Origin: Aerococcus viridans | Lineage (GTDB): Bacteria > Bacillota > Bacilli > Lactobacillales > Aerococcaceae | Direction of reading: 5' to 3' | DNA: 64,000 nt | Assembly: GCF_002871935.1 (NCBI RefSeq) | Contig: NZ_PNHQ01000001.1 | Coordinates: 114,771 to 178,770, forward strand | Shown here: piece by piece, positions 1-64,000 of the stretch | Position numbering within the stretch: the stretch's first letter is position 1 | Layout of the letters: each line of letters starts with the position of its first letter | Program-made: the position numbers and the translations under genes | Notes under the pieces: model-generated | Told to the model about the DNA's origin: nothing | The model's database searches: none | What the model saw: only the letters and a program-made list of their open reading frames with translations

Positions 1-3
1 CAT
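1..3 (-). CDS. rpsK: Start codon of the next ribosomal gene, probably rpsK (S11); partial
   Basis: Only the initiation codon lies inside the window: the plus strand begins CAT, which is ATG on the minus strand. It is preceded by a strong AGGAGG ribosome binding site ending 11 nt upstream. The gene follows rpsM by about 20 nt on the same strand. In Firmicutes the gene after rpsM is almost always rpsK, so the identity is inferred from gene order, not from protein sequence. Confidence 0.6.
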
Positions 4-26
4 AGTATAATTAACCTCCTTTTAGA

Positions 27-392
27 TTATTTTTTCTTACCTTGAATTGCGACAGCTTTACCTTTACGCGTACGTGCGTTGTTCTTGGTGTTTTGACCAC
101 GAACTGGTAAACCACGACGGTGACGGATACCACGGTATGAACCGATTTCTTGTAGACGTTTGATGTCTAAAGCACGTTCACGACGTAAATCACCTTCAAC
201 TTTAATTGAATCTACTGCTACACGTAAACGGTCTAACTCATCGTTAGTCAAGTCACGTACACGAGTATCTTCTGAAATTTCAGCTTGTGCTAAGATTTTT
301 TGAGAAGTCGTTTTACCGATACCATAGATGTATGTTAAGGCAATAACGATACGTTTCTCACGTGGAATATCTACTCCTGCTATACGAGCCAT
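27..392 (-). CDS. rpsM: 30S ribosomal protein S13
   Basis: 121-residue S13, the head protein of the small subunit that contacts the P-site tRNA and bridges to the 50S. The N-terminal GVDIPREKR and the [12 protein letters not shown] helix-hairpin-helix are typical. The basic C-terminal tail ([19 protein letters not shown], about residues 88-106) is the tRNA-contacting extension. Length matches the family. It lies in the alpha part of the ribosomal run, just downstream of rpmJ, with an AAGGAGG-type ribosome binding site. Confidence 0.98.
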
Positions 393-423
393 ATACGAAA
401 ACCCTCCTTTTTAATATCTTTAA

Positions 424-537
424 TTAGCCTTGGCGTTGTTTATGTTTTGGATTAGAACAAATAACCATAACTTTACCGTTACGGCGAATAACTTTACAAT
501 GTTCACACATTGGTTTAACAGATGCTCTTACTTTCAC
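424..537 (-). CDS. rpmJ: 50S ribosomal protein L36 (GTG start)
   Basis: A 37-residue zinc-ribbon protein of the large subunit. The translation starts [19 protein letters not shown] and carries the C-x2-C and downstream C/H ligands (CEHC, then C27 and H32), so this is the zinc-binding C+ form. The start is a GTG at 535-537, preceded by AGGAGGTATAACT, which gives a normal ribosome binding distance. No in-frame ATG would give a full-length product. It sits between infA and rpsM, its standard place. Confidence 0.96.
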
Positions 538-568
538 AGTTATACCTCCTCGATTATATATCTCTACA

Positions 569-787
569 TTACTTGAATCGGTAGGTGATACGACCTTTCG
601 TCAAGTCATATGGAGACATCTCAACTTTTACACGGTCACCTGGTAAAATACGGATGTAGTTTACACGCATTTTCCCTGAAATATGCGCTAAAACTTCATA
701 ACCATTTTCCAATTCGACCTTAAACATAGCATTAGGTAATGTTTCAGTCACAGTACCTTCAATTTCGATCATATCTTCTTTTGACAA
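569..787 (-). CDS. infA: Translation initiation factor IF-1
   Basis: 72-residue OB-fold protein that binds the 30S A site during initiation and helps IF-2 and IF-3 select the start codon. The sequence begins [19 protein letters not shown] and ends [12 protein letters not shown], as in other Firmicutes. It lies between adk and rpmJ. The 120-nt gap before it contains a candidate separate promoter flanked by an inverted repeat. The ribosome binding site is AGGAGG. Confidence 0.98.
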
Positions 788-819
788 AGTCTTTCCTCCT
801 AATGGTGGTTGATTCGTTT

Positions 820-893
820 AATCACTAATAGAATTATAGGATAGAAACACGAAATGTTCAGTCAACCCGAATATCTTACCATAATTAGTGATT
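820..893. repeat. 10-bp perfect inverted repeat around the infA promoter
   Basis: AATCACTAAT at 820-829 and its exact reverse complement ATTAGTGATT at 884-893 enclose 54 nt that hold the candidate infA promoter. As RNA from readthrough out of adk it would form a long-range stem. As DNA it could be paired regulator sites. Function unknown. Confidence 0.6.
833..865 (-). promoter_or_regulatory. Candidate promoter for infA-rpmJ-rpsM
   Basis: On the minus strand a TTGACT (-35 like, 860-865) is followed after 16 nt by TATCCT (838-843). A perfect TATAAT (833-838) overlaps, but at 21 nt from the TTGACT. Either could be the -10. The gap between adk and infA is one of the few in the ribosomal run large enough for a promoter. 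Assigned by motif only. Confidence 0.45.
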
Positions 894-907
894 CAAAGCA
901 ACAAATA

Positions 908-1555
908 TTATTCATCTAAAATCTTTTGGATCTCAGCGTAAACATTGTCAATACCGATATCACCAGGAATGCGATAAAGCTTACCTTGATTTTCATAGAA
1001 ATCTAAAATCGGCTGTTGTTGTTCTTGATTAATACGCAATCTATTTTCAACAACTTCAGGTTTATCGTCTTCACGTTGGTAGAAATCATGGCTTCCGCAA
1101 ACATCGCATACGCCGTCTACTTTTGTCTTATTAAAAACTTTGTGGTATGTTGCGCCACAGTTACTACAAATGATGCGACCTGATAAACGTTCTTTTAAGG
1201 TTTCAGTTGGCACATCTAAGTAAATAACTGCATCAATGTCACGATTTAAGCGAGTCATGATATCGCCAAGTTCCTTAGCTTGCGCTTCTGTTCTTGGAAA
1301 ACCGTCTAGCATAAAGCCAGCTTGTGTATCTTCTTTTTGAAGTCTTTCTTCAACAATACCATTTGTTACTTCATCAGGAACTAGTGCGCCATCATCCATG
1401 AATGATTTCGCTTTGTTTCCTAATTCAGTGCCTTCTGCAATGGCTGATCTAAACATATCTCCAGTAGAAATATGTGGAAATTTGTAATCTTCGACAATTT
1501 TAGCTGCTTGAGTACCTTTTCCGGCACCAGGCAAGCCCATTAAAATAATATTCAT
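908..1555 (-). CDS. adk: Adenylate kinase
   Basis: 215-residue enzyme interconverting 2 ADP with ATP and AMP. The P-loop GLPGAGKGT is at residues 7-15. The LID domain carries a four-cysteine zinc site (CSNC and CDVC), the long, metal-binding form usual in Gram-positive bacteria. The start chosen is the ATG at 1553-1555, nine codons inside the longest frame, because GGGAGG sits 6 nt upstream and the protein then begins [10 protein letters not shown] as in the family. It follows secY at once, the normal spc-operon order. Confidence 0.97.
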
Positions 1556-1581
1556 TATTATCCTCCCAAGCAAGTTACGCA

Positions 1582-2889
1582 TTAGTCTTTTTCATTATGG
1601 ATAAAGCCAACGTATTGACGTTTAATTGTACGCCCTTCAATTTGTTTTGCGGTATCTAATGCAACACCTACAACGATTAGTAGGCTTGTACCTCCTAATG
1701 CAATTGATTGTGGCATATCAAAGAAGTATGCCCCAAGTAAAGGTAGAACCGCTACACCCATCAAGAAAATAGAACCTACAGTACTTAAACGATTTAACAT
1801 TTTTTGTAAATATTCTTTCGTTGCTAAACCTGGGCGTATACTTGGAATATAACCACCAGCTTTTTGCAAGTTTTCCGCAGCTCGTTCAGGATTAATCTGA
1901 ATGTGTGCATAGAAGAATGTAAACAAAATAATGACGATTGCATAAATAGCGATACCCGCTGGTTCTTTCAAATTAAAGATTGTTGACAATATCTTATACC
2001 AAGAAGCTTCACTATAGTCAGCTGCAAATAATCCAAGTACTGTTTGTGGCACCATAATTAATGATGACGCAAAAATCACTGGAATAACTCCTGCTGAGTT
2101 AATTTTTAATGGTAAATGAGACTTTTGCGATGCTGAATTCGCACGTTTAGAATAACGAATGGGAATTTTACGTTCCGCTTGACTCATGAAAATAACAAAC
2201 ATTATCAATAGGATAAATACAAGCACAAAGATGCCTGCATAAATCATTTGTTGATTCAGTTCACTGCTTGAAGCACCTACAATGTTTCTTTGATAGTAAG
2301 CGGTTAATTCTGAGGGAACTTGTGCCAATATACCAGCGAAGATAATGATTGAGGTACCATTACCAATCCCATATTCAGTGATTTGCTCACCTATCCAAAC
2401 AACAAACATAGATCCTGCAGTCATAAATAAAGCGATTAACAAATAAGTTACAAAGCCTGGATTATCTATTAACCCTAATGCTGATAATGAATTAAATCCT
2501 ATTGAAATAGCTAAAGCTTGAAAAAAACCGATTGCTACTGCAAAGTATCTAGTCCATCTATTTAACTTACGTCGACCAACTTCACCTTGTTTAGACCACT
2601 CTGTAAATGAAGGTATAATCTCCATCTGCAATAGTTGAATGATAATTGAAGCGGTTATATACGGTGAAACACCCAATGAAAAGATGGAGTAGCTAGAAAG
2701 TGCTCCCCCACCAAGAGTGTTCAATAGGCTGAATAAACCAGATTCAGCTAACTCTTGAATTCCTGCAGCATTCACGCCCGGGACAGTTATGCTAGCCCCG
2801 ATACGGAATACAATCAACATAATTGCTGTGAATGCTAATCGGCTTCTAATATCCTTATCCTGAAATCCATTTTTCAGTATTTGAAACAT
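1582..2889 (-). CDS. secY: Protein translocase subunit SecY
   Basis: 435-residue channel subunit of the Sec translocon in the cytoplasmic membrane, which passes unfolded proteins out or into the bilayer together with SecE, SecG and SecA. It shows about ten hydrophobic segments and SecY signatures including [16 protein letters not shown] and the cytoplasmic loop with RRGQ-equivalent [18 protein letters not shown]. Length is typical. Its start codon overlaps the rplO stop by one base (TAATG), which suggests translational coupling. Confidence 0.98.
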
Positions 2890-3329
2890 TAGATCACCTC
2901 GATTGAACCCCCAGCGGCTTCAATAGCTTCTTTAGCTGATGCTGAGAATTTAGCTGCTTTAACGGTTAGTTTGCGTTCTAATTCACCATTACCTAAAACT
3001 TTGATACCGAATTTTTCGTTTTTAACTATACCTGCTTCGATTAAGTCAGCAGAGCTTACTACAGCGCCATCTTCAAATACGTTTAAGTCATCAAGATTGA
3101 TGATTGCATATTCTTTACTGTTAATGTTTGTAAATCCACGTTTTGGAATACGACGGAACAATGGTGTTTGTCCACCTTCGAAACCTAAACGTACACCACC
3201 ACCTGAACGTTGTTTTTGACCTTTTTGTCCACGTTTTGATAGTTTACCCCAACCAGAACTTGCACCACGACCTACACGGTGACGTGTGTGACGAGATCCT
3301 TCTGAAGGTTGTAATTCATGTAATTTCAT
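2889..3329 (-). CDS. rplO: 50S ribosomal protein L15
   Basis: 146-residue late-assembly protein of the large subunit. The N-terminus [12 protein letters not shown] is followed by the Gly/Arg-rich loop [12 protein letters not shown], and the C-terminal domain ends with the GGSIEVI strand. The ATG at 3327-3329 is preferred over a GTG four codons upstream. That GTG is inside the AGGAGGTG ribosome binding site, while the ATG lies 10 nt after it and gives the family length. Confidence 0.97.
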
Positions 3330-3354
3330 CCTGTTAGGCACCTCCTATTCTAGA

Positions 3355-3534
3355 TTATGCTTCTTCAACAGCTACTAAGTGAGCAATTTTAGTAATCATA
3401 CCGTTGATTGCTTCGTTGCGAGTTTTAACAACTGATTTACCAACTTTTGTTAAACCTAGTGCTTGAGCTGTTTTAATTTGGTCTTGAGGACGTCCAATTA
3501 AACTGCGTTTCAAAGTAATTTTTACTTCAGTCAT
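3355..3534 (-). CDS. rpmD: 50S ribosomal protein L30
   Basis: 59-residue protein of the large subunit. The translation begins [19 protein letters not shown] and ends AHLVAVEEA. The segment [21 protein letters not shown] is the family signature. It lies between rpsE and rplO as in most spc operons. Start at ATG 3532-3534, with a GGGGGAAATTCGA stretch upstream acting as ribosome binding site. Confidence 0.96.
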
Positions 3535-3547
3535 TCGAATTTCCCCC

Positions 3548-4060
3548 TTAACCTAATAATTCTTCCACAGATTTACCACGTAATGCAGCAACATCTTCCG
3601 GAGATTTTAATGATTTGATAGCTTCTAAAGTAGCACGTACGATGTTAATTGGTGAGTTAGAACCTAAAGATTTAGATGTAATATCTCCAATACCACCTAA
3701 TTCAACTACGGCACGAACAGGACCACCAGCAGCGATACCAGAACCGGCTTGAGCTGGTTTAAGTAATACATTACCACCGTTAAATTTACCGATAACTTCA
3801 TGAGGAACAGTTGATCCTGCACGAGGTATAGTAATTAAGTTTTTCTTACCATCTTCAACCGCTTTACGAATTGCTTCTGGTACTTCGGCAGCTTTACCTG
3901 TACCTAGACCAACATGGCCATTTCTATCACCGACAACAACAACGGCACCGAAGTTCATACGACGTCCACCTTTAACGGTTTTAGCAACACGATTAATGGC
4001 AACAACGCGTTCTTCAAGGTCATTTTCGTTAATGTTTAATTCTTGAAATGTGTTTGTCAT
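3548..4060 (-). CDS. rpsE: 30S ribosomal protein S5
   Basis: 170-residue small-subunit protein that shapes the mRNA entry channel and affects decoding accuracy. The N-terminal double-stranded RNA-binding fold contains [20 protein letters not shown] (the loop where spectinomycin-resistance changes arise in other species) and [17 protein letters not shown]. The C-terminal half with [13 protein letters not shown] is intact. It overlaps no neighbour and has a strong AAGGAGG site upstream. Confidence 0.98.
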
Positions 4061-4081
4061 GTTCTTGGCTTCCTCCTTTTC

Positions 4082-4447
4082 CTAAAATTCTAAGCCGTTT
4101 TCACGAGCAGCGTCTGCTAGAGCTTGTACACGTCCGTGATATTGGTATCCACCACGGTCAAATTTAACTTCTTTAATACCTGCTGCTACACCGCGTTCAG
4201 CGATAGCTTTACCAACTAATGCTGCACTTTCAGTTTTAGTTGCGGCTGATAATGTTTCTTCATTTGTAGAGGCACTCGCTACAGTAACACCCGCTACGTC
4301 ATCAATTAATTGAGCGTAGATGTGTTTATTAGAACGGAATACGTTCAAGCGTGGGCACTCTGCTGTTCCAGAAATGTTGCGACGTACACGCGCGTGGCGC
4401 TTTTGACGTAATTTATTTTTATCTGGTTTGCTAATCAAAATAGTCAC
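4082..4447 (-). CDS. rplR: 50S ribosomal protein L18
   Basis: 121-residue 5S rRNA-binding protein of the central protuberance. Signature segments are [20 protein letters not shown], then [13 protein letters not shown] and [26 protein letters not shown] at the C-terminus. Length and position after rplF are normal. The rplF-rplR gap (92 nt) is wider than its neighbours and contains an AT-rich palindrome at the rplF stop. Confidence 0.98.
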
Positions 4448-4517
4448 CTCTTTGTTAGATTTGTTAGGATGACATCGTCACCCTTAGTTTATATATAATT
4501 TGGATACAAGTAAAAGG

Positions 4518-4545
4518 AAATAATTGTAAAACATTACAATTATTT
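4518..4545. repeat. AT-rich palindrome with 12-bp arms at the rplF stop codon
   Basis: AAATAATTGTAA (4518-4529) and TTACAATTATTT (4534-4545) are perfect reverse complements around a 4-nt loop. The structure overlaps the rplF stop codon and the start of the rplF-rplR gap. There is no T-run after it, so it is not a classical terminator. It may be an mRNA-processing or stability hairpin. Confidence 0.6.
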
Positions 4546-5076
4546 ACCAGTTTTACCTTCTTTACGACGAATGTATTCGCCAACGTAGTGAATACCTTTA
4601 CCTTTATATGGCTCTGGTAAACGAGTTGAGCGGATATTCGCTGCTAATTCACCAACAACTTCTTTGTTGATACCTTTTACGTTAATTGTAGTATTTGTTG
4701 GTACTTCAATTTCAACGCCTTCTGGCGCTACAAATTCAACTGGGTGAGATAAACCAACGTTTAAAGTTAATTTGTTACCTGCTAATTGTGCACGGTAACC
4801 AACACCAGTCATTTCAAGTTTCTTTTCAAATCCTTCAGAAACTCCAACAACCATGTTGTTTACTAATGCACGAGTAGTTCCGTGAATAGAACGTACATCT
4901 TTCTGATCATTTGGACGAGTGAAAGTAATTTCTTTTTCGCCGATTTGAACATCAATTACAGGGTTGAACTCACGTGATAATTCGCCTTTAGGGCCTTTAA
5001 CAGTGATAGTTGAACCAGCTTTTTCTACGGTTACGTTACTAGGAATCTCGATAACTTTATTACCAATACGACTCAT
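4540..5076 (-). CDS. rplF: 50S ribosomal protein L6
   Basis: 178-residue two-domain protein near the factor-binding site of the large subunit, beside the sarcin-ricin loop. The sequence begins [18 protein letters not shown]. The C-terminal signature [24 protein letters not shown] is present (about residues 155-178). Length is typical. It sits between rpsH and rplR on the minus strand. Confidence 0.98.
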
Positions 5077-5122
5077 CTAGACTGCACCTGCCTTTCAATA
5101 ATGTTGTTTTTATTTTTATTAA

Positions 5123-5521
5123 TTACCAAACGTAAGCTAAAACTTCGCCACCGATGTTTTTAGCACGAGCTGCTTTATCAGTAATAACACCTTCAGATGT
5201 TGAAACTAATGCAGTACCTAAGCCATTTAAAACTTTAGGAATTTGATCACTTTTCGCGTATACACGTAAACCAGGTTTAGAGATACGTTTTAAGTTTGTG
5301 ATTACTCGTTGGTTATCGTTAGTGTATTTCATGAACACACGGATAACATTTTGTTTATCATCTTCGATGATTTCGTAATCTTTGATATATCCTTCTTCTT
5401 TAAGGATAGCAGCAATATTTTCTTTGATTTTTGATGATGGACTTTCGAATGATTCGTGGCGCACCATGTTGGCGTTACGAATACGTGTTAAAAAGTCCGC
5501 AATTGGATCAGTCATGACCAT
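5123..5521 (-). CDS. rpsH: 30S ribosomal protein S8
   Basis: 132-residue 16S rRNA central-domain binder, and a translational repressor of the spc operon in E. coli. Begins [18 protein letters not shown] and ends with the conserved [20 protein letters not shown] segment. Length matches the family. It follows rpsN by about 35 nt. Confidence 0.98.
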
Positions 5522-5557
5522 TACGAGTACACCCTCCTTTACTTAATTACCAGCAAT

Positions 5558-5743
5558 TTACCAGCTTGCTTTTTTGACTCCAGGAATTTCCCCTTTATAG
5601 GCAAGTTCACGAAGGCAAATACGGCATAATTTAAATTTACGGTAAACTGAATGTGGGCGTCCACAACGTTCACAACGAGTATATTCTTGAGTAGAATATT
5701 TAGCTGGTTTCTTGTTCTTTTCGATCATTGATTTTTTTGCCAA
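5558..5743 (-). CDS. rpsN: 30S ribosomal protein S14 type Z (TTG start)
   Basis: 61-residue zinc-type S14, with zinc ligands in CERC and CRIC (residues 24-43 region). The longest frame begins at a GTG at 5752, but that codon lies only one base after the AAGGAGG site. The TTG at 5741-5743 is 9-10 nt from the site and gives exactly the 61-residue product ([17 protein letters not shown]) seen for type Z S14 elsewhere. The TTG start is therefore preferred. It lies between rplE and rpsH. Confidence 0.94.
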
Positions 5744-5770
5744 ATTACTCACGCCTCCTTCAAGACTTTA

Positions 5771-6313
5771 TTATTTTTGGAATGGCATTCCTAGTTGCGT
5801 TAATAATTCTAATGATTCTTCGTCAGATTCTGCAGTTGTAACAATTACGATGTCCATACCACGAACTTTTGATACTTTATCAAAGTCGATTTCTGGGAAG
5901 ATCAATTGTTCACGGATACCTAAAGTATAGTTACCACGTCCATCGAATGAGCGGTTGCTGATACCACGGAAGTCACGTACACGAGGTAGTGAAACTGTTA
6001 CTAATTTATCGAAGAATTCATACATACGTTCACCACGTAAAGTAACTTTAGTACCGATTGGCATACCATCACGTAAACGGAAACCAGCGATTGATTTCTT
6101 AGCAGTTGTAATAACTGGTTTTTGACCAGAAATTAATGTTAATTCTTCAACAGCGTTTTCTAAGTTTTTCGCGTTAGATACTGCATCACCAACACCCATA
6201 TTGATAACGATTTTATCTAATTTAGGTGCTTGCATGATTGAGCTATAGTTAAATTTTTCAATCAATGATGGTACTACTTCATTTTTATATTTTTCTTGTA
6301 GACGATTAGTCAT
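5771..6313 (-). CDS. rplE: 50S ribosomal protein L5
   Basis: 180-residue 5S rRNA-binding protein at the central protuberance that touches the P-site tRNA. Recognised by [18 protein letters not shown], by [19 protein letters not shown] and by the [17 protein letters not shown] segment. The start codon touches the rplX stop, so the pair is probably translationally coupled. Confidence 0.98.
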
Positions 6314-6651
6314 TATTCAGCGTCCTCCTCTCCTGATACTGCTTCAGCGATTACTTCGCCTGATTTTTTCGCTACTCGAACACGTTTACCATCTTTTTCT
6401 TGGTAACCAACACGTGTTGCTTCGCCTGTTTTAGGATCTACTAGTTGTACGTTAGATACATGAATAGGTGCTTCAACTTCAATGATACCGCCTTGAGGGT
6501 TCATTTGAGTTGGACGTTGATGTTTTTTCACGATGTTTACACCTTCAACAACAACTTTGTCTGCTTTTGGCAAAGCTTGTTTTACACGACCTTGTTTGCC
6601 TTTATCTTTACCGGCAATAACGATAACTGTGTCATTTGCTTTTATTTTCAT
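6313..6651 (-). CDS. rplX: 50S ribosomal protein L24
   Basis: 112-residue assembly-initiator protein of the large subunit. A KOW motif is visible near the N-terminus ([19 protein letters not shown]), followed by [13 protein letters not shown]. The acidic C-terminal tail ([10 protein letters not shown]) is slightly longer than in Bacillus. Its stop overlaps the rplE start. Confidence 0.97.
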
Positions 6652-6683
6652 TTAAACGGGCACCTCCTTATTTTCTTCAGATT

Positions 6684-7052
<369 letters not shown>

Positions 7053-7079
7053 TTATAGAGTACCTCCTTCCAGTTGTTA

Positions 7080-7343
7080 TTAAATAATGATTGATTCTTC
7101 AACGATTTCAACAAGACGGAAGTATTTGTCTTTTGATAATGGACGAGTTTCCGCGATGCGAACGATGTCACCCATTTTTGCTGAATTGTTTTCATCATGT
7201 GCTTTGTATTTTTTAGAATATTTTATACGTTTACCGTACGTTGGATGGAATTTGAAAGTATCAACTTGGACAGTGATTGTTTTCTCCATTTTGTCAGAAA
7301 CAACACGACCTTGTAACACTTTACGGTTATTACGTTCTTCCAT
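7080..7343 (-). CDS. rpsQ: 30S ribosomal protein S17
   Basis: 87-residue OB-fold 16S rRNA binder needed for early 30S assembly. It carries the segment [19 protein letters not shown] and the [19 protein letters not shown] loop. [21 protein letters not shown] forms the C-terminal part. Position after rpmC is normal. Confidence 0.98.
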
Positions 7344-7372
7344 GGACAGGTTTCCTCCTTTACTGAATTTTC

Positions 7373-7564
7373 TTACGCTTCTTGATTACGTAACGCAGTT
7401 TTTACACGTGCGATATCTTTACGAACAGCTTTAATACGAGCTGTGTTTTCTAATTGACCAGTTGCCAATTGGAATCTTAAGTTGAATAATTCTTGACGAA
7501 ATTCTTGTTCTTTAGCAGTAAGTTCAGCAGTGGAAAGATCTTTAATATCTGTAAATTTAGTCAT
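7373..7564 (-). CDS. rpmC: 50S ribosomal protein L29
   Basis: 63-residue two-helix protein near the polypeptide exit tunnel. The ATG at 7562-7564 is chosen. It lies inside the last codons of rplP (8-nt overlap) with a GGTGG stretch upstream, and the product then begins [15 protein letters not shown] as in relatives. A longer frame exists but would add unrelated residues read from rplP. The overlap suggests coupled translation. Confidence 0.96.
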
Positions 7565-7985
7565 TAGATTCACCACCAATTTCACGTTTTACGATTTTTG
7601 TACGAATAGGTAATTTGTGAGATGCTAAACGCAATGCTTCTTTAGCGACTTCTTCTGGAACGCCGGCAACTTCAAATAAGATTTTACCACGCTTAACTGG
7701 AGATACCCAACCTTCAGGAGCACCTTTACCAGAACCCATACGAACACCAATTGCTTTAGCTGTATAAGATTTATGTGGGAAGATTTTAATCCATACTTTC
7801 CCACCACGTTTCATATAACGTGTCATAGCAATACGAGATGCTTCAATTTGACGGTTTGTGATCCATGCTGAATCTAATGCTTGCAGACCGTATTCACCGT
7901 ATGCAATTTCTTTTCCACCTTTAGCTTCACCACGCATTTTACCACGGAATTCACGTCTGTGTTTTACACGTTTAGGTACTAACAT
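7557..7985 (-). CDS. rplP: 50S ribosomal protein L16
   Basis: 142-residue protein near the A site and peptidyl transferase centre. It shows [21 protein letters not shown] at the N-terminus and [22 protein letters not shown] with GWVSPVKRG in the middle, which is diagnostic. It starts 4 nt after the rpsC stop, and its 3' end overlaps rpmC. Confidence 0.98.
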
Positions 7986-7988
7986 GTT

Positions 7989-8639
7989 TTAAGCCTCCCC
8001 TTGATTATTTTTTGTTGGAAGGATTTCACCACGGCATACCCATGTTTTAATACCGATTTTACCGTAAGTAGTGTCGGCTTCTTCCCATGAGTAGTCGATG
8101 TCCGCACGCAATGTATGCAATGGAACAGTTCCTTCTACTTGAGTTTCTGAACGCGCCATGTCGGCACCATTCAAACGACCTGAGATTTGTACTTTGATAC
8201 CTTTAGCTCCAGATTTCATTGTGCGTTGAATTGCTTGTTTTTGCGCACGACGGAAAGCTACACGGTTTTCTAATTGTTGAGCAATTGACTCACCAACTAA
8301 TTTAGCATCTAATTCAGGTTTTTTAATTTCTACAATGTTGATATGTACTTTTTTACCTGTACGGTTGCTTAAGCTTTTACGTAATGCATCAACTTCTGAA
8401 CCACCTTTACCGATAACCATACCTGGTTTAGCAGTGTGGATGTTTACGTTAACTTTGTTTGCAGCACGTTCAATTTCAACTTGAGATACAGAAGCATCTT
8501 TTAATGTTTCAGCGATATATTCGCGGATATGTAAGTCTTCGTGTAAAGTATCTGCAAAGTCTTTTTCTGCATACCAACGAGCGTCCCAATCTTTGATAAC
8601 GCCGATACGCATACCGATAGGATTAATCTTTTGTCCCAT
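7989..8639 (-). CDS. rpsC: 30S ribosomal protein S3
   Basis: 216-residue protein of the mRNA entry site with helicase-like function. The KH domain loop [18 protein letters not shown] is clear (about residues 73-90). The C-terminal domain contains [12 protein letters not shown] and [18 protein letters not shown]. It starts 3 nt after rplV ends, typical tight packing. Confidence 0.98.
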
Positions 8640-8642
8640 TAA

Positions 8643-8999
8643 TTATGCCTCCTCTGCTGTTTTTACTACCACTGTAATGTGGCTTGTACGTTTGTTGATT
8701 CTAGAAGCAGCGCCTTTCGCACGTGGACGAAAACGTTTCATTGTCGGTCCTTCATTTACGAATGCTTCGCTTACTACTAAGTTTGCTGGCTCTAAGCCAA
8801 AGTTGTGTTCTGCGTTAGCAATTGCAGACATTAACACTTTCTCTACAGCAGGAGATGCTGAACGAGGAGTGTTTTTTAAGATTGCAATAGCTTCACCGAC
8901 AGTCTTATTGCGGATTAAGTCAACAACTAAACGTGCTTTACGAGCAGAAACGCGAACTGTGTTTGCAGTTGCTTTTGCAGATGTAATTTGTTCTGCCAT
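8643..8999 (-). CDS. rplV: 50S ribosomal protein L22
   Basis: 118-residue protein whose long loop lines the nascent-chain tunnel, where macrolide-resistance changes can occur. The signature [18 protein letters not shown] and the loop [20 protein letters not shown] are present without obvious insertions. The closing segment [13 protein letters not shown] is typical. Confidence 0.98.
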
Positions 9000-9020
9000 T
9001 CTTTATTTCCTCCTCTCAGA

Positions 9021-9299
9021 TTAACGACGAGTTGTTTTGTCGTCAGCGCCATGTCCTTTGTATGTACGAGTTGGTACAAATTCACCTAATTTGTGACCTA
9101 CCATATCTTCTTGGATATAAACTGGTACATGTTTACGGCCATCATATACAGCAATTGTTAACCCAACAAAGTTAGGGAAAATTGTTGAACGACGTGACCA
9201 TGTTTTAATTACTTGTTTCTTTTGTGCGTCTTGTTGTGCAACCACTTTTTTCATTAAATGGTCATCACAAAAAGGTCCTTTTTTCAAGCTACGGCTCAT
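9021..9299 (-). CDS. rpsS: 30S ribosomal protein S19
   Basis: 92-residue head protein that binds 16S rRNA with S13. Begins [19 protein letters not shown] and contains [20 protein letters not shown] and [15 protein letters not shown]. Length is typical. Lies between rplB and rplV. Confidence 0.98.
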
Positions 9300-9336
9300 A
9301 TGTGTTTGGCTCCCTTCGCTATCCTATTTAATGTGA

Positions 9337-10170
9337 TTACTTAGAGTTACGACGACGTACAATTAATTTATTGCTACGTGCGTTCTTATCACGAGTCTTA
9401 ATACCACGTGCAGGTTTACCCCATGGTGTCATTGGACTTGGACGTCCTACTGGAGCTTTACCTTCACCACCACCGTGAGGGTGATCGTTAGGGTTCATTA
9501 CAGAACCACGAACTGTTGGTCGTTTACCTGCCCAACGAGAGCGTCCTGCTTTACCTACGTTAATTAAGCTGTGTTGTTCGTTACCTACAACCCCAACTGT
9601 TGCACGGCAAGTACCTAAGATCATACGAACTTCACCAGAAGCTAGTTTAACCAATACGTATTTGTCTTCTTTACCTAACACTTGAGCGCTAGCACCAGCA
9701 GAGCGAACTAATTGTCCACCTTTACCAGGTTTAGTTTCAATGTTATGTACTGAAGTACCAACAGGGATGTTTTTCAATGGTAATGCATTACCAACTTTGA
9801 TATCTGCTGATTCACCAGAAGAAATACGAGCACCTACTTGTAAGCCTTTAGGTGCAATGATGTAAGCTTTAACACCATCTATATAGTGGATTAATGCAAT
9901 GTTAGCTGAACGGTTTGGATCGTATTCAATAGCTTTCACTACACCTTCAACGTTGTCTTTATTACGTTTGAAGTCAATGATACGGTAAGCTTGTTTGTGT
10001 CCACCACCGTGATGACGAACCGTAATGCGACCGTTGTTGTTACGACCAGCACGTCTGCTTTGTGATTCTAACAATGATTTTTCAGGTGTTGTTTTTGTGA
10101 TTTCTGAGAAATCTGAACCTGACATGTTACGACGACCGTTAGTCGTTGCTTTATATGTTTTTATCGCCAC
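9337..10170 (-). CDS. rplB: 50S ribosomal protein L2
   Basis: 277-residue core protein of the large subunit needed for subunit joining and peptidyl transfer. It carries [16 protein letters not shown] at the N-terminus, the RNA-binding core with [19 protein letters not shown], and the conserved [21 protein letters not shown] and [13 protein letters not shown] loops near the C-terminus. That histidine-rich loop is the hallmark. Confidence 0.98.
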
Positions 10171-10191
10171 GTGAATTTCCTCCTATCTTAA

Positions 10192-10482
10192 TTATTCTGT
10201 TTCGTTTCCGAAGATTTCGATTGATTGACCTTCAGCAATAGTTACGATTGCTTTACGGCGTTTGCGTGTGTAACCAGCAAAACGTCCCATTCGTTTTAAT
10301 TTACCGCGAACGTTCATGATATTTACGTTTTTCACGTCTACGTTGAACAATTCTTCGATTGCTTGTTTAACTTCTGTTTTGTTTGCTTTAACAGCAACTT
10401 CAAAAGTGTATTTATTTTCGTCCATTTTCAACATAGATTCCTCTGTGATGACTGGGCGAATGATTACGTCGTGTGCCAACAT
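10192..10482 (-). CDS. rplW: 50S ribosomal protein L23
   Basis: 96-residue protein at the exit of the peptide tunnel that docks trigger factor and the signal recognition particle. Begins [17 protein letters not shown] and contains [20 protein letters not shown]. Its first base is shared with the end of rplD, so the two are probably translated in coupled fashion. Confidence 0.97.
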
Positions 10483-11105
10483 TATGCTAGTACCTCCTCT
10501 ACGTTAGAAAGTGCTGCTTTGGTAATGATGACTTTTTCAGCGTTAACTAAGTCGTACACGTTAACATTGTTTTCATCAACTACTTTTACGTTTGGTAAGT
10601 TACGAGCTGATAATTGTGCGTTGTCATTGTCTTTGTTAATGACAACTAAAACTTTATTTTCAACTTGTAAGTTATTCAACACTTCTTGGAATAGTTTAGT
10701 TTTTGGTGTTTCGAATGCTAATTCATCAACAACGATGAAGTTGTTTTCTGCTACTTTATTAGATAATGCAGAACGTAAAGCTAAACGACGAACTTTACGA
10801 GGTAATTTGTAAGCATATGAACGAGGTGTTGGTCCGAATGCACGGCCACCGCCTACCCATTGTGGAGAGCGAATTGAACCTTGACGAGCACGACCTGTAC
10901 CTTTTTGACGCCATGGTTTACGTCCACCACCGCTAACTTCTGAACGTCCTTTAACTTTGTGAGTACCTTGACGTAATGAAGCTTGTTGCATAATAACTAC
11001 ATCGTAGATTGCATTTTCATTTGGTTCAATTGCGAAGATTTCATCGTTTAATGTAATTTCGCCGGCTTGTGAACCATCTTGTTTAAATAATGTAATGTTT
11101 GCCAT
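10482..11105 (-). CDS. rplD: 50S ribosomal protein L4
   Basis: 207-residue protein whose extended loop reaches the peptide tunnel. The loop region [20 protein letters not shown] and [17 protein letters not shown] are typical. The ATG at 11103-11105 is preferred to a longer frame because a GGAGG site lies just upstream and the product begins [17 protein letters not shown]. In E. coli L4 represses its own operon. Whether it does so here through the rpsJ leader is unknown. Confidence 0.97.
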
Positions 11106-11128
11106 GAAACTGTTCCTCCTTCCCAATA

Positions 11129-11764
11129 TTATTCAGCAGATTTAACTGCAGACTTGATTGTTACCATAGATTTTTTAGCACCTGGAACGTTCCCTTTGAT
11201 CAAGATTACGTTGCGTTCTACATCTACTTTAACGATTTCTAAGTTTTGGATAGTAATTTGCGTACCACCAGTTTGTCCTGGTAAGTTTTTACCTTTGAAT
11301 ACTTTAGAAGCATCTGATGCCATACCCATTGAACCTGGGCTACGGTGGTAATGAGAACCATGTGACATAGGTCCACGCGCTTGTCCATGACGCTTAATAG
11401 CACCTTGGAATCCTTTACCTTTTGAAGTACCCGTAACATCAACGATGTCTCCTGCTTGGAAGATATCAACCTTGATTTCTGATCCAACTTCGTAATCTCC
11501 TAGCTCAACATCTTTGAATTCTTTAATGAAGCGCTTAGGAGTAGTTTCTGCTTTTGCTACATGACCTTTGTGAGGTTTGTTTGCCAATACTTCACGTTTG
11601 TCATCAAAACCAACTTGGATAGCTTCGTAGCCATCAGTTTCGTTTGTTTTAGTTTGTAAAACAACGTTTGGTTGTGCTTCGATAACTGTAACCGGTACTA
11701 ATTCACCAGTCTCTGTAAAGAATTGTGTCATACCTACTTTTTTTCCTAAGATTCCTTTAGTCAT
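11129..11764 (-). CDS. rplC: 50S ribosomal protein L3
   Basis: 211-residue assembly-initiator protein reaching the peptidyl transferase centre. Recognised by [16 protein letters not shown] at the start and [18 protein letters not shown] in the loop near the active centre. Ends with [17 protein letters not shown]. Normal length and position after rpsJ. Confidence 0.98.
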
Positions 11765-11829
11765 GAGTACACCTCCGTATAATTTTTATTTAATAATTGG
11801 GTTAACGAATTTATTGCGATGATTCTGGA

Positions 11830-12138
11830 TTATAATTTAATTTCGATGTCTACGCCTGATGGTAAATCTAATTTCATTAACGCATCAACAGTTTTAGGTG
11901 TTGGGTTAACGATATCGATTAAACGTTTGTGCGTACGCATTTCGAATTGTTCACGTGAATCCTTGTATTTGTGCGTTGCACGGATCACTGTGAATAATGA
12001 GCGTTCAGTAGGCAATGGAATTGGACCTGATACTTCTGCTCCTGTACGTTGTGCAGTATCAACAATTTTTGCTGCTGATTGATCTAATGCACGATGTTCG
12101 TAAGCTTTTAAACGAATACGAATTTTTTGTTTTGCCAT
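11830..12138 (-). CDS. rpsJ: 30S ribosomal protein S10 (NusE)
   Basis: 102-residue S10, first gene of the operon, also a transcription antitermination factor that pairs with NusB. The ATG at 12136-12138 is chosen. It follows GAGGAGG and gives the standard start [15 protein letters not shown]. The signature [31 protein letters not shown] is intact. It is unusual here that tuf does not lie just upstream. Confidence 0.98.
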
Positions 12139-12300
12139 GACTTTTTTCCTCCTCGTCATATTTTAAATTTGACTTGCTCCGTATGAATTACCGGCCACCC
12201 TTATGGCAATGGTACCGGGTGTGTCGCAACCTCATACATCACTGCTTATTGGTGTATCAACGTTTTCACGTGAATACTGTTGTTCCGTATAAAACGGCAC
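12139..12300 (-). promoter_or_regulatory. Structured 5' leader of the S10 operon
   Basis: About 160 nt separate the predicted transcription start from rpsJ. Minus-strand RNA can form a hairpin around CCGG...CCGG with an inner ACC/GGU (about 12191-12220) and a second around ATACA...TGTAT (about 12231-12255). A long structured leader suggests autogenous control by a ribosomal protein, as is known for S10-type operons elsewhere. The ligand is not identifiable by eye. Confidence 0.4.
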
Positions 12301-12306
12301 CCAATT

Positions 12307-12335
12307 AGTATACAAAATAAAACTAGTCAGCGCAA
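12307..12335 (-). promoter_or_regulatory. Sigma-A-type promoter of the S10 operon
   Basis: TTGCGC (12330-12335) and TATACT (12307-12312) on the minus strand are separated by exactly 17 nt. It lies upstream of a long leader for rpsJ and downstream of a terminator-like hairpin for the preceding gene. The insert of foreign genes upstream makes an own promoter necessary. Confidence 0.65.
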
Positions 12336-12356
12336 GCTTTTTCTCGTATTTCTTTC

Positions 12357-12387
12357 AAAAAAATGCTTATTCTTCAGCATTTTTGTA
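12357..12387 (-). terminator. Terminator after the SseB-like gene
   Basis: On the minus strand AAAATGC and GCATTTT form a hairpin with a 10-nt loop followed by a run of T. It lies about 125 nt past the stop of the gene at 12511-12918 and just upstream of the S10 promoter. The 120 nt between stop and hairpin show nothing else I recognise. Confidence 0.6.
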
Positions 12388-12510
12388 TGAAAGGCCTTTT
12401 TCAAGCTTATATTGTCAACGCTTCCTAGTGTGTCATTTCAAAAAATACTTTCCCAGTTGGTTGTCGTTTCTTAGCAACGCACCCTACTGTATCATATTCC
12501 AACAGGTACA

Positions 12511-12918
12511 TTATACATGTTTAATCGCATACTGCCATATTTTTTGAATAATATCTTGATTAAATTTTGCTTTAGTTGTATTTGGATTTACGATAAAGCT
12601 ATTTATTAAGTTATCTTTAGCCAGCACCATCAAGGCGATTTGTTTAAAAGTAACTTGTTCGACAGTTACATTTTGGCTTTCATCTATATATGTATTTGCT
12701 TGTGCCTCCTCAGTAAATGTTACTAACTCTTTATGGCCATCATCATTTTCATATGTGAGCCACACAGCTTGATCTGCTGGTGTTGTCTTCTGACGGATTG
12801 CATATAGGCTAGCTGTAGCCATCGTTGTGAGCAACTGTAAAGTGGTAAGTGGGTTTTGATCATCCTTATAAGCTGTTAATACTTCCAATAAACTTTGCTT
12901 TGGAAATTGTTGTGTCAT
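12511..12918 (-). CDS. Uncharacterised protein, possibly SseB-N-like
   Basis: 135-residue soluble protein. The middle LVTFTEEAQANTYIDE followed by a hydrophobic stretch and then SFIVNPNTTKAKFNQDII resembles the SseB N-terminal fold, which has an FT..EA motif and an NP motif. The match is by eye and the role is unknown. A good GGAGAGG-like ribosome binding site precedes the ATG. It is a single-gene unit between the S10 promoter and a divergent SAM hydrolase gene. Confidence 0.6.
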   Translation of the reverse strand: MTQQFPKQSLLEVLTAYKDDQNPLTTLQLLTTMATASLYAIRQKTTPADQAVWLTYENDDGHKELVTFTEEAQANTYIDESQNVTVEQVTFKQIALMVLAKDNLINSFIVNPNTTKAKFNQDIIQKIWQYAIKHV

Positions 12919-13163
12919 GATATCCTCTCCCCGTTTTTTCTACTATATAACCAATGTAGTTTTAAGTTTACTAAATTATTGACTATTATCCTAATGTGGT
13001 GTTAGGCCATAAACTTTTTCTTCTATATATAGTATAGGATTAAATGCTCATAGTTTATATTTTACCAAAAGGCTGTTCAAAAATCATATACTAGCCTCAG
13101 TAATATTTTGCTATGCCTATCACCTTCGATAGTATTTAACTAGCTTAATTAGCTTTTCAAGGA

Positions 13164-13192
13164 TTGTTAATTCGTATTAAATTGCGTATGAT
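13164..13192 (+). promoter_or_regulatory. Promoter of the SAM hydrolase-ECF operon
   Basis: TTGTTA (13164-13169) and TATGAT (13187-13192) are separated by 17 nt, about 40 nt before the start codon. No riboswitch-sized leader exists between it and the gene. The rest of the 314-nt divergent gap (12919-13163) is AT-rich and shows no other element I can support. Confidence 0.6.
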
Positions 13193-13232
13193 AAGCCTAT
13201 AAAAGGATTTTTGATATACTGGAGGATACAAA

Positions 13233-14075
13233 ATGACGAATAACTTTCTAGTTTTACAAACAGATTTCGGTTTGGCTGATGGTGCAGTCGCTGCAATGTA
13301 CGGCGTAGCTTACACAGTTGATCCTAAGCTAACAATCGCTAATCTTACACATGAGATCCCTGCTTACGATATCTTTGCTGCCTCTTACCGTTTACTGCAA
13401 ACTATTAAATATTGGCCTCCGCAAACTGTCTTCGTTTCTGTTGTCGACCCTGGTGTGGGTTCTGCGCGTAAATCAGTGGTAGCAAAAACGAAAACTGGCC
13501 ATTATATTGTGACACCAGATAATGGCACCTTAACACATGTAGCAAATCATATTGGGTTAGAATCAGTGAAGGAAATTGATGAAATTAAAAACCGTTTACC
13601 CCATTCTGAAGAGTCACACACCTTTCATGGCCGCGACGTTTACGTTTATAACGGTGCAAAACTAGCCCAAGATGAAACTTACTATAATGATTTGAAAAAT
13701 GAGATTGCCATTTCAGAGATTACTAGCTTTGAACTTGGAGAATTACGTCTTGTTGACCATAAAATTTATGGTACTATCGATATTCTAGATATACGCTTTG
13801 GCTCACTATGGACTAATATCCCTTCTAGTATGTTAAAAGAAGCAGGTATTCAAAATGGCGATACTATTTCAGTGACGATATATCATAACGATATCAAGCA
13901 TTACCAAAACCACATTCTATTTGGTCATTCCTTTGCAGATGTTGCAGTGGGGGAGCCTGTAGGTTATATCAACTCGCTTTTAAACTTAGGCGTGGCTATC
14001 AACCAACAGAACTTCTCTGAAACATATGGCGTCGGTACGGGTATCGATTGGAACATTGAAATTAACAAAATTTAA
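13233..14075 (+). CDS. S-adenosylmethionine hydrolase (DUF62 / SAM hydroxide adenosyltransferase)
   Basis: 280-residue member of the family related to fluorinase and chlorinase that uses hydroxide to split S-adenosylmethionine into adenosine and methionine. Family landmarks are LQTDFGLADGAVAAMYG near the N-terminus (catalytic Asp), VVDPGVGSARK, TPDNGTLTHV and TFHGRDVY. The C-terminal barrel-like domain is complete. It starts after GGAGG. It is followed by an ECF transporter module on the same strand, a pairing that suggests the transporter carries a compound linked to SAM, methionine or adenosine metabolism (inference). Confidence 0.88.
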   Translation: MTNNFLVLQTDFGLADGAVAAMYGVAYTVDPKLTIANLTHEIPAYDIFAASYRLLQTIKYWPPQTVFVSVVDPGVGSARKSVVAKTKTGHYIVTPDNGTLTHVANHIGLESVKEIDEIKNRLPHSEESHTFHGRDVYVYNGAKLAQDETYYNDLKNEIAISEITSFELGELRLVDHKIYGTIDILDIRFGSLWTNIPSSMLKEAGIQNGDTISVTIYHNDIKHYQNHILFGHSFADVAVGEPVGYINSLLNLGVAINQQNFSETYGVGTGIDWNIEINKI

Positions 14076-14141
14076 TTGCTAGGTATTAGCATTCATTGAT
14101 AAGTGCTATTATATAGAAGAAATAAATGAGGAGAAAACATT

Positions 14142-14696
14142 ATGAAGAATAATCAATCATCTATTACAAGCTTAGTAGCTATTGGTATTGGAGCAGCAGT
14201 CTTCTTTATTTTAGGTCGCTTTTTATCCATCCCAACTGGTGTACCAAATACCTCTATTGAAACAACTTATCCATTTTTAGCCTTAATGGCGACTGTCTTT
14301 GGCCCATTTGCTGGTTTATTAATTGGGTTAATCGGTCATGCTATTAAAGATTTGCTTACTTACGGTTTATGGTGGTCTTGGGTACTGACATCTGGTTTTA
14401 CTGGTTTTGGCTATGGTTTAATCGGCCGTAAACTTAAAGTAAGCCAAGGTTTTTTCACAAAAAAAGATATCATTACCTTTAATATTGGTCAAATTGTTGT
14501 CAACTTACTAGCATGGGCACTTCTAGCGCCTGCCTTAGATATCGTTATTTACTCTGAGCCAGCCTCTAAAGTATTCGTTCAAGGTATTGTATCTGCTATC
14601 TTAAATACAATCGCAGTTGGTATCATCGGTACTTTATTATTAAAGGGGTATGCTAGTACTCGGACCAAATCTGGTAGTTTACGTAAAGAAAATTAA
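14142..14696 (+). CDS. ECF transporter substrate-binding (S) component, UPF0397 family
   Basis: 184-residue membrane protein with five or six hydrophobic segments. It has the [21 protein letters not shown] and [18 protein letters not shown] segments of the UPF0397 S-component family. S components bind a vitamin-like substrate and dock on a shared or dedicated energizing module. Here a dedicated double ATPase and EcfT follow directly. The substrate is not known from the sequence. GAGGAG precedes the ATG. Confidence 0.85.
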
Positions 14697-14710
14697 TAGG
14701 AAGTTTTACT

Positions 14711-16510
14711 ATGACGAATCTTGCAAGGAACAATCGGCCGGTGGACAGTAATCTGTCGCCGGCTATTGAATTTAAACACATCTCTTTTAAATATGCTAGT
14801 CAAGCAGAGAAAAACCTCACCGACATCTCTTTCTCAATCCAGCAAGGAGAGAAAGTTTTGATAATTGGTGCTTCTGGGTCTGGTAAGTCAACTATTGGTA
14901 AAATCATAAATGGACAGATTCCAAATACTTTCGAAGGGGATTTAACCGGACAGGTTTTGATTAATGGCGAAGATTCCGCCAGCAAGTCCATTTTCGACTT
15001 ATCACTAAGCGTCGGTACCGTCCTACAAGACACTGACGCACAATTTGTCGGCCTAACTGTAGCTGAAGACCTAGCCTTTGCCTTGGAAAATGACCAAGTA
15101 AGCCAAGATGACATGGTATCTCATGTAAACACATGGGCTAATACTTTAAATTTATATGACTTACTCGACTATCCCCCTCAATCACTCTCCGGTGGGCAAA
15201 AACAGCGCGTCTCTATAGGTGGGGTCCTAATTGACGAATCCCCTATCGTCTTATTTGACGAACCCTTAGCAAACCTTGACCCTGCAAGTGGTTTAGCGAC
15301 CATGGAATTGATCGCCAAATTAAATCAGGAAAAAGATTTAACAACCGTTGTGATTGAGCACCGGTTAGAAGAGGCGTTAGTTGCTGAATTCGACCGTGTA
15401 CTCGTAATCGATAATGGTCATCTTCTTGCTGATATGTCCGTTGATGATTTATTGAGGTCAGAACTACTCAATCAAATTGGGGTACGACAACCTTTATATT
15501 TAGACGCCTTTAATTATGCAGGTGTACCAATCCAAGATGTCCCTCATTTAGGACGGTTTCGTTCTGATATGGTAACACCTACAGTAGCGAATAAGCTGTC
15601 TAAATGGATCGCTAGTAATGAAGAAACACCTATTAATATAAAGAAAGAACCTATATTAAAAATAGAAGATGTTTGCTTTTCTTATGATAGCACGCCTCTA
15701 ATTTCCAATTTAGAGTTGACCATTCATGCAGGTGAAATGATTTCTATTGTTGGGACAAATGGCGCTGGTAAATCTACCCTAGCGAAACTGATTTGTGGCT
15801 TTGAGCGGCCAGATTCAGGACAGATAACCCTTTTCCAGGAGGATTTAGACGGATTATCAATTAAGGAAATTGCGGATTCTGTCGGCTACGTGATGCAGAA
15901 CCCCAATTTGATGATCTCGAAGAACATTTTATTCGATGAGGTAGCATCTGGACTAATCAACCGTGGCTTGTATGCGGATAATGCAAATGGTTTAGCTGAA
16001 AAAGTGGCTGATGCCTTGCGAATTTGCGGCTTATATCCATACAGGAATTGGCCAATTTCGGCCTTGTCTTATGGGCAAAAACGACGGGCAACAATTGCGA
16101 GTATTTTAGTGTTAGATCCAAAAGTTTTAATTTTAGATGAACCAACAGCAGGCCAAGATTATAACCATTATACTGATATGATGCGATTTATCGAGGGTTT
16201 AAACCGAGATCAAGGGATTACGATTCTGATGATTACCCACGATATGCATTTGATTCAGGAGTATACCAACCGGACGATTGTCTTCCACGAGGGTCATGTT
16301 GTGGGTGATATGCGTCCAGCTGCGGTCTTAACGGATGAAAACTTGATAGACCAAGCCCATTTAGCCCCTACTTCCTTGTATGATTTAGGGCAAGTGGTGG
16401 ATGAGATTGAAGCGAGGGACTTTATCGACCGGTTCATCCAGTTCGAACGTCAGACTCAGCGAGATGGACAAGCGAGTGTATGGGGTGGAGGTGAGAACGA
16501 TGGCGAATAA
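14711..16510 (+). CDS. ECF transporter ATPase with two ABC domains (YkoD-like)
   Basis: 599-residue fusion of two nucleotide-binding domains that powers the ECF transporter. Domain 1 (about 20-255) has Walker A GASGSGKST, signature LSGGQKQR and Walker B VLFDEPLA. Domain 2 (about 310-540) has GTNGAGKST, LSYGQKRR and LILDEPTAGQD. The tail may be the DUF3744-type extension seen in such fusions. The second signature has Tyr for the usual Gly, a common variant in this family. Its 3' end overlaps the next gene by 11 nt. Confidence 0.92.
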   Translation: MTNLARNNRPVDSNLSPAIEFKHISFKYASQAEKNLTDISFSIQQGEKVLIIGASGSGKSTIGKIINGQIPNTFEGDLTGQVLINGEDSASKSIFDLSLSVGTVLQDTDAQFVGLTVAEDLAFALENDQVSQDDMVSHVNTWANTLNLYDLLDYPPQSLSGGQKQRVSIGGVLIDESPIVLFDEPLANLDPASGLATMELIAKLNQEKDLTTVVIEHRLEEALVAEFDRVLVIDNGHLLADMSVDDLLRSELLNQIGVRQPLYLDAFNYAGVPIQDVPHLGRFRSDMVTPTVANKLSKWIASNEETPINIKKEPILKIEDVCFSYDSTPLISNLELTIHAGEMISIVGTNGAGKSTLAKLICGFERPDSGQITLFQEDLDGLSIKEIADSVGYVMQNPNLMISKNILFDEVASGLINRGLYADNANGLAEKVADALRICGLYPYRNWPISALSYGQKRRATIASILVLDPKVLILDEPTAGQDYNHYTDMMRFIEGLNRDQGITILMITHDMHLIQEYTNRTIVFHEGHVVGDMRPAAVLTDENLIDQAHLAPTSLYDLGQVVDEIEARDFIDRFIQFERQTQRDGQASVWGGGENDGE

Positions 16511-17339
16511 ACAAGGTCAAAGTTTTGGGTATATCAAGAAGGAATCACCCTTGCACCGCTTATCTGGTGCGACAAAATTAATCGCCTTCATCTTGCTGTC
16601 TGTCATCGCCATGACATCTTATGACACACGGTTTTTAGTAGGCTTAGCTGTCTTATCACTAGTTCTCTTCTATATTTCTAAGATTCAATGGACTGAAGTG
16701 TCTACAGTCGTCTATTTCATTTTAATCTTCTCAGTATTGAACTTAGTGACTGTCTATATCTTCGAACCTGAATATGGGGTCAATTTATACCAGTCGCGAA
16801 CTGTTATCTGGGAAGGGGTTGGCCGCTATTCTCTCACTTGGGAGCAAGTCTTCTATGAATTCAACTTGATGATTAAGTATTTCTCGACGATTCCATTAGC
16901 CTTAATCTTCATGTTGACCACTAACCCAAGTGAATTTGCTTCTTCCTTAAATCGAATTGGCGTGTCTTACCGAATTTCATATGCAGTTTCGTTAGCCCTA
17001 CGGTATATACCAGATATCCAGAACCAATTCTTCGCAGTAAGACAAAGCCAACAGGCACGAGGCATTGAGATGTCTAACAAGGCTGGCTTGACTGAAAGAG
17101 TGAAACGGTCGGCACAAGTGATTATGCCCCTCATATTTTCTTCATTAGATCGGATTGAAGTAATCAGCCAAGCCATGGAGTTACGACGGTTTGGTAAAGG
17201 TAACAAACGGACTTGGTACCGGGCCCGTCCATTTATGAAGGCAGATATCATCGCCTTGATTGTGACAGGATTTTTAGTTGTACTTGGATTATGGTTGTTT
17301 AGAGTTAACCAAGGCCGGTTTTATAATCCTTTTCATTAA
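16500..17339 (+). CDS. ECF transporter transmembrane component EcfT
   Basis: 279-residue membrane scaffold that couples the ATPase to the S component. Several hydrophobic segments are followed by coupling helices with ARG motifs: RQSQQARGIEM (A-R-G) and AMELRRFGKG. The ATG at 16500-16502 is chosen because GGAGGTGAGAACG lies just before it. A longer frame would run inside the ATPase gene. It is the last gene of the four-gene plus-strand operon and is followed by a strong terminator. Confidence 0.93.
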   Translation: MANKQGQSFGYIKKESPLHRLSGATKLIAFILLSVIAMTSYDTRFLVGLAVLSLVLFYISKIQWTEVSTVVYFILIFSVLNLVTVYIFEPEYGVNLYQSRTVIWEGVGRYSLTWEQVFYEFNLMIKYFSTIPLALIFMLTTNPSEFASSLNRIGVSYRISYAVSLALRYIPDIQNQFFAVRQSQQARGIEMSNKAGLTERVKRSAQVIMPLIFSSLDRIEVISQAMELRRFGKGNKRTWYRARPFMKADIIALIVTGFLVVLGLWLFRVNQGRFYNPFH

Positions 17340-17347
17340 AATGAAAA

Positions 17348-17390
17348 AACAGGTAAGTTAGAATTTGTCTCTAACTTACCTGGTTTTTTT
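17348..17390. terminator. Bidirectional terminator between ecfT and the glycosyltransferase
   Basis: CAGGTAAGTTAGA and TCTAACTTACCTG form a 13-bp stem with a 7-nt loop, followed by T7 on the plus strand and preceded by A6 (T-run on the minus strand). It serves two convergent transcripts. Confidence 0.9.
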
Positions 17391-17428
17391 GTATATCAAG
17401 ATTCATCTTGTTAGCTTAAAGTTAAACC

Positions 17429-18841
17429 CTAGTCATTTACGCTCTGGTCTTTAATAGTGCCACGTTCAATTGGTGCCCACGAATGTAGTTTTGCATGATA
17501 AGTGAATACCGAATATAATCGTACCCACAATAAGTAAGGTCTGAAGAAGACGGCATCCAAAGTCGCCACAAAGAAAGCTTTCGCAACTTCTCCGGGATAA
17601 CGTTTGTAATCTTGAATAAAGTATCGCCCAACAAAGAAGGCCATAGTCTGAAACAAATTGAATATGAAGTATAGGCCTGTTAATATCAGCATCATCGGAA
17701 TATTGATTATCCCTAAGTAAAGACCTAGGATGATGATAAATAAACCAAGCAGTTCAATAAACGGCGCTAAAAGTTCATACATCAAAAAGTACGGGTAAGA
17801 TAACAAGCCTAGTAAGCCATAATTTGGATTTAGAAGAATAGATTTATGGGCCCACATCGTTTGCATCAAACCACGATGCCAACGAGCACGTTGTTTCGCT
17901 AGGTCATCCATTGAGAAAGGCGCTTGCGTCCAACATACTGCATCTTCAGCAAAACGAATCTTATAAGGAATATCATTCTCGACATGGTGACGATGTAGTC
18001 GTAAAGCTAAGTCCATATCTTCCGCAACACTATTAGGGTCGTACCCATTGATATCAATTACTGCTTGTTTTTTGAATAAACCAAAACCGCCAGATATATT
18101 TAAATTTGCATTAAAGGCATCACTAGATATACGCGACCCCATAAATGCACGGCCGTATTCCAAGGTTTGCATTGCGGCAACCAAGTTTTTTGGTAAAGGT
18201 GTTTCTACTGGATAAGCATCTTTAAAGACGACATCATTAGCAATACCCAACAGTCCCCCAACAGCTACTGTACGATCATCTTCGAAGAATAATTGAATGG
18301 CATTCTTTAGCGCATCGGCTTGTAAGACCTCATCTGCATCCATCGATACGAAATATGGATATTCACTCGCATTAATCCCCGCATTTACCGCATCAGCCTT
18401 ATTACCGCCATTAACTTTTCGGATCAGTTTAATGGTTTTTCCACCTTTCGATATGCCATAAACTGATTCGATCGGTTGGGAAGGTACTTGTAGGCGAATG
18501 GGGACATCATTTTTCACCATATTAAATCGTTCAATTACCTTCTGAGCAGTATCATCAGTTGATCCATCGTCTACTACGATAATTTCATAAATTTTATAGT
18601 CTAAATGCAGTAAGTTATCGATTGTTGTTATTATCGTTTCACTTTCATTAAAAGCAGGTACGACAATGGATACTGGGTAATAATACTCATGGTCTAATTG
18701 GTTCATCAATAGTTTTGTTTGTCGTCGTTTATAAAGTTTCACCATAGCCATGATGTTACCTATTAAGATATAAGTCATGTAAAAAATTAAGTAGCCTAAG
18801 AAAAACTTTTCTGAGATTTGAAATAACAGATCAATATTCAT
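17429..18841 (-). CDS. Membrane GT2 glycosyltransferase, IcaA/PgaC-like
   Basis: 470-residue processive-type glycosyltransferase. An N-terminal membrane segment (about 12-33) is followed by the GT-A domain with VVDDGSTDDTAQ, the metal-binding SMDADEVL, and the acceptor/product motif QRARWHRG (Q-x2-R-W), then three or more C-terminal membrane segments. Such enzymes make beta-linked polymers such as poly-N-acetylglucosamine, but the sugar cannot be read from the sequence. It overlaps the preceding gene by 11 nt. The adjacent gene is a broken TIM-barrel-like gene, so the cluster may be decaying. Confidence 0.88.
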   Translation of the reverse strand: MNIDLLFQISEKFFLGYLIFYMTYILIGNIMAMVKLYKRRQTKLLMNQLDHEYYYPVSIVVPAFNESETIITTIDNLLHLDYKIYEIIVVDDGSTDDTAQKVIERFNMVKNDVPIRLQVPSQPIESVYGISKGGKTIKLIRKVNGGNKADAVNAGINASEYPYFVSMDADEVLQADALKNAIQLFFEDDRTVAVGGLLGIANDVVFKDAYPVETPLPKNLVAAMQTLEYGRAFMGSRISSDAFNANLNISGGFGLFKKQAVIDINGYDPNSVAEDMDLALRLHRHHVENDIPYKIRFAEDAVCWTQAPFSMDDLAKQRARWHRGLMQTMWAHKSILLNPNYGLLGLLSYPYFLMYELLAPFIELLGLFIIILGLYLGIINIPMMLILTGLYFIFNLFQTMAFFVGRYFIQDYKRYPGEVAKAFFVATLDAVFFRPYLLWVRLYSVFTYHAKLHSWAPIERGTIKDQSVND

Positions 18842-19937
18842 AACTTAATCCCCTTTTTTCATAATAATAGGTCAATTGATCAATCGTATATTGATCTTCA
18901 CCTTCAAATACTGATGATAGTCGTTGTGGTTGATCTACTAATTTACTTAAAGCTTCAGCAGCGTTCCGACGTACATACCAATCTCTTGATGTAACATTCC
19001 TTATTAGTTGCTCGATCGTTTCTTGACCAGGATAGGCTATTAAAGTACTCGTTCCTACACCGGTACATGCTATATAATTCACATCATCATTATTAGCCCA
19101 TGATAAGATATATGGATAAGCTTCTTCGGTCTCGATTTTTCCATAATATCTGAGTACAGCACATATATAATCAACATCTTCTGTTTCACCATCTAAGTAT
19201 GGCAGCAAGAACTGTTGGAATTGTGCTGAACCCTTGATACGAGCAAAATCAATGATAGCAGTTTGATAATGCGATGACAACTGACTCCAATTCGTGTCTA
19301 GTAAGTGTAGTAACTCATCAAAGTCACCAGTAAAAGCTAATAGACTATCCGTGATTAATTTTGTATTTAAGGGTGTTAAATCTTCACGACTCAACTGCTC
19401 AAGTCCTTTTACCACTGAATGAGGATTGCCTAAACTAGTTAAAGCCGCAAAAGCGTGATTCTTAGAATATATTGACGATTGTAGAGGGATCTTCAATAGT
19501 ATTGATTCCAACTCAGTCGTATCCCTGCCCTCTTGCCTAAATGGTAACTTACTCGTTGCATAGGCATAATAAGCTTTATGGGTTGAAGATTCTTTTAAAT
19601 AGTACTGGCCGACTCTTAGCCAATCTTTGTATGACTTATCAATGAAATCTTTGATCAAATCATTATCTTTCTGGCTACCATTAAGTAATTCCTTAGCAAT
19701 CTCCAAAAATACAATCATCTTCTTGGGAGATGTCACATCACGATAGAAAGTCTCACTGTCATAATTTAAACCCTTCACCTCTATAATCCACTTGCGCATC
19801 TCTTCTTTTTCCTTATCGCTTCTCTTAGCAGAGAAATTAGTATAGCGATGGTATAAGGATATCGAAAAATAAGTGAATATACTGATAATAACCAGTAGGA
19901 TTAAGTAAAACAATAGAAAATTAAATTCCCAAATCAA
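18831..19937 (-). CDS. Membrane-anchored HEAT-repeat-like protein (TTG start)
   Basis: 368-residue protein with one N-terminal membrane segment (about 6-28) and an otherwise soluble helical body. The C-terminal part, RDWYVRRNAAEALSKLVDQ, looks like a HEAT-type helical repeat. The start is TTG at 19937 with GAGGGG 7 nt upstream. It lies between a broken TIM-barrel-like gene and the glycosyltransferase, with overlap into the latter, so it is probably an accessory subunit of polysaccharide synthesis (inference from context). Confidence 0.7.
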   Translation of the reverse strand: MIWEFNFLLFYLILLVIISIFTYFSISLYHRYTNFSAKRSDKEKEEMRKWIIEVKGLNYDSETFYRDVTSPKKMIVFLEIAKELLNGSQKDNDLIKDFIDKSYKDWLRVGQYYLKESSTHKAYYAYATSKLPFRQEGRDTTELESILLKIPLQSSIYSKNHAFAALTSLGNPHSVVKGLEQLSREDLTPLNTKLITDSLLAFTGDFDELLHLLDTNWSQLSSHYQTAIIDFARIKGSAQFQQFLLPYLDGETEDVDYICAVLRYYGKIETEEAYPYILSWANNDDVNYIACTGVGTSTLIAYPGQETIEQLIRNVTSRDWYVRRNAAEALSKLVDQPQRLSSVFEGEDQYTIDQLTYYYEKRGLSYEY

Positions 19938-19941
19938 AAAA

Positions 19942-20874
19942 TTACCCCTCTTCTAAAGCTGTTAGCTCTAGCAAACTATTAAATTCATGTATACCTAAAT
20001 GAATTTCTTGATTGCCATAATGATTAGTTAGAGCCTCAAAGTTTTCAATCATCGCTACTAGCCCCTCGTAATGGAAAGTATTTTGTGCTGTCAAGTTAGC
20101 AATACCAACTTGTTGTAATTCATAAACCGTTTGAATGGACTTATCATATTGCTTACTCATACTTACTTCTTTAGCAATATGATCAATTTCTTTACCACGA
20201 TAATAATTCATAATGGCTACCTCATCGGAAGCTTCTGAAATAATTGCTTCTAATTCTTCATCGAACCCTTCTGTGTCTAGATAATATGGTAGGCAAACAA
20301 TCAGTTCCATATTCGTTGCTTTTGTTAGACTGTAAACTTCTTTTAAATTATCTGCTAAGGTTCCCCAAACAGCTTTGGGATCATCTTGATATTCTTCTAA
20401 AGATTGAGGTTCAATATCTAAGACAAATCATTGCACCGGATGGCCAGCTTCTTTATATTCAATGACCTCTTTAACATAGGTAATTAATTCATTCTTTTCT
20501 TCAATTAGTGCCCATTCGGCCTCCCCATTTAAGAAGTAAACTCGCTTATTAGCTTCATTCACTTGATTCACAAATTGATTTAATTGGCCAACAAACTGGT
20601 CATCAGACAAATGATTACTCGAAACGAATTGATAAATCGAATCGATGTCATGCGTACTCATTGCTTCTACTGTATGATCAACATTTTCAACTTGTAGATC
20701 ATACCAAGAGTAGACGGCCGCTTCGATATTTTTATCTTTACTAAAATAATTGAATAATAGCATTGCGACAACAGTTCCTCCTATAGCTAATAACCCACTC
20801 TTAAATTTATAATTACCCAGTAAAATCACTGCTCCTATTTTTAAATATAATTTTCTATACAATGCCATATCCAT
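19942..20874 (-). pseudogene. TIM-barrel-like membrane protein gene interrupted by an in-frame TGA
   Basis: Two open segments, 20428-20874 and 19942-20310, are in the same frame and are joined by an uninterrupted reading frame apart from one TGA at 20428-20430. Read through, the protein has 310 residues: a membrane segment (about 25-43), then a body with SIYQFVSSNHLSDDQF, the stop, and FVLDIEPQSLEEYQ immediately after it. The LDIEP motif and alternating strand/helix pattern suggest a glycosidase-like barrel. A single GGA-to-TGA change would explain the stop. No good ribosome binding site precedes the first ATG, and the 5' end abuts the tuf terminator, so the N-terminus may also be lost. Confidence 0.75.
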
Positions 20875-20898
20875 AACATATAATGAATGCCTAAAATT

Positions 20899-20934
20899 GA
20901 AAAAAAGAAGACCAGGTCGTCACCTAGTCTTCCT
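20899..20934 (-). terminator. Terminator of tuf / str operon
   Basis: On the minus strand GAAGACTAGGTG...CACCTGGTCTTC-type arms (20907-20932, with a G-T pair) are followed by T7. It closes the str operon about 45 nt after the tuf stop and just before the broken barrel gene. Confidence 0.85.
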
Positions 20935-20975
20935 TTCAATTTGCAAATTTAATTTTAAAGATTAATTATGATAAA

Positions 20976-22163
20976 TTAATCTTCGATTGAAGTGATTGTA
21001 CCCGCACCTACAGTACGTCCACCTTCACGGATAGAGAATTTAGTACCATCTTCGATCGCAACTGGGTGGATTAATTCAACGTCCATATCAACGTTGTCAC
21101 CAGGCATAACCATAGCTACATCTTCTGGTAAAGTAATCACACCAGTGATGTCAGTAGTACGGAAGTAGAATTGTGGACGGTAGTTAGTTAAGAATGGTGT
21201 ATGACGTCCACCCTCTTCTTTAGATAAAACGTAAACTTGCGCTTTAAATTTAGTATGAGGAGTGATTGAACCAGGAGCAGCCAATACTTGACCACGTTGG
21301 ATGTCTTCACGTTGAATACCACGTAATAACGCACCAATGTTGTCACCAGCTTGAGCATAATCTAAGTTCTTACGGAACATTTCAACACCAGTTACAACTG
21401 ATTTACCGATCTTTTCAGCAATACCAACGATGTCAACTTCGTCACCTGTACGAATTTCACCACGTTCAACACGACCAGTAGCAACTGTACCACGACCAGT
21501 GATTGAGAATACGTCCTCAACTGGCATCATGAATGGTTTATCGTTGTCACGTTCTGGTTCTGGAATGTAAGTATCTACAGCTTCCATTAATTCTAAAATT
21601 TTAGCTTCTTGAGCTTCGTCACCTTGTAATGCTAATAAAGCAGAACCAGCGATTACTGGTAATTCGTCACCTGGGTAGTTGTACTCAGATAATAAGTCAC
21701 GAACTTCCATTTCAACTAATTCTAGTAATTCTTCATCGTCAACTTGGTCAACTTTGTTTAAGAATACCACGAATGCAGGAACACCAATTTGTCCAGCTAA
21801 AAGGATGTGCTCACGAGTTTGTGGCATTGGACCATCAGCTGCAGAAACTACTAAGATTGCACCGTCCATTTGAGCAGCACCTGTGATCATGTTTTTAACG
21901 TAGTCAGCGTGTCCTGGGGCATCGATATGCGCATAGTGACGGTTAGCTGTTTCGTACTCGATATGTGAAGTATTGATTGTAATACCACGTTCTTGCTCTT
22001 CTGGAGCGTTATCGATTGCAGCATAGTCTTTAGCTTCACCGAAACCATTTTTAGCTAATACAGTTGCGATTGCAGCTGATAAAGTTGTTTTACCGTGGTC
22101 AACGTGTCCTAAAGTACCAACGTTAACATGGGGTTTTATACGTTCATATGTTTGTTTTGCCAT
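20976..22163 (-). CDS. tuf: Elongation factor Tu
   Basis: 395-residue GTPase that delivers aminoacyl-tRNA to the ribosome. G1 is GHVDHGKT (19-26 region), G2 region contains RGITI, G3 DAPGHADY, G4 NKVD and G5 SAL. Domains 2 and 3 are complete, ending [11 protein letters not shown] strong AGGAGG site precedes the ATG. It has its own promoter in the 260-nt gap after fusA, which allows it to be made in excess over EF-G. Confidence 0.99.
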
Positions 22164-22226
22164 TTTATGTATTCCTCCTAAGAATAGAAAATATAAACCT
22201 AAGTTTTATAGATTTTCAATAAGTTC

Positions 22227-22255
22227 ATTATAGTCAAACTTACTTAGGAAATCAA
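22227..22255 (-). promoter_or_regulatory. Internal promoter of tuf
   Basis: TTGATT (22250-22255) and a perfect TATAAT (22227-22232) are spaced 17 nt apart on the minus strand. A hairpin with 9-bp arms (GAAATCAAG / CTTGATTTC, 22248-22303 region) overlaps the -35 side. It has no T-run, so it is not a clear terminator. About 60 nt of leader precede tuf. Confidence 0.75.
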
Positions 22256-22331
22256 GCATCAGCGCTGGGAAAAACCTAGTAAGTACTTGATTTCTACGCG
22301 TAAGCCTGTGGTTGAAGTTTTAATTTAAAAA

Positions 22332-24425
22332 TTAATCTTCTGAACCTTTACCATATTGTTTGATAATGTCTTCTTGAATAGATTTTGGTACTGCTTCGTA
22401 ATGATCGAATGTCATTGTGAAAGTACCACGTCCTTGAGTTGCAGAACGTAATGTTGTAGCGTAGCCGAACATTTCTGATAGTGGCACTAATGAATTAATC
22501 ATTAACGCGTTACCACGTGGTGCTTGGCCTTCGATACGTCCACGACGAGCTGATACGTGACCCATAACGTCTCCTAAGTATTCTTCAGGAACTTGGATAT
22601 CTACACGCATCATTGGTTCAAGGATTGCTGGTTGCGCAGTCTTAGTAGCATTACGTAATGCTAGTGAAGCTGCAACTTTGAAGGCTGTCTCAGATGAATC
22701 GACATCGTGGTAAGAACCATCGTAAAGTTTAGCTTTTACATCGATTAATGGGAATCCAGCTAATACACCGTTTTCCATTGCATCTTTCAAACCAGCTTCA
22801 ACAGCAGGGATGTATTCACGTGGAACCACACCACCAACGATTGCATTTTCAAATTCAAATCCAGCACCTTCTTCGTTTGGTGTGAATTCAATCCATACGT
22901 CACCGTATTGACCTTTACCACCTGATTGACGAACGAATTTACCTTGAACTTGAGTTTCTTGTGTGAATGTTTCACGGTAAGATACTTGAGGCGCACCTAC
23001 TGTCGCAGAAACATTAAATTCACGTTTCAAACGGTCAACGATGATGTCAAGGTGAAGCTCACCCATACCTGCGATGATTGTTTGACCAGTTTCGTGGTCA
23101 GTTGACGCACGGAAAGTTGGATCTTCCTCAGCTAGTTTACCTAAAGCAATAGACATTTTGTCTTGGTCAGCTTTAGTATCTGGCTCAATAGCAACTTCGA
23201 TAACTGGCTCAGGGAATTCCATTGACTCAAGAATAACTTTATTGTCAACGTCACACAATGTATCACCTGTTGTAGTATCTTTAAGACCTACGGCAGCAGC
23301 GATATCACCTGAGAATACTTCATCTACTTCAGAACGAGAGTTAGCGTGCATCAATAAGATACGACCTAAACGCTCACGTTTATCCTTAGTAGCATTTTGG
23401 ATGTATGAACCTGATTGAACAGTACCAGAGTATACACGGAAGAAAGTTAAACGACCTACAAATGGGTCTGTCATTACTTTAAATGCTAAAGCTGAGAATG
23501 GTGCATCATCATTAGCACGAACTTCAATAACCGCTTCTGGATCATCAAACGCGTGACCTTGGATAGGTGGTACATCTGTTGGTGCAGGTAAGTAATCAAT
23601 AACTGCATCAAGCATTAGCTGAACACCTTTATTCTTGAAGGCAGAACCGCATAATACTGGGAAGAAATCAACATTGATTGTTGCTTGACGGATTGCGTCT
23701 TTCAACTCTTGTTTAGAAATTTCTTCACCTTCAAGGTATTTTTCCATAATGTCTTCATTAACATCAGCAATTGATTCAATTAAGTTTGTATGCCATTTTT
23801 CAGCTAATTCGCGGTATTCTTCTGGAATTTCACGTTCTTCATATTCTCTACCGTCATCAGAAGTGTAAACTTCAGCGTTCATTTCCACTAAGTCAATGAT
23901 ACCTTCGAAGTCATCTTCAGAACCAATTGGTAATTGGATAGGTTGAGCATTAGCTTGTAAGCGTTCGTGGATGGTATTTACAGCGTACAAGAAGTCTGCA
24001 CCCATCTTATCCATTTTATTTACGAAAACAATACGGGGTACTTTATAAGTATCTGCTTGACGCCAAACTGTTTCAGTTTGTGGTTCAACCCCTGATTGGG
24101 CATCTAGTAAAGCTACTGAACCATCTAATACACGCAATGAACGTTCAACTTCAACTGTGAAGTCCACGTGCCCTGGGGTATCGATGATGTTTACACGGTG
24201 ACCATTCCATTGAGCAGTTGTTGCTGCAGATGTAATAGTGATACCACGTTCTTGTTCTTGCTCCATCCAGTCCATTTGTGCCCCACCATCGTGAGTTTCA
24301 CCAATTTTATGGATTCTACCAGTATAGTACAAGATACGTTCAGTAGTTGTCGTTTTACCAGCATCGATGTGGGCCATGATACCGATATTACGAGTCTTTT
24401 CAAGAGGAAATTCTCTTTTAGCCAT
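22332..24425 (-). CDS. fusA: Elongation factor G
   Basis: 697-residue translocase GTPase. The ATG at 24423-24425 gives the normal start [17 protein letters not shown] and follows AAAGGAG. A longer frame upstream has no support. G-domain motifs are [32 protein letters not shown] and NKMDK. Domains II-V follow, with [14 protein letters not shown] and the C-terminal [12 protein letters not shown] segment. Position between rpsG and tuf is standard. Confidence 0.99.
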
Positions 24426-24535
24426 CTTATCCTTACTCCTTTTTTCTGTGCTTCGTTTAATAATTGGTTGCCACAATCATTATAACGTTTTTAGAGAAAA
24501 GTCGACAATATATTTTATCGACAATTAGAAAAATC

Positions 24536-25006
24536 TTACCAACGGAAATGTGCGAATGCTTTGTTTGCTTCTGCCATACGGTGAGATTCTTCACGTTTAC
24601 GAACTGAAGCACCTGTATTGTTAGCAGCATCCATAATTTCGTGTGCTAAACGTTGTTCCATTGTGTTCTCACCACGTAAGCGAGCGTAATTTACTAACCA
24701 ACGTAATGCCAATGTTTGACGACGTTCTGGACGAACTTCTACTGGCACTTGGTAGTTAGAACCACCAATACGACGAGCTTTAACTTCTAATACTGGTGAA
24801 ATGTTTTCGATTGCTTGTTCGAAAACCTCCATTGGATCATTACCCGTTTCAGCTTTAATGTTGTCGAAAGCTGTATATAAAATAGTAGCTGCTTTACCAC
24901 GTTTACCGTCTACCATGATACGGTTGATTAAACGAGTAACTAATTTTGAGTTATAAATTGGATCTGGTAATACATCACGTTTTGCAATATGTCCTTTACG
25001 AGGCAT
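24536..25006 (-). CDS. rpsG: 30S ribosomal protein S7
   Basis: 156-residue head-nucleating protein of the small subunit. Begins [19 protein letters not shown] and contains the [19 protein letters not shown] beta-hairpin and [10 protein letters not shown] at the C-terminus. Length is typical. In E. coli S7 represses the str operon. Confidence 0.98.
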
Positions 25007-25031
25007 TTGTGCTCCTCCTTTCGATTTTTAA

Positions 25032-25442
25032 TTATTTAGGTTTTTTAGTACCGTATTTAGAACGGCTTTGTTTACGATCGTTAACACCAGCAGTATCTAG
25101 CGCACCACGAACGATGTGGTAACGAACCCCTGGTAAGTCTTTCACACGTCCACCACGGATTAGAACAACACTATGCTCTTGTAAGTTGTGGCCGATACCT
25201 GGGATATAAGCTGTTACTTCGATCATGTTTGATAAACGAACACGAGCGTATTTACGTAACGCTGAGTTAGGTTTTTTCGGTGTCATAGTACCTACACGTG
25301 TACAAACTCCACGTTTTTGAGGAGAGTTTGTAGAAGTAGATTTACGTTTCATTGAGTTATAACCACGACCTAAAGCTGGAGAACCAGATTTTTTAGTTGA
25401 GCTTTGGCGTGATTTGCGTACTAATTGATTAATAGTTGGCAT
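25032..25442 (-). CDS. rpsL: 30S ribosomal protein S12
   Basis: 136-residue decoding-site protein. The [15 protein letters not shown] segment and the loop KKPNS (region of streptomycin-resistance lysines) match the sensitive type: TPKKPNSAL and [15 protein letters not shown] are unchanged. It opens the str operon after a ~200-nt leader. Confidence 0.98.
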
Positions 25443-25525
25443 AACTATAAGCTCCTCCTTCCCACTTAATGGGTAATTTTTGTGTATTCTTTATGCTCAC
25501 ACATCCAAGCGTGTCATAATTTTTT

Positions 25526-25560
25526 TGAAAAAATAAAAATCGCTTTACAGCTACGATTTC
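25526..25560 (-). promoter_or_regulatory. Attenuator-like hairpin in the rpsL leader
   Basis: In the minus-strand leader AAATCG and CGATTT form a 6-bp stem with an 11-nt loop, followed by a T-rich run (TTATTTTTT). The stem is short, so it could be only a weak attenuator. It lies about 85-120 nt upstream of rpsL. Confidence 0.35.
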
Positions 25561-25654
25561 AGGTTTTCAATGTTTGTGTGCTAATGTACCAGTCAGCACG
25601 ACTGTTCGATTTGGATACAAATACAGGAATCTGCATACAAAAAGCACCTTATAT

Positions 25655-25683
25655 AATTTATCACATTCAGTAAGCTGCGTCAA
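25655..25683 (-). promoter_or_regulatory. Promoter of the str operon
   Basis: TTGACG (25678-25683), 17 nt, TAAATT (25655-25660), with a TGA just before the -10 (extended -10 type). It lies just downstream of nothing but the lysS terminator, about 210 nt before rpsL. The intervening leader shows the hairpin noted separately. Confidence 0.65.
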
Positions 25684-25695
25684 CAAATAAAATAT

Positions 25696-25746
25696 AAAAA
25701 AACGACCATTTCTCTTATTTAGTAAGAGCATAAATGGTCGTTTTTC
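25696..25746. terminator. Terminator of lysS
   Basis: AAAACGACCATTT and AAATGGTCGTTTT form a long stem with a nested CTCTTA/TAAGAG stem. T-runs follow on the minus strand (lysS side), and an equivalent run exists on the plus strand. Confidence 0.88.
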
Positions 25747-25764
25747 TAACTATTCGTTGGGCTA

Positions 25765-27303
<1,539 letters not shown>

Positions 27304-27364
27304 TTACTTTATCTATCGTTATCCTCTAGTCAATTCGATACTTATCTATATTGCCAACTTTCTA

Positions 27365-27387
27365 CAAAAAAAGCAAGCAAGCCTTGC
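27365..27387 (-). terminator. Weak terminator after the ArsR-type gene
   Basis: On the minus strand GCAAG and CTTGC form a 5-bp stem with a 5-nt loop followed by T7. It lies between the ArsR-like gene and lysS. The short stem makes it weak. Confidence 0.5.
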
Positions 27388-27505
27388 GCACTATTTCGAT
27401 GAGCGTTTTTTTCGGATAAAATTACTAGCCTCTATGAGAATACGAAAACACAAGCATTGTACCAAATTTTAAAGTTATTGAAAACCTAAATATGATGGAT
27501 CTCGC

Positions 27506-27859
27506 TTATCCTTCCATTCCTGAATCGTCTTCTTTTATATGAGTAAAGGCATCTGTTAATATTTGTAGCACATGACTATCTGCTTGGCTATAAATGACCG
27601 TATTTCTTTCTTTGCGTTTTTTTACCAAGCGTAAATCAAATAGTTTCTTTAATTGATGAGAAACCGCAGACTGTTCCAACCCTAATGCTTCTGAAATTTT
27701 AGTGGCCATCATTTCTCCAGTACCCAATAAATATAAAATGCGTAATCTTGTTGGATCGCCCAAAGCTTTAAACATTTTACTTAGATGTTGAATTTGTTCA
27801 GGTGCAACCGGCTCTTCAAGTGCTTGTTGGTTCTCAAAATATTTTTCTGCTTCCTTCAT
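27506..27859 (-). CDS. ArsR/SmtB-family regulator of CzrA type
   Basis: 117-residue winged-helix repressor. The recognition helix region ATKISEALGLEQSAVSHQLK is typical. The C-terminal helix carries D94-x-H96-x10-H107-x2-E110, the spacing of the alpha-5 zinc site of CzrA/SmtB (D-H-H-H/E). No N-terminal CxC is present, so cadmium/lead sensing of the CadC type is unlikely. It lies 35 nt after the degenerate cysK-like gene on the same strand and no metal transporter is adjacent, which is unusual for this family. The protein begins MKEAEKYFENQQ. Confidence 0.87.
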   Translation of the reverse strand: MKEAEKYFENQQALEEPVAPEQIQHLSKMFKALGDPTRLRILYLLGTGEMMATKISEALGLEQSAVSHQLKKLFDLRLVKKRKERNTVIYSQADSHVLQILTDAFTHIKEDDSGMEG

Positions 27860-27894
27860 AAAAGCCTTCTTTCACTTTTATTATTTACCAAACA

Positions 27895-28827
27895 TTAATT
27901 ATTTTTCACGTTGAAGTTGAAGTTACCTTCAGCCACAAATCTTCTACCGTCATCAGGTATGACAGCAACTACTTTTTTATTTTGACCTAGGGTTTTAGCC
28001 ACTGCTATGGCTGCCGCAACAGCTGCTCCCCCCGCTGGTCCTACCAGCAAACCTTCATTGATCGCTAATAAACGACTCGTTTCTTTGGCTTTCGCTAGGT
28101 CAATGGCTACAATATTGTCATATAGCGTAGTATCTAAATTTAAGGGTAGTAAACCTGGATTAAACCCTGTAGTAGCACTTGGTTTAGCCACTTCTCCCGA
28201 CAGGAATTTAGCTGACTTATCCTCAACCGCATATAATTGAATATCTTTGTTTTCTTGTCTGAGAGCATTACCAATCCCGGTCATTGTCCCACCAGTTGCA
28301 ATTGTTGTAATGAATGCATCTGGTGCACCATTTAACGCCTCAACAATTTCAGGTCCTGTTGTTTTCTCATGGACTATAGCATTTGAATCATCGTCATATA
28401 CATCCATAAATAAGTGGTTTCCTGCTTCAGCATAAGCTCGAGCTTGTGGCATGGCCTTTACAACACCTTGACCGCCAGCTACCAATTGTACTTGTGCGCC
28501 ATAGGCCTGCAAGACTGTCAAGTCATGCTGTGATGTGGAATCTGGCACAAAAGCTTTAACATCATACCCTTTGCTGGCACCTATCAAAGCGAAAGAAGCT
28601 GCAACTTCAGCTGTGGTGGCAACCACAATTTGTTGGCCAGCATGTAAGCGACCTTCATTTTCTGCTACTTCAATCATATTTAAGGCAATACGATCATAGA
28701 TTGAGCCAGTTGGGTTAGCTGTTTCGAGTTTCACGTATACCTGTGCGGCTTTATATGGTACTGATCGTTGTAATTTTACTAGAGGTGTTTCTCCAATTAA
28801 TTGACTCATATCATTTGTAACTTCCAT
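27895..28827 (-). CDS. Cysteine synthase-like protein lacking the PLP lysine
   Basis: 310-residue fold-type II homologue of O-acetylserine sulfhydrylase. The frame opens IGETPLVKLQRSV and keeps NP-GS and ATGGTMTGIG. The catalytic residue is gone: the family NPGGSVKDR is NPTGSIYDR here, with Tyr44 (codon TAT) in place of the PLP lysine. The substrate loop TSGNTG is TTAEVA (71-76), and the serine near the PLP ring (GISSGAA) is GPAGGAA. The frame is otherwise intact over its whole length, so it is not an ordinary pseudogene. It is probably a non-catalytic paralogue (inference). It lies between hslO and the ArsR gene. Confidence 0.85.
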   Translation of the reverse strand: MEVTNDMSQLIGETPLVKLQRSVPYKAAQVYVKLETANPTGSIYDRIALNMIEVAENEGRLHAGQQIVVATTAEVAASFALIGASKGYDVKAFVPDSTSQHDLTVLQAYGAQVQLVAGGQGVVKAMPQARAYAEAGNHLFMDVYDDDSNAIVHEKTTGPEIVEALNGAPDAFITTIATGGTMTGIGNALRQENKDIQLYAVEDKSAKFLSGEVAKPSATTGFNPGLLPLNLDTTLYDNIVAIDLAKAKETSRLLAINEGLLVGPAGGAAVAAAIAVAKTLGQNKKVVAVIPDDGRRFVAEGNFNFNVKNN

Positions 28828-28884
28828 CTTCTAGCTCAAACCTTTCTCTGTAAAATACTTTTCATAGTCTGGTTAAATTTCTTT

Positions 28885-28890
28885 ATTATA
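28885..28890 (-). promoter_or_regulatory. -10 element for the cysK-like gene
   Basis: A perfect TATAAT on the minus strand lies about 60 nt before the start codon, in the gap after the hslO stop. No good -35 is seen at 16-18 nt. It may be a weak promoter or readthrough may come from hslO. Confidence 0.35.
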
Positions 28891-28903
28891 GTAAATCCAA
28901 TCC

Positions 28904-29779
28904 TCAAGCTTGGCCTTCAATCACTCTTAAGTCTTCAGCCGTGAATTGATAGCGTTTATTACAAAATTGGCAAACCACTTCTGCACCACCATCTTCTTCA
29001 ATCATCGCTGTAATCTCTTCTTTAGCTAAGGTAGCTAAACCGGCTGCAAAACGGTCTTTATTGCAATCACAGTAGAATTGAACGTCACGTTCATCCAAGA
29101 ATTTAACATTTTCTTCACCTAATAAACGATTGATCATATCTTTAGCTGTTAAGCCGTCTGATAATAGTTCTGTAACTTGTGGTGTTTCAGCCACTGCTTT
29201 TTCAACTGCCTCAATCGATGGTTCAGTTACGCCTGGCATCAATTGAATCATCCACCCACCAGCATTTATAACTGTCTCATCTGTATCTACTAAGACACCC
29301 AAGCCAACAGCTGATGGTGTTTGTTCAGAATAGGCTAGATAGTAAGTAAAGTCTTCTGCAATTTCACCAGAGACGATTGGTACTTGACCTGAGAAAGGCT
29401 CTTTTAAACCTAAGTCTTTTGTTACGGTAAAAAGTCCTTCCGTCCCAACGGCTTTGCGTACATCAATTTTTCCTTGGTCATTTGGTTCTAAGCTAATGTG
29501 TGGCTGTTGAATATAGCCTTTCACTTTTCCTTGTCCATTCGCAACTGCCATCAATTTACCAGCTGGGCCATGCCCATTAATTTGCACAGTGATTTTGGCG
29601 TCATCTTTTATATCTGACCCCATCATCAATGTCCCTACTAAGGTACGTCCCAGTGCTGCCGTTGAAGCAGACCAAGTATCGTGTTTCTCTTGTGCTTCTT
29701 GGACAACACCTGTAGCATCTACCGCTGTGATACGTACTTCACCATCAAAGGCCACTGCCTTAATTAATTTATCTGTCAT
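28904..29779 (-). CDS. hslO: Redox-activated chaperone Hsp33
   Basis: 291-residue holdase switched on by oxidation. The C-terminal zinc centre has the family C-x-C (FYCDCNKDRF) and C-x2-C (VCQFCNKRY) pairs. The N-terminal domain with FSGQVPIVSGEIAEDF is complete. It lies downstream of the ftsH terminator and upstream of the cysK-like gene on the same strand, the usual hslO-cysK neighbourhood of Lactobacillales. Confidence 0.97.
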   Translation of the reverse strand: MTDKLIKAVAFDGEVRITAVDATGVVQEAQEKHDTWSASTAALGRTLVGTLMMGSDIKDDAKITVQINGHGPAGKLMAVANGQGKVKGYIQQPHISLEPNDQGKIDVRKAVGTEGLFTVTKDLGLKEPFSGQVPIVSGEIAEDFTYYLAYSEQTPSAVGLGVLVDTDETVINAGGWMIQLMPGVTEPSIEAVEKAVAETPQVTELLSDGLTAKDMINRLLGEENVKFLDERDVQFYCDCNKDRFAAGLATLAKEEITAMIEEDGGAEVVCQFCNKRYQFTAEDLRVIEGQA

Positions 29780-29842
29780 TTACTTCACTCCATTATCACG
29801 TACTTTTGCACGCATTATTCGCTTGTCGCTTATTCAACTACC

Positions 29843-29870
29843 ATTCTAACCTAATTTACTGAACAGTGAA
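29843..29870 (-). promoter_or_regulatory. Candidate promoter of hslO
   Basis: TTCACT (29865-29870), 16 nt, TAGAAT (29843-29848) on the minus strand, about 65 nt before the hslO start. The ftsH terminator just upstream means hslO needs its own promoter. Confidence 0.45.
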
Positions 29871-29907
29871 AATATATTCATTTAAAAAAGTAAACCGTAT
29901 AAGGTTT

Positions 29908-29943
29908 GAAAAACCCCCGATGATATTTAGCATCGGAGGTTCT
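29908..29943 (-). terminator. Terminator of ftsH
   Basis: CCTCCGATG and CATCGGGGG arms (minus strand) enclose an 8-nt loop and are followed by T5. About 55 nt past the ftsH stop. Confidence 0.88.
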
Positions 29944-29996
29944 AAAGTTCATCAATTAAAATTTCACTAATGTATACGAGCGTACACAGTACTTAC

Positions 29997-32156
29997 TTAA
30001 TCTTGATTGATATGCGCATTACGTTGATGATCATTCTTATCGTCACCATCAGAATCATTATTTACATCATCTACAGCTTCTGTTTGTTCTTCTGAAGTCG
30101 CTTCCTCAGACCTGTCATCATTGCGTAATTGACGGTGTTCAGCACCACGTTGTAAGTCTTTTTTAACTTCTTCAAAAGATTTTGCTTCAGATTCATGTTC
30201 TTCTTCACCATCAAGTGGTTCAGGCATTTCACCTGTTTCAAATAATGAGCGAATTGTACGTTCATCTAACGTTTCAAGTTCAAGTAATTTCTCAGCAATC
30301 ACATCTAATTGTTCACGGTGAGAAGCTAAAATACTTTCTGCTTCTTCCAAACAATCCTCCATAAACTTGCGTACTTCATCATCAATTTGACCAGCAGTAC
30401 GTTCAGAATAAGATTTACTTTGTGCATAACCTGTATCGGCTCCGCGCATTGAGTGGTTACCTTCGTATGAAATTGGACCAAGAACCGAGCTCATACCATA
30501 TTCAGTAATCATTGCACGAACAATACCAGTTGCTTGTTCAAAGTCATTAGAAGCACCAGAGGTTTGTGTATTAAAAACAAGTTGCTCAGCAGCACGTCCA
30601 CCTAGTAAACCAATAACTTGTTCTCGCAAGTCTTTAGTTGTATATAGGTTTTGGTCTTCACGAGGAAGCATAATAGCATATCCACCGGCTTTACCACGCG
30701 GTACAATCGTTACTTTGTGTACCACTCGCGCATCACTTAGCACTAAACCAGCAATGGTATGTCCCGCTTCATGGTAAGCAACCATCCGACGTTCTACCTT
30801 AGAAATCACACGGTCTTTCTTAGCTGGACCCGCAATTACTCGATCTTGTGCTTCATCAATATCAATCATATCAATTTGTTGCTTATCTACACGAGCGGCT
30901 ACTAGCGCGGCTTCGTTTAATAAGTTTTCAAGTTCCGCACCAGTAAAGCCTGGGGTTTGTTGCGCAAGAACTTTCAAGTCTACCCCTGGACCGAATGGCT
31001 TATTACGGGCATGTACTTTCAAGATTGCTTCACGTCCTTTAACATCCGGACGCCCAACCAATACCTGTCTATCGAAGCGACCAGGACGTAATAAGGCAGG
31101 ATCTAAGACGTCTGAGCGGTTAGTTGCGGCTATTACAATGACATTATCTTTCTCAGAGAAACCATCCATCTCAACCAATAATTGGTTTAAAGTTTGCTCA
31201 CGTTCATCATGGCCTGATCCTGGACCGACACCACGACGGCGTCCAACAGCATCGATTTCATCGATAAAGATAATTGATGGTGCATTCTTCTTCGCATTTT
31301 CAAATAAATCACGAACACGAGAAGCCCCAACACCAACGAACATTTCCACAAACTCAGAACCTGAGATTGAATAGAAAGGCACGCCAGCTTCACCAGCTAC
31401 TGCTTTAGCAATCAAAGTCTTACCGGTACCAGGAGGCCCCTCTAAAAGCACACCTTTTGGAATGCGAGCTCCCAGTGCTTGGAATTTTCGTGGATCTTTC
31501 AAGAAGTCCACCACTTCGACTAACTCTTGTTTTTCCTCATCCGCACCAGCGACATCAGAAAAACGCACTTTCACTTCTTTTTTCGATTGATCAACAGCCT
31601 TCGATTTACCCATAGACATTGGATTATTTCGACCGCCACCTTGGCTTTGGCTGAACATCATATACATAATTACAACAAAGAAAACAATCGGTACAGCAGT
31701 AAATATTAAGCTCAACCACATACCAGACTGGTCTTCTTCTAAAGTAGTCATTTCTGTATTTGTAGATGTTGCTGCGTCTGTAATCGTTCGGATTGTATTA
31801 TCATTTGGCAACACATTTACAACAAACTCAGAAGCTGAACTTTGTTGTAAATCTTGAAAAATTGGAATTCCATCACTCGTTGAAGAGGATGATTCACTCG
31901 GTTCCCCATCCGAATCCTTATAAGTACCACGGATTTCATAAGCCCCAGCATTGGATTGGATTGAGAAACTATCTACATCTCCATCAGAAAGTGTTTGAAT
32001 GAATTCTGATTGTGTTAATTCTTCAGTGGAACCACCAGTAGAATCACTTGTTAGTGACCTTACCAATGCCATCAAAGCAAAAAACAAAATCAGCCACAGC
32101 AAACCACTTCTAATGAAAGTATTTCTATTTGGTCTGTTAGGTCTCTTTTGTTGCAT
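29997..32156 (-). CDS. ftsH: ATP-dependent zinc metalloprotease FtsH
   Basis: 719-residue membrane AAA+ protease. Two N-terminal membrane segments (about 13-31 and 145-167) flank an extracytoplasmic domain. The ATPase has Walker A GPPGTGKT, Walker [14 protein letters not shown] and [20 protein letters not shown]. The zinc site is HEAGH with a downstream Asp. The C-terminal tail after residue about 640 is acidic and longer than in Bacillus. It lies downstream of hpt and tilS on the same strand, as in the usual tilS-hpt-ftsH cluster. Confidence 0.98.
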
Positions 32157-32235
32157 TCATTTTCCCCATTCTAATTGTTGTTCTTAAAGCAGCCTGTAAA
32201 TAAATAGTAAAAATAGGTATCAATAAATTAACTCA

Positions 32236-32787
32236 CTAATTATGGAATAAATGTGCATAAACACTAGGCTTCAAGATACCGATATAAGGCAGTTGGCGGT
32301 ACTCTTCATCAAAGTCCATACCGTATCCAATTACAAACTTATCAGGGATTTCAAAACCAACATAATCCACTGAAACTTCGGCAGTACGGCGTTCAGGTTT
32401 ATTTAATAAAGTAACCACCTTCACACTAGCTGCATTACGGTGTTGGAACAAATCATGGATTTTCGCCAAAGTATTCCCTGTATCCACAATATCCTCAACA
32501 ATAATCACGTGACGACCAGACACATCCGCGTCTAAATCCTTCAAGATCTTTACCTGACCTGATGACTCAACGCCACCACCATAACTAGATATATCCATAA
32601 AATCAATTTGTAAATTAATATCCATTGCACGAATTAAGTCAGTCATGAACAAGACAGACCCTTTTAAAATAGCCACCACAATCGGGTTTTTATCTTGGTA
32701 ATCTGCTGTTAGCTCCTCACCTAATACTTGAATTCGTTCCGCAATTTTCTCAGTCGGAATTAGAATTTCCTCTACATCCTTATGCAT
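32236..32787 (-). CDS. hpt: Hypoxanthine phosphoribosyltransferase
   Basis: 183-residue purine salvage enzyme making IMP or GMP from PRPP. The PRPP loop VIIVEDIVDTGNTL is intact, and the KGSVLFMTDLIRAM segment binds pyrophosphate. The start at 32785-32787 is preferred because GGAGG lies 9 nt before it. It lies in the tilS-hpt-ftsH cluster. Confidence 0.95.
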   Translation of the reverse strand: MHKDVEEILIPTEKIAERIQVLGEELTADYQDKNPIVVAILKGSVLFMTDLIRAMDINLQIDFMDISSYGGGVESSGQVKILKDLDADVSGRHVIIVEDIVDTGNTLAKIHDLFQHRNAASVKVVTLLNKPERRTAEVSVDYVGFEIPDKFVIGYGMDFDEEYRQLPYIGILKPSVYAHLFHN

Positions 32788-32983
32788 GCCTATAATCCTC
32801 CACATTTTATTTCACATAATTCTAAGTTATTTTAGCAAATAACTTAATTTAATAGCAATTAATTAAATTTACTCACCCAAACCTGGACGCCCTAGCGCAG
32901 AAAAACCACCCTAAAATCATTCAGTAAGCGAAAAGTATTATATCAATCTTAACACTATTCTCCAACAATTACGTCAAAAACCC

Positions 32984-34432
32984 TTAAAATTTTACGAATA
33001 CTTTAGTCCCCGAACCTGTTCGATTCCCATATAAGACCTCTCCCTTATAAAAGAGGCCCCACACCTCTTGATTGCTATCCGCTAACACAAATAGAGCATC
33101 TCGAATACCAGACGGGACTTTTTCATTGATTAAAAAGCGGTTCAACTTTTGCCTATGACCATTGGATAGTCGGATAAAATCTCCGGGACGGCGATTACGC
33201 ACTGTCAAACTAACATCAACATCTACAGTAGCCAATAAGACGGCTCCTTGGTCCAAGAACTCATCCGCTTTAGCTTCATCAAACCAACCTAGTTTGATTT
33301 GGTCGCCTACTATTACCCAGTCCTGCCAGTTTAAAGTCTGCCCAGCCTTTTCTCTCGTACTACCACTAGCCAAAAAATCCGACCGGCCACCAGGCAGAAT
33401 ATACGCCGTATCATACACTTTGACTAAGCGGTAGCCTCCCGGCAACCGCCACTCACCTTGGCCATTATCACGCTGTAAGAAAGCCACCATCCGCTTAAAC
33501 CCGTCTTGACTAAAAGTAGCGAAATGAGCAATCTTCGTTCTATCAAACAACCGCTGCCACAACAGGATTTGCTCTGAAAAATCATAATTCGAAAAAGCTC
33601 TTAGATCTACTTGCCATACATCATCTTTTTTTACCAGAATAGCTTGTAAAATCTGGTCCATATAAGCATCCGCAAAGCGGTTGGTCGCTTGAGCAGCCAT
33701 AGCAAATTCACCTAAATGATCAATCAAGGCGCCATCTTCCGCCTCCAATTCCGGTATATATGTTTGCCTAAATCGGTTGCGGGTATAGGCTAAATCTTGA
33801 TTAGATTGATCTTCACTAAAATCTAAGTTATACAAAGCTGCATAGTCGTATAAGTCCGCTTTTTCAATAGTCAACATGGGGCGGAGAACAAAGCCCGACT
33901 GCATCCCCTTATCCAACTGAATCGGACGATAAGGTTGGATACCTGCGATACTCTTCAAACGACCACCATGCACTAGCCGCATCAATACTGTTTCAGCTTG
34001 GTCATTTTGGTGGTGGGCAGTGACTAAAAATGGTGTCTTATTCAAGACCATCATGCGCTGAAATACTGCGTATCGGAATTCACGTGCCGCCAATTCTGAT
34101 CGGTTTGGATTCTCAGGGTCCTCATGATCCCAAGCAACCACTTGAATAGGAATCCCCCGATGCTCACAATATGCAACAACCATATCTTGCTCAGCATCTG
34201 ACTCTTTACGTATTTGGTGGTTGATATGAATAACCGAAAAATTGACCAACCCCTGTTTACTTAACCGGTCAAAAACATCTAGTAGCACCATAGAATCTAC
34301 GCCACCAGAAACAGCCAATAAAAAGGGGATTTGACCATCGATTGGGACATAATCTGCTGGAATTTTCTTTTTCAATCGTTCTTTCGTTGCTAAGGTCCAA
34401 TCACGTACAATTTTCAATACATTTTCAGTCAT
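32984..34432 (-). CDS. tilS: tRNA(Ile)-lysidine synthetase TilS
   Basis: 482-residue enzyme that changes C34 of tRNA-Ile2(CAU) to lysidine. The PP-loop SGGVDSMVLLDVF is near residue 43. ITAHHQNDQAETVLMR and the C-terminal TilS-C domain with RRPGDFIRLSNGHRQKL and FLINEKVPSGIRD are complete. It is essential in most bacteria. Upstream of hpt with about 180 nt between them, which shows nothing I recognise. Confidence 0.96.
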   Translation of the reverse strand: MTENVLKIVRDWTLATKERLKKKIPADYVPIDGQIPFLLAVSGGVDSMVLLDVFDRLSKQGLVNFSVIHINHQIRKESDAEQDMVVAYCEHRGIPIQVVAWDHEDPENPNRSELAAREFRYAVFQRMMVLNKTPFLVTAHHQNDQAETVLMRLVHGGRLKSIAGIQPYRPIQLDKGMQSGFVLRPMLTIEKADLYDYAALYNLDFSEDQSNQDLAYTRNRFRQTYIPELEAEDGALIDHLGEFAMAAQATNRFADAYMDQILQAILVKKDDVWQVDLRAFSNYDFSEQILLWQRLFDRTKIAHFATFSQDGFKRMVAFLQRDNGQGEWRLPGGYRLVKVYDTAYILPGGRSDFLASGSTREKAGQTLNWQDWVIVGDQIKLGWFDEAKADEFLDQGAVLLATVDVDVSLTVRNRRPGDFIRLSNGHRQKLNRFLINEKVPSGIRDALFVLADSNQEVWGLFYKGEVLYGNRTGSGTKVFVKF

Positions 34433-34495
34433 CCACCCATTGCCCCTTCAATAAATATTTTCTTTCAACATTTACTACCTTTATCATTTAATGCC

Positions 34496-34530
34496 AAAAG
34501 GGTCTGCAGCAAATTGCCACAGACCCTTTC
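34496..34530 (-). terminator. Terminator after the S1-domain gene
   Basis: AAAGGGTCTG and CAGACCCTTT form a 10-bp stem with a ~14-nt loop. Only four T follow on the minus strand, so it may be partial. It lies about 60 nt after the stop of the S1-domain gene and before tilS. Confidence 0.55.
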
Positions 34531-34590
34531 AATAAGTGTCAACACCAAGCGCTAGGGTAACAACATTTGCCACACCCTATTCGTTTAATA

Positions 34591-35151
34591 TTAGGAACGA
34601 CGACCTCCACGGCCACCGCGTTTACCTTCAGTATTACGTTTTAGAGAACTTAAACGATCATCTGACTCTTTTAAGAATGATGACATCATGCTATCGAAAT
34701 CGCTTGTTCCTGTTTTATTGCCAGCGTTTGACTTAAATGAATTGCCACCAGCAAAATTAGAACGACCAGCCGAATGGTGATTATTTTTTGCTTTTCCTTG
34801 ATAGCCACCACTACGGTCATCCCGGTTGTCATCTTTACGGAAGTTTTGGTTGCCACGGGCACGACCGCCACCATCATTACGTCCGCGGTTTGCTGTCGCT
34901 GGCTTACTTGTACCATCAGCATTTAAACGACGGATTGACAGCGCAATCTTACCATCATCAGCTACATTGGTCACTAAAACGGTTACTTCATCTCCAACCG
35001 ATAAGACATCGTTAATATCTTTTACGAAGCCCTCAGCTACTTCAGAGATATGGACTAAACCATTTTTGCCTTCTCCTAAATCAACAAACGCACCAAATTT
35101 TGTAATCCCTGTAACTTTTCCGGTAACTTTATTTCCTACTTCAATTGCCAT
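34591..35151 (-). CDS. yabR: S1-domain RNA-binding protein (YabR-like)
   Basis: 186-residue protein. One S1 OB-fold (about 5-75) with VGNKVTGKVTGITKFGAFVDL and GLVHISEVAEGFVKDIN is followed by a Gly/Arg/Asn-rich low-complexity tail. Relatives are YabR/general stress protein 13. The start chosen (ATG 35149-35151) gives MAIEVGNKVTG as in relatives. The upstream AAGGAGG is 13 nt away, so an earlier TTG start cannot be excluded. Downstream of divIC, upstream of tilS. Confidence 0.93.
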   Translation of the reverse strand: MAIEVGNKVTGKVTGITKFGAFVDLGEGKNGLVHISEVAEGFVKDINDVLSVGDEVTVLVTNVADDGKIALSIRRLNADGTSKPATANRGRNDGGGRARGNQNFRKDDNRDDRSGGYQGKAKNNHHSAGRSNFAGGNSFKSNAGNKTGTSDFDSMMSSFLKESDDRLSSLKRNTEGKRGGRGGRRS

Positions 35152-35246
35152 GTATCCCAAATATCCTCCTTGAAATTCTTCCATCCGGTAAATAGCCTTT
35201 TATCCGGATGAGTAAAGCTATCTCTAGTTTACCTTGTTAGCACGAT

Positions 35247-35693
35247 TTATTCATCATTATTTTCTTTATTTTGCTGTAAATAAGCCTTATTTAAAATTTC
35301 TGCTTGTTTAGATGCGTTATCTTCAGGCACACTGAAAATAATCTCACCATCTTTACTTAAGTAGTAACGTGATCGTGCTAATTTCGCCACATACTCATCA
35401 TCTTTTAATAAGCTAGCTTGTTGACTTAAGGTATCGATTGCCTTTTGTTCACCTGCAATCTCATCTTCAGTTAAGGCAATTTGTTCTTCGACAGCTTGCC
35501 GGTCTTTATGCGCTGCATAAGCAGTTGATACACAACCTAAAGTCACAACAGCGAAAACCCCCACAACAAGCCAAGTAATCCAATCAGCTGTGGTCTTGGG
35601 TTTTCTTGACCACTTCTTGGTTTTCGCTTTACGGTGTTCGGCTAATGATGTCACTTTTTTGCTGTCACGGTCAAGACGATCTTCTAGCCGCAT
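35247..35693 (-). CDS. divIC: Cell-division protein DivIC (FtsB family)
   Basis: 148-residue bitopic protein of the divisome. Basic cytoplasmic N-terminus, a membrane segment around 39-60 (ITWLVVGVFAVVTLGCV), a coiled-coil segment AVEEQIALTEDEIAGEQ and a C-terminal domain with DEYVAKLARSRYYLSKDGEIIF, which is the FtsB/DivIC signature. Lies between rqcP and yabR. Confidence 0.95.
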   Translation of the reverse strand: MRLEDRLDRDSKKVTSLAEHRKAKTKKWSRKPKTTADWITWLVVGVFAVVTLGCVSTAYAAHKDRQAVEEQIALTEDEIAGEQKAIDTLSQQASLLKDDEYVAKLARSRYYLSKDGEIIFSVPEDNASKQAEILNKAYLQQNKENNDE

Positions 35694-35788
35694 AGCAAAA
35701 ACCCCTTTCTATGGTTGTTTTGAATCTATCAATCATATACTTAAATAGTATACCAATAATTCAATGCTAGCGCCATCATAAATCCAGT

Positions 35789-36067
35789 CTAAAATCCACC
35801 TTTTACTTGATCTTCGTGGTATTCTTCGCTAACAATAGTGAACATATGCTCTGCTTCATCTTTTCTTGTGGTTTCTTTCAGATCATCTACACGAACAGTC
35901 ATATCTTTATTACCAAATGTAATCACTAGCTCGTCCCCAATTTTGACATCTGTTCCTGATTTAGCTAGTCGACCGTTGATGGTAATTCGTCCTTTATCTG
36001 CAACTTCTTTAGCAACACTTCTTCTTTTTATAATTCTGGATACTTTTAAAAATTTATCTAACCGCAA
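35789..36067 (-). CDS. rqcP: S4-domain protein RqcP (YabO)
   Basis: 92-residue S4-fold protein, MRLDKFLKVSRIIKRRSVAKE, that binds the 50S peptidyl-tRNA complex and supports alanine tailing with RqcH in Bacillus. The length and RINGRLAKSG-type motif fit. Its place upstream of divIC is typical for Firmicutes. Confidence 0.93.
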   Translation of the reverse strand: MRLDKFLKVSRIIKRRSVAKEVADKGRITINGRLAKSGTDVKIGDELVITFGNKDMTVRVDDLKETTRKDEAEHMFTIVSEEYHEDQVKGGF

Positions 36068-36249
36068 AAATCTTGCTCCTTTATTCTATACACTTTTTAT
36101 TTGGAATTTACATACTCTCTTTATAACACTACACAAGAAAACGAGTCATTTCTAACACAAGTTCAGTATACCATGTTTTTAACTAACCCTTTATGATTAA
36201 GCGAATTTTTTAAGCCATGTTAATTATAAAGCATACTAACTAACTGATT

Positions 36250-37941
36250 TCAATTGCTCTTTAATAAATGCCAGATCAAGTCTCCCTTTGGCAAGGTCTG
36301 CCATTCAGATTTGGTTAATATCGGATCCTTACGTAAATATAGCCAAACAATCAATAGCCCTAGGATAATCTGCCCTACCATTAATACCGCATCTAAGTGT
36401 CGAGTGACTGGTATATAGAGGACTTGCTGGTATAAATGAGCCAGGGTAAAGTTCATCACAACCATCAATACCGCTAACAAGCCCGTTTTTATACCGACAC
36501 GCCCCCAACTCGTTAAGCGCAACGTTTTAGGCAACATCTTATCTAGTAAAATCACCATAACGACTAAAGCGAGGTTAGTTGCCCAAGCTGCTCCTGTCGT
36601 TTTTGACCAGTCAACTAAAATAGGTGTAGCAATTCCTTTCACTAACATGCTCATGACAAAAGCTATCCCGGACTTAGCCCACTGACCTTGGGCTTGGAGT
36701 ATATTATTTTGTCCCAGTACAAGACTGGCAAATATAATCATCAGCACATAAACCATTAAAACCGTAGACCCATCAGTGCTAGCGAATAGGAAATGGTTTA
36801 ATTGTGGCATAATCGATATCAAACCCCCCGTAATCAATATGGCAAAAAATAACGTCACTCGTAAATATTGCCTGCTGACAAGTTCAAATTCGCTAGCTTG
36901 CTTATGTTCGCCCTTTTTCACTAAGGCAAGGGTCGGTAGAAAGGAAGTGGCAAGCGATGTGGCAACTACCATACCGAGTTGAACAATTGGTTGACCTCGG
37001 TCATAAATCCCTTTCATATCTTTGGCTAGCGCTATAGCTATGCCGTTATCAACAAGTTGGTCATAAACGGTAAAGGCATCAATAAGTTGGTAAAAAATTA
37101 AAAGAGCCGAGAAAAAACAAATGACAAAACCTTCTGTGACAAAATCTTTGGTCAATTTCCCCAAAGTGAGTTTTGTTGTATTATGTGTTGAAACATCTTG
37201 GTTTAAACCGTAATGTCCCCCTAAGAAATCTTGATACATCGCTTTTTCACGGTAATTTAAAACATAATATCCCATCACTAAACTGGCTGCGCCAGCAGCA
37301 ATCCAAGCAGACTGCATAGTCCAAAATCCCATTTGATAGACATCCGGATTTTGTCCATTAGCCTGCATCCGAGCAAATAAAAAAGCTACTGTTAAAATAA
37401 ACGCTACACGAACAAATTGCTCCACAACTTGCGAAATAGCAGTCGGTGTCATTTCATTACGACCTTGCATAAAACCTCTTGTCAGTAATAGGCCTGGCAT
37501 GAATAAGAACATAAAAGATACACTTTGGATGACTGGCGTTAATAAGTTATCCCCCATCATCCAAGCAATCTGAGTTGCCCCAAAATAAACAAGGGCAAAA
37601 CAAATCAGGGCAAAAATCGAAATAATAAGGGCATAGCCTTTAAGCAGCGTTTTTGTTTGTTTCTGGTCGCTTTGGACCAAGGCAACTTGCTTACCGATAA
37701 AAGAAGGCAGGCCGTTTAAGGCGAAAGTCATCCCAATACCATAGATAGGATATATTTGCTGATAAACATAAAAACCTTCATTTCCAACTAGATTTTGGAG
37801 TGGTACACGGTAGATAGCAGATAACACTTTAGCAATCAGCGCTGCTACTGTTAGGACGGCAGCTCCTTGCATAGCATGTTGACCAGTTGTTGGTCCTAAT
37901 GCCTGCATTCGCTTCTCCTGATTTCTATCTTCATTTTTCAC
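36250..37941 (-). CDS. Polysaccharide/lipid II flippase family protein (YabM/SpoVB/MurJ-like)
   Basis: 563-residue polytopic membrane protein with about 14 hydrophobic segments. The N-terminal GAAVLTVAALIAKVLSAIYR and the segment GFYVYQQIYPIYGIGMTFALNG are typical of the MOP superfamily, YabM/SpoVB-like branch. Such proteins translocate lipid-linked cell-wall precursors. The specific substrate is not known here. It lies between mfd and rqcP as in the yabM-yabO-divIC cluster of Bacillus. Confidence 0.92.
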   Translation of the reverse strand: MKNEDRNQEKRMQALGPTTGQHAMQGAAVLTVAALIAKVLSAIYRVPLQNLVGNEGFYVYQQIYPIYGIGMTFALNGLPSFIGKQVALVQSDQKQTKTLLKGYALIISIFALICFALVYFGATQIAWMMGDNLLTPVIQSVSFMFLFMPGLLLTRGFMQGRNEMTPTAISQVVEQFVRVAFILTVAFLFARMQANGQNPDVYQMGFWTMQSAWIAAGAASLVMGYYVLNYREKAMYQDFLGGHYGLNQDVSTHNTTKLTLGKLTKDFVTEGFVICFFSALLIFYQLIDAFTVYDQLVDNGIAIALAKDMKGIYDRGQPIVQLGMVVATSLATSFLPTLALVKKGEHKQASEFELVSRQYLRVTLFFAILITGGLISIMPQLNHFLFASTDGSTVLMVYVLMIIFASLVLGQNNILQAQGQWAKSGIAFVMSMLVKGIATPILVDWSKTTGAAWATNLALVVMVILLDKMLPKTLRLTSWGRVGIKTGLLAVLMVVMNFTLAHLYQQVLYIPVTRHLDAVLMVGQIILGLLIVWLYLRKDPILTKSEWQTLPKGDLIWHLLKSN

Positions 37942-37944
37942 TAT

Positions 37945-40900
37945 CTAGTCACCTACTTGACCTGGCTCATCCGAAAGTTTCGTCGCATTCGCATCATTTT
38001 CAGCCGCTTTCACTTTTGCATCTACAGCTGCCTTATTAGCCATTTCTTCTTGTGCCGCCTTCAAAGCTTGGGCTTTCTCATATTCTGCCTTTTCCTTAGC
38101 TAGTTGATCAGCTTTCATTTGGACAATATTTTCATTATCAGCCAATTGGGTCATGAATTGTAGCAAGTAATCCAACCATTCTTCAGTAGATAACTTATTG
38201 AGTCCAAGACTAACTAATAAAGCCGAACCTACTTGCTTCATTGCTAAACGGAAAGGATTATCTTCTAAAGCCTTAAATATTGCTGGTGTCATTACTTTTT
38301 GGTCTAAATCATCATGGAAAAGGACTTCAATTGTATTACTTTTAGTGATGCGTTTAATACTTGTAACACCAATCTTATCTGCTGCTGATTTAATCGTTCC
38401 CACTTGTAATAAAAGCTGTGTTTCAACTGGCGGTTCACCGTACCGGTCCATTAATTCATCATCTAGATCCCACATCTCATCTATACTTGTCATAGCATTT
38501 ACACGTTTGTAGATTTCAACTTTTTGTCGCTCATCATGAATATAGCTTTGTGGAATATAGGCATCGATAGATAAGGAAATTTCCACCGGTGCCGTCTGCT
38601 TAGCTGGTAAAACCCCGCGCTTACGTTGAACTGCTTCACGTAACATCTGTGAATAGAGGTCAAATCCGACAGAATTGACAAAACCGTGTTGTTGCTTCCC
38701 TAATAAGTTCCCCGCACCACGAATAGATAAGTCACGCATGGCGATTTTGAAGCCAGATCCTAATTCTGTAAAATCACGCAAGGCCATCAAGCGTTTTTCT
38801 GATACTTCAGATAGCATTTTATCTGGGCGGTACATAAAGTAGGCATAGGCGATCCGAGTTGAACGACCTACCCGACCCCGCAATTGATATAAAGTCGATA
38901 GCCCCATCCGATCAGCACCTTCAACCAGTAAGGTATTCGCATTTGGGATATCTACGCCAGTTTCTATAATTGTGGTTGTCACTAACACATCAAATTCACC
39001 TAAAACAAAGTCCATCATGACATTTTCTAATTGAACTACGGTCATCTGACCGTGAGCAATGGCTACTCTAGCTTCAGGCACCAGTTCATTAATAAGGGCA
39101 GCCTTTTCTTCGATTTGCGCAACGTTATTGAAGAGATAAAATACCTGACCATCACGGGCAATTTCACGCTCTATCGCATCTTTCACCGCGCCATAATTTT
39201 GCTCCATTACAAAGGTTTGGACAGGATACCGGTTGGCAGGTGGTGTTTCAATAACCGATAAGTCCCTAACGCCCAACATAGACATATTCAATGTCCGAGG
39301 AATTGGTGTTGCGGTTAGGGTTAAGACATCCACATTCGCTTTTAAAGCTTTCAGTTTTTCTTTAGCTTTCACTCCAAAGCGCTGCTCTTCATCCACTACC
39401 AACAACCCTAAATCCAGGAATTCGACATCTTTAGATAGCACACGGTGGGTACCAATCACAATATCTATTTGTCCCTTTTTTAAACCAGCAATTGTTTCAT
39501 TTTGTTGCGCTTTGCTTCTAAATCTAGATAATAAGCCTATCTCAAATGGCCAATCCGCGAATCGCTCCACAAATGTTTCATAATGTTGTTGTGCTAAAAC
39601 AGTTGTAGGCACTAAGAAGGCTACTTGTTTACCTTCCATCAAAGCTTTAAAAACAGCTCGCATAGCGACTTCCGTCTTCCCAAAACCAACATCTCCAACC
39701 AGTAAGCGGTCCATCGGTTTCTCAGATTCCATGTCTTTCTTAATTTCTGCAATTGATTGAATTTGGTCATCGGTTTCTGAATATGGAAAGGCATTTTCAA
39801 ACGCTAACTGCTCAGGTGTGTCTGGACCAAACGCTAATCCTTTCTGTGCTTCACGTGAGGCATATAGGTCTATCAATTCATCTGCAATATCTTCAATCTT
39901 GCTAGATACTTTCTGTTTTGTCTTAGCCCATTCGCTACCGCCCATTTTATTTAACTTGGGTTCTCTCCCCTCAGCGGAGACATATTTTTGAACCAGATCA
40001 ATCTGATCAATGGGCACATGAATTGCTGCTTGGTCTGCGAATACTATCGTTAAATAATCTTGGTGTGTACCAGCGAATTCGATGGTTTCAATCCCGGTAT
40101 AGCGCCCGATCCCATGATTTACATGAACGACATAATCGCCCACTTCTAATTGTTGGTAATTTTTAATACGTTCCGCATTTGAAATCAGCGGTTTCTTCGC
40201 TTTACGTCGTTTCTTCTGTATATGAAAAATATCCGCTTCTGATAGTAAAACCAGTCGTTCTTGGACAAATTCAATTGATCCTGATAAGCCTCCAGCAATT
40301 AAATTCACCTTATTGGCAAATATATTCCCCTCATCGGTTGCTTCAGCTGCCACATCTATTTCTTGTAAAATAGCTTGAACTTCCTTTACCCGATCCTTAT
40401 CTTTCAACATGATAACCACTGTGCGTCCAGTACGAATCCAGGCTGTTAATTCAATTTTCAAAGCATCCATTTGATCATAAAATTGGGTAATCATTCTTGT
40501 TTGATACTGATAGAGACCATCAAATTTTAGCGACCCTAACCCCTGTTGCCAAAGTGAAAAGTAGAATTTTCGACCTTTGAAGTTTTGGATGGTTTTTTTA
40601 AAGTCATCATATACTTGAACTTGTGCCGGTAACTGTCCCCTTTCGACCATAGTTTGTAAATACATCTCTGTATTATTGGCCCAGTTCGCTTCTTCTTGAA
40701 TTAAACGGGCATAGTCATCCAAAATAAGAAAGGCTTGATCGCTAATATAATCAAGAAGTGTTGTTGTTTCTGGATACATATAACGGTGGAAGTATTTGGA
40801 ATTTTCCGTCATTTCCCCATTCTTCCAGGCCGAAACTTCATCATTGACCACAGCTGTTGCCAAATCACGTACAACTTCATCTTTAATTTTAGTAAGTGAT

Positions 40901-41646
40901 TTAGACATTTGTTGCTTAAAAGCATCTGCTTGTGCCTGTAATTGTTCTGGTAAAACGATAAATTCTTGCGATGGTTGAATCTGAATAGATGTTTGGTCTT
41001 GCAACGACTTTTGTGTATTGGGATCGAAAGTAGAAATACGTTCCACTTCATCAAAACCAAGCGATATTCGGACTGGATAGGCTGCATTTAAAGGATAGAA
41101 ATCGACGATATCCCCGCGCTGACTCACTTCTCCTGGTGTCATCACGATTTCAGCCCGTTGGTACCCTTGATGCAATAAACGTTGGACCAATTTAGCTGGT
41201 TCTAATTCGTCCCCTAATTTCACCTGTAAGCGGGTATTGTCCCAAATTTCTGGCGGCGTCAATAAGCGTTTAAGGCCAAACATAGGCGTGATTAAGACAC
41301 CAGTTGCCTCGGGGTCTCTGGCCCAATTTAACACAGTTAACCGGTCAGCCAAAGCCTCTGGGCTGGCAATCGCCCAGTCAGCTACTACAGACTCAGGCAC
41401 ATTAAATAGATGTAGTTCGTCCTCGTCAAAGTCATTTTGTAAGTCATTATAAAAATGATCAGCTTGTAATAGATTGTTGGTAACAATCACTACTTTTTGC
41501 TCATTCGCCAAACTTAACAATGTTTTGGCCATGTACGCGCGACTTGCACCTTGAAGACCTAAGTAAAGGACAGACTGTCCCTTTTTTGCTTCTTGTTTAA
41601 ATGATTCATTCTGTGTTTCTTGCAAGAAAAATGTTTGTAAATCCAA
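37945..41646 (-). CDS. mfd: Transcription-repair coupling factor Mfd
   Basis: 1233-residue DNA translocase that removes stalled RNA polymerase and recruits UvrABC. The UvrB-like N-terminus, RNA polymerase-interacting domain (region with GDYVVHVNHGIGRYTGIE), and the RecG-like motor with GDVGFGKTEVAMRA, VVDEEQRFG and GRVGRSTR are complete. The C-terminus has an unusual Ala/Lys/Glu-rich tail of about 55 residues after LADNENIVQMK, likely helical. Other Mfd proteins are usually about 1150-1180 residues. Between pth and the flippase gene. Confidence 0.97.
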   Translation of the reverse strand: MDLQTFFLQETQNESFKQEAKKGQSVLYLGLQGASRAYMAKTLLSLANEQKVVIVTNNLLQADHFYNDLQNDFDEDELHLFNVPESVVADWAIASPEALADRLTVLNWARDPEATGVLITPMFGLKRLLTPPEIWDNTRLQVKLGDELEPAKLVQRLLHQGYQRAEIVMTPGEVSQRGDIVDFYPLNAAYPVRISLGFDEVERISTFDPNTQKSLQDQTSIQIQPSQEFIVLPEQLQAQADAFKQQMSKSLTKIKDEVVRDLATAVVNDEVSAWKNGEMTENSKYFHRYMYPETTTLLDYISDQAFLILDDYARLIQEEANWANNTEMYLQTMVERGQLPAQVQVYDDFKKTIQNFKGRKFYFSLWQQGLGSLKFDGLYQYQTRMITQFYDQMDALKIELTAWIRTGRTVVIMLKDKDRVKEVQAILQEIDVAAEATDEGNIFANKVNLIAGGLSGSIEFVQERLVLLSEADIFHIQKKRRKAKKPLISNAERIKNYQQLEVGDYVVHVNHGIGRYTGIETIEFAGTHQDYLTIVFADQAAIHVPIDQIDLVQKYVSAEGREPKLNKMGGSEWAKTKQKVSSKIEDIADELIDLYASREAQKGLAFGPDTPEQLAFENAFPYSETDDQIQSIAEIKKDMESEKPMDRLLVGDVGFGKTEVAMRAVFKALMEGKQVAFLVPTTVLAQQHYETFVERFADWPFEIGLLSRFRSKAQQNETIAGLKKGQIDIVIGTHRVLSKDVEFLDLGLLVVDEEQRFGVKAKEKLKALKANVDVLTLTATPIPRTLNMSMLGVRDLSVIETPPANRYPVQTFVMEQNYGAVKDAIEREIARDGQVFYLFNNVAQIEEKAALINELVPEARVAIAHGQMTVVQLENVMMDFVLGEFDVLVTTTIIETGVDIPNANTLLVEGADRMGLSTLYQLRGRVGRSTRIAYAYFMYRPDKMLSEVSEKRLMALRDFTELGSGFKIAMRDLSIRGAGNLLGKQQHGFVNSVGFDLYSQMLREAVQRKRGVLPAKQTAPVEISLSIDAYIPQSYIHDERQKVEIYKRVNAMTSIDEMWDLDDELMDRYGEPPVETQLLLQVGTIKSAADKIGVTSIKRITKSNTIEVLFHDDLDQKVMTPAIFKALEDNPFRLAMKQVGSALLVSLGLNKLSTEEWLDYLLQFMTQLADNENIVQMKADQLAKEKAEYEKAQALKAAQEEMANKAAVDAKVKAAENDANATKLSDEPGQVGD

Positions 41647-41668
41647 GCGGTCTCCTCCTTCTCATTGG

Positions 41669-42232
41669 CTAATTATTAAAATTGGTCATGGTTTCTTCAA
41701 AAGTATGACCAGCTAACCAGTAATCAATCGCTTCAACAGCTGAACGCGTAGCAGCTAACATTTGGGTATGGTCTTCTTTTGGAAATTTAGATAAGACATG
41801 ATGAACAACCGTTCCACTTTTTCCTGGATGTCCTATCCCTAATTTAATACGACGAATTTTGTCTGTTCCAAGATGGGCAATTAAGGATTTAACCCCATTA
41901 TGACCACCCGCAGACCCTTTTTGCCGTAAACGAATTCGCCCTGGATCCATATCTAAGTCATCATATACGACCAAAATATCTTCAACTGGAATCGAATAGT
42001 AATGAGCAACTGCTCCAACAGCTTCTCCAGAATTATTCATAAAAGTTGTCGGTTTAAGAAAAATAATTTTTTCACCATTCACGAAAGTTTCAAAATACTC
42101 CCCTTTAAACCCGGTTTTATTAAATGACTCTTGGTGTTGGTATGCCCATTCATCTAAAGCAATAAATCCAATATTGTGGCGTGTACCCTCATATTTTTTA
42201 CCAGGATTGCCCAATCCAACAATTAATTTCAT
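41669..42232 (-). CDS. pth: Peptidyl-tRNA hydrolase
   Basis: 187-residue enzyme that frees tRNA from abortive peptidyl-tRNA. The catalytic His lies in EGTRHNIGF (about residue 20). DDLDMDPGRIRLRQKGSAGGHNG and KLGIGHP follow. The ATG at 42230-42232 is chosen over a TTG two codons earlier, because GGAG is 9 nt from the ATG. Followed at once by mfd. It is preceded by a ~190-nt leader with a promoter and a terminator. Confidence 0.96.
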   Translation of the reverse strand: MKLIVGLGNPGKKYEGTRHNIGFIALDEWAYQHQESFNKTGFKGEYFETFVNGEKIIFLKPTTFMNNSGEAVGAVAHYYSIPVEDILVVYDDLDMDPGRIRLRQKGSAGGHNGVKSLIAHLGTDKIRRIKLGIGHPGKSGTVVHHVLSKFPKEDHTQMLAATRSAVEAIDYWLAGHTFEETMTNFNN

Positions 42233-42351
42233 TTTCAATATCTCCTTAGTCTTAGTTCCGTATAGTTTTATCTAATATTGATTTCTCATTTTAATTATTT
42301 TTACATGGTTTATATCGATATTTATTTTATTCGTCCACACTTATTAACACG

Positions 42352-42401
42352 AAAAAACCTGTACGGGAACTCATCTACCTAGTGCAAGTCATCCCGTACA
42401 G
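42352..42401 (-). terminator. Terminator hairpin in the pth leader
   Basis: Minus-strand arms CTGTACGGGA (42392-42401) and TCCCGTACAG (42359-42368) enclose a 23-nt loop and are followed by GTTTTTT. It is too far from any upstream minus-strand gene to be an ordinary gene terminator. The nearest upstream coding region lies in the opposite direction. It may be an attenuator for pth-mfd or the end of a short RNA. Confidence 0.75.
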
Positions 42402-42424
42402 CTTATATGGATATTTATAAACCT

Positions 42425-42433
42425 ATTATAGCA
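42425..42433 (-). promoter_or_regulatory. Extended -10 promoter upstream of the pth leader
   Basis: On the minus strand TGC TATAAT (TATAAT at 42425-42430, TGC just upstream) forms a good extended -10 element. The -35 region is weak. Transcription would start near 42418 and reach the terminator after about 65 nt. The rest of the 794-nt gap to ldh is described in the entries around 42545-42906. Confidence 0.6.
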
Positions 42434-42544
42434 CAAAGCGTCCACAAGCTTGAAAGACAAAGAACGCTACAACACGAATATTCCCTCTAGCACATTTTGC
42501 TCAGTGTTATAGTAGGTGATTTTTCTTAAATGAAGGGGTCTTAT

Positions 42545-42573
42545 TTGGAAAACGGATACATTTTTGCCATAAT
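42545..42573 (+). promoter_or_regulatory. Candidate distal promoter with cre-like site upstream of ldh
   Basis: TTGGAA (42545-42550), 17 nt, CATAAT (42568-42573). The segment 42547-42560 (GGAAAACGGATACA) matches a catabolite-responsive element with two mismatches in its constrained positions and covers the -35. It lies about 450 nt before ldh. The stretch 42580-42859 shows no ORF, terminator or other element I can support. Confidence 0.3.
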
Positions 42574-42859
42574 AGGGTTAGATGCCTATCCAAAATTAAC
42601 GAAGCCTTCTTGTCGCCACATCATTTTTACAAGTAATACCTATACAAAAAGACAAATTTGTTCCTGAATATTTTAGTTTAACCACTTTTTCACAAACTTT
42701 TCGAAAAAAATGTCATTTTTAATAATACAGTTTTAAATTACAGGTATAACAGAAAGATATATTTTGAAAAAACACTGAAAACATCTCATTGTACACGTTT
42801 GCATATAGTTGGTTGGCAGTGTGTTACTTATATATTTGAAAAAATATCGTAAAATACTA

Positions 42860-42887
42860 TTGATTTTTTTGAACAGAATGGTATTAT
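42860..42887 (+). promoter_or_regulatory. Proximal ldh promoter
   Basis: TTGATT (42860-42865), 16 nt, TATTAT (42882-42887). It is followed directly by the Rex-like palindrome at 42889-42906, so an operator would cover the transcription start. The leader to ldh is about 130 nt. Confidence 0.5.
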
Positions 42888-42888
42888 T

Positions 42889-42906
42889 ATGTTAAATATT
42901 TCACTA
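42889..42906. promoter_or_regulatory. Candidate Rex operator before ldh
   Basis: ATGTTAAATATTTCACTA matches the Rex consensus TTGTGAAATATTTCACAA at 15 of 18 positions, including the AAATATTTCAC core. Rex is a NADH/NAD sensor that represses ldh and related fermentative genes in Firmicutes. The position at the start of transcription fits repression. Confidence 0.55.
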
Positions 42907-43026
42907 ACTGTTGATCAAGCTAATTTTTAAATCAATTGTTCACTAGCTTTGCACGGGTTAATGAAACATTTACCATATGGTTTGATTTGTACACTATAAG
43001 AGACAAAAAGTTAAGGAGAATCTATT

Positions 43027-43983
43027 ATGTCAAAAAAAGGGCAAAAAGTTATTTTAATTGGTGATGGTGCTGTAGGATCTGCATTTGCATATGCTTCTGT
43101 AATTCAAGGTGTCGGAAGAGAATTAGGGATTATTGACTTAGATGAAGACCGTGTAGAAGGGGATGTATTAGACCTTATCGATACACTAGCTTACACATCT
43201 CCTAAAAAAATCTACAAAGCTACATATGATGATTGTAGCGACGCAGATGTGGTCGTAATTACTGCTGGTGCTGCGCAAAAACCTGGTGAAACCCGTTTAG
43301 ATTTAGTAGACAAAAACTTACGTATCTTTAAGAGTATGGTAGATCAAGTAATGGCGTCAGGATTCGACGGTATCTTCCTAGTAGCTACTAACCCTGTAGA
43401 TATCTTAACTTACGCTACTTGGAAATTCTCTGGCCTACCTGCCAACCGTGTAATCGGTTCTGGTACTTCATTAGACTCAGCGCGCTTCCGTCAAGAATTA
43501 GCTATAGCACTTGATGTTGATGCACGTAACGTTCATGCCTACATTATGGGTGAGCATGGTGACACCGAGTTTCCTGTATGGTCTCACGCAAATATCGGTG
43601 GACAATCAATCTATGAATGGGTGTCTCAACCTTCAACAATTGATGAAGAAGCACTAGTCAACTTGTTCTATCATGTGCGTGATAAAGCTTATATGATTAT
43701 CGAGAAAAAAGGTGCAACTTATTATGGTATCGGTGTATCTTTAGTTCGTATCCTAAAAGCAATCTTGCATGATGAAAATGCTATCTTACCTGTATCTGTT
43801 TATCTTGATGGTGAATTCAATCAAAAAGATGTATATATTGGTGCACCAGCTATCATCAATCGTGATGGAGTTCGTAGTGTAATTGAAGCAGACTTAACTG
43901 ACCATGAGCAACAGCAAATGGACTTATCTGCCACAAAATTACGAGAAACCTTAGAAACTGCTTGGGCAAAGTTAGACTTTTAA
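43027..43983 (+). CDS. ldh: L-lactate dehydrogenase
   Basis: 318-residue NAD-dependent enzyme that reduces pyruvate to lactate. The Rossmann [10 protein letters not shown] motif is at the N-terminus. The catalytic His is in [12 protein letters not shown], and the substrate Arg lies in [13 protein letters not shown]. Length is typical. AAGGAG lies 6-9 nt before the ATG. It is the only plus-strand gene in its neighbourhood, is monocistronic and is bounded by a strong terminator. Confidence 0.97.
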
Positions 43984-44016
43984 AATAAGCAGAACAAATT
44001 TAATCGTATAATATTC

Positions 44017-44055
44017 GAAAAGAGGCTGGGACAAAAATATCCCAGCCTCTTTTTG
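44017..44055 (+). terminator. Strong terminator of ldh
   Basis: AAAAGAGGCTGGGA and TCCCAGCCTCTTTT form a 14-bp stem with a ~9-nt loop followed by T. The AGAGGCTGGGACA-type hairpin is a recurring terminator form in many Lactobacillales and staphylococci. Confidence 0.92.
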
Positions 44056-44109
44056 CTATATAAAAACGTTTATAACCAGGTTTCAAAAGTCAGCATTATC
44101 CGATACTTC

Positions 44110-44142
44110 AAAAAAAAAGACGCCAATAACATTTCGTTATTG
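44110..44142 (-). terminator. Terminator of the AEC carrier gene
   Basis: CAATAAC and GTTATTG (7-bp stem, 5-nt loop), then GCGTC and T9 on the minus strand. The gap between stem and T-run is unusual. About 70 nt after the gene's stop codon. Confidence 0.5.
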
Positions 44143-44212
44143 TTCAGCTTTTAATCCAGTACGTTAATCCTAGACGACTTTTGTTTCACCTTTATTTATT
44201 GACTTCATTAAA

Positions 44213-45154
44213 TTAGAATAGACTGAATGTTTTCATTACAGTAATCCAGAATACCAGTGTGACCATAGATAAGATGGTCGTAAATACTACTGTCTGATTA
44301 GCTAAATCACCGTCCCCATCTGCTGCAATCGCTTGAGCATAGGATGATACCGCTGTTGGTCCTGCAAAAGCAATCAAGATTGAAATGATAGCATCTCCTC
44401 TAAAACCTAGGAGGGCGCCTAACGTAATCCCAATTAAAGGTAAAATCAGTAATTTATTGGCTACTGTAAAAATTAAGCTAAAATCAATGTCCTTCAATTT
44501 AGAAATAGAGAATGTCCCTCCCATTACCATTAAAGCCAGTGGTGAGACCATCCGGTTGATATTGGTTAAAGTTGTATTCACCGATTCTGGAAATTGTAAG
44601 CCTAATAAAACAACCAGCAAGCCGATTAAAGTTGCAATAACCATAGGATTGGTGATAATACTCCGCCCCATTTGCTTAAAGGATACCTTATCCGCGGAAT
44701 ATAAAGAAAAACCCACCACCGACATAATATTCCAAAACGGTACGATAATCGCTAGGGTAATGGTCACCATTCCCATATTCTCTTCCCCAAGTAATGATGT
44801 CCCCAACGGTAAGCCAAACAGGATTGCATTCGCTCTCACTGATCCTTGTAAAATCACCCCGTAACGGGTCCGGTCATCTGATATCTTAGGAATGATAAAG
44901 GCAAGGATAAAATAAAGCACTAAGGCAATAACAATGATATAGGTTAAAGCAAAACCATTGAACGATTGTTGGAAATCAGACTTGTAAATATTAGTAAATA
45001 GGTTAATCGGTAATAAGATTTTAAACAATGCTTTATTAAAATCTTGAAAAGATGCCTCCTTAATCATTCCCGATTGAGCAAAAAATTGACCTAGCAACAT
45101 ATAAATCAGCATCGGCATAACAGCATTAAAGCCTATCATAAAATTACCAAACAT
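44213..45154 (-). CDS. Auxin efflux carrier (AEC) family transporter
   Basis: 313-residue membrane protein with about ten hydrophobic segments in two repeats. NAILFGLPLGTSLLGE and FAGPTAVSSYAQA are landmark segments. Bacterial members often move malate, lactate or other acids. Its place next to ldh makes an organic-acid substrate conceivable, but nothing in the sequence proves it. Convergent with ldh, separated by two terminators. Confidence 0.85.
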   Translation of the reverse strand: MFGNFMIGFNAVMPMLIYMLLGQFFAQSGMIKEASFQDFNKALFKILLPINLFTNIYKSDFQQSFNGFALTYIIVIALVLYFILAFIIPKISDDRTRYGVILQGSVRANAILFGLPLGTSLLGEENMGMVTITLAIIVPFWNIMSVVGFSLYSADKVSFKQMGRSIITNPMVIATLIGLLVVLLGLQFPESVNTTLTNINRMVSPLALMVMGGTFSISKLKDIDFSLIFTVANKLLILPLIGITLGALLGFRGDAIISILIAFAGPTAVSSYAQAIAADGDGDLANQTVVFTTILSMVTLVFWITVMKTFSLF

Positions 45155-45270
45155 AAATTCCCTCCATTATCAGATGATTTTAACAGATAGTTGGCGCCTA
45201 AAATACTATAAAGACTGTCCAACTCTAATAATCTTATTGTAGCACACTCTACTAAAACACTGATATATAG

Positions 45271-45310
45271 AAAAAAGCAGTCTCACCAACAAGGTAAGGA
45301 CTGCTTTTTT
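45271..45310. terminator. Bidirectional terminator after prs
   Basis: AAAAAAGCAGTC and GACTGCTTTTTT form a 12-bp stem around a 16-nt loop. T-runs occur on both strands. It ends the prs transcript about 27 nt past its stop. Confidence 0.88.
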
Positions 45311-45336
45311 CTCAATTTAGATATATGTCAACCAAC

Positions 45337-46332
45337 TTATTCAATAACATGGTGCATACCTTTGAATTTTTCATTAAATAACGGTGATACTGAACGATTT
45401 TCGTAGATACGCACAATAGCTTCCGCGATTAATTCAGCTACAGTTACTTGTTTAATTTTATCGATACGTTTTTCTTCTGTTAAGTAGATTGAATCAGAAA
45501 CAACAACTTCATCTAATACTGAATCTTCCAAGCGTTGGATAGCTGGACCAGATAAAACTGGATGCGTACAACAAGCTACAACAGATAATGCGCCAGCATC
45601 TTTTATTGCTGATGCTGCAAGGGTAATAGTACCAGCAGTATCAATCATATCATCGATGATAATAGCGTGACGATTCGAAACATCCCCTACGATATTCATC
45701 ACTTCAGCTACATTGGCTTTTGGACGACGCTTATCAATGATAGCAATTGGCGCTTTCAAGAATTCAGCTAGCTTACGTGCACGTGTTACACCACCATGGT
45801 CTGGTGATACCACAACGATGTCTGAATCAATGTATCTTTCATGGTTTAAAAAGTATTCAGCTAGTAATGGCGCACCATAAAGGTGGTCAACAGGTACTTC
45901 AAAGAAACCTTGAATTTGTGCTGCATGTAAGTCTAAAGCAAGAATACGTGTTGCGCCAGCATTTTCCATCATACGTGCTACTAACTTGGCCGTGATTGGT
46001 TCACGTGGTTGAGCCTTACGGTCTTGGCGTGCGTAGCCAAAGTAAGGAATTACCACGTTAATTGTTTTCGCACTTGCACGACGACAAGCATCAATCATGA
46101 TTAACATTTCCATCAAGTTATCATTAACTGGGTCAGATGTTGATTGGATGATGTAAACATGGTCTCCGCGAATGGATTCCTCAATTGCAATTTTAATCTC
46201 ACCATCACTAAAGTGTGACACTGAAATATGACCTAACTCGACACCCATTGAAGTTGCAATTTTTTCAGCAAGTTCTTTGTTTGAACTCAATGAAAAGATT
46301 TTTAGTCTATGATCGACTATAGATTCTGACAT
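45337..46332 (-). CDS. prs: Ribose-phosphate pyrophosphokinase
   Basis: 331-residue class I PRPP synthase. The ATP loop [13 protein letters not shown], flexible loop [16 protein letters not shown] and PRPP loop [15 protein letters not shown] are complete. It supplies PRPP for nucleotides, His and Trp. It follows glmU by about 125 nt, the usual glmU-prs order. The gap has a TAGAAT -10 with TGG before it, so prs may have its own weak promoter. Confidence 0.98.
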
Positions 46333-46457
46333 TTTTTTCCCTCCACAATACTGAATGATCAGACACTCTTATCGTACCTATTCTACCATAGAAAAATGAC
46401 GATTGTTAGCTAAATAGCGAACCGAAAAATGTGAATTTGATTACAATTTTTGCAATC

Positions 46458-47837
46458 TTAATCTTTTTTACCAATTGGCAGTCTATCCCAAAATCCCGCT
46501 TTATTTTCCTGACGTGAACGCGCAATGGCTAAAGCCTTACTTGGCACATCCTTAGTAATTGTAGATCCCGCTGCTAAAAAGGCATTTGCTTCAATATTTA
46601 CTGGTGAAATGATCGTTACATCAGATCCGATAAATGAATTATCGCCAATTGTTGAATGATGTTTATTGACACCATCATAGTTTGCAAAAATAACACCGCA
46701 AGATACGTTAATATTCTTCCCTAAAGTAGCATCGCCAATATAAGTTAAGTGACCAACTTTAGTGCCTTCACCGATATGGGCTTTTTTAATTTCTACAAAG
46801 TTACCAATATGTGCATTTTCATCGATAATAGATGCTGGACGTAAATGAGCATTTGGTCCAATATCCACGCCATCTTTTACTTGACTTTCTTCAATTTCGG
46901 ATGCTCGCACTTTCACACGGTCACCAATCTTGGAATCACGAATCGTTGTTCCAGCATAAATATGGCAGTCTTTACCGATAACTGTATCTCCTTTAAGGTA
47001 AACATTCGGTTCAATCACAGTATCTGCACCAATTTTAACATCTGCCTCAATGTAGACTGATGACGGATCTACAATAGTTACACCATTACGCATATGTTCT
47101 TCATTGATGCGTTTAAACATCGTTTGGTTTGCTTGAGCTAATGCCACACGGTCATTTACACCAAGTGACTCATCAAGATTATCCATTTGGAAAGCCCCTA
47201 CAGGTTCGCCAGCATCTTTCAAAATGCCAATCACATCCGGTAAGTAATACTCACCTTGTGCATTGTCATTACCTACTTTATTTAAAGCATCAAATAATAA
47301 AGCATTGTCAAAAACATAAGTTCCTGTATTGATTTCAGTAATTAATTTTTCTGCATCATTAGCATCTTTTTGCTCAACGATTTTAACTACTTGACCTTTT
47401 TTATCCCGTACGATTCGACCGTAACCAGTTGGATCATCAGCTGGTGCAGTTAAAATAGTCGCTTTAAAACCAGCTTCTTCATGAACATCTAACAAACGCG
47501 CAATCGTGTCTGCTGTAAATAAAGGTGTATCCCCACAGATCACTAAAGTAGTCCCATTTTTATCAGCTAAAGCATTAGCTGCTTGCTGCACAGCGTGCCC
47601 AGTACCCAATTGTTCCGTTTGTGTAGTGTATGACGTACGGTCACCTAACAAGTCCTTCACAGCATCAGCACCATGACCAACAATTGTCACTACTTCATCA
47701 ATACCAGCCTTATTCACGCTAGTTAACACATGGTCTACCATTGATTTACCCGCTACTGGGTGTAACACCTTATACAACTTAGACTTCATTCGAGTCCCTT
47801 TACCTGCTGCTAGAATCACTGCATAACGGTTGCGCAT
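46458..47837 (-). CDS. glmU: Bifunctional UDP-GlcNAc pyrophosphorylase / GlcN-1-P acetyltransferase
   Basis: 459-residue enzyme making UDP-N-acetylglucosamine. The N-terminal domain has [19 protein letters not shown] (about 10-28), and the C-terminal left-handed beta-helix has hexapeptide repeats (about 250-440), ending in the active region [15 protein letters not shown]. Product feeds peptidoglycan and possibly the GT2 polymer. Upstream of prs. Confidence 0.98.
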
Positions 47838-47926
47838 TATGTATATTCACTCCTCTAAAATCATTCATCATTATTGATAGTTGCTACTTTATTGTATCTA
47901 ATTTAATGCCATTCGACCAGTCCAGA

Positions 47927-49276
47927 TTACCCCTTGTGTCGTCTAGCACCTTTATTCTTGTGATCCCGTTTCCGGTTCTTCTTACGCGTCTTAGCCGAAG
48001 GTGTCGATTTATGCTCTTTCTTAGCCTTCTTCACCTTTGGTTTCGCTTTAACAAGCTTATCTTCTTTCTCCTTTGGTAAATCTTCATCACGCTGACTTGC
48101 ACTCGGTACTTGATCAGTCAGTTGACCTCCATAAGTATAGAATGCGGTGAGACGAATATCATCACCAACTTGTTTTTTTAAATCTCTTAGCGAACGATCA
48201 TTCACGAATGTCAATACGATGCCGTCTTTACCCATCCGGCCAGTTCGACCTGCACGGTGAATATATTGTTCAGGTGTTGCCGGTAAATCATATTGAATCA
48301 CTAAAGGTAGGTCATCAATATCTAAACCACGAGCAGCCACATCCGTTGTGAACAAGTACGTATATTCGCCCTTAGTAAATTTTTTGATGGCTTGCTGACG
48401 GTTTTGTGCGGCCATTTTCGAATGTAGGTAGGCTGTTTGAATATGGTTAAATTGTAGCTTTTGTTGCAATTGCTCAATTTCTGCCACGGTTCTAACAAAA
48501 ACCAAAGCTTGCATCCCATCAATTTGTGCTAGACGACGTAGCATATCATCACGTTTACGAACGGGCACGGTAATATAACCATCCCGTCTTTGCGTTTCAA
48601 AGGCAGCACCTATTTTTTTAGTCGCTAATGCCACAACTGGCTCAGCTAACAAGTCACTAGCTAAGTCTGTTAAGGTATCTGGTACGGTTGCTGAAAATAA
48701 AGCTACTTGTGCGCTACCTGGTAATTTTTTTGCTAATTGTTTTGTTTGTAAGATATGCTCTTGATCCAGTAAGGCATCTGCTTCATCAATAATCATCGTA
48801 TCTACTTCATGGACTTTCAATTTTCGTTGATCAATCAACTCAATCATCCGGCCAGAAGTGCCCACAATAATGTCTGGTCTTTCACGAATTTTTTCAATTT
48901 GGCGTTTGACATTGGCACCACCAATAATTTTCAAAGCCTTAAAGTCAACTGCACGAGCCCAATCTTGCACTACGTCTCCGACTTGAGAAGCTAATTCCTG
49001 AGAAGGTACTAAAACAATCAACTTTACACCACCATTATATTGCTTTTCTCCTTCGCGGTTGATAACCATCCTGCTTAAAATAGGCAATAAGTAAGCCAAA
49101 GTTTTCCCAGATCCTGTTGGTGCAGATGCGATGACACTTTTTGCATCATACATGGGTTGGAAAGCGTCCGTTTGAATATCAGTTGCTTGATCAAACCCAG
49201 CTGACTGCCACTTTTCTTGAAGTGCTACAGGCAATCGGCTGATAAAATTCGTCATTTGTGTATCATTTTCTGTCAT
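47927..49276 (-). CDS. DEAD-box RNA helicase (CshB-like)
   Basis: 449-residue ATP-dependent RNA helicase. Motifs: ASAPTGSGKT (I), PSQELASQ (Ia), GTSGRMIEL (Ib), DEAD (II), FSATVP (III, S-A-T), and TTDVAARGLDIDD, HRAGRTGRMG. After about residue 380 comes a Lys/Arg-rich tail typical of RNA-binding. Closest family by eye is the Bacillus CshB/YqfR branch, with likely role in cold-related RNA or ribosome work. Followed by glmU on the same strand. Confidence 0.93.
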   Translation of the reverse strand: MTENDTQMTNFISRLPVALQEKWQSAGFDQATDIQTDAFQPMYDAKSVIASAPTGSGKTLAYLLPILSRMVINREGEKQYNGGVKLIVLVPSQELASQVGDVVQDWARAVDFKALKIIGGANVKRQIEKIRERPDIIVGTSGRMIELIDQRKLKVHEVDTMIIDEADALLDQEHILQTKQLAKKLPGSAQVALFSATVPDTLTDLASDLLAEPVVALATKKIGAAFETQRRDGYITVPVRKRDDMLRRLAQIDGMQALVFVRTVAEIEQLQQKLQFNHIQTAYLHSKMAAQNRQQAIKKFTKGEYTYLFTTDVAARGLDIDDLPLVIQYDLPATPEQYIHRAGRTGRMGKDGIVLTFVNDRSLRDLKKQVGDDIRLTAFYTYGGQLTDQVPSASQRDEDLPKEKEDKLVKAKPKVKKAKKEHKSTPSAKTRKKNRKRDHKNKGARRHKG

Positions 49277-49351
49277 TTTTTTCCTCTATTTCTTCACTAT
49301 CTACAAAAGATAAGGGCCATGGTTTGGCCCTCACTTATTATTGTGTAATTC

Positions 49352-50713
49352 CTATTGTTTCTTAGGGTCCTTCACAATAAATACTTCTTCATTTAAATGA
49401 TCAGAGAAAACTTCCTCTGTGCCTACATTTTCATCTACGACAGTTTTTTCATTGGTTTCTGGGTCTAATAAGATATAAGGCGATTGAATACTCGGATTGT
49501 GTGGTACTTTTTCTTCATCTGCTTCATATTTAGGCCGTTCTATACTTGAACGATCTACTACATCATCATCGTAGTCATTATTTTCTATAAAAGGATTTTC
49601 TCTTGGATCTCTCATGCCCTCTTCCTCCTTATTTTCAAACAATGTATAGGCATCCACTGTCCTATCATTGTCAATGGCTTCAATAATTTCTTGGCTATCT
49701 GTGGCATCTGGTGAAACTGAATAATAACCGTGTGCTTCTGCTCGTTCTTTTTTACGGGCTAAATATTGTTTTTCTAATTGTTGTTTGGTTACGCCACCTT
49801 CTTGTTCAGTGATGTAATCAATAGATTTAGTTAATCCATCCACAGCACGTTCAATATCCGTTGTTAAATGTACCGCAATCACTTCTGGGCGGTTGTTTAA
49901 ACGAATTGGGAAACTTGAAGCACCAATCCCGCGCGATACTACCATTTGTTTGTCAGGATTACCTGGCAAATAGAATACACCTGAAGTATATTTTGGTAAT
50001 TTTCCTTGGTTAGGGGCAAATAATCCCCCAATACCTGGTATACGGATTTGACCCCCATGAGCATGTCCTGATAAAACTAAATCCGGTGATTTGTTGATAT
50101 TTTCATGATACCGTAAGAAGGCTTCTGGATGATGCGCTAATAAGATCTTTGGTTGAGCCATTTGTTCAGTAGTCAATTCCACTGTTCTCAGTGCATCTCC
50201 AACTAAGAAATATTTGTTCATTTTATCATCTAAGCCCATTAAAGTCAGTGATTGCCCTCTATAGTTATAAGTAATTGCTCGGTCATTTAAATGAACAATA
50301 CCTGCTGCGCCCATGGTGCGAACCAAAAGGTTATGTTGCAATGATGCTGCATCATGGTTACCAAAAGTAGCAAATGTTGGCGCAATGTCAGTCAAAGCTT
50401 TAAAGAATGTAAACAAGGTCGCTTCATCTAAATCAGAAGCATCTGTTTGCACAATATCTCCGGTAATGGCGATGATATTTGGCTGAATGTTGTAGACGTG
50501 ATCTAAAATATCATTCAAGTTTACATTTTGGTCAGGCAAGTGTAAATCAGATAGGTGCGCAATGGTAAACCCATTTAAACTATCTTTGAAACGAGGATTC
50601 TCAACAAAATAATCTGTTGTGCCAACAGTATAGTTTTGCCACCTAACGTAAGCAGCACCTAGCGCTAAGGTACTCAAGCCTAATAATGTGTTGAAAGCCG
50701 ATTTTTTTGCCAT
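49352..50713 (-). CDS. Membrane-associated metallophosphoesterase (YkuE-like) with acidic tail
   Basis: 453-residue protein. A short N-terminal hydrophobic segment or signal (about 8-25) is followed by the phosphoesterase core (about 45-270) with AHLSDLHL, ITGDIV, FGNHDAAS, AHHPEAF and GHAHGGQIRIP metal-site motifs. The last ~175 residues are highly acidic, low-complexity and probably disordered, unlike the usual family member, which ends near 280-300 residues. Substrate unknown. Adjacent to a divergent uvrC. Confidence 0.88.
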   Translation of the reverse strand: MAKKSAFNTLLGLSTLALGAAYVRWQNYTVGTTDYFVENPRFKDSLNGFTIAHLSDLHLPDQNVNLNDILDHVYNIQPNIIAITGDIVQTDASDLDEATLFTFFKALTDIAPTFATFGNHDAASLQHNLLVRTMGAAGIVHLNDRAITYNYRGQSLTLMGLDDKMNKYFLVGDALRTVELTTEQMAQPKILLAHHPEAFLRYHENINKSPDLVLSGHAHGGQIRIPGIGGLFAPNQGKLPKYTSGVFYLPGNPDKQMVVSRGIGASSFPIRLNNRPEVIAVHLTTDIERAVDGLTKSIDYITEQEGGVTKQQLEKQYLARKKERAEAHGYYSVSPDATDSQEIIEAIDNDRTVDAYTLFENKEEEGMRDPRENPFIENNDYDDDVVDRSSIERPKYEADEEKVPHNPSIQSPYILLDPETNEKTVVDENVGTEEVFSDHLNEEVFIVKDPKKQ

Positions 50714-50955
50714 AACAATTCCTCCTTGGTTTCTATATCCATCGTAGACACATCCCGTAGTCTAGTAAAGCCTCTTTATCTATCTACATACGGTCTCTTA
50801 TAAAAGACCCGCCTGTACTTGTTAACTTTGATGTTTATTCTACCATATTCAAAGCAATCCTTATAATACAAAGGTGATTTATAGGTCATCTACTGATTGA
50901 ATACTCCATGGATTCACTAACACCACGCAATTTACTGCCAAAAAGCTTTTATGGG

Positions 50956-50964
50956 TGGTATAAT
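50956..50964 (+). promoter_or_regulatory. Extended -10 promoter of uvrC
   Basis: TGG TATAAT (TATAAT at 50959-50964) forms an extended -10 about 65 nt before uvrC. No strong -35 is visible. The rest of the 316-nt divergent gap contains only a short hairpin (GGTCT/AGACC near 50790-50812) with no T-run. Confidence 0.55.
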
Positions 50965-51029
50965 AATAGATTGAACAGACTTTTGTTACCTGATCGAACA
51001 CCGCTATACTAACGAAAGGAGACCAATTG

Positions 51030-52835
51030 ATGGCCAGTGAGTTAATTGAAAATACCCTAAAACTTTTACCAGCCTTGCCTGGTTGCTATATTATGAAAAA
51101 TGCGCAAGATCAAATTATTTATATTGGGAAGGCTAAAAATTTGAAGAATCGAGTACGTTCTTATTTCAAATCATCCCATACGGGTAAGACAGCGCAGCTT
51201 GTAAGCGAGATTCATCATTTCGATTATATTGTCACCCAAACCGATAAAGAGAGTTTGTTGTTGGAAATTAATCTCATTAAGAAACATCAACCTCACTATA
51301 ATATCCGGTTAAAACATGGCACCATGTATCCTTATATTAAGATTACCAAAGAACGTGACCCGCAAATGATCATTACATCCGTAGTTGAAGATGATGGTGG
51401 CGAATATTTTGGTCCCTATCCAAATATTTATGCGGCAACAGGTACACTCGATTTGCTCCAAAAAACTTATCCCTTACGTAAATGTGGGAAGAATGAAAAG
51501 CGTGCTTGTTTTTATTACCATCTAGGACAGTGTATTGGCCCTTGCGACCATGAAGTTTCTGTTGAAGAATATGAAACGCAAAAAGCCCGGATTCGTCGTT
51601 TTTTAAATGGTGATGTGAAGCATATTAAAGATGACCTAAAAACAAAAATGGTAGCAGCTTCAGAAGATTTACAGTTTGAACGTGCGGCTGAGTACCGTGA
51701 CCAAATCAATTATATTGAACAAACCGTAGAGCCACAAAATATTATGAGCAAGCAGTACAATGATCGTGATGTCTTTGCCTTTTACTTTGATAAAGGATGG
51801 ATTTCAATCCAGGTATTCTTACTACGACAATTTTCCATTATTAAACGCGACTCCGCTCTTTTCCCAGTTTATTCTGATCCTGAAGAAGAGTTAACCTCAT
51901 ATATCGTTCAATTCTATCAGGAAGCCAATCATACTAAGCCAAAAGAAATTCTAGTACCTGGTAATTTAGATAATCAATTGATAGCTGAAACAGTTGAGGT
52001 AAAAGTAGCAACCCCAAAACGCGGGGACAAGTTTAAGATGCTACAAATGGCAGAACGTAACGCGAAAATTGCCCACTTGGACAAATTTAGACTGTTAGCG
52101 ATGAAGGAACAAAAAACGACGGGGGCTATCGACCAATTATCGGAAGCTTTAAACTTACCATACTTGAAAGTGATTGAAAGCTTTGACCATTCCAATATTC
52201 AAGGAACTAACCCAGTATCCGCGATGGTCGTCTATGAAGATGGTCGTCCAAATAAGTCTATGTACCGAAAATATAAGATTAAAACGGTAGATGGGTCAAA
52301 CGAATTTGCGACCACACAAGAAGTCATTCGTCGCCGATATAGCCGTCTCTTAAAAGAAGATGGTCAATTGCCTGATTTGATATTGATGGATGGTGGGGCT
52401 ATAGAAGTAAATGCAGCTAGAGAAGTCTTAGAAGATGAACTTGGTTTGAATATACCAGTGGCTGGTATGGTCAAGGATGATAAACATAGGACAGCTAACC
52501 TAATCTATGGGGACCCTCTAGCAATTATACCACTTGACCCGCGGTCCCAAGCCTTCCATCTCTTACAACGAATTCAAGATGAGGTCCATCGGTTTGCCAT
52601 TACTTTCCACCGCAAGACTAGAAGTAAACAATCTTTTACCTCTAAACTGGATAATATTAGTGGTGTAGGTCCTAAAACCCGGACGAAAGTTCTAAGGCAT
52701 TTTAAAACAATGAAGGCCATCCGAGAAGCAACAATCGCAGATATACAATCCTTATCTATTCCAGAAAAAGTAGCCATAGAAATCCACAAAGCTGCTTGGG
52801 AGGGGCAAAAGAATAATCCTTATGACAATGAATGA
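51030..52835 (+). CDS. uvrC: Excinuclease ABC subunit C
   Basis: 601-residue nuclease that makes the incisions in nucleotide excision repair. N-terminal GIY-YIG-type domain (LPGCYIMKNAQDQIIYIGKAKNL), central UvrB-contact motif, RNase H-like C-terminal endonuclease and the helix-hairpin-helix near the end (NISGVGPKTRTKVL). The start at ATG 51030 is preferred to a TTG one codon earlier because AAAGGAG is 8-9 nt before it. Ends in TGA. Confidence 0.97.
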   Translation: MASELIENTLKLLPALPGCYIMKNAQDQIIYIGKAKNLKNRVRSYFKSSHTGKTAQLVSEIHHFDYIVTQTDKESLLLEINLIKKHQPHYNIRLKHGTMYPYIKITKERDPQMIITSVVEDDGGEYFGPYPNIYAATGTLDLLQKTYPLRKCGKNEKRACFYYHLGQCIGPCDHEVSVEEYETQKARIRRFLNGDVKHIKDDLKTKMVAASEDLQFERAAEYRDQINYIEQTVEPQNIMSKQYNDRDVFAFYFDKGWISIQVFLLRQFSIIKRDSALFPVYSDPEEELTSYIVQFYQEANHTKPKEILVPGNLDNQLIAETVEVKVATPKRGDKFKMLQMAERNAKIAHLDKFRLLAMKEQKTTGAIDQLSEALNLPYLKVIESFDHSNIQGTNPVSAMVVYEDGRPNKSMYRKYKIKTVDGSNEFATTQEVIRRRYSRLLKEDGQLPDLILMDGGAIEVNAAREVLEDELGLNIPVAGMVKDDKHRTANLIYGDPLAIIPLDPRSQAFHLLQRIQDEVHRFAITFHRKTRSKQSFTSKLDNISGVGPKTRTKVLRHFKTMKAIREATIADIQSLSIPEKVAIEIHKAAWEGQKNNPYDNE

Positions 52836-52906
52836 GTAAATAAGGGAAACAATGCAGAAACAAGTCCACTAGACTTAGACCAAGCTATTCATCCTGATAA
52901 TTAAAC

Positions 52907-52955
52907 TAAAAAAGACGATTACCCATTCTCACTTGAATGGATAATCGTCTTTTCT
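52907..52955. terminator. Bidirectional terminator between uvrC and the yvrJ-like gene
   Basis: AAAAGACGATTA and TAATCGTCTTTT (12-bp stem with a long, partly paired loop) carry T-runs on both strands. It ends uvrC on the plus strand and the small gene on the minus strand. Confidence 0.88.
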
Positions 52956-53089
52956 TATTTTGCTAGTTTTTCTACGGCTGCAATTAGGTCATCAAGCTTT
53001 TTCTCGGTTCGTGTCATTAAATAGATAGACACAAATATAGGAAAACCAACATTGCCAATCAGCTGCATGGAAACATCTAACATATCCAA
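52955..53089 (-). CDS. yvrJ: YvrJ-family small membrane peptide
   Basis: 44-residue product with a single hydrophobic segment: MQLIGNVGFPIFVSIYLM, then charged RTEKKLDDLIAAVEKL. The N-G-F-P motif and the charged helix after the membrane segment are the YvrJ pattern. TTG at 53087-53089 is preferred (8 nt from a strong AAGGAGG); an ATG at 53081-53083 is also possible (42 residues, spacing 14). Role unknown. It lies between the terminator and the DUF975 gene. Confidence 0.72.
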   Translation of the reverse strand: MDMLDVSMQLIGNVGFPIFVSIYLMTRTEKKLDDLIAAVEKLAK

Positions 53090-53151
53090 AACCACCACCT
53101 CCTTATCAAAAGGAACGATGACGGTTTGATTGATGACAAGTATTTGATTAT

Positions 53152-54888
53152 TTATTTTTTATCTGGATCAATTTCCGGATCATAGTCTACGTCTTTTTCA
53201 AAGTCGTCCGGATTCAACATGCCATCCTCGCCGCTCTCAGCTTTATCTACGGCTATAATCATATCTTTGGCATCTTCAACTTTACCAAAATCAGTTCGAT
53301 CTGGCGTATTGTAACCCATAATGTTATATGGCTTCTTGTCAAATGGTTGATCATCAACTCGGTCATTTGTTGCCTCTTGACCCCCAACAACATAGGAATG
53401 TCGAACAGCTTTAGATTCAGAGGCTGGACTAGCATTTAAATCAAAGTGTGGTTTCTCTTCCTTTGGTCTTGCTTGATTATAATCAGAAGCTTCCACAGTA
53501 AAGTGGTCACGTACTGCTGAAATTGGTCGCTCACTAGCTGTATAAGTCGCCACGTGAGGTTGACGTACATTAGGTTCTTGCCCTATTTGATAGGACCCAC
53601 GTAAGGCTGAAGAACCAGTCATATTGTTATCTACTACTTGATTTTCTGCTTTATATTCATCAGATTCAACGTCTGTTTCAGCCGGCGTTTCACTAGTAGT
53701 TTCTTCGTCTTTACCAGCTTTCTCTTCATCTGCTAGCGAGAAAACAGCGGCAGCTCCGCCACTTTCACTAACATGATTATCTGCTTCAACTGGATGCACG
53801 TTAGTTGAATTTTTCTCCGTTTCAGCTTCGCTAACTGCTTGATTAGCAGCTATACCCGTTGCTACATCATTCGCTGGATGAATAGCTGTCGCATTTTCCG
53901 TAAAAGCTGGACGTTGTGCTGTATGATAGTTATTAACTGGTGTATCAGGTGTAAGGTCTAATTCTGGAAACGCCCGGTCTAAATCATCACCATAATCATC
54001 CGTAATTAAACGATACAATAAGGCAGTTGCGACCATTTGACGGATAGAATATTTGATTGAGAATACTATCAAGGCTATAGTTGCGATAACCGCTAAGACA
54101 CCAATTAATATACCCCCATTTTGAAGGAATAAACCAAAAATCGTTAAAGCACCAAACATCACGATCGCTAATAAGATTGGATAAATGGCATTTTGGAAAC
54201 TAATCCAAAATAGGGTCCACTTATTTCCCTTCATCATCACTTTAGAAACTTTCAATGGTTTTTTACCACCGATACGGTCATTATCAAATAGTAGGTAGTT
54301 ATTCATTGCTAAACGTAGCGTAATAATCGTGATAAAAATGACATACAGTAAGGCAAATAGGGTAACGAGTCCTACAAAAACCCCCGCTAAACCAGATGCA
54401 TCCCCTCCTGTGAAATCAGTTGGTGGCGTTAATGGTGCACCAATGAGATAAAAAATAGCTGCGCCAACTAGCCCAAGCACAACAGCAATTAGAATCGTCC
54501 ATAAGGTGAAAACGGCGATGTAGATGATTTGATTCCAAATATTACGGAAATAACGTCTTTGGAAAGGTTCAAAAATGTTCCCAATATGGAAACGATCTTC
54601 ATCTACTAATCGTAAAACCGACCAATCAACCCCTAATTGTAACGGTAAAGAGATAAATACACTGATTAATAATGAAGCAATACCAGCAACCGCTCCCATT
54701 GTTCCTGACATCGTTGTTGTACTAGATGAATCTCCCGTTCCTGTAATCATTTCAATTGCCCAAGTAATAAAACCAGTAATAACGCCAGTAATTAAAGTCG
54801 CACCCAAAATGGCCAGAGTGTTCCCTTGCTGGATAGCACTCGCTTCCTTATTAATCTCAGAAGCCTTTTGTGGAATTTTATAAGACAT
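53152..54888 (-). CDS. DUF975 membrane protein with long acidic tail
   Basis: 578-residue protein. The first ~290 residues have about six hydrophobic segments (MSYKIPQKASEINKEASAIQ start, then repeated segments) in the DUF975 arrangement. The remaining ~285 residues are charged, low-complexity and probably disordered. The ATG at 54886-54888 is chosen because AAGGAG is 8 nt before it. DUF975 is a family of unknown role in Firmicutes membranes. The tail is long for the family as I know it. Confidence 0.72.
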   Translation of the reverse strand: MSYKIPQKASEINKEASAIQQGNTLAILGATLITGVITGFITWAIEMITGTGDSSSTTTMSGTMGAVAGIASLLISVFISLPLQLGVDWSVLRLVDEDRFHIGNIFEPFQRRYFRNIWNQIIYIAVFTLWTILIAVVLGLVGAAIFYLIGAPLTPPTDFTGGDASGLAGVFVGLVTLFALLYVIFITIITLRLAMNNYLLFDNDRIGGKKPLKVSKVMMKGNKWTLFWISFQNAIYPILLAIVMFGALTIFGLFLQNGGILIGVLAVIATIALIVFSIKYSIRQMVATALLYRLITDDYGDDLDRAFPELDLTPDTPVNNYHTAQRPAFTENATAIHPANDVATGIAANQAVSEAETEKNSTNVHPVEADNHVSESGGAAAVFSLADEEKAGKDEETTSETPAETDVESDEYKAENQVVDNNMTGSSALRGSYQIGQEPNVRQPHVATYTASERPISAVRDHFTVEASDYNQARPKEEKPHFDLNASPASESKAVRHSYVVGGQEATNDRVDDQPFDKKPYNIMGYNTPDRTDFGKVEDAKDMIIAVDKAESGEDGMLNPDDFEKDVDYDPEIDPDKK

Positions 54889-55007
54889 TTGACACACTCC
54901 TTTTGTTCATCCGTTTCAATTTGATCACTTACATTTTTTCTGATGTATGCAATAAATACTATATATATGATTATACATGAAAATCATTCAAACATTGAAA
55001 GAAAAGG

Positions 55008-56020
55008 TCATTTTCCTTCAATATCAGCCATGGTTGATAAGCCAAAGTTTTTTCTAAACCGTATACCAATTTCTCGTAATGCATCTTCAGATTGCGGCAA
55101 TATCCCTATTTTATCTACAAAGCCATGGTCTAAACCGCGATAGCGGAAAAAGGAAATTGGTACACCATTAGTTACTAAACGCTTCGCATAGGCTTCTGAC
55201 TCAATGCGTAAGAAATCATATTCTGCTGTCACAATAATCGTTGGCGGCATTTGTTGAATCGTTTTATTCGAAGCAAATAATGGCGATACTAGTGGGTCTT
55301 TAAGGTCTACATCTTTAGCATATAATTTATTAATATAATGCACACCAATACCCAGTGACTTAACGATAAAGGTAATCATTTCATCATTATCGTGGATATC
55401 ATATTCATCTAGCGACCACTTATATTCTGCTGTTTCCTTCATCGCCATATTAACGATAGGGTAGAGAAGAATTTGTTGTTTAATCCAATGATTATCTGAC
55501 TCAATATCAAAAATAGTCATAGCCGTGGCAATATTAGCGCCCGACGAATCTCCCATAACAGCTATTTTTTCTTGGTCTACACCTAGTAAATCAGCGTTAT
55601 CCCGAATCCACCCTAACATAGCCAATCCATCTATTAAAGCATGGGGAAAAGGTTTTTCTGGTGCTAGACTATACGGAAATGCCACAACAACTGCACCGGT
55701 TTTATGCGCAATCCCTCTACAAGTGTTCTTTACCGTCTCAAAGGTGGTCCCTATGAAGCCACCCCCATGTATATAGAGTATGACAGGTGCTTTCTCTGCT
55801 GATCCTTGGCTTTCATCCGGATAAAACACCCGAGCGCGCATTAACCGTTCTTCAATTGGCCCCCTACATCAGAGGTGGGCAGTTTTTTGACAATAAATTC
55901 ACCATTTGGAAAAGTCCGCTTCGTATAACGCTTTTGCATTAACTTCACTTGTTCATAATACCTTGAATCTGCTTGTATACGAGGTCGTCTCTGCCGTCCC
56001 AATGTTTGAATAATGCCCAT
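55008..56020 (-). pseudogene. Alpha/beta hydrolase (carboxylesterase-type) split by a one-base frameshift
   Basis: The 5' part (56020 down to 55841) reads MGIIQTLGRQRRPRIQADSR... to KKLPTSDVGG, then a stop. The 3' part (55008-55841) is an esterase with the oxyanion motif IHGGGFIGT, GDSSGAN (nucleophile elbow), an Asp/Glu near VTAEYDF and the His in GLDHGF. Adding one G to the run of five G at about 55860-55864 gives DVGGPIEERLMRARVF in one frame, which restores a full ~337-residue enzyme. A one-base loss or a sequencing error is likely. The start ATG at 56018-56020 follows GGAG. Confidence 0.78.
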
Positions 56021-56128
56021 AGCAATCTCCTTTCTAAACACCAACCTTTATAACTTATTTTAGATGACCATTTTCGTATTTTCAAGAAATGCCCTTTCAG
56101 CCATACTTTTAACTGACTGTAAATTTTT

Positions 56129-56157
56129 AAAAAAAGCACCTAGAGTCGGACTAGTGC
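56129..56157 (-). terminator. Terminator of the TIGR02206-type gene
   Basis: Minus-strand GCAC-TAG and CTA-G-GTGC arms (one bulge) with a 7-nt loop followed by T7. It lies about 40 nt past the stop codon. Confidence 0.75.
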
Positions 56158-56193
56158 CAACTCAGTGTGCGAAGATGTTTTCTCTGAAAGTAG

Positions 56194-56940
56194 CTAGGCA
56201 AAGTAGTTGAAGATACCGTAGCCAAGTAAAAATAATAACGAGGTAAAGACAAAGTTTCCTACTGCATAGGTTGAAAAGTTGACTTTATATAAAATTGGTA
56301 GCGGTCGATATTTCATATAGAAATAATTCCCGTCTGTTGATCGGTTAACCACTAATGCTACTAACCAGTAAATAACAAAGGCAACTAGTGAAAGGATTAA
56401 ACCTCGAAAGGATGGTAACCAGCCGGTAGTAAAATAAGCAAAATAGGGAATTAAAATCGTTATGACATGGTTTAAGAAATAACTTAATCCCGAAATATGA
56501 TAGATTTTGTTGATGCGACTGGGCATGAAGAAGGAGAAGTAGGCAAACAAGCCAAAATAGAATAAGACTTGCATGATCATTTGATTTCCTGTTACTAAGT
56601 AAAACATCCCCATAATCGTGGATATTCGGCAAATATGTAATGGTAAGGCTTGCTTTAAGTCAAATTTTGTTTCGAAATAATACCAAGAATATAAAAGAAT
56701 CTGTTGCAAAAGAGAAATAGTAAACATTACGCGGCCAATGGCGACTTGATAAGTATAAATAAAGTCTCTAAATATAAACATAGCAAACAAAATAACGAAG
56801 AAGGCTAATAAATATAATATATGTGCCAGTGAAAATGCATTAATAAAAGGCGCATCAATACTGACACAACTCAAGTAAATCTTCTCTTTGAGATCAATAT
56901 GTCTAGCGCTTTGACTTGTGTGTTTATCCCATGATTCCAT
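56194..56940 (-). CDS. TIGR02206-family membrane protein (YwaF-like)
   Basis: 248-residue polytopic protein with seven hydrophobic segments. The motif LPLHICRISTIMGMFYLVTGN and the ending VNRSTDGNYFYMKYRP are typical of the TIGR02206/YwaF family of unknown role. ATG at 56938-56940. Upstream of the frameshifted hydrolase gene. Confidence 0.8.
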   Translation of the reverse strand: MESWDKHTSQSARHIDLKEKIYLSCVSIDAPFINAFSLAHILYLLAFFVILFAMFIFRDFIYTYQVAIGRVMFTISLLQQILLYSWYYFETKFDLKQALPLHICRISTIMGMFYLVTGNQMIMQVLFYFGLFAYFSFFMPSRINKIYHISGLSYFLNHVITILIPYFAYFTTGWLPSFRGLILSLVAFVIYWLVALVVNRSTDGNYFYMKYRPLPILYKVNFSTYAVGNFVFTSLLFLLGYGIFNYFA

Positions 56941-57145
56941 GAAATCTTCACCATTATCCTTTCAATCCCATTCAAATAGTTTACATCCATCAATCTTCCT
57001 AGTAAAAGGTAATTATACAGTAGCAATCACAATTCAATTTCATCTTAACAGAGCCTTTCTAATTTGCTCAAGTAGAAAAGGCATCTGTAACGTGTTGTTT
57101 TTGTAAATAACTCATTTACCTATTTTTTACAATTGATAAGTTAAT

Positions 57146-57193
57146 AAAAAGGCTTTAAAATGCCAATATGTATGGACATTTTAGAGCCTTTTA
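57146..57193 (-). terminator. Terminator closing the barnase-barstar operon
   Basis: AAAAGGCTCTAAAATG and CATTTTAAAGCCTTTT form a long imperfect stem with T-run on the minus strand, about 25 nt after the stop of the last gene of the operon. Confidence 0.85.
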
Positions 57194-57217
57194 TAAATAT
57201 CTATTGGTTGTTTAATC

Positions 57218-58030
57218 TTAGCCTAACGCTGCAATTTCACGATCCATCTGTAAGACTATTGTGGCCAGCATATCACGCTCATAGCTAAATCGTCCACTAC
57301 GAAAATGATAATCAATATTTTGTCGCGTCATATAGGTCATATTGGCAATTGCTGTAGCATAGCCTTTTTTAAACAGACCAGTGATAAAGTATTTCTTTTT
57401 ATCTACTTGGTCAAAAATCTCTAGCCATTTACTGGTTTTCCGAGCTGAAAAATTAATATCTGACATCGATAATAATTTTTCATCATCCGCATATAAGACT
57501 TGCTTGGTCTGATCTAAGCTAATCAAGTCTTCACTTAGAAAATCTTGGGTGAGCATGCTACCATCTACATAAACAGGGGCTTGAATTTCATAAAGGAATG
57601 CTAATACCCGGGCAACTGGTGTTTGATTTCGGACAATATTTTGCCAATTAATTAATTGCATATTTAACAAACTATCTTCAAAGAAATTGGCATTATATAA
57701 AATATAACCCTCGCCTAATTTTTGTGCTTCTTCTAATACTTGTTCAGAATAGGTCAAGGACTGAGCAATATCTTCAGATAGACCTAGCCCGCCATTAATA
57801 TGAATGGGGTAAATTGCCTGTTGTAATAATCGGTAGTATAAATATGCGGACATGCCATCAGCAAACAATATAGATTGTTTGTGAATCGCATGGTCTAATT
57901 GTACATTGTCAGACATTAAGACTGGTTGGAATTTACTTTTAATCATCTTGTGCGCTTGATTGATAATCTCAAGTGCTATCTGCTGATCTTTAATTGCCAC
58001 CTCATAGGCTAATGTTAACATTACACCCAT
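57218..58030 (-). CDS. Uncharacterised protein (possibly SatD-like) in the barnase operon
   Basis: 270-residue protein without membrane segments. The region ILFADGMSAYLYYRLLQQ and PIHINGGLGLSEDIA faintly recalls the SatD family, but the match is weak. It begins MGVMLTLAYEVAIKD and lies 55 nt downstream of barstar on the same strand. It may be co-transcribed with the RNase pair. Function not assigned. Confidence 0.55.
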   Translation of the reverse strand: MGVMLTLAYEVAIKDQQIALEIINQAHKMIKSKFQPVLMSDNVQLDHAIHKQSILFADGMSAYLYYRLLQQAIYPIHINGGLGLSEDIAQSLTYSEQVLEEAQKLGEGYILYNANFFEDSLLNMQLINWQNIVRNQTPVARVLAFLYEIQAPVYVDGSMLTQDFLSEDLISLDQTKQVLYADDEKLLSMSDINFSARKTSKWLEIFDQVDKKKYFITGLFKKGYATAIANMTYMTRQNIDYHFRSGRFSYERDMLATIVLQMDREIAALG

Positions 58031-58085
58031 TTCTTCCCTCCTTTAATCATTTGTTCTCTTCGTTAAGACTTGCTTTGTCTTCATC

Positions 58086-58355
58086 TTACCTAAGAATGGT
58101 CAAGAATGCATTCTTTTCTTCTATATCCATTAATAATTTGACGAATTTTTTTGTATAATCACTTCCAATATGATCTGCTAATATATCTAAGTTTAGAAGA
58201 TAGATATTGGTGATTTCTTTTCGTGAAGTGAGCATATCATTTAAGGCATCTAGATTAGCACCATAATAACTAGGAAAGTCTAATGCTTTTGCGATGTAGT
58301 CGTGCAATTCCTTTTTCCCATAAAGGTCTCGGCCATCAATAATAAGTGTTTGCAT
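58086..58355 (-). CDS. Barstar-like ribonuclease inhibitor
   Basis: 89-residue protein with the barstar fold signature: FPSYYGANLDALNDMLTS, matching barstar YYGENLDALWDCLTG, including both Asp (D35, D39 of barstar) that block the RNase active site. Trp38 is replaced by Asn. The start ATG 58353-58355 lies 8 nt after GGAG. It lies directly downstream of the barnase-like gene (18 nt), as an immunity gene for a co-expressed toxin. Confidence 0.92.
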   Translation of the reverse strand: MQTLIIDGRDLYGKKELHDYIAKALDFPSYYGANLDALNDMLTSRKEITNIYLLNLDILADHIGSDYTKKFVKLLMDIEEKNAFLTILR

Positions 58356-58373
58356 ACTGGTCACTCCTTGTCA

Positions 58374-58934
58374 TTAATAGAGCTGTTCGAAGGATTCATA
58401 GTGATCATCTGTATAGTAGATATCGCCGTCATCGGAAAAAATGATCCGCTCAGCTCCTCTAAAGCCACCGTCATAGTTGACATCTGCTTCTCGGTATTCA
58501 TCTTCTTCTGGCAGTAGTCCTTCATAATTACCAAAGTAGTCGCCGCCTATCGACATACCTTCTGCAACTTCCCATAAGTTCCCTTCGCTAGATACCCAAC
58601 CAAGGTCTTCAGCTTCTGATTTGCTGATAAAATTTTCTGGTAACTTATCAAATTCATCAATATATGCAGCAACTTCTTCTGGGCTTGTGTATGCCCCATC
58701 CTCTGATACTTGAATTTGATCTGTAGCCGTATTTGTTTGTTGGGTTGTTTCTTGGATTGATTCACTTGTTTCAACTTGCGTTTGGTTATTCTGGCTATTG
58801 CCTTGATTATTATTTGTCCAAGTTTCTTGTGAAGCATAAACTGTAAGTGCAGCTATGATTATTCCTATCATCGTCTTAGGGTTTTTGATCAGTCGTTGGA
58901 TAGTCTCCAACTGATCTTTTTGCGGATTCATCAT
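58374..58934 (-). CDS. Barnase-like secreted or membrane-anchored ribonuclease
   Basis: 186-residue protein. A short cytoplasmic N-terminus, a hydrophobic segment (21-35) and a Gln/Asn/Thr-rich linker (about 36-78) precede a barnase domain (about 84-186). The domain matches barnase at EFDKLPENFISKSEAEDLGW and READVNYDGGFRGAERI. All four barnase catalytic residues are present with the same spacing: K105 (K27), E149 (E73), R163 (R87) and H178 (H102). Unlike classical barnase, the domain is strongly acidic. Whether the hydrophobic segment is a cleaved signal or a membrane anchor cannot be told. Start ATG at 58932-58934 after GGAGGGGG. Confidence 0.92.
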   Translation of the reverse strand: MMNPQKDQLETIQRLIKNPKTMIGIIIAALTVYASQETWTNNNQGNSQNNQTQVETSESIQETTQQTNTATDQIQVSEDGAYTSPEEVAAYIDEFDKLPENFISKSEAEDLGWVSSEGNLWEVAEGMSIGGDYFGNYEGLLPEEDEYREADVNYDGGFRGAERIIFSDDGDIYYTDDHYESFEQLY

Positions 58935-58971
58935 CTAACCCCCTCCTTAAAATCCTTCTAAAAATCGAAAA

Positions 58972-59000
58972 GAAAAACGTCCCTTCGAACTAAGGACGCT
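58972..59000 (-). terminator. Terminator after the carbonic anhydrase gene
   Basis: CGTCCTT and AAGGGACG arms (one unpaired G) with a short loop and T5 on the minus strand, about 20 nt past the gene's stop and before the barnase-like gene. Confidence 0.65.
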
Positions 59001-59020
59001 TCAATTATATTTATTTTAAC

Positions 59021-59644
59021 TTAAAGTCTAGTAAATGTCTTGGTTTCAGGTTGATAAACTTCAACATAGCCTTCATCTGTATGAAAGTGCCATCCTGATA
59101 CTTTCAAGGTGCCTGCTGCAACTCGTTCAGCAATAATAGGATAATCCATTAAATGATTGTATTGCGTGATAATATTTGCTTTTTCCATTAAATCACTTTT
59201 TGCAACTGGATCATCTAGCATTTCTAATTGATCTGCAATGGCCTCTTTGACAGGGTTTAATTGGCTAAGCCATTTCTTCAAATAGGGCATCTCGTCAAAA
59301 TTAGCTGGTGGGTTAAGGCAAGTATTACAGCCCCCGCAGTTGATATGACCAAGTATAATAATATTTTCTACTTTTAAGGCAGTCACAGTAAAATCTAAAC
59401 CTGCCTGTAGGGATAATATTGGATTTGGATCATTATATTCTGGTACGATATTTGCGATATTTCGAATTTGGAAAACCTCTCCAGGATCGGCTTGCAACAA
59501 GCTTTCAACATTGATACGGGAGTCACCACAGGTTATCACCAAAGTGTGTGGCGAATGGGTACGCGCTAATGACTCATAGATCACTTGCTTATCTTTATAG
59601 GCCGTTTCATGGAACTGATCGACCGCTTTTTTAAAATCTTTCAT
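59021..59644 (-). CDS. Beta-class carbonic anhydrase
   Basis: 207-residue zinc enzyme interconverting CO2 and bicarbonate. The family motifs are CGDSRI (Cys, Asp, Arg of the active site, about 37-42) and GHINCGGC (His and Cys zinc ligands, about 99-106). Length is typical. Monocistronic; the divergent neighbour is the PPK2 gene. Confidence 0.95.
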   Translation of the reverse strand: MKDFKKAVDQFHETAYKDKQVIYESLARTHSPHTLVITCGDSRINVESLLQADPGEVFQIRNIANIVPEYNDPNPILSLQAGLDFTVTALKVENIIILGHINCGGCNTCLNPPANFDEMPYLKKWLSQLNPVKEAIADQLEMLDDPVAKSDLMEKANIITQYNHLMDYPIIAERVAAGTLKVSGWHFHTDEGYVEVYQPETKTFTRL

Positions 59645-59828
59645 TCAGTTTTCCTTCTCTCTCACTTTTGTTCCTAATTATTTTATCATAAAATTCTAGG
59701 AATCTTTTAAAAATTTGTACGATTCTACCGAAAATAGCACAATCCTTATGCATTATTGCATTTATGCCTTATAATATATATAAGAAAATAAAGTTCACTA
59801 AGGATTGCTATTTTGCCAATAGAAAGAA

Positions 59829-61301
59829 GTGAAGCGGATGTTACCAAATAAAAATGTTGATAGAACAAGTATTCCAACTGATTTGCACGATATGAAGCGT
59901 TCAGAACTAGGAGATCAATTTGCTAAATTACATCGACAACTACAGGAAACACAAAAAAGTATGCTCGTCATCGTGGATGGTTGGGAAGCATCTGGCAAAG
60001 GATTCTTACTCAAAGATTTAACCCGTGAGCTGGACCCCAAACATTACGAAGTAGCTGTCTTCGAGGAGAGTACTTTGAAAGATGCACAACGCCCATATTT
60101 ACGTCGTTTCTTTATGCGAGCACCCAAACGCGGTCAAATTGTTTTCTTCGACCGGTCTTTCTACTACGATCTCTTTCACCAATTGAATATGAAAGAAAAA
60201 AGGCTCAACCATCTCTTAAATGATATTTCATTTGTGGAGAAATCCTTGACTCAAGATGACACTTTAGTGGTAAAGTTCTTTATTCATCATAGTAAGGATG
60301 AAATGTCTGAGCGCATTAAAGCCTTAAAAAAAGAACCTTATCGAAAAGTACTTGTAACTGAGGAAGATGAGGACCAACTTAAAAATTATAAGGCTTACCG
60401 AAAACACTTTATCGATATACTCGCTAAAACAAACTTTAAAGAAACCCCTTGGCATATTTTACATATAGACGACCAAAAAGACCAATCACGCCTGGCACTC
60501 AAAACTTGTATTGATAGTCTTACAGATTGGCTAGCTAAAGATTTAACTAGACCACAAAAGGAACTACACTTTATTGATCATAGTCCAAATATTGTTGGGC
60601 AAATAGATCATTCTCCTTTCATTTCACAGGAAGACTATGACGATATCAAAGAAGATTTACAAAAACAGGCCGCAAATTTACTATTTAGAGCTTATCAGGA
60701 AAATAAGGGGGTTATTGTAGTCTATGAAGGTTCTGATGCAGCTGGAAAAGGTGGGAATTACCAACGCTTAACTCGGCTGATGGACCCACGCGGTTATGAT
60801 GTTGCAACAGTCGCTGCACCAAATGATGAGGAAATACGGCATCATTACCTATGGCGTTTTTACCGCGACTTCCCTAGTTTAGGACGCATGACTATTTTTG
60901 ACAGATCTTGGTATGGTCGAGTACTCGTTGAACGTATTGAAGGATTGACACCTGTATACCGTTGGCAAGAAGCTTATGCGGAAATAAATCAAATGGAACA
61001 TAATATTACTAACCAAGATTATCTTTTATTAAAGTACCTCATTGTCATTGATAAAGATACGCAATACGATCGGTTTATGGGCCGGGAAAAAGATCCAGAT
61101 AAACAATATAAGATCACAGATGAAGATTGGCGAAATCGAGACAAATTTGGCCTCTACAATACTGCAATGAATGAGATGTTAGCAGCTACCTCTACAAAAG
61201 AAGCACCTTGGAAAGTTATTTCTGGTGTCGATAAACGCTATGCTCGCATTACAGTATTAAAAGACTTCATCAAACGCATGGAAGCTTTCTTAGCAAAATA
61301 A
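59829..61301 (+). CDS. Two-domain PPK2-family polyphosphate kinase (polyphosphate:AMP phosphotransferase-like)
   Basis: 490-residue protein with two tandem PPK2 domains. Domain 1 (about 20-240) has GWEASGKGFLLKDL and domain 2 (about 260-490) has EGSDAAGKGGNYQRLTRLMDPRGYD, both with Walker A, and each has a Walker B-like IVFFDRSFYYD or MTIFDRSWYGRV. Two-domain PPK2 enzymes typically phosphorylate AMP from polyphosphate. The start could be GTG at 59829 or ATG at 59838. A TATAAT -10 lies about 60 nt upstream. Divergent from the carbonic anhydrase gene. Confidence 0.9.
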   Translation: MKRMLPNKNVDRTSIPTDLHDMKRSELGDQFAKLHRQLQETQKSMLVIVDGWEASGKGFLLKDLTRELDPKHYEVAVFEESTLKDAQRPYLRRFFMRAPKRGQIVFFDRSFYYDLFHQLNMKEKRLNHLLNDISFVEKSLTQDDTLVVKFFIHHSKDEMSERIKALKKEPYRKVLVTEEDEDQLKNYKAYRKHFIDILAKTNFKETPWHILHIDDQKDQSRLALKTCIDSLTDWLAKDLTRPQKELHFIDHSPNIVGQIDHSPFISQEDYDDIKEDLQKQAANLLFRAYQENKGVIVVYEGSDAAGKGGNYQRLTRLMDPRGYDVATVAAPNDEEIRHHYLWRFYRDFPSLGRMTIFDRSWYGRVLVERIEGLTPVYRWQEAYAEINQMEHNITNQDYLLLKYLIVIDKDTQYDRFMGREKDPDKQYKITDEDWRNRDKFGLYNTAMNEMLAATSTKEAPWKVISGVDKRYARITVLKDFIKRMEAFLAK

Positions 61302-61350
61302 AAAAGAACCCTTTCTGGAATCAAATTGATTCAATAGAAAGGGTTCTCTG
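61301..61350. terminator. Terminator between the PPK2 gene and the secreted-protein gene
   Basis: AGAACCCTTTCT (61305-61316) and AGAAAGGGTTCT (61336-61347), 12-bp stem, with T6 on the minus strand; on the plus strand the T-run is poor. Convergent genes on both sides. Confidence 0.85.
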
Positions 61351-61359
61351 CTTTAAAAT

Positions 61360-61983
61360 TTACATTGATTGAGTTGTCGCATTAGCTGGTGTTTGCTGTA
61401 ATAACCATGAGTAAGAGTACCCTGGGTCAGAACCTAGTTTTTCTGCTTCAACTCGTGATTGCGCAATTTGTTCATCACTATAACCATCTAATGCATCACT
61501 AGCCAAACCAACACGATCAATAATAATTTGTCGGTTTTCAGTTTGGTCAGGTAAGCTTGTCAATGCTTCACTAGTAGTATCTGCATCATCAAGTGTCGTT
61601 TGACTGTCTGATTCAACATCATTCGTAGTTACCTCTTCAGCAACTACTGATTCACTTGCTGGCGTTTCAACTTCTTCTTCCGCTAGAGTATTTTCATCAG
61701 TTGCGTCTTTCTCTGCTTGTACAGCTGTACTGTCTACGGGTGTCACTTCATGAGAAACTTGTCCTGAAGTTTGCTCACTATTATCTATTTCTTCAGTACT
61801 TATATCACTATCTAGTTGATCTGTTAATACACTACTAGATGTATTAGTATTAACTTGTGCTACTTCTACATTATTTGTATATAAATTTTGTGCATGCTCC
61901 TGTGCTTGAACTTGGGTAATGGTATATCCAGCTGTAAGTACAGCTGCGGTGAGTAATCCCATCACTACTTTTGGCGTTTTCAT
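61360..61983 (-). CDS. Secreted acidic, Ser/Thr/Glu-rich protein of unknown function
   Basis: 207-residue protein with an N-terminal signal (MKTPKVVMGLLTAAVLTAGYT region, cleavage after VQAQ or so) followed by a low-complexity region rich in Glu, Asp, Ser and Thr, then a short C-terminal part DALDGYSDEQIAQSRVEAEK. No LPXTG or other anchor motif is seen. The start is the ATG at 61981-61983. Its role is not recognised. Single gene, convergent with PPK2. Confidence 0.6.
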   Translation of the reverse strand: MKTPKVVMGLLTAAVLTAGYTITQVQAQEHAQNLYTNNVEVAQVNTNTSSSVLTDQLDSDISTEEIDNSEQTSGQVSHEVTPVDSTAVQAEKDATDENTLAEEEVETPASESVVAEEVTTNDVESDSQTTLDDADTTSEALTSLPDQTENRQIIIDRVGLASDALDGYSDEQIAQSRVEAEKLGSDPGYSYSWLLQQTPANATTQSM

Positions 61984-62126
61984 TACTATCACACCTTTCT
62001 ATACTTATCAGTCTAAAGAAAAATATAGATATATTCAAACGATTTCATGGGCTTTTAATCTTTCTTAAGGGTTTAATAAGATTCTATTTATGAATTAAGT
62101 TATGCGACCTATCTAGCAACTATCAT

Positions 62127-62507
62127 TTATCCATAAATAGCTTGCGCAATTTTATCCACAGAATCTGAAGAATCCGCATTTAAATTTTTAAATTTACCAT
62201 CGCCACCAATATATACTAAAGAAGGCACTGTCTTAGCACCAACTTCAAAACGAAAGTCAGATAATGCATCATCTGTTACTGTTTGTTCAGAGTTTAAGTA
62301 ATATGTATTATTCACATCATTACCTAAAGCTTGAATCAATTTTGGCAAATATTTACGACAGAATGGACAAGTAGAACGACCAATAAAAAGCAATTTCGCT
62401 TCATCATCCTCTAACATCTCTTGTGCAACATTTGCAGTTATCTCATTAAAATCCTTCACTTTTTCCTCAAATTCATCTTGTGTGAACGGTTGAATATCAT
62501 CTACCAT
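62127..62507 (-). CDS. Thioredoxin-like protein (bacteriocin-accessory-type)
   Basis: 126-residue thioredoxin fold. The active site C-P-F-C lies in STCPFCRKYLPKLIQA, and VPSLVYIGGDGKFKNL contains the cis-Pro. Similar proteins are called bacteriocin transport accessory proteins (PedC/BrcD type), but no bacteriocin gene is adjacent, so redox or disulfide function is as likely. Divergent from a metallophosphoesterase gene, with a palindrome between them. Confidence 0.85.
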   Translation of the reverse strand: MVDDIQPFTQDEFEEKVKDFNEITANVAQEMLEDDEAKLLFIGRSTCPFCRKYLPKLIQALGNDVNNTYYLNSEQTVTDDALSDFRFEVGAKTVPSLVYIGGDGKFKNLNADSSDSVDKIAQAIYG

Positions 62508-62541
62508 ATCAAATACCTCCTAATTTTTATTCCTTAGATTT

Positions 62542-62570
62542 ATGGTATGCTTTAAAGCATAGAAATTCAA
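62542..62570. promoter_or_regulatory. Palindrome inside the thioredoxin-like gene's promoter
   Basis: TATGCTTTAAAGCATA (62546-62561) is a perfect 16-bp palindrome. On the minus strand TTGAAT (62565-62570), 17 nt, TACCAT (62542-62547) forms a promoter, and the palindrome lies within its spacer, a typical repressor-site position. It is in the divergent gap, so it could also affect the plus-strand gene. Confidence 0.5.
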
Positions 62571-62632
62571 TTAATATGCCTTTTCAATCCATATGGTAAA
62601 ATAGGGATAATGCCAAAATAAGGATGAAACAA

Positions 62633-63457
62633 ATGAAACTAGGATTTATTTCTGATATACATATTGACCGGGGGAAGAACCACAAAGAAACAGATTTTCT
62701 AAACACACTTTCTGCCTACATCAATGATAAAGAAATCGATGAAGTATATATAGGTGGCGATATCTCTAACCATTATGAGAAGACCATTCGCTTTGTAGAA
62801 AAATTGCAAGCCCTCTCTGGTTGTAAAATCTACTTTGTACCCGGTAATCATGATTATTGGGAACCTAAACAAGAAAGAAAACATACACTATCCATTCATG
62901 ATACTTTTAAAAGTCATCCACAAAGCTTATTAAACAAGTCTCTAATGGTCAAAAAAGATACTGCGATTGTTGGTCATATTGGATGGTACAACCATGCTTA
63001 TCATGATCCAGCATTTACAGAAGATCAATTAGAACGTGGTCGTTATAAGCTCGTTACTTGGCAAGACAAAGTCAGATTAGACTGGCAAACGACGGATAAG
63101 GAAGTTTCTAAAACCTTTGCGCAAGAAACCATGGAAACATTAGATCAAGTTATGAAAAAACATACTCCCAAAAATATTATTCTACTTACTCATGTCATTA
63201 CAATTCCTGAATTTACAATTCCCATGCCGCACCGAGTCTTTGATTTTTTTAATGCCTATATCGCAACTGATGACTACTTACCCTTCTATCAAAACTATCC
63301 AATTAAAACGTCTATCATGGGACATGTCCATATCAGACATCAAATCCACCATGGCAATCAACACTTCATTAGCAATAGTTTAGCCTATGAACGTGAATGG
63401 CGTAACAATGACCTCTATCATGAGATCGATCACGCCATGTATATAATAGAGGTTTAA
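62633..63457 (+). CDS. Metallophosphoesterase
   Basis: 274-residue calcineurin-like phosphoesterase. Metal-site motifs: FISDIHID (D-x-H), YIGGDISNH, VPGNHDYW (GNHD), LLTHV and SIMGHVHIRHQ (GHxH). The ATG at 62633 is preferred because AAGGA lies 8 nt before it; an ATG three codons upstream lies inside this site. Substrate unknown. Downstream lies the 3' end of a group II intron on the other strand. Confidence 0.92.
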   Translation: MKLGFISDIHIDRGKNHKETDFLNTLSAYINDKEIDEVYIGGDISNHYEKTIRFVEKLQALSGCKIYFVPGNHDYWEPKQERKHTLSIHDTFKSHPQSLLNKSLMVKKDTAIVGHIGWYNHAYHDPAFTEDQLERGRYKLVTWQDKVRLDWQTTDKEVSKTFAQETMETLDQVMKKHTPKNIILLTHVITIPEFTIPMPHRVFDFFNAYIATDDYLPFYQNYPIKTSIMGHVHIRHQIHHGNQHFISNSLAYEREWRNNDLYHEIDHAMYIIEV

Positions 63458-63479
63458 ATTTATACTGATAGAAAGATAA

Positions 63480-63550
63480 ATCGAGTAGGAGGAAGCTTTC
63501 GATTCCGACCTCTCACACCACCGTGCGTACGGTTCCGTACACGGCGGTTC
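63480..63550 (-). ncRNA. 3' end of a group II intron (domains V and VI)
   Basis: On the minus strand, domain V is about 63515-63550: CCGCCGTG and CACGGTGG arms around a UACG-GAAC-CGUA hairpin (GAAC tetraloop). Domain VI follows (about 63481-63514) with a GGAA/UUCC stem. The intron probably ends at about 63479-63481 after CTACTCGA(T). The maturase stop codon overlaps the start of domain V, which is usual. The 5' part lies beyond the window. Confidence 0.8.
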
Positions 63551-64000
63551 AATATTTTGCGTAAGCAGACTCTACTAATTGGTTTAAAGGCACTAAGCCC
63601 CAATGGTAGAGTCTTTTTGTTGAAAATGCCACGTGTAATTGTAGATTTATTGACAATCGCCAGTACTTCTTGCGTGAATATGCAATGCGTTTGGCAGAAT
63701 CAGTATCAAGTCCATAGGACTTTAATTTTCTAATGATTGTCTTTGGTCGATTCCAACGTTTAAGAATAAGCTGTCTAATTCTGCGATGTAGCCATTGTTC
63801 TATCCTCTGGATGAAGGTTTTTATGAATCCCAGTCCAAAATAGTTAATCCAGCCTCGTGTAACTCGATTGATTTGTTGTATAATTTCTTTGGACGTACCA
63901 GGTCTTTTGCGACTAGTCAATCGTTTCAAAGTACGTTTGAATTTCTGCTTTGCCTGCTTGGTAGGGATAAAACGACATTGGCCATTCATTGTATGAATCA
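63549..64000 (-). CDS. Group II intron reverse transcriptase/maturase, C-terminal part (runs off window)
   Basis: Only the C-terminal ~150 residues are inside the window. The frame is open to the end of the sequence, and the ATG at 63989 is an internal Met. The segment KRTLKRLTSRKRPGTSKEI with VTRGWINYFGLGF is the maturase X (GIIM) domain. The protein ends about 45 residues after that without an HNH endonuclease, which fits classes that move without one (class C and others). Confidence 0.85.
   Translation of the reverse strand, partial: IHTMNGQCRFIPTKQAKQKFKRTLKRLTSRKRPGTSKEIIQQINRVTRGWINYFGLGFIKTFIQRIEQWLHRRIRQLILKRWNRPKTIIRKLKSYGLDTDSAKRIAYSRKKYWRLSINLQLHVAFSTKRLYHWGLVPLNQLVESAYAKY

What the first reader, a model, noticed from the sequence alone, without database searches (positions are those of the whole stretch)
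27895..28827. CysK paralogue without the PLP lysine, beside a zinc-type ArsR gene and Hsp33
The gene is a full-length, intact cysteine-synthase fold, but the PLP lysine is Tyr44 (codon TAT, two changes from any Lys codon), the TSGNTG loop is TTAEVA, and the PLP-contact serine of GISSGAA is replaced (GPAGGAA). Several independent losses in an intact frame point to selection for a non-catalytic protein. Known precedent for CysK-type moonlighting includes the CysK-CymR complex in Bacillus and activation of contact-dependent toxins by CysK in E. coli. That this one does something similar is inference. Its neighbours (Hsp33, zinc-type ArsR) hint at redox or metal stress.
Basis: partly seen in the sequence, partly recalled or inferred. 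Interest (0 to 1): 0.75.

Follow-up and report, generated by a model that had tools for sequence, protein, structure and literature searches.

The report
Cysteine synthase turned non-catalytic, kept
In one group of Aerococcus bacteria the ordinary cysteine-making gene has lost its catalytic parts while another copy does that job, yet the disabled protein is still conserved and sits beside a metal-sensing regulator, so it has probably been reused for something other than catalysis.

Summary
Window 27895-28827 (-) encodes an intact 310-aa CysK-fold protein with Tyr44 for the PLP lysine, TTAEVA for TSGNTG and GPAGGA for GISSGA. All 15 database clusters that cover the site (70-93% identical) have the Tyr. 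Selection is purifying: dN/dS 0.05-0.19 in the 11 of 15 genome pairs where it is defined.

It is not a stray paralogue but the housekeeping cysK in its own slot, ftsH-hslO-cysK-lysS. In sister Aerococcus the same slot holds a catalytic CysK. All 8 genus genomes whose slot copy lost catalytic motifs have a second cysK with intact motifs overlapping cysE. Other Aerococcus lost different residues (K to R), so catalysis was probably lost more than once.

A zinc-type arsR follows the gene only in the Tyr44 clade (window and 5 of 5 relatives; 0 of 6 other Aerococcus slot cysKs); that is one inherited event. Hsp33 adjacency is ancestral. The CymR and CdiA precedents fit poorly: the cleft their tails enter is rebuilt, and 0 of 15 genomes reach the CymR cut-off. 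Best reading: a displaced CysK kept as a non-catalytic binding protein; ArsR is the likeliest but unproven partner.

The parts
27895..28827 (-). non-catalytic CysK-fold protein, 310 aa
28696..28698 (-). codon TAT, Tyr44 at the PLP lysine
28600..28617 (-). residues 71-76 TTAEVA in place of TSGNTG (substrate loop)
28285..28299 (-). residues 177-181 ATGGT in place of GTGGT (phosphate cup, largely kept)
   Evidence: role recalled
28024..28041 (-). residues 263-268 GPAGGA in place of GISSGA
27506..27859 (-). arsR, SmtB-like, 117 aa, D94-x-H96 and H107-x-x-E110, no cysteine; starts 35 nt after the cysK stop
28904..29779 (-). hslO (Hsp33), ancestral upstream neighbour
25765..27300 (-). lysS, ancestral downstream flank of the slot
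   Evidence: name recalled from sequence
29843..29870 (-). promoter-like site before hslO (TTCACT-16-TAGAAT)
   Evidence: the region as a whole holds 13 such sites against 8.9 in shuffles, so weak
27373..27387 (-). terminator-like hairpin with a T run after arsR
   Evidence: consensus match only

Best explanation
The gene is the ancestral housekeeping cysK of the hslO-lysS slot, turned into a pseudoenzyme in place. In genomes of this clade a second cysK with intact motifs, overlapping cysE, presumably makes the cysteine, so the slot copy was free to lose PLP chemistry. It was not discarded: the CysK fold, the phosphate cup and part of the rebuilt cleft have stayed under purifying selection. 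The most likely mechanism is a non-catalytic, CysK-like protein that works by binding a partner or a small ligand. The likeliest partner is the SmtB-like ArsR encoded 35-49 nt downstream, with the CysK fold as its co-regulator or ligand-sensing subunit. Shown: the losses, synteny, selection, the second cysK-cysE in relatives, the arsR linkage. Inferred: displacement as the cause (about 0.8), a binding role (about 0.6), ArsR as the partner (about 0.3).
For: Tyr44 in 15 of 15 clusters. 17 of 30 changed, formerly conserved positions are invariant in 21 Tyr-type rows (57%, against 42% of the 206 less conserved positions and 79% of the 73 kept ones). dN/dS 0.05-0.19 in 11 of 15 pairs, the other 4 saturated; all six frames intact. 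Well-folded model, pLDDT 92.5, 1.5 A over 304 residues to S. aureus CysK. Same slot catalytic in G003, G010 and G013. Second cysK with intact motifs in 8 of 8 genomes with a motif-losing slot copy, its end overlapping the cysE frame; G003 and G010, with a catalytic slot copy, show no other match. arsR next to the gene in the window and 5 of 5 relatives, and in 0 of 6 other Aerococcus slots.
Against: The arsR linkage is a single clade, hence one event. No conserved operator, no interaction or expression data. The slot gene is undetected in 46 of 74 family genomes that have hslO and split into two ORFs in 2, so it is dispensable in the family. It evolves faster than catalytic slot copies relative to hslO (1.3-1.7 against 0.4-0.6 in Aerococcus). 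G013 has a catalytic slot copy and also another cysK-like gene, of another kind.
Confidence: 0.55

Rival explanations
1. A dying gene: catalysis became redundant and the copy is drifting toward loss, still intact by chance or because of its place in an operon.
For: Undetected in 46 and split in 2 of 74 family genomes with hslO; faster than catalytic slot copies; the Arg-type pair evolves at 4.5 times the hslO distance.
Against: dN/dS 0.05-0.19 over six intact frames; dN/dS 0.07 for the Arg-type pair; same replaced residues fixed across 70-93% identity; confident fold.
Confidence: 0.18
2. A ligand-binding protein unrelated to ArsR: the kept phosphate cup holds PLP without a Schiff base, or another phosphate compound, as a carrier or sensor.
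For: T178-G179-G180-T181 kept, and new cleft residues Tyr44, Val143, Tyr144 and Asp146 invariant in the clade. Lysine-to-alanine mutants of this fold have been solved with bound aldimine or substrate (titles of 1d6s and 3x44).
Against: The asparagine loop and the serine of GISSGA are lost too; a glycine-rich loop may be kept for folding alone.
Confidence: 0.12
3. A decoy or regulator of cysteine synthesis that binds CysE or the second CysK.
For: Homology to CysK, and CysE tails that end in Ile in the 7 of 8 motif-losing genomes where the tail was read.
Against: The loop and Q-F motif of the tail-binding cleft are replaced, and a motif-intact CysK is encoded overlapping cysE.
Confidence: 0.1
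4. Still a PLP enzyme, using another lysine or other chemistry.
For: CysK fold and phosphate cup kept.
Against: Four lysines are invariant in the clade: K33 and K86, which catalytic CysK has too, and K26 and K246, at positions variable in catalytic CysK; none is new at the site by motif position. Coordinates of the model could not be inspected.
Confidence: 0.04

Closest known systems
Cysteine synthase A, CysK (TIGR01139; S. aureus CysK, PDB 8t2c, 8srt)
   Different: PLP lysine, asparagine loop and GISSGA serine lost; under the family cut-off
CYSL-1 of C. elegans
   Same: A CysK homologue described as having lost biosynthetic activity and acting by protein contact (PMC5562914, passages)
   Different: CYSL-1 is said to keep its bisulfide site and bind the C-terminal Ile of EGL-9; here the cleft is rebuilt and the neighbouring ArsR does not end in Ile
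CymR-CysK repressor complex of Bacillus and Staphylococcus
   Same: A CysK fold paired with a transcription regulator would be the same idea
   Different: Catalytic CysK with an Rrf2 regulator there (PMC11487621, section 10; Rrf2 recalled); here a non-catalytic fold beside an ArsR, and no CymR at cut-off in 15 genomes
Slot CysK of the A. sanguinicola group (P0121-P0123)
   Same: Same slot in G004 and G005, lysine lost, confident fold (pLDDT 90.9), second cysK-cysE present
   Different: K to R and DDGYFG instead of K to Y and TTAEVA; dus instead of arsR downstream

Membership tests
CysK cysteine synthase (enzyme) | Fold-type II PALP/CysK fold | tested here: met
   PF00291 203.5 bits against 35; fold
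CysK cysteine synthase (enzyme) | PLP-binding lysine | tested here: not met
   Tyr44
CysK cysteine synthase (enzyme) | TSGNTG substrate loop | tested here: not met
   TTAEVA
CysK cysteine synthase (enzyme) | Score over the curated cysK cut-off | tested here: not met
   255.2 against 350.95 bits
CysK cysteine synthase (enzyme) | O-acetylserine sulfhydrylase activity | not testable with these tools
   needs purified protein
CymR-CysK repressor pair | A CymR in the genome | tested here: not met
   0 of 15 genus genomes over the cut-off, 3 weak hits of 54-55 bits against 195; over the cut-off in 1 of 14 control genomes. The window's genome is not held
CYSL-1-like or tail-in-cleft CysK partner | Intact cleft that takes a C-terminal Ile | tested here: not met
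   S72T, G73A, N74E, T75V, G76A, Q143V, F144Y by sequence; binding itself not tested
SmtB/CzrA-type zinc sensor (neighbouring ArsR) | Helix-5 site D-x-H plus H-x-x-E/H | tested here: met
   D94, H96, H107, E110 aligned with SmtB and invariant in 7 rows; ligand role recalled
SmtB/CzrA-type zinc sensor (neighbouring ArsR) | Zinc binding and derepression | not testable with these tools
   needs protein and DNA
Decaying pseudogene | Broken frames or dN/dS near 1 | tested here: not met
   six intact frames, dN/dS 0.05-0.19 in 11 of 15 pairs, 4 saturated

The most novel reading that the evidence does not exclude
A PLP-free CysK fold has become the ligand-sensing co-regulator of a zinc-type ArsR repressor: a two-protein metal and sulfur-metabolite switch built in place from a housekeeping enzyme after a second cysK-cysE pair took over cysteine synthesis. 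The same slot lost catalysis separately in other Aerococcus, which makes it a repeated natural experiment in turning one enzyme into a non-enzyme.
Probability: 0.22. Interest if true: 0.75.

Novelty: new variant of a known kind. Interest (0 to 1): 0.5.

Why it matters
CysK is a well-known moonlighting enzyme, but the partners named here enter the working active site. A bacterial CysK that has lost the catalytic lysine and the cleft motifs and is still conserved must owe its upkeep to something other than catalysis. Aerococcus species show the same slot catalytic, with Tyr, with Arg, otherwise eroded, and empty, together with presence or absence of a second cysK-cysE, so the order of displacement and loss can be tested. 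The literature searches (seen as listings) showed no paper on a bacterial CysK pseudoenzyme of this kind by title or abstract start; the library lacks most subscription papers. Two clusters bear the source name 'PLP-dependent cysteine synthase family protein' [Aerococcus viridans], which would mislead.

Tried and rejected
Error or chance: rejected, 15 clusters and 5 genomes agree. PLP on another lysine: no new lysine at the site by motif position; model coordinates could not be inspected. RNA feature under the gene: the one Rfam match in the window lies elsewhere. ArsR operator: the only two TGAA-N6-TTCA sites in 64 kb (motif recalled) both fall in this operon, but two is what chance gives (2.66 expected) and none of 5 relatives has an exact site in the operon. 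CymR partner: Rrf2 proteins over cut-off in 5 of 15 genus genomes, not in G014, which has the Tyr-type gene; of the two tested, one gives no CymR match and the other 55.2 bits against 195. Hsp33 link: ancestral synteny. One origin of all Aerococcus losses: the gene tree joins them (98/94, long-branch warning), but holding the Tyr clade with its catalytic sisters, as in the four-gene tree, is not rejected (p-AU 0.19 and 0.22); the number of losses stays open, though the different replacements favour more than one. ArsR as a copy of the czrA type: three other genus copies were read; two lie beside a CDF-like gene, one does not. Paper searches without use: (one found none). Foldseek and VIA-align rows say nothing about function.

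Full report
What is there. The window is from an Aerococcus close to A. viridans: the one locus found in genome contigs is Aerococcus sp. UBA6277 (88% identical protein), and clusters P0003 and P0006 (88%) are named A. viridans. The ORF 27895-28827 (-) is intact, 310 residues. Order on the - strand: tilS-hpt-ftsH-hslO-cysK-arsR-lysS-rpsL-rpsG-fusA (hslO, cysK and arsR were run against families, the other names are recalled from sequence).

Catalytic losses. Tyr44 (TAT, 28696-28698) stands at the PLP lysine, TTAEVA at TSGNTG, GPAGGA at GISSGA. Of 120 listed homologues 15 have Tyr, 104 Lys, 1 lacks the region. Over 203 proteins from two searches: 184 Lys, 15 Tyr, 3 Arg, 1 without the region. Of 103 positions at least 98% conserved in 111 catalytic rows, 73 are kept and 30 changed in 21 Tyr-type rows; 17 of the 30 are invariant there. 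T178-G179-G180-T181 are kept as the majority. One genome (G012) has TTAKVA.

Selection. Nei-Gojobori dN/dS over the window and five genomes: slot cysK 0.05-0.19 in 11 of 15 pairs, the other 4 saturated; hslO 0.02-0.12; arsR 0.02-0.38; tilS 0.10-0.25 where defined. Six catalytic pairs in the slot give 0.03-0.13. Relative to hslO distance, three Tyr-clade pairs evolve at 1.3-1.7, three catalytic Aerococcus pairs at 0.4-0.6, a catalytic pair outside Aerococcus at 0.9, the Arg-type pair at 4.5. The Tyr-type protein is less constrained than the enzyme but far from free.

The slot. hslO was found in 74 of 76 family genomes. In the four-gene tree (FastTree, supports not read) the Tyr clade is sister to G003 and G010, then G013, all catalytic, and the Arg-type and G011 copies lie in another branch. 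In the order, 135 of 158 genomes match a catalytic slot CysK; the 30 loci fetched, the best matches and so biased toward catalytic copies (two are G013 and G069, counted above), keep Lys and TSGNTG in 30 of 30, 18 with hslO in the fetched stretch. The CysK gene tree joins the motif-losing Aerococcus copies (98/94) with a long-branch warning; the species arrangement is not rejected (p-AU 0.19 and 0.22).

Displacement. All 8 Aerococcus genomes with a motif-losing slot copy have another cysK with Lys, TSGNTG and GTGGT, its end overlapping the cysE frame. G003 and G010, with a catalytic slot copy, show one match only; G013 has a further copy with GTSGT. G002, G008 and G009 lack the slot gene and have one cysK beside or overlapping cysE; G007 has no match. 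Displacement by the cysK-cysE pair is the natural reading but rests on two clades.

ArsR. The neighbour, 117 aa, is SmtB-like with D94-x-H96 and H107-x-x-E110 and no cysteine. The slot arsR (86-88% identical) occurs in the 5 Tyr-type genomes; the other ten hits in the genus are 30-49% identical. Of three read, two lie beside a CDF-like gene and one does not. In G006, the most divergent relative, arsR is 91% identical over 98 residues, the cysK 71%, hslO 78%. A gap of 35-49 nt without an inverted repeat of 7 or more (start of arsR in G006 assumed) and a terminator-like hairpin after arsR fit co-transcription, which is not shown. No conserved operator.

Precedents. CysE, CdiA-CT and EGL-9 use C-terminal tails in the CysK cleft (PMC5562914, passages); B. 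subtilis CymR is modelled likewise (PMC11487621, section 10); S. aureus CysK has been solved with a CymR peptide (title). Here the cleft is rebuilt and CymR is absent at cut-off in 15 genomes; CysE tails end in Ile in 7 of 8 motif-losing genomes (one not read), where an intact CysK overlaps cysE. Another mode of binding would be needed.

Verdict. A displaced, non-catalytic, conserved CysK: well supported. A joint role with ArsR: plausible, resting on one evolutionary event. It works like a pseudoenzyme; as an enzyme it fails the tests for cysteine synthase membership.

Noticed in passing
63480-63549 (-): Group II intron domain, RF00029, 49.8 bits.
   Followed up: no
27918-27931 and 29867-29880: The only two exact TGAA-N6-TTCA palindromes in the window both fall in hslO-cysK-arsR; no exact site in the operon of 5 relatives.
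   Followed up: yes
L042:7268-8164, L044:7071-7979, L045:6789-7676: The same slot CysK lost other catalytic motifs in other Aerococcus: K to R with DDGYFG (G004, G005), and Lys kept but loop and phosphate cup lost (G011).
   Followed up: partly
L057, L060, L062, L064, L067: In a Jeotgalibaca-like clade the slot CysK has a TDGN loop in three genomes and is split into two ORFs in two.
   Followed up: no
L038: lysS and fusA of G006 each match in two overlapping pieces, perhaps assembly errors.
   Followed up: no
L036 (G012): TTAKVA: a lysine at position 74 in one Tyr-type genome.
   Followed up: no
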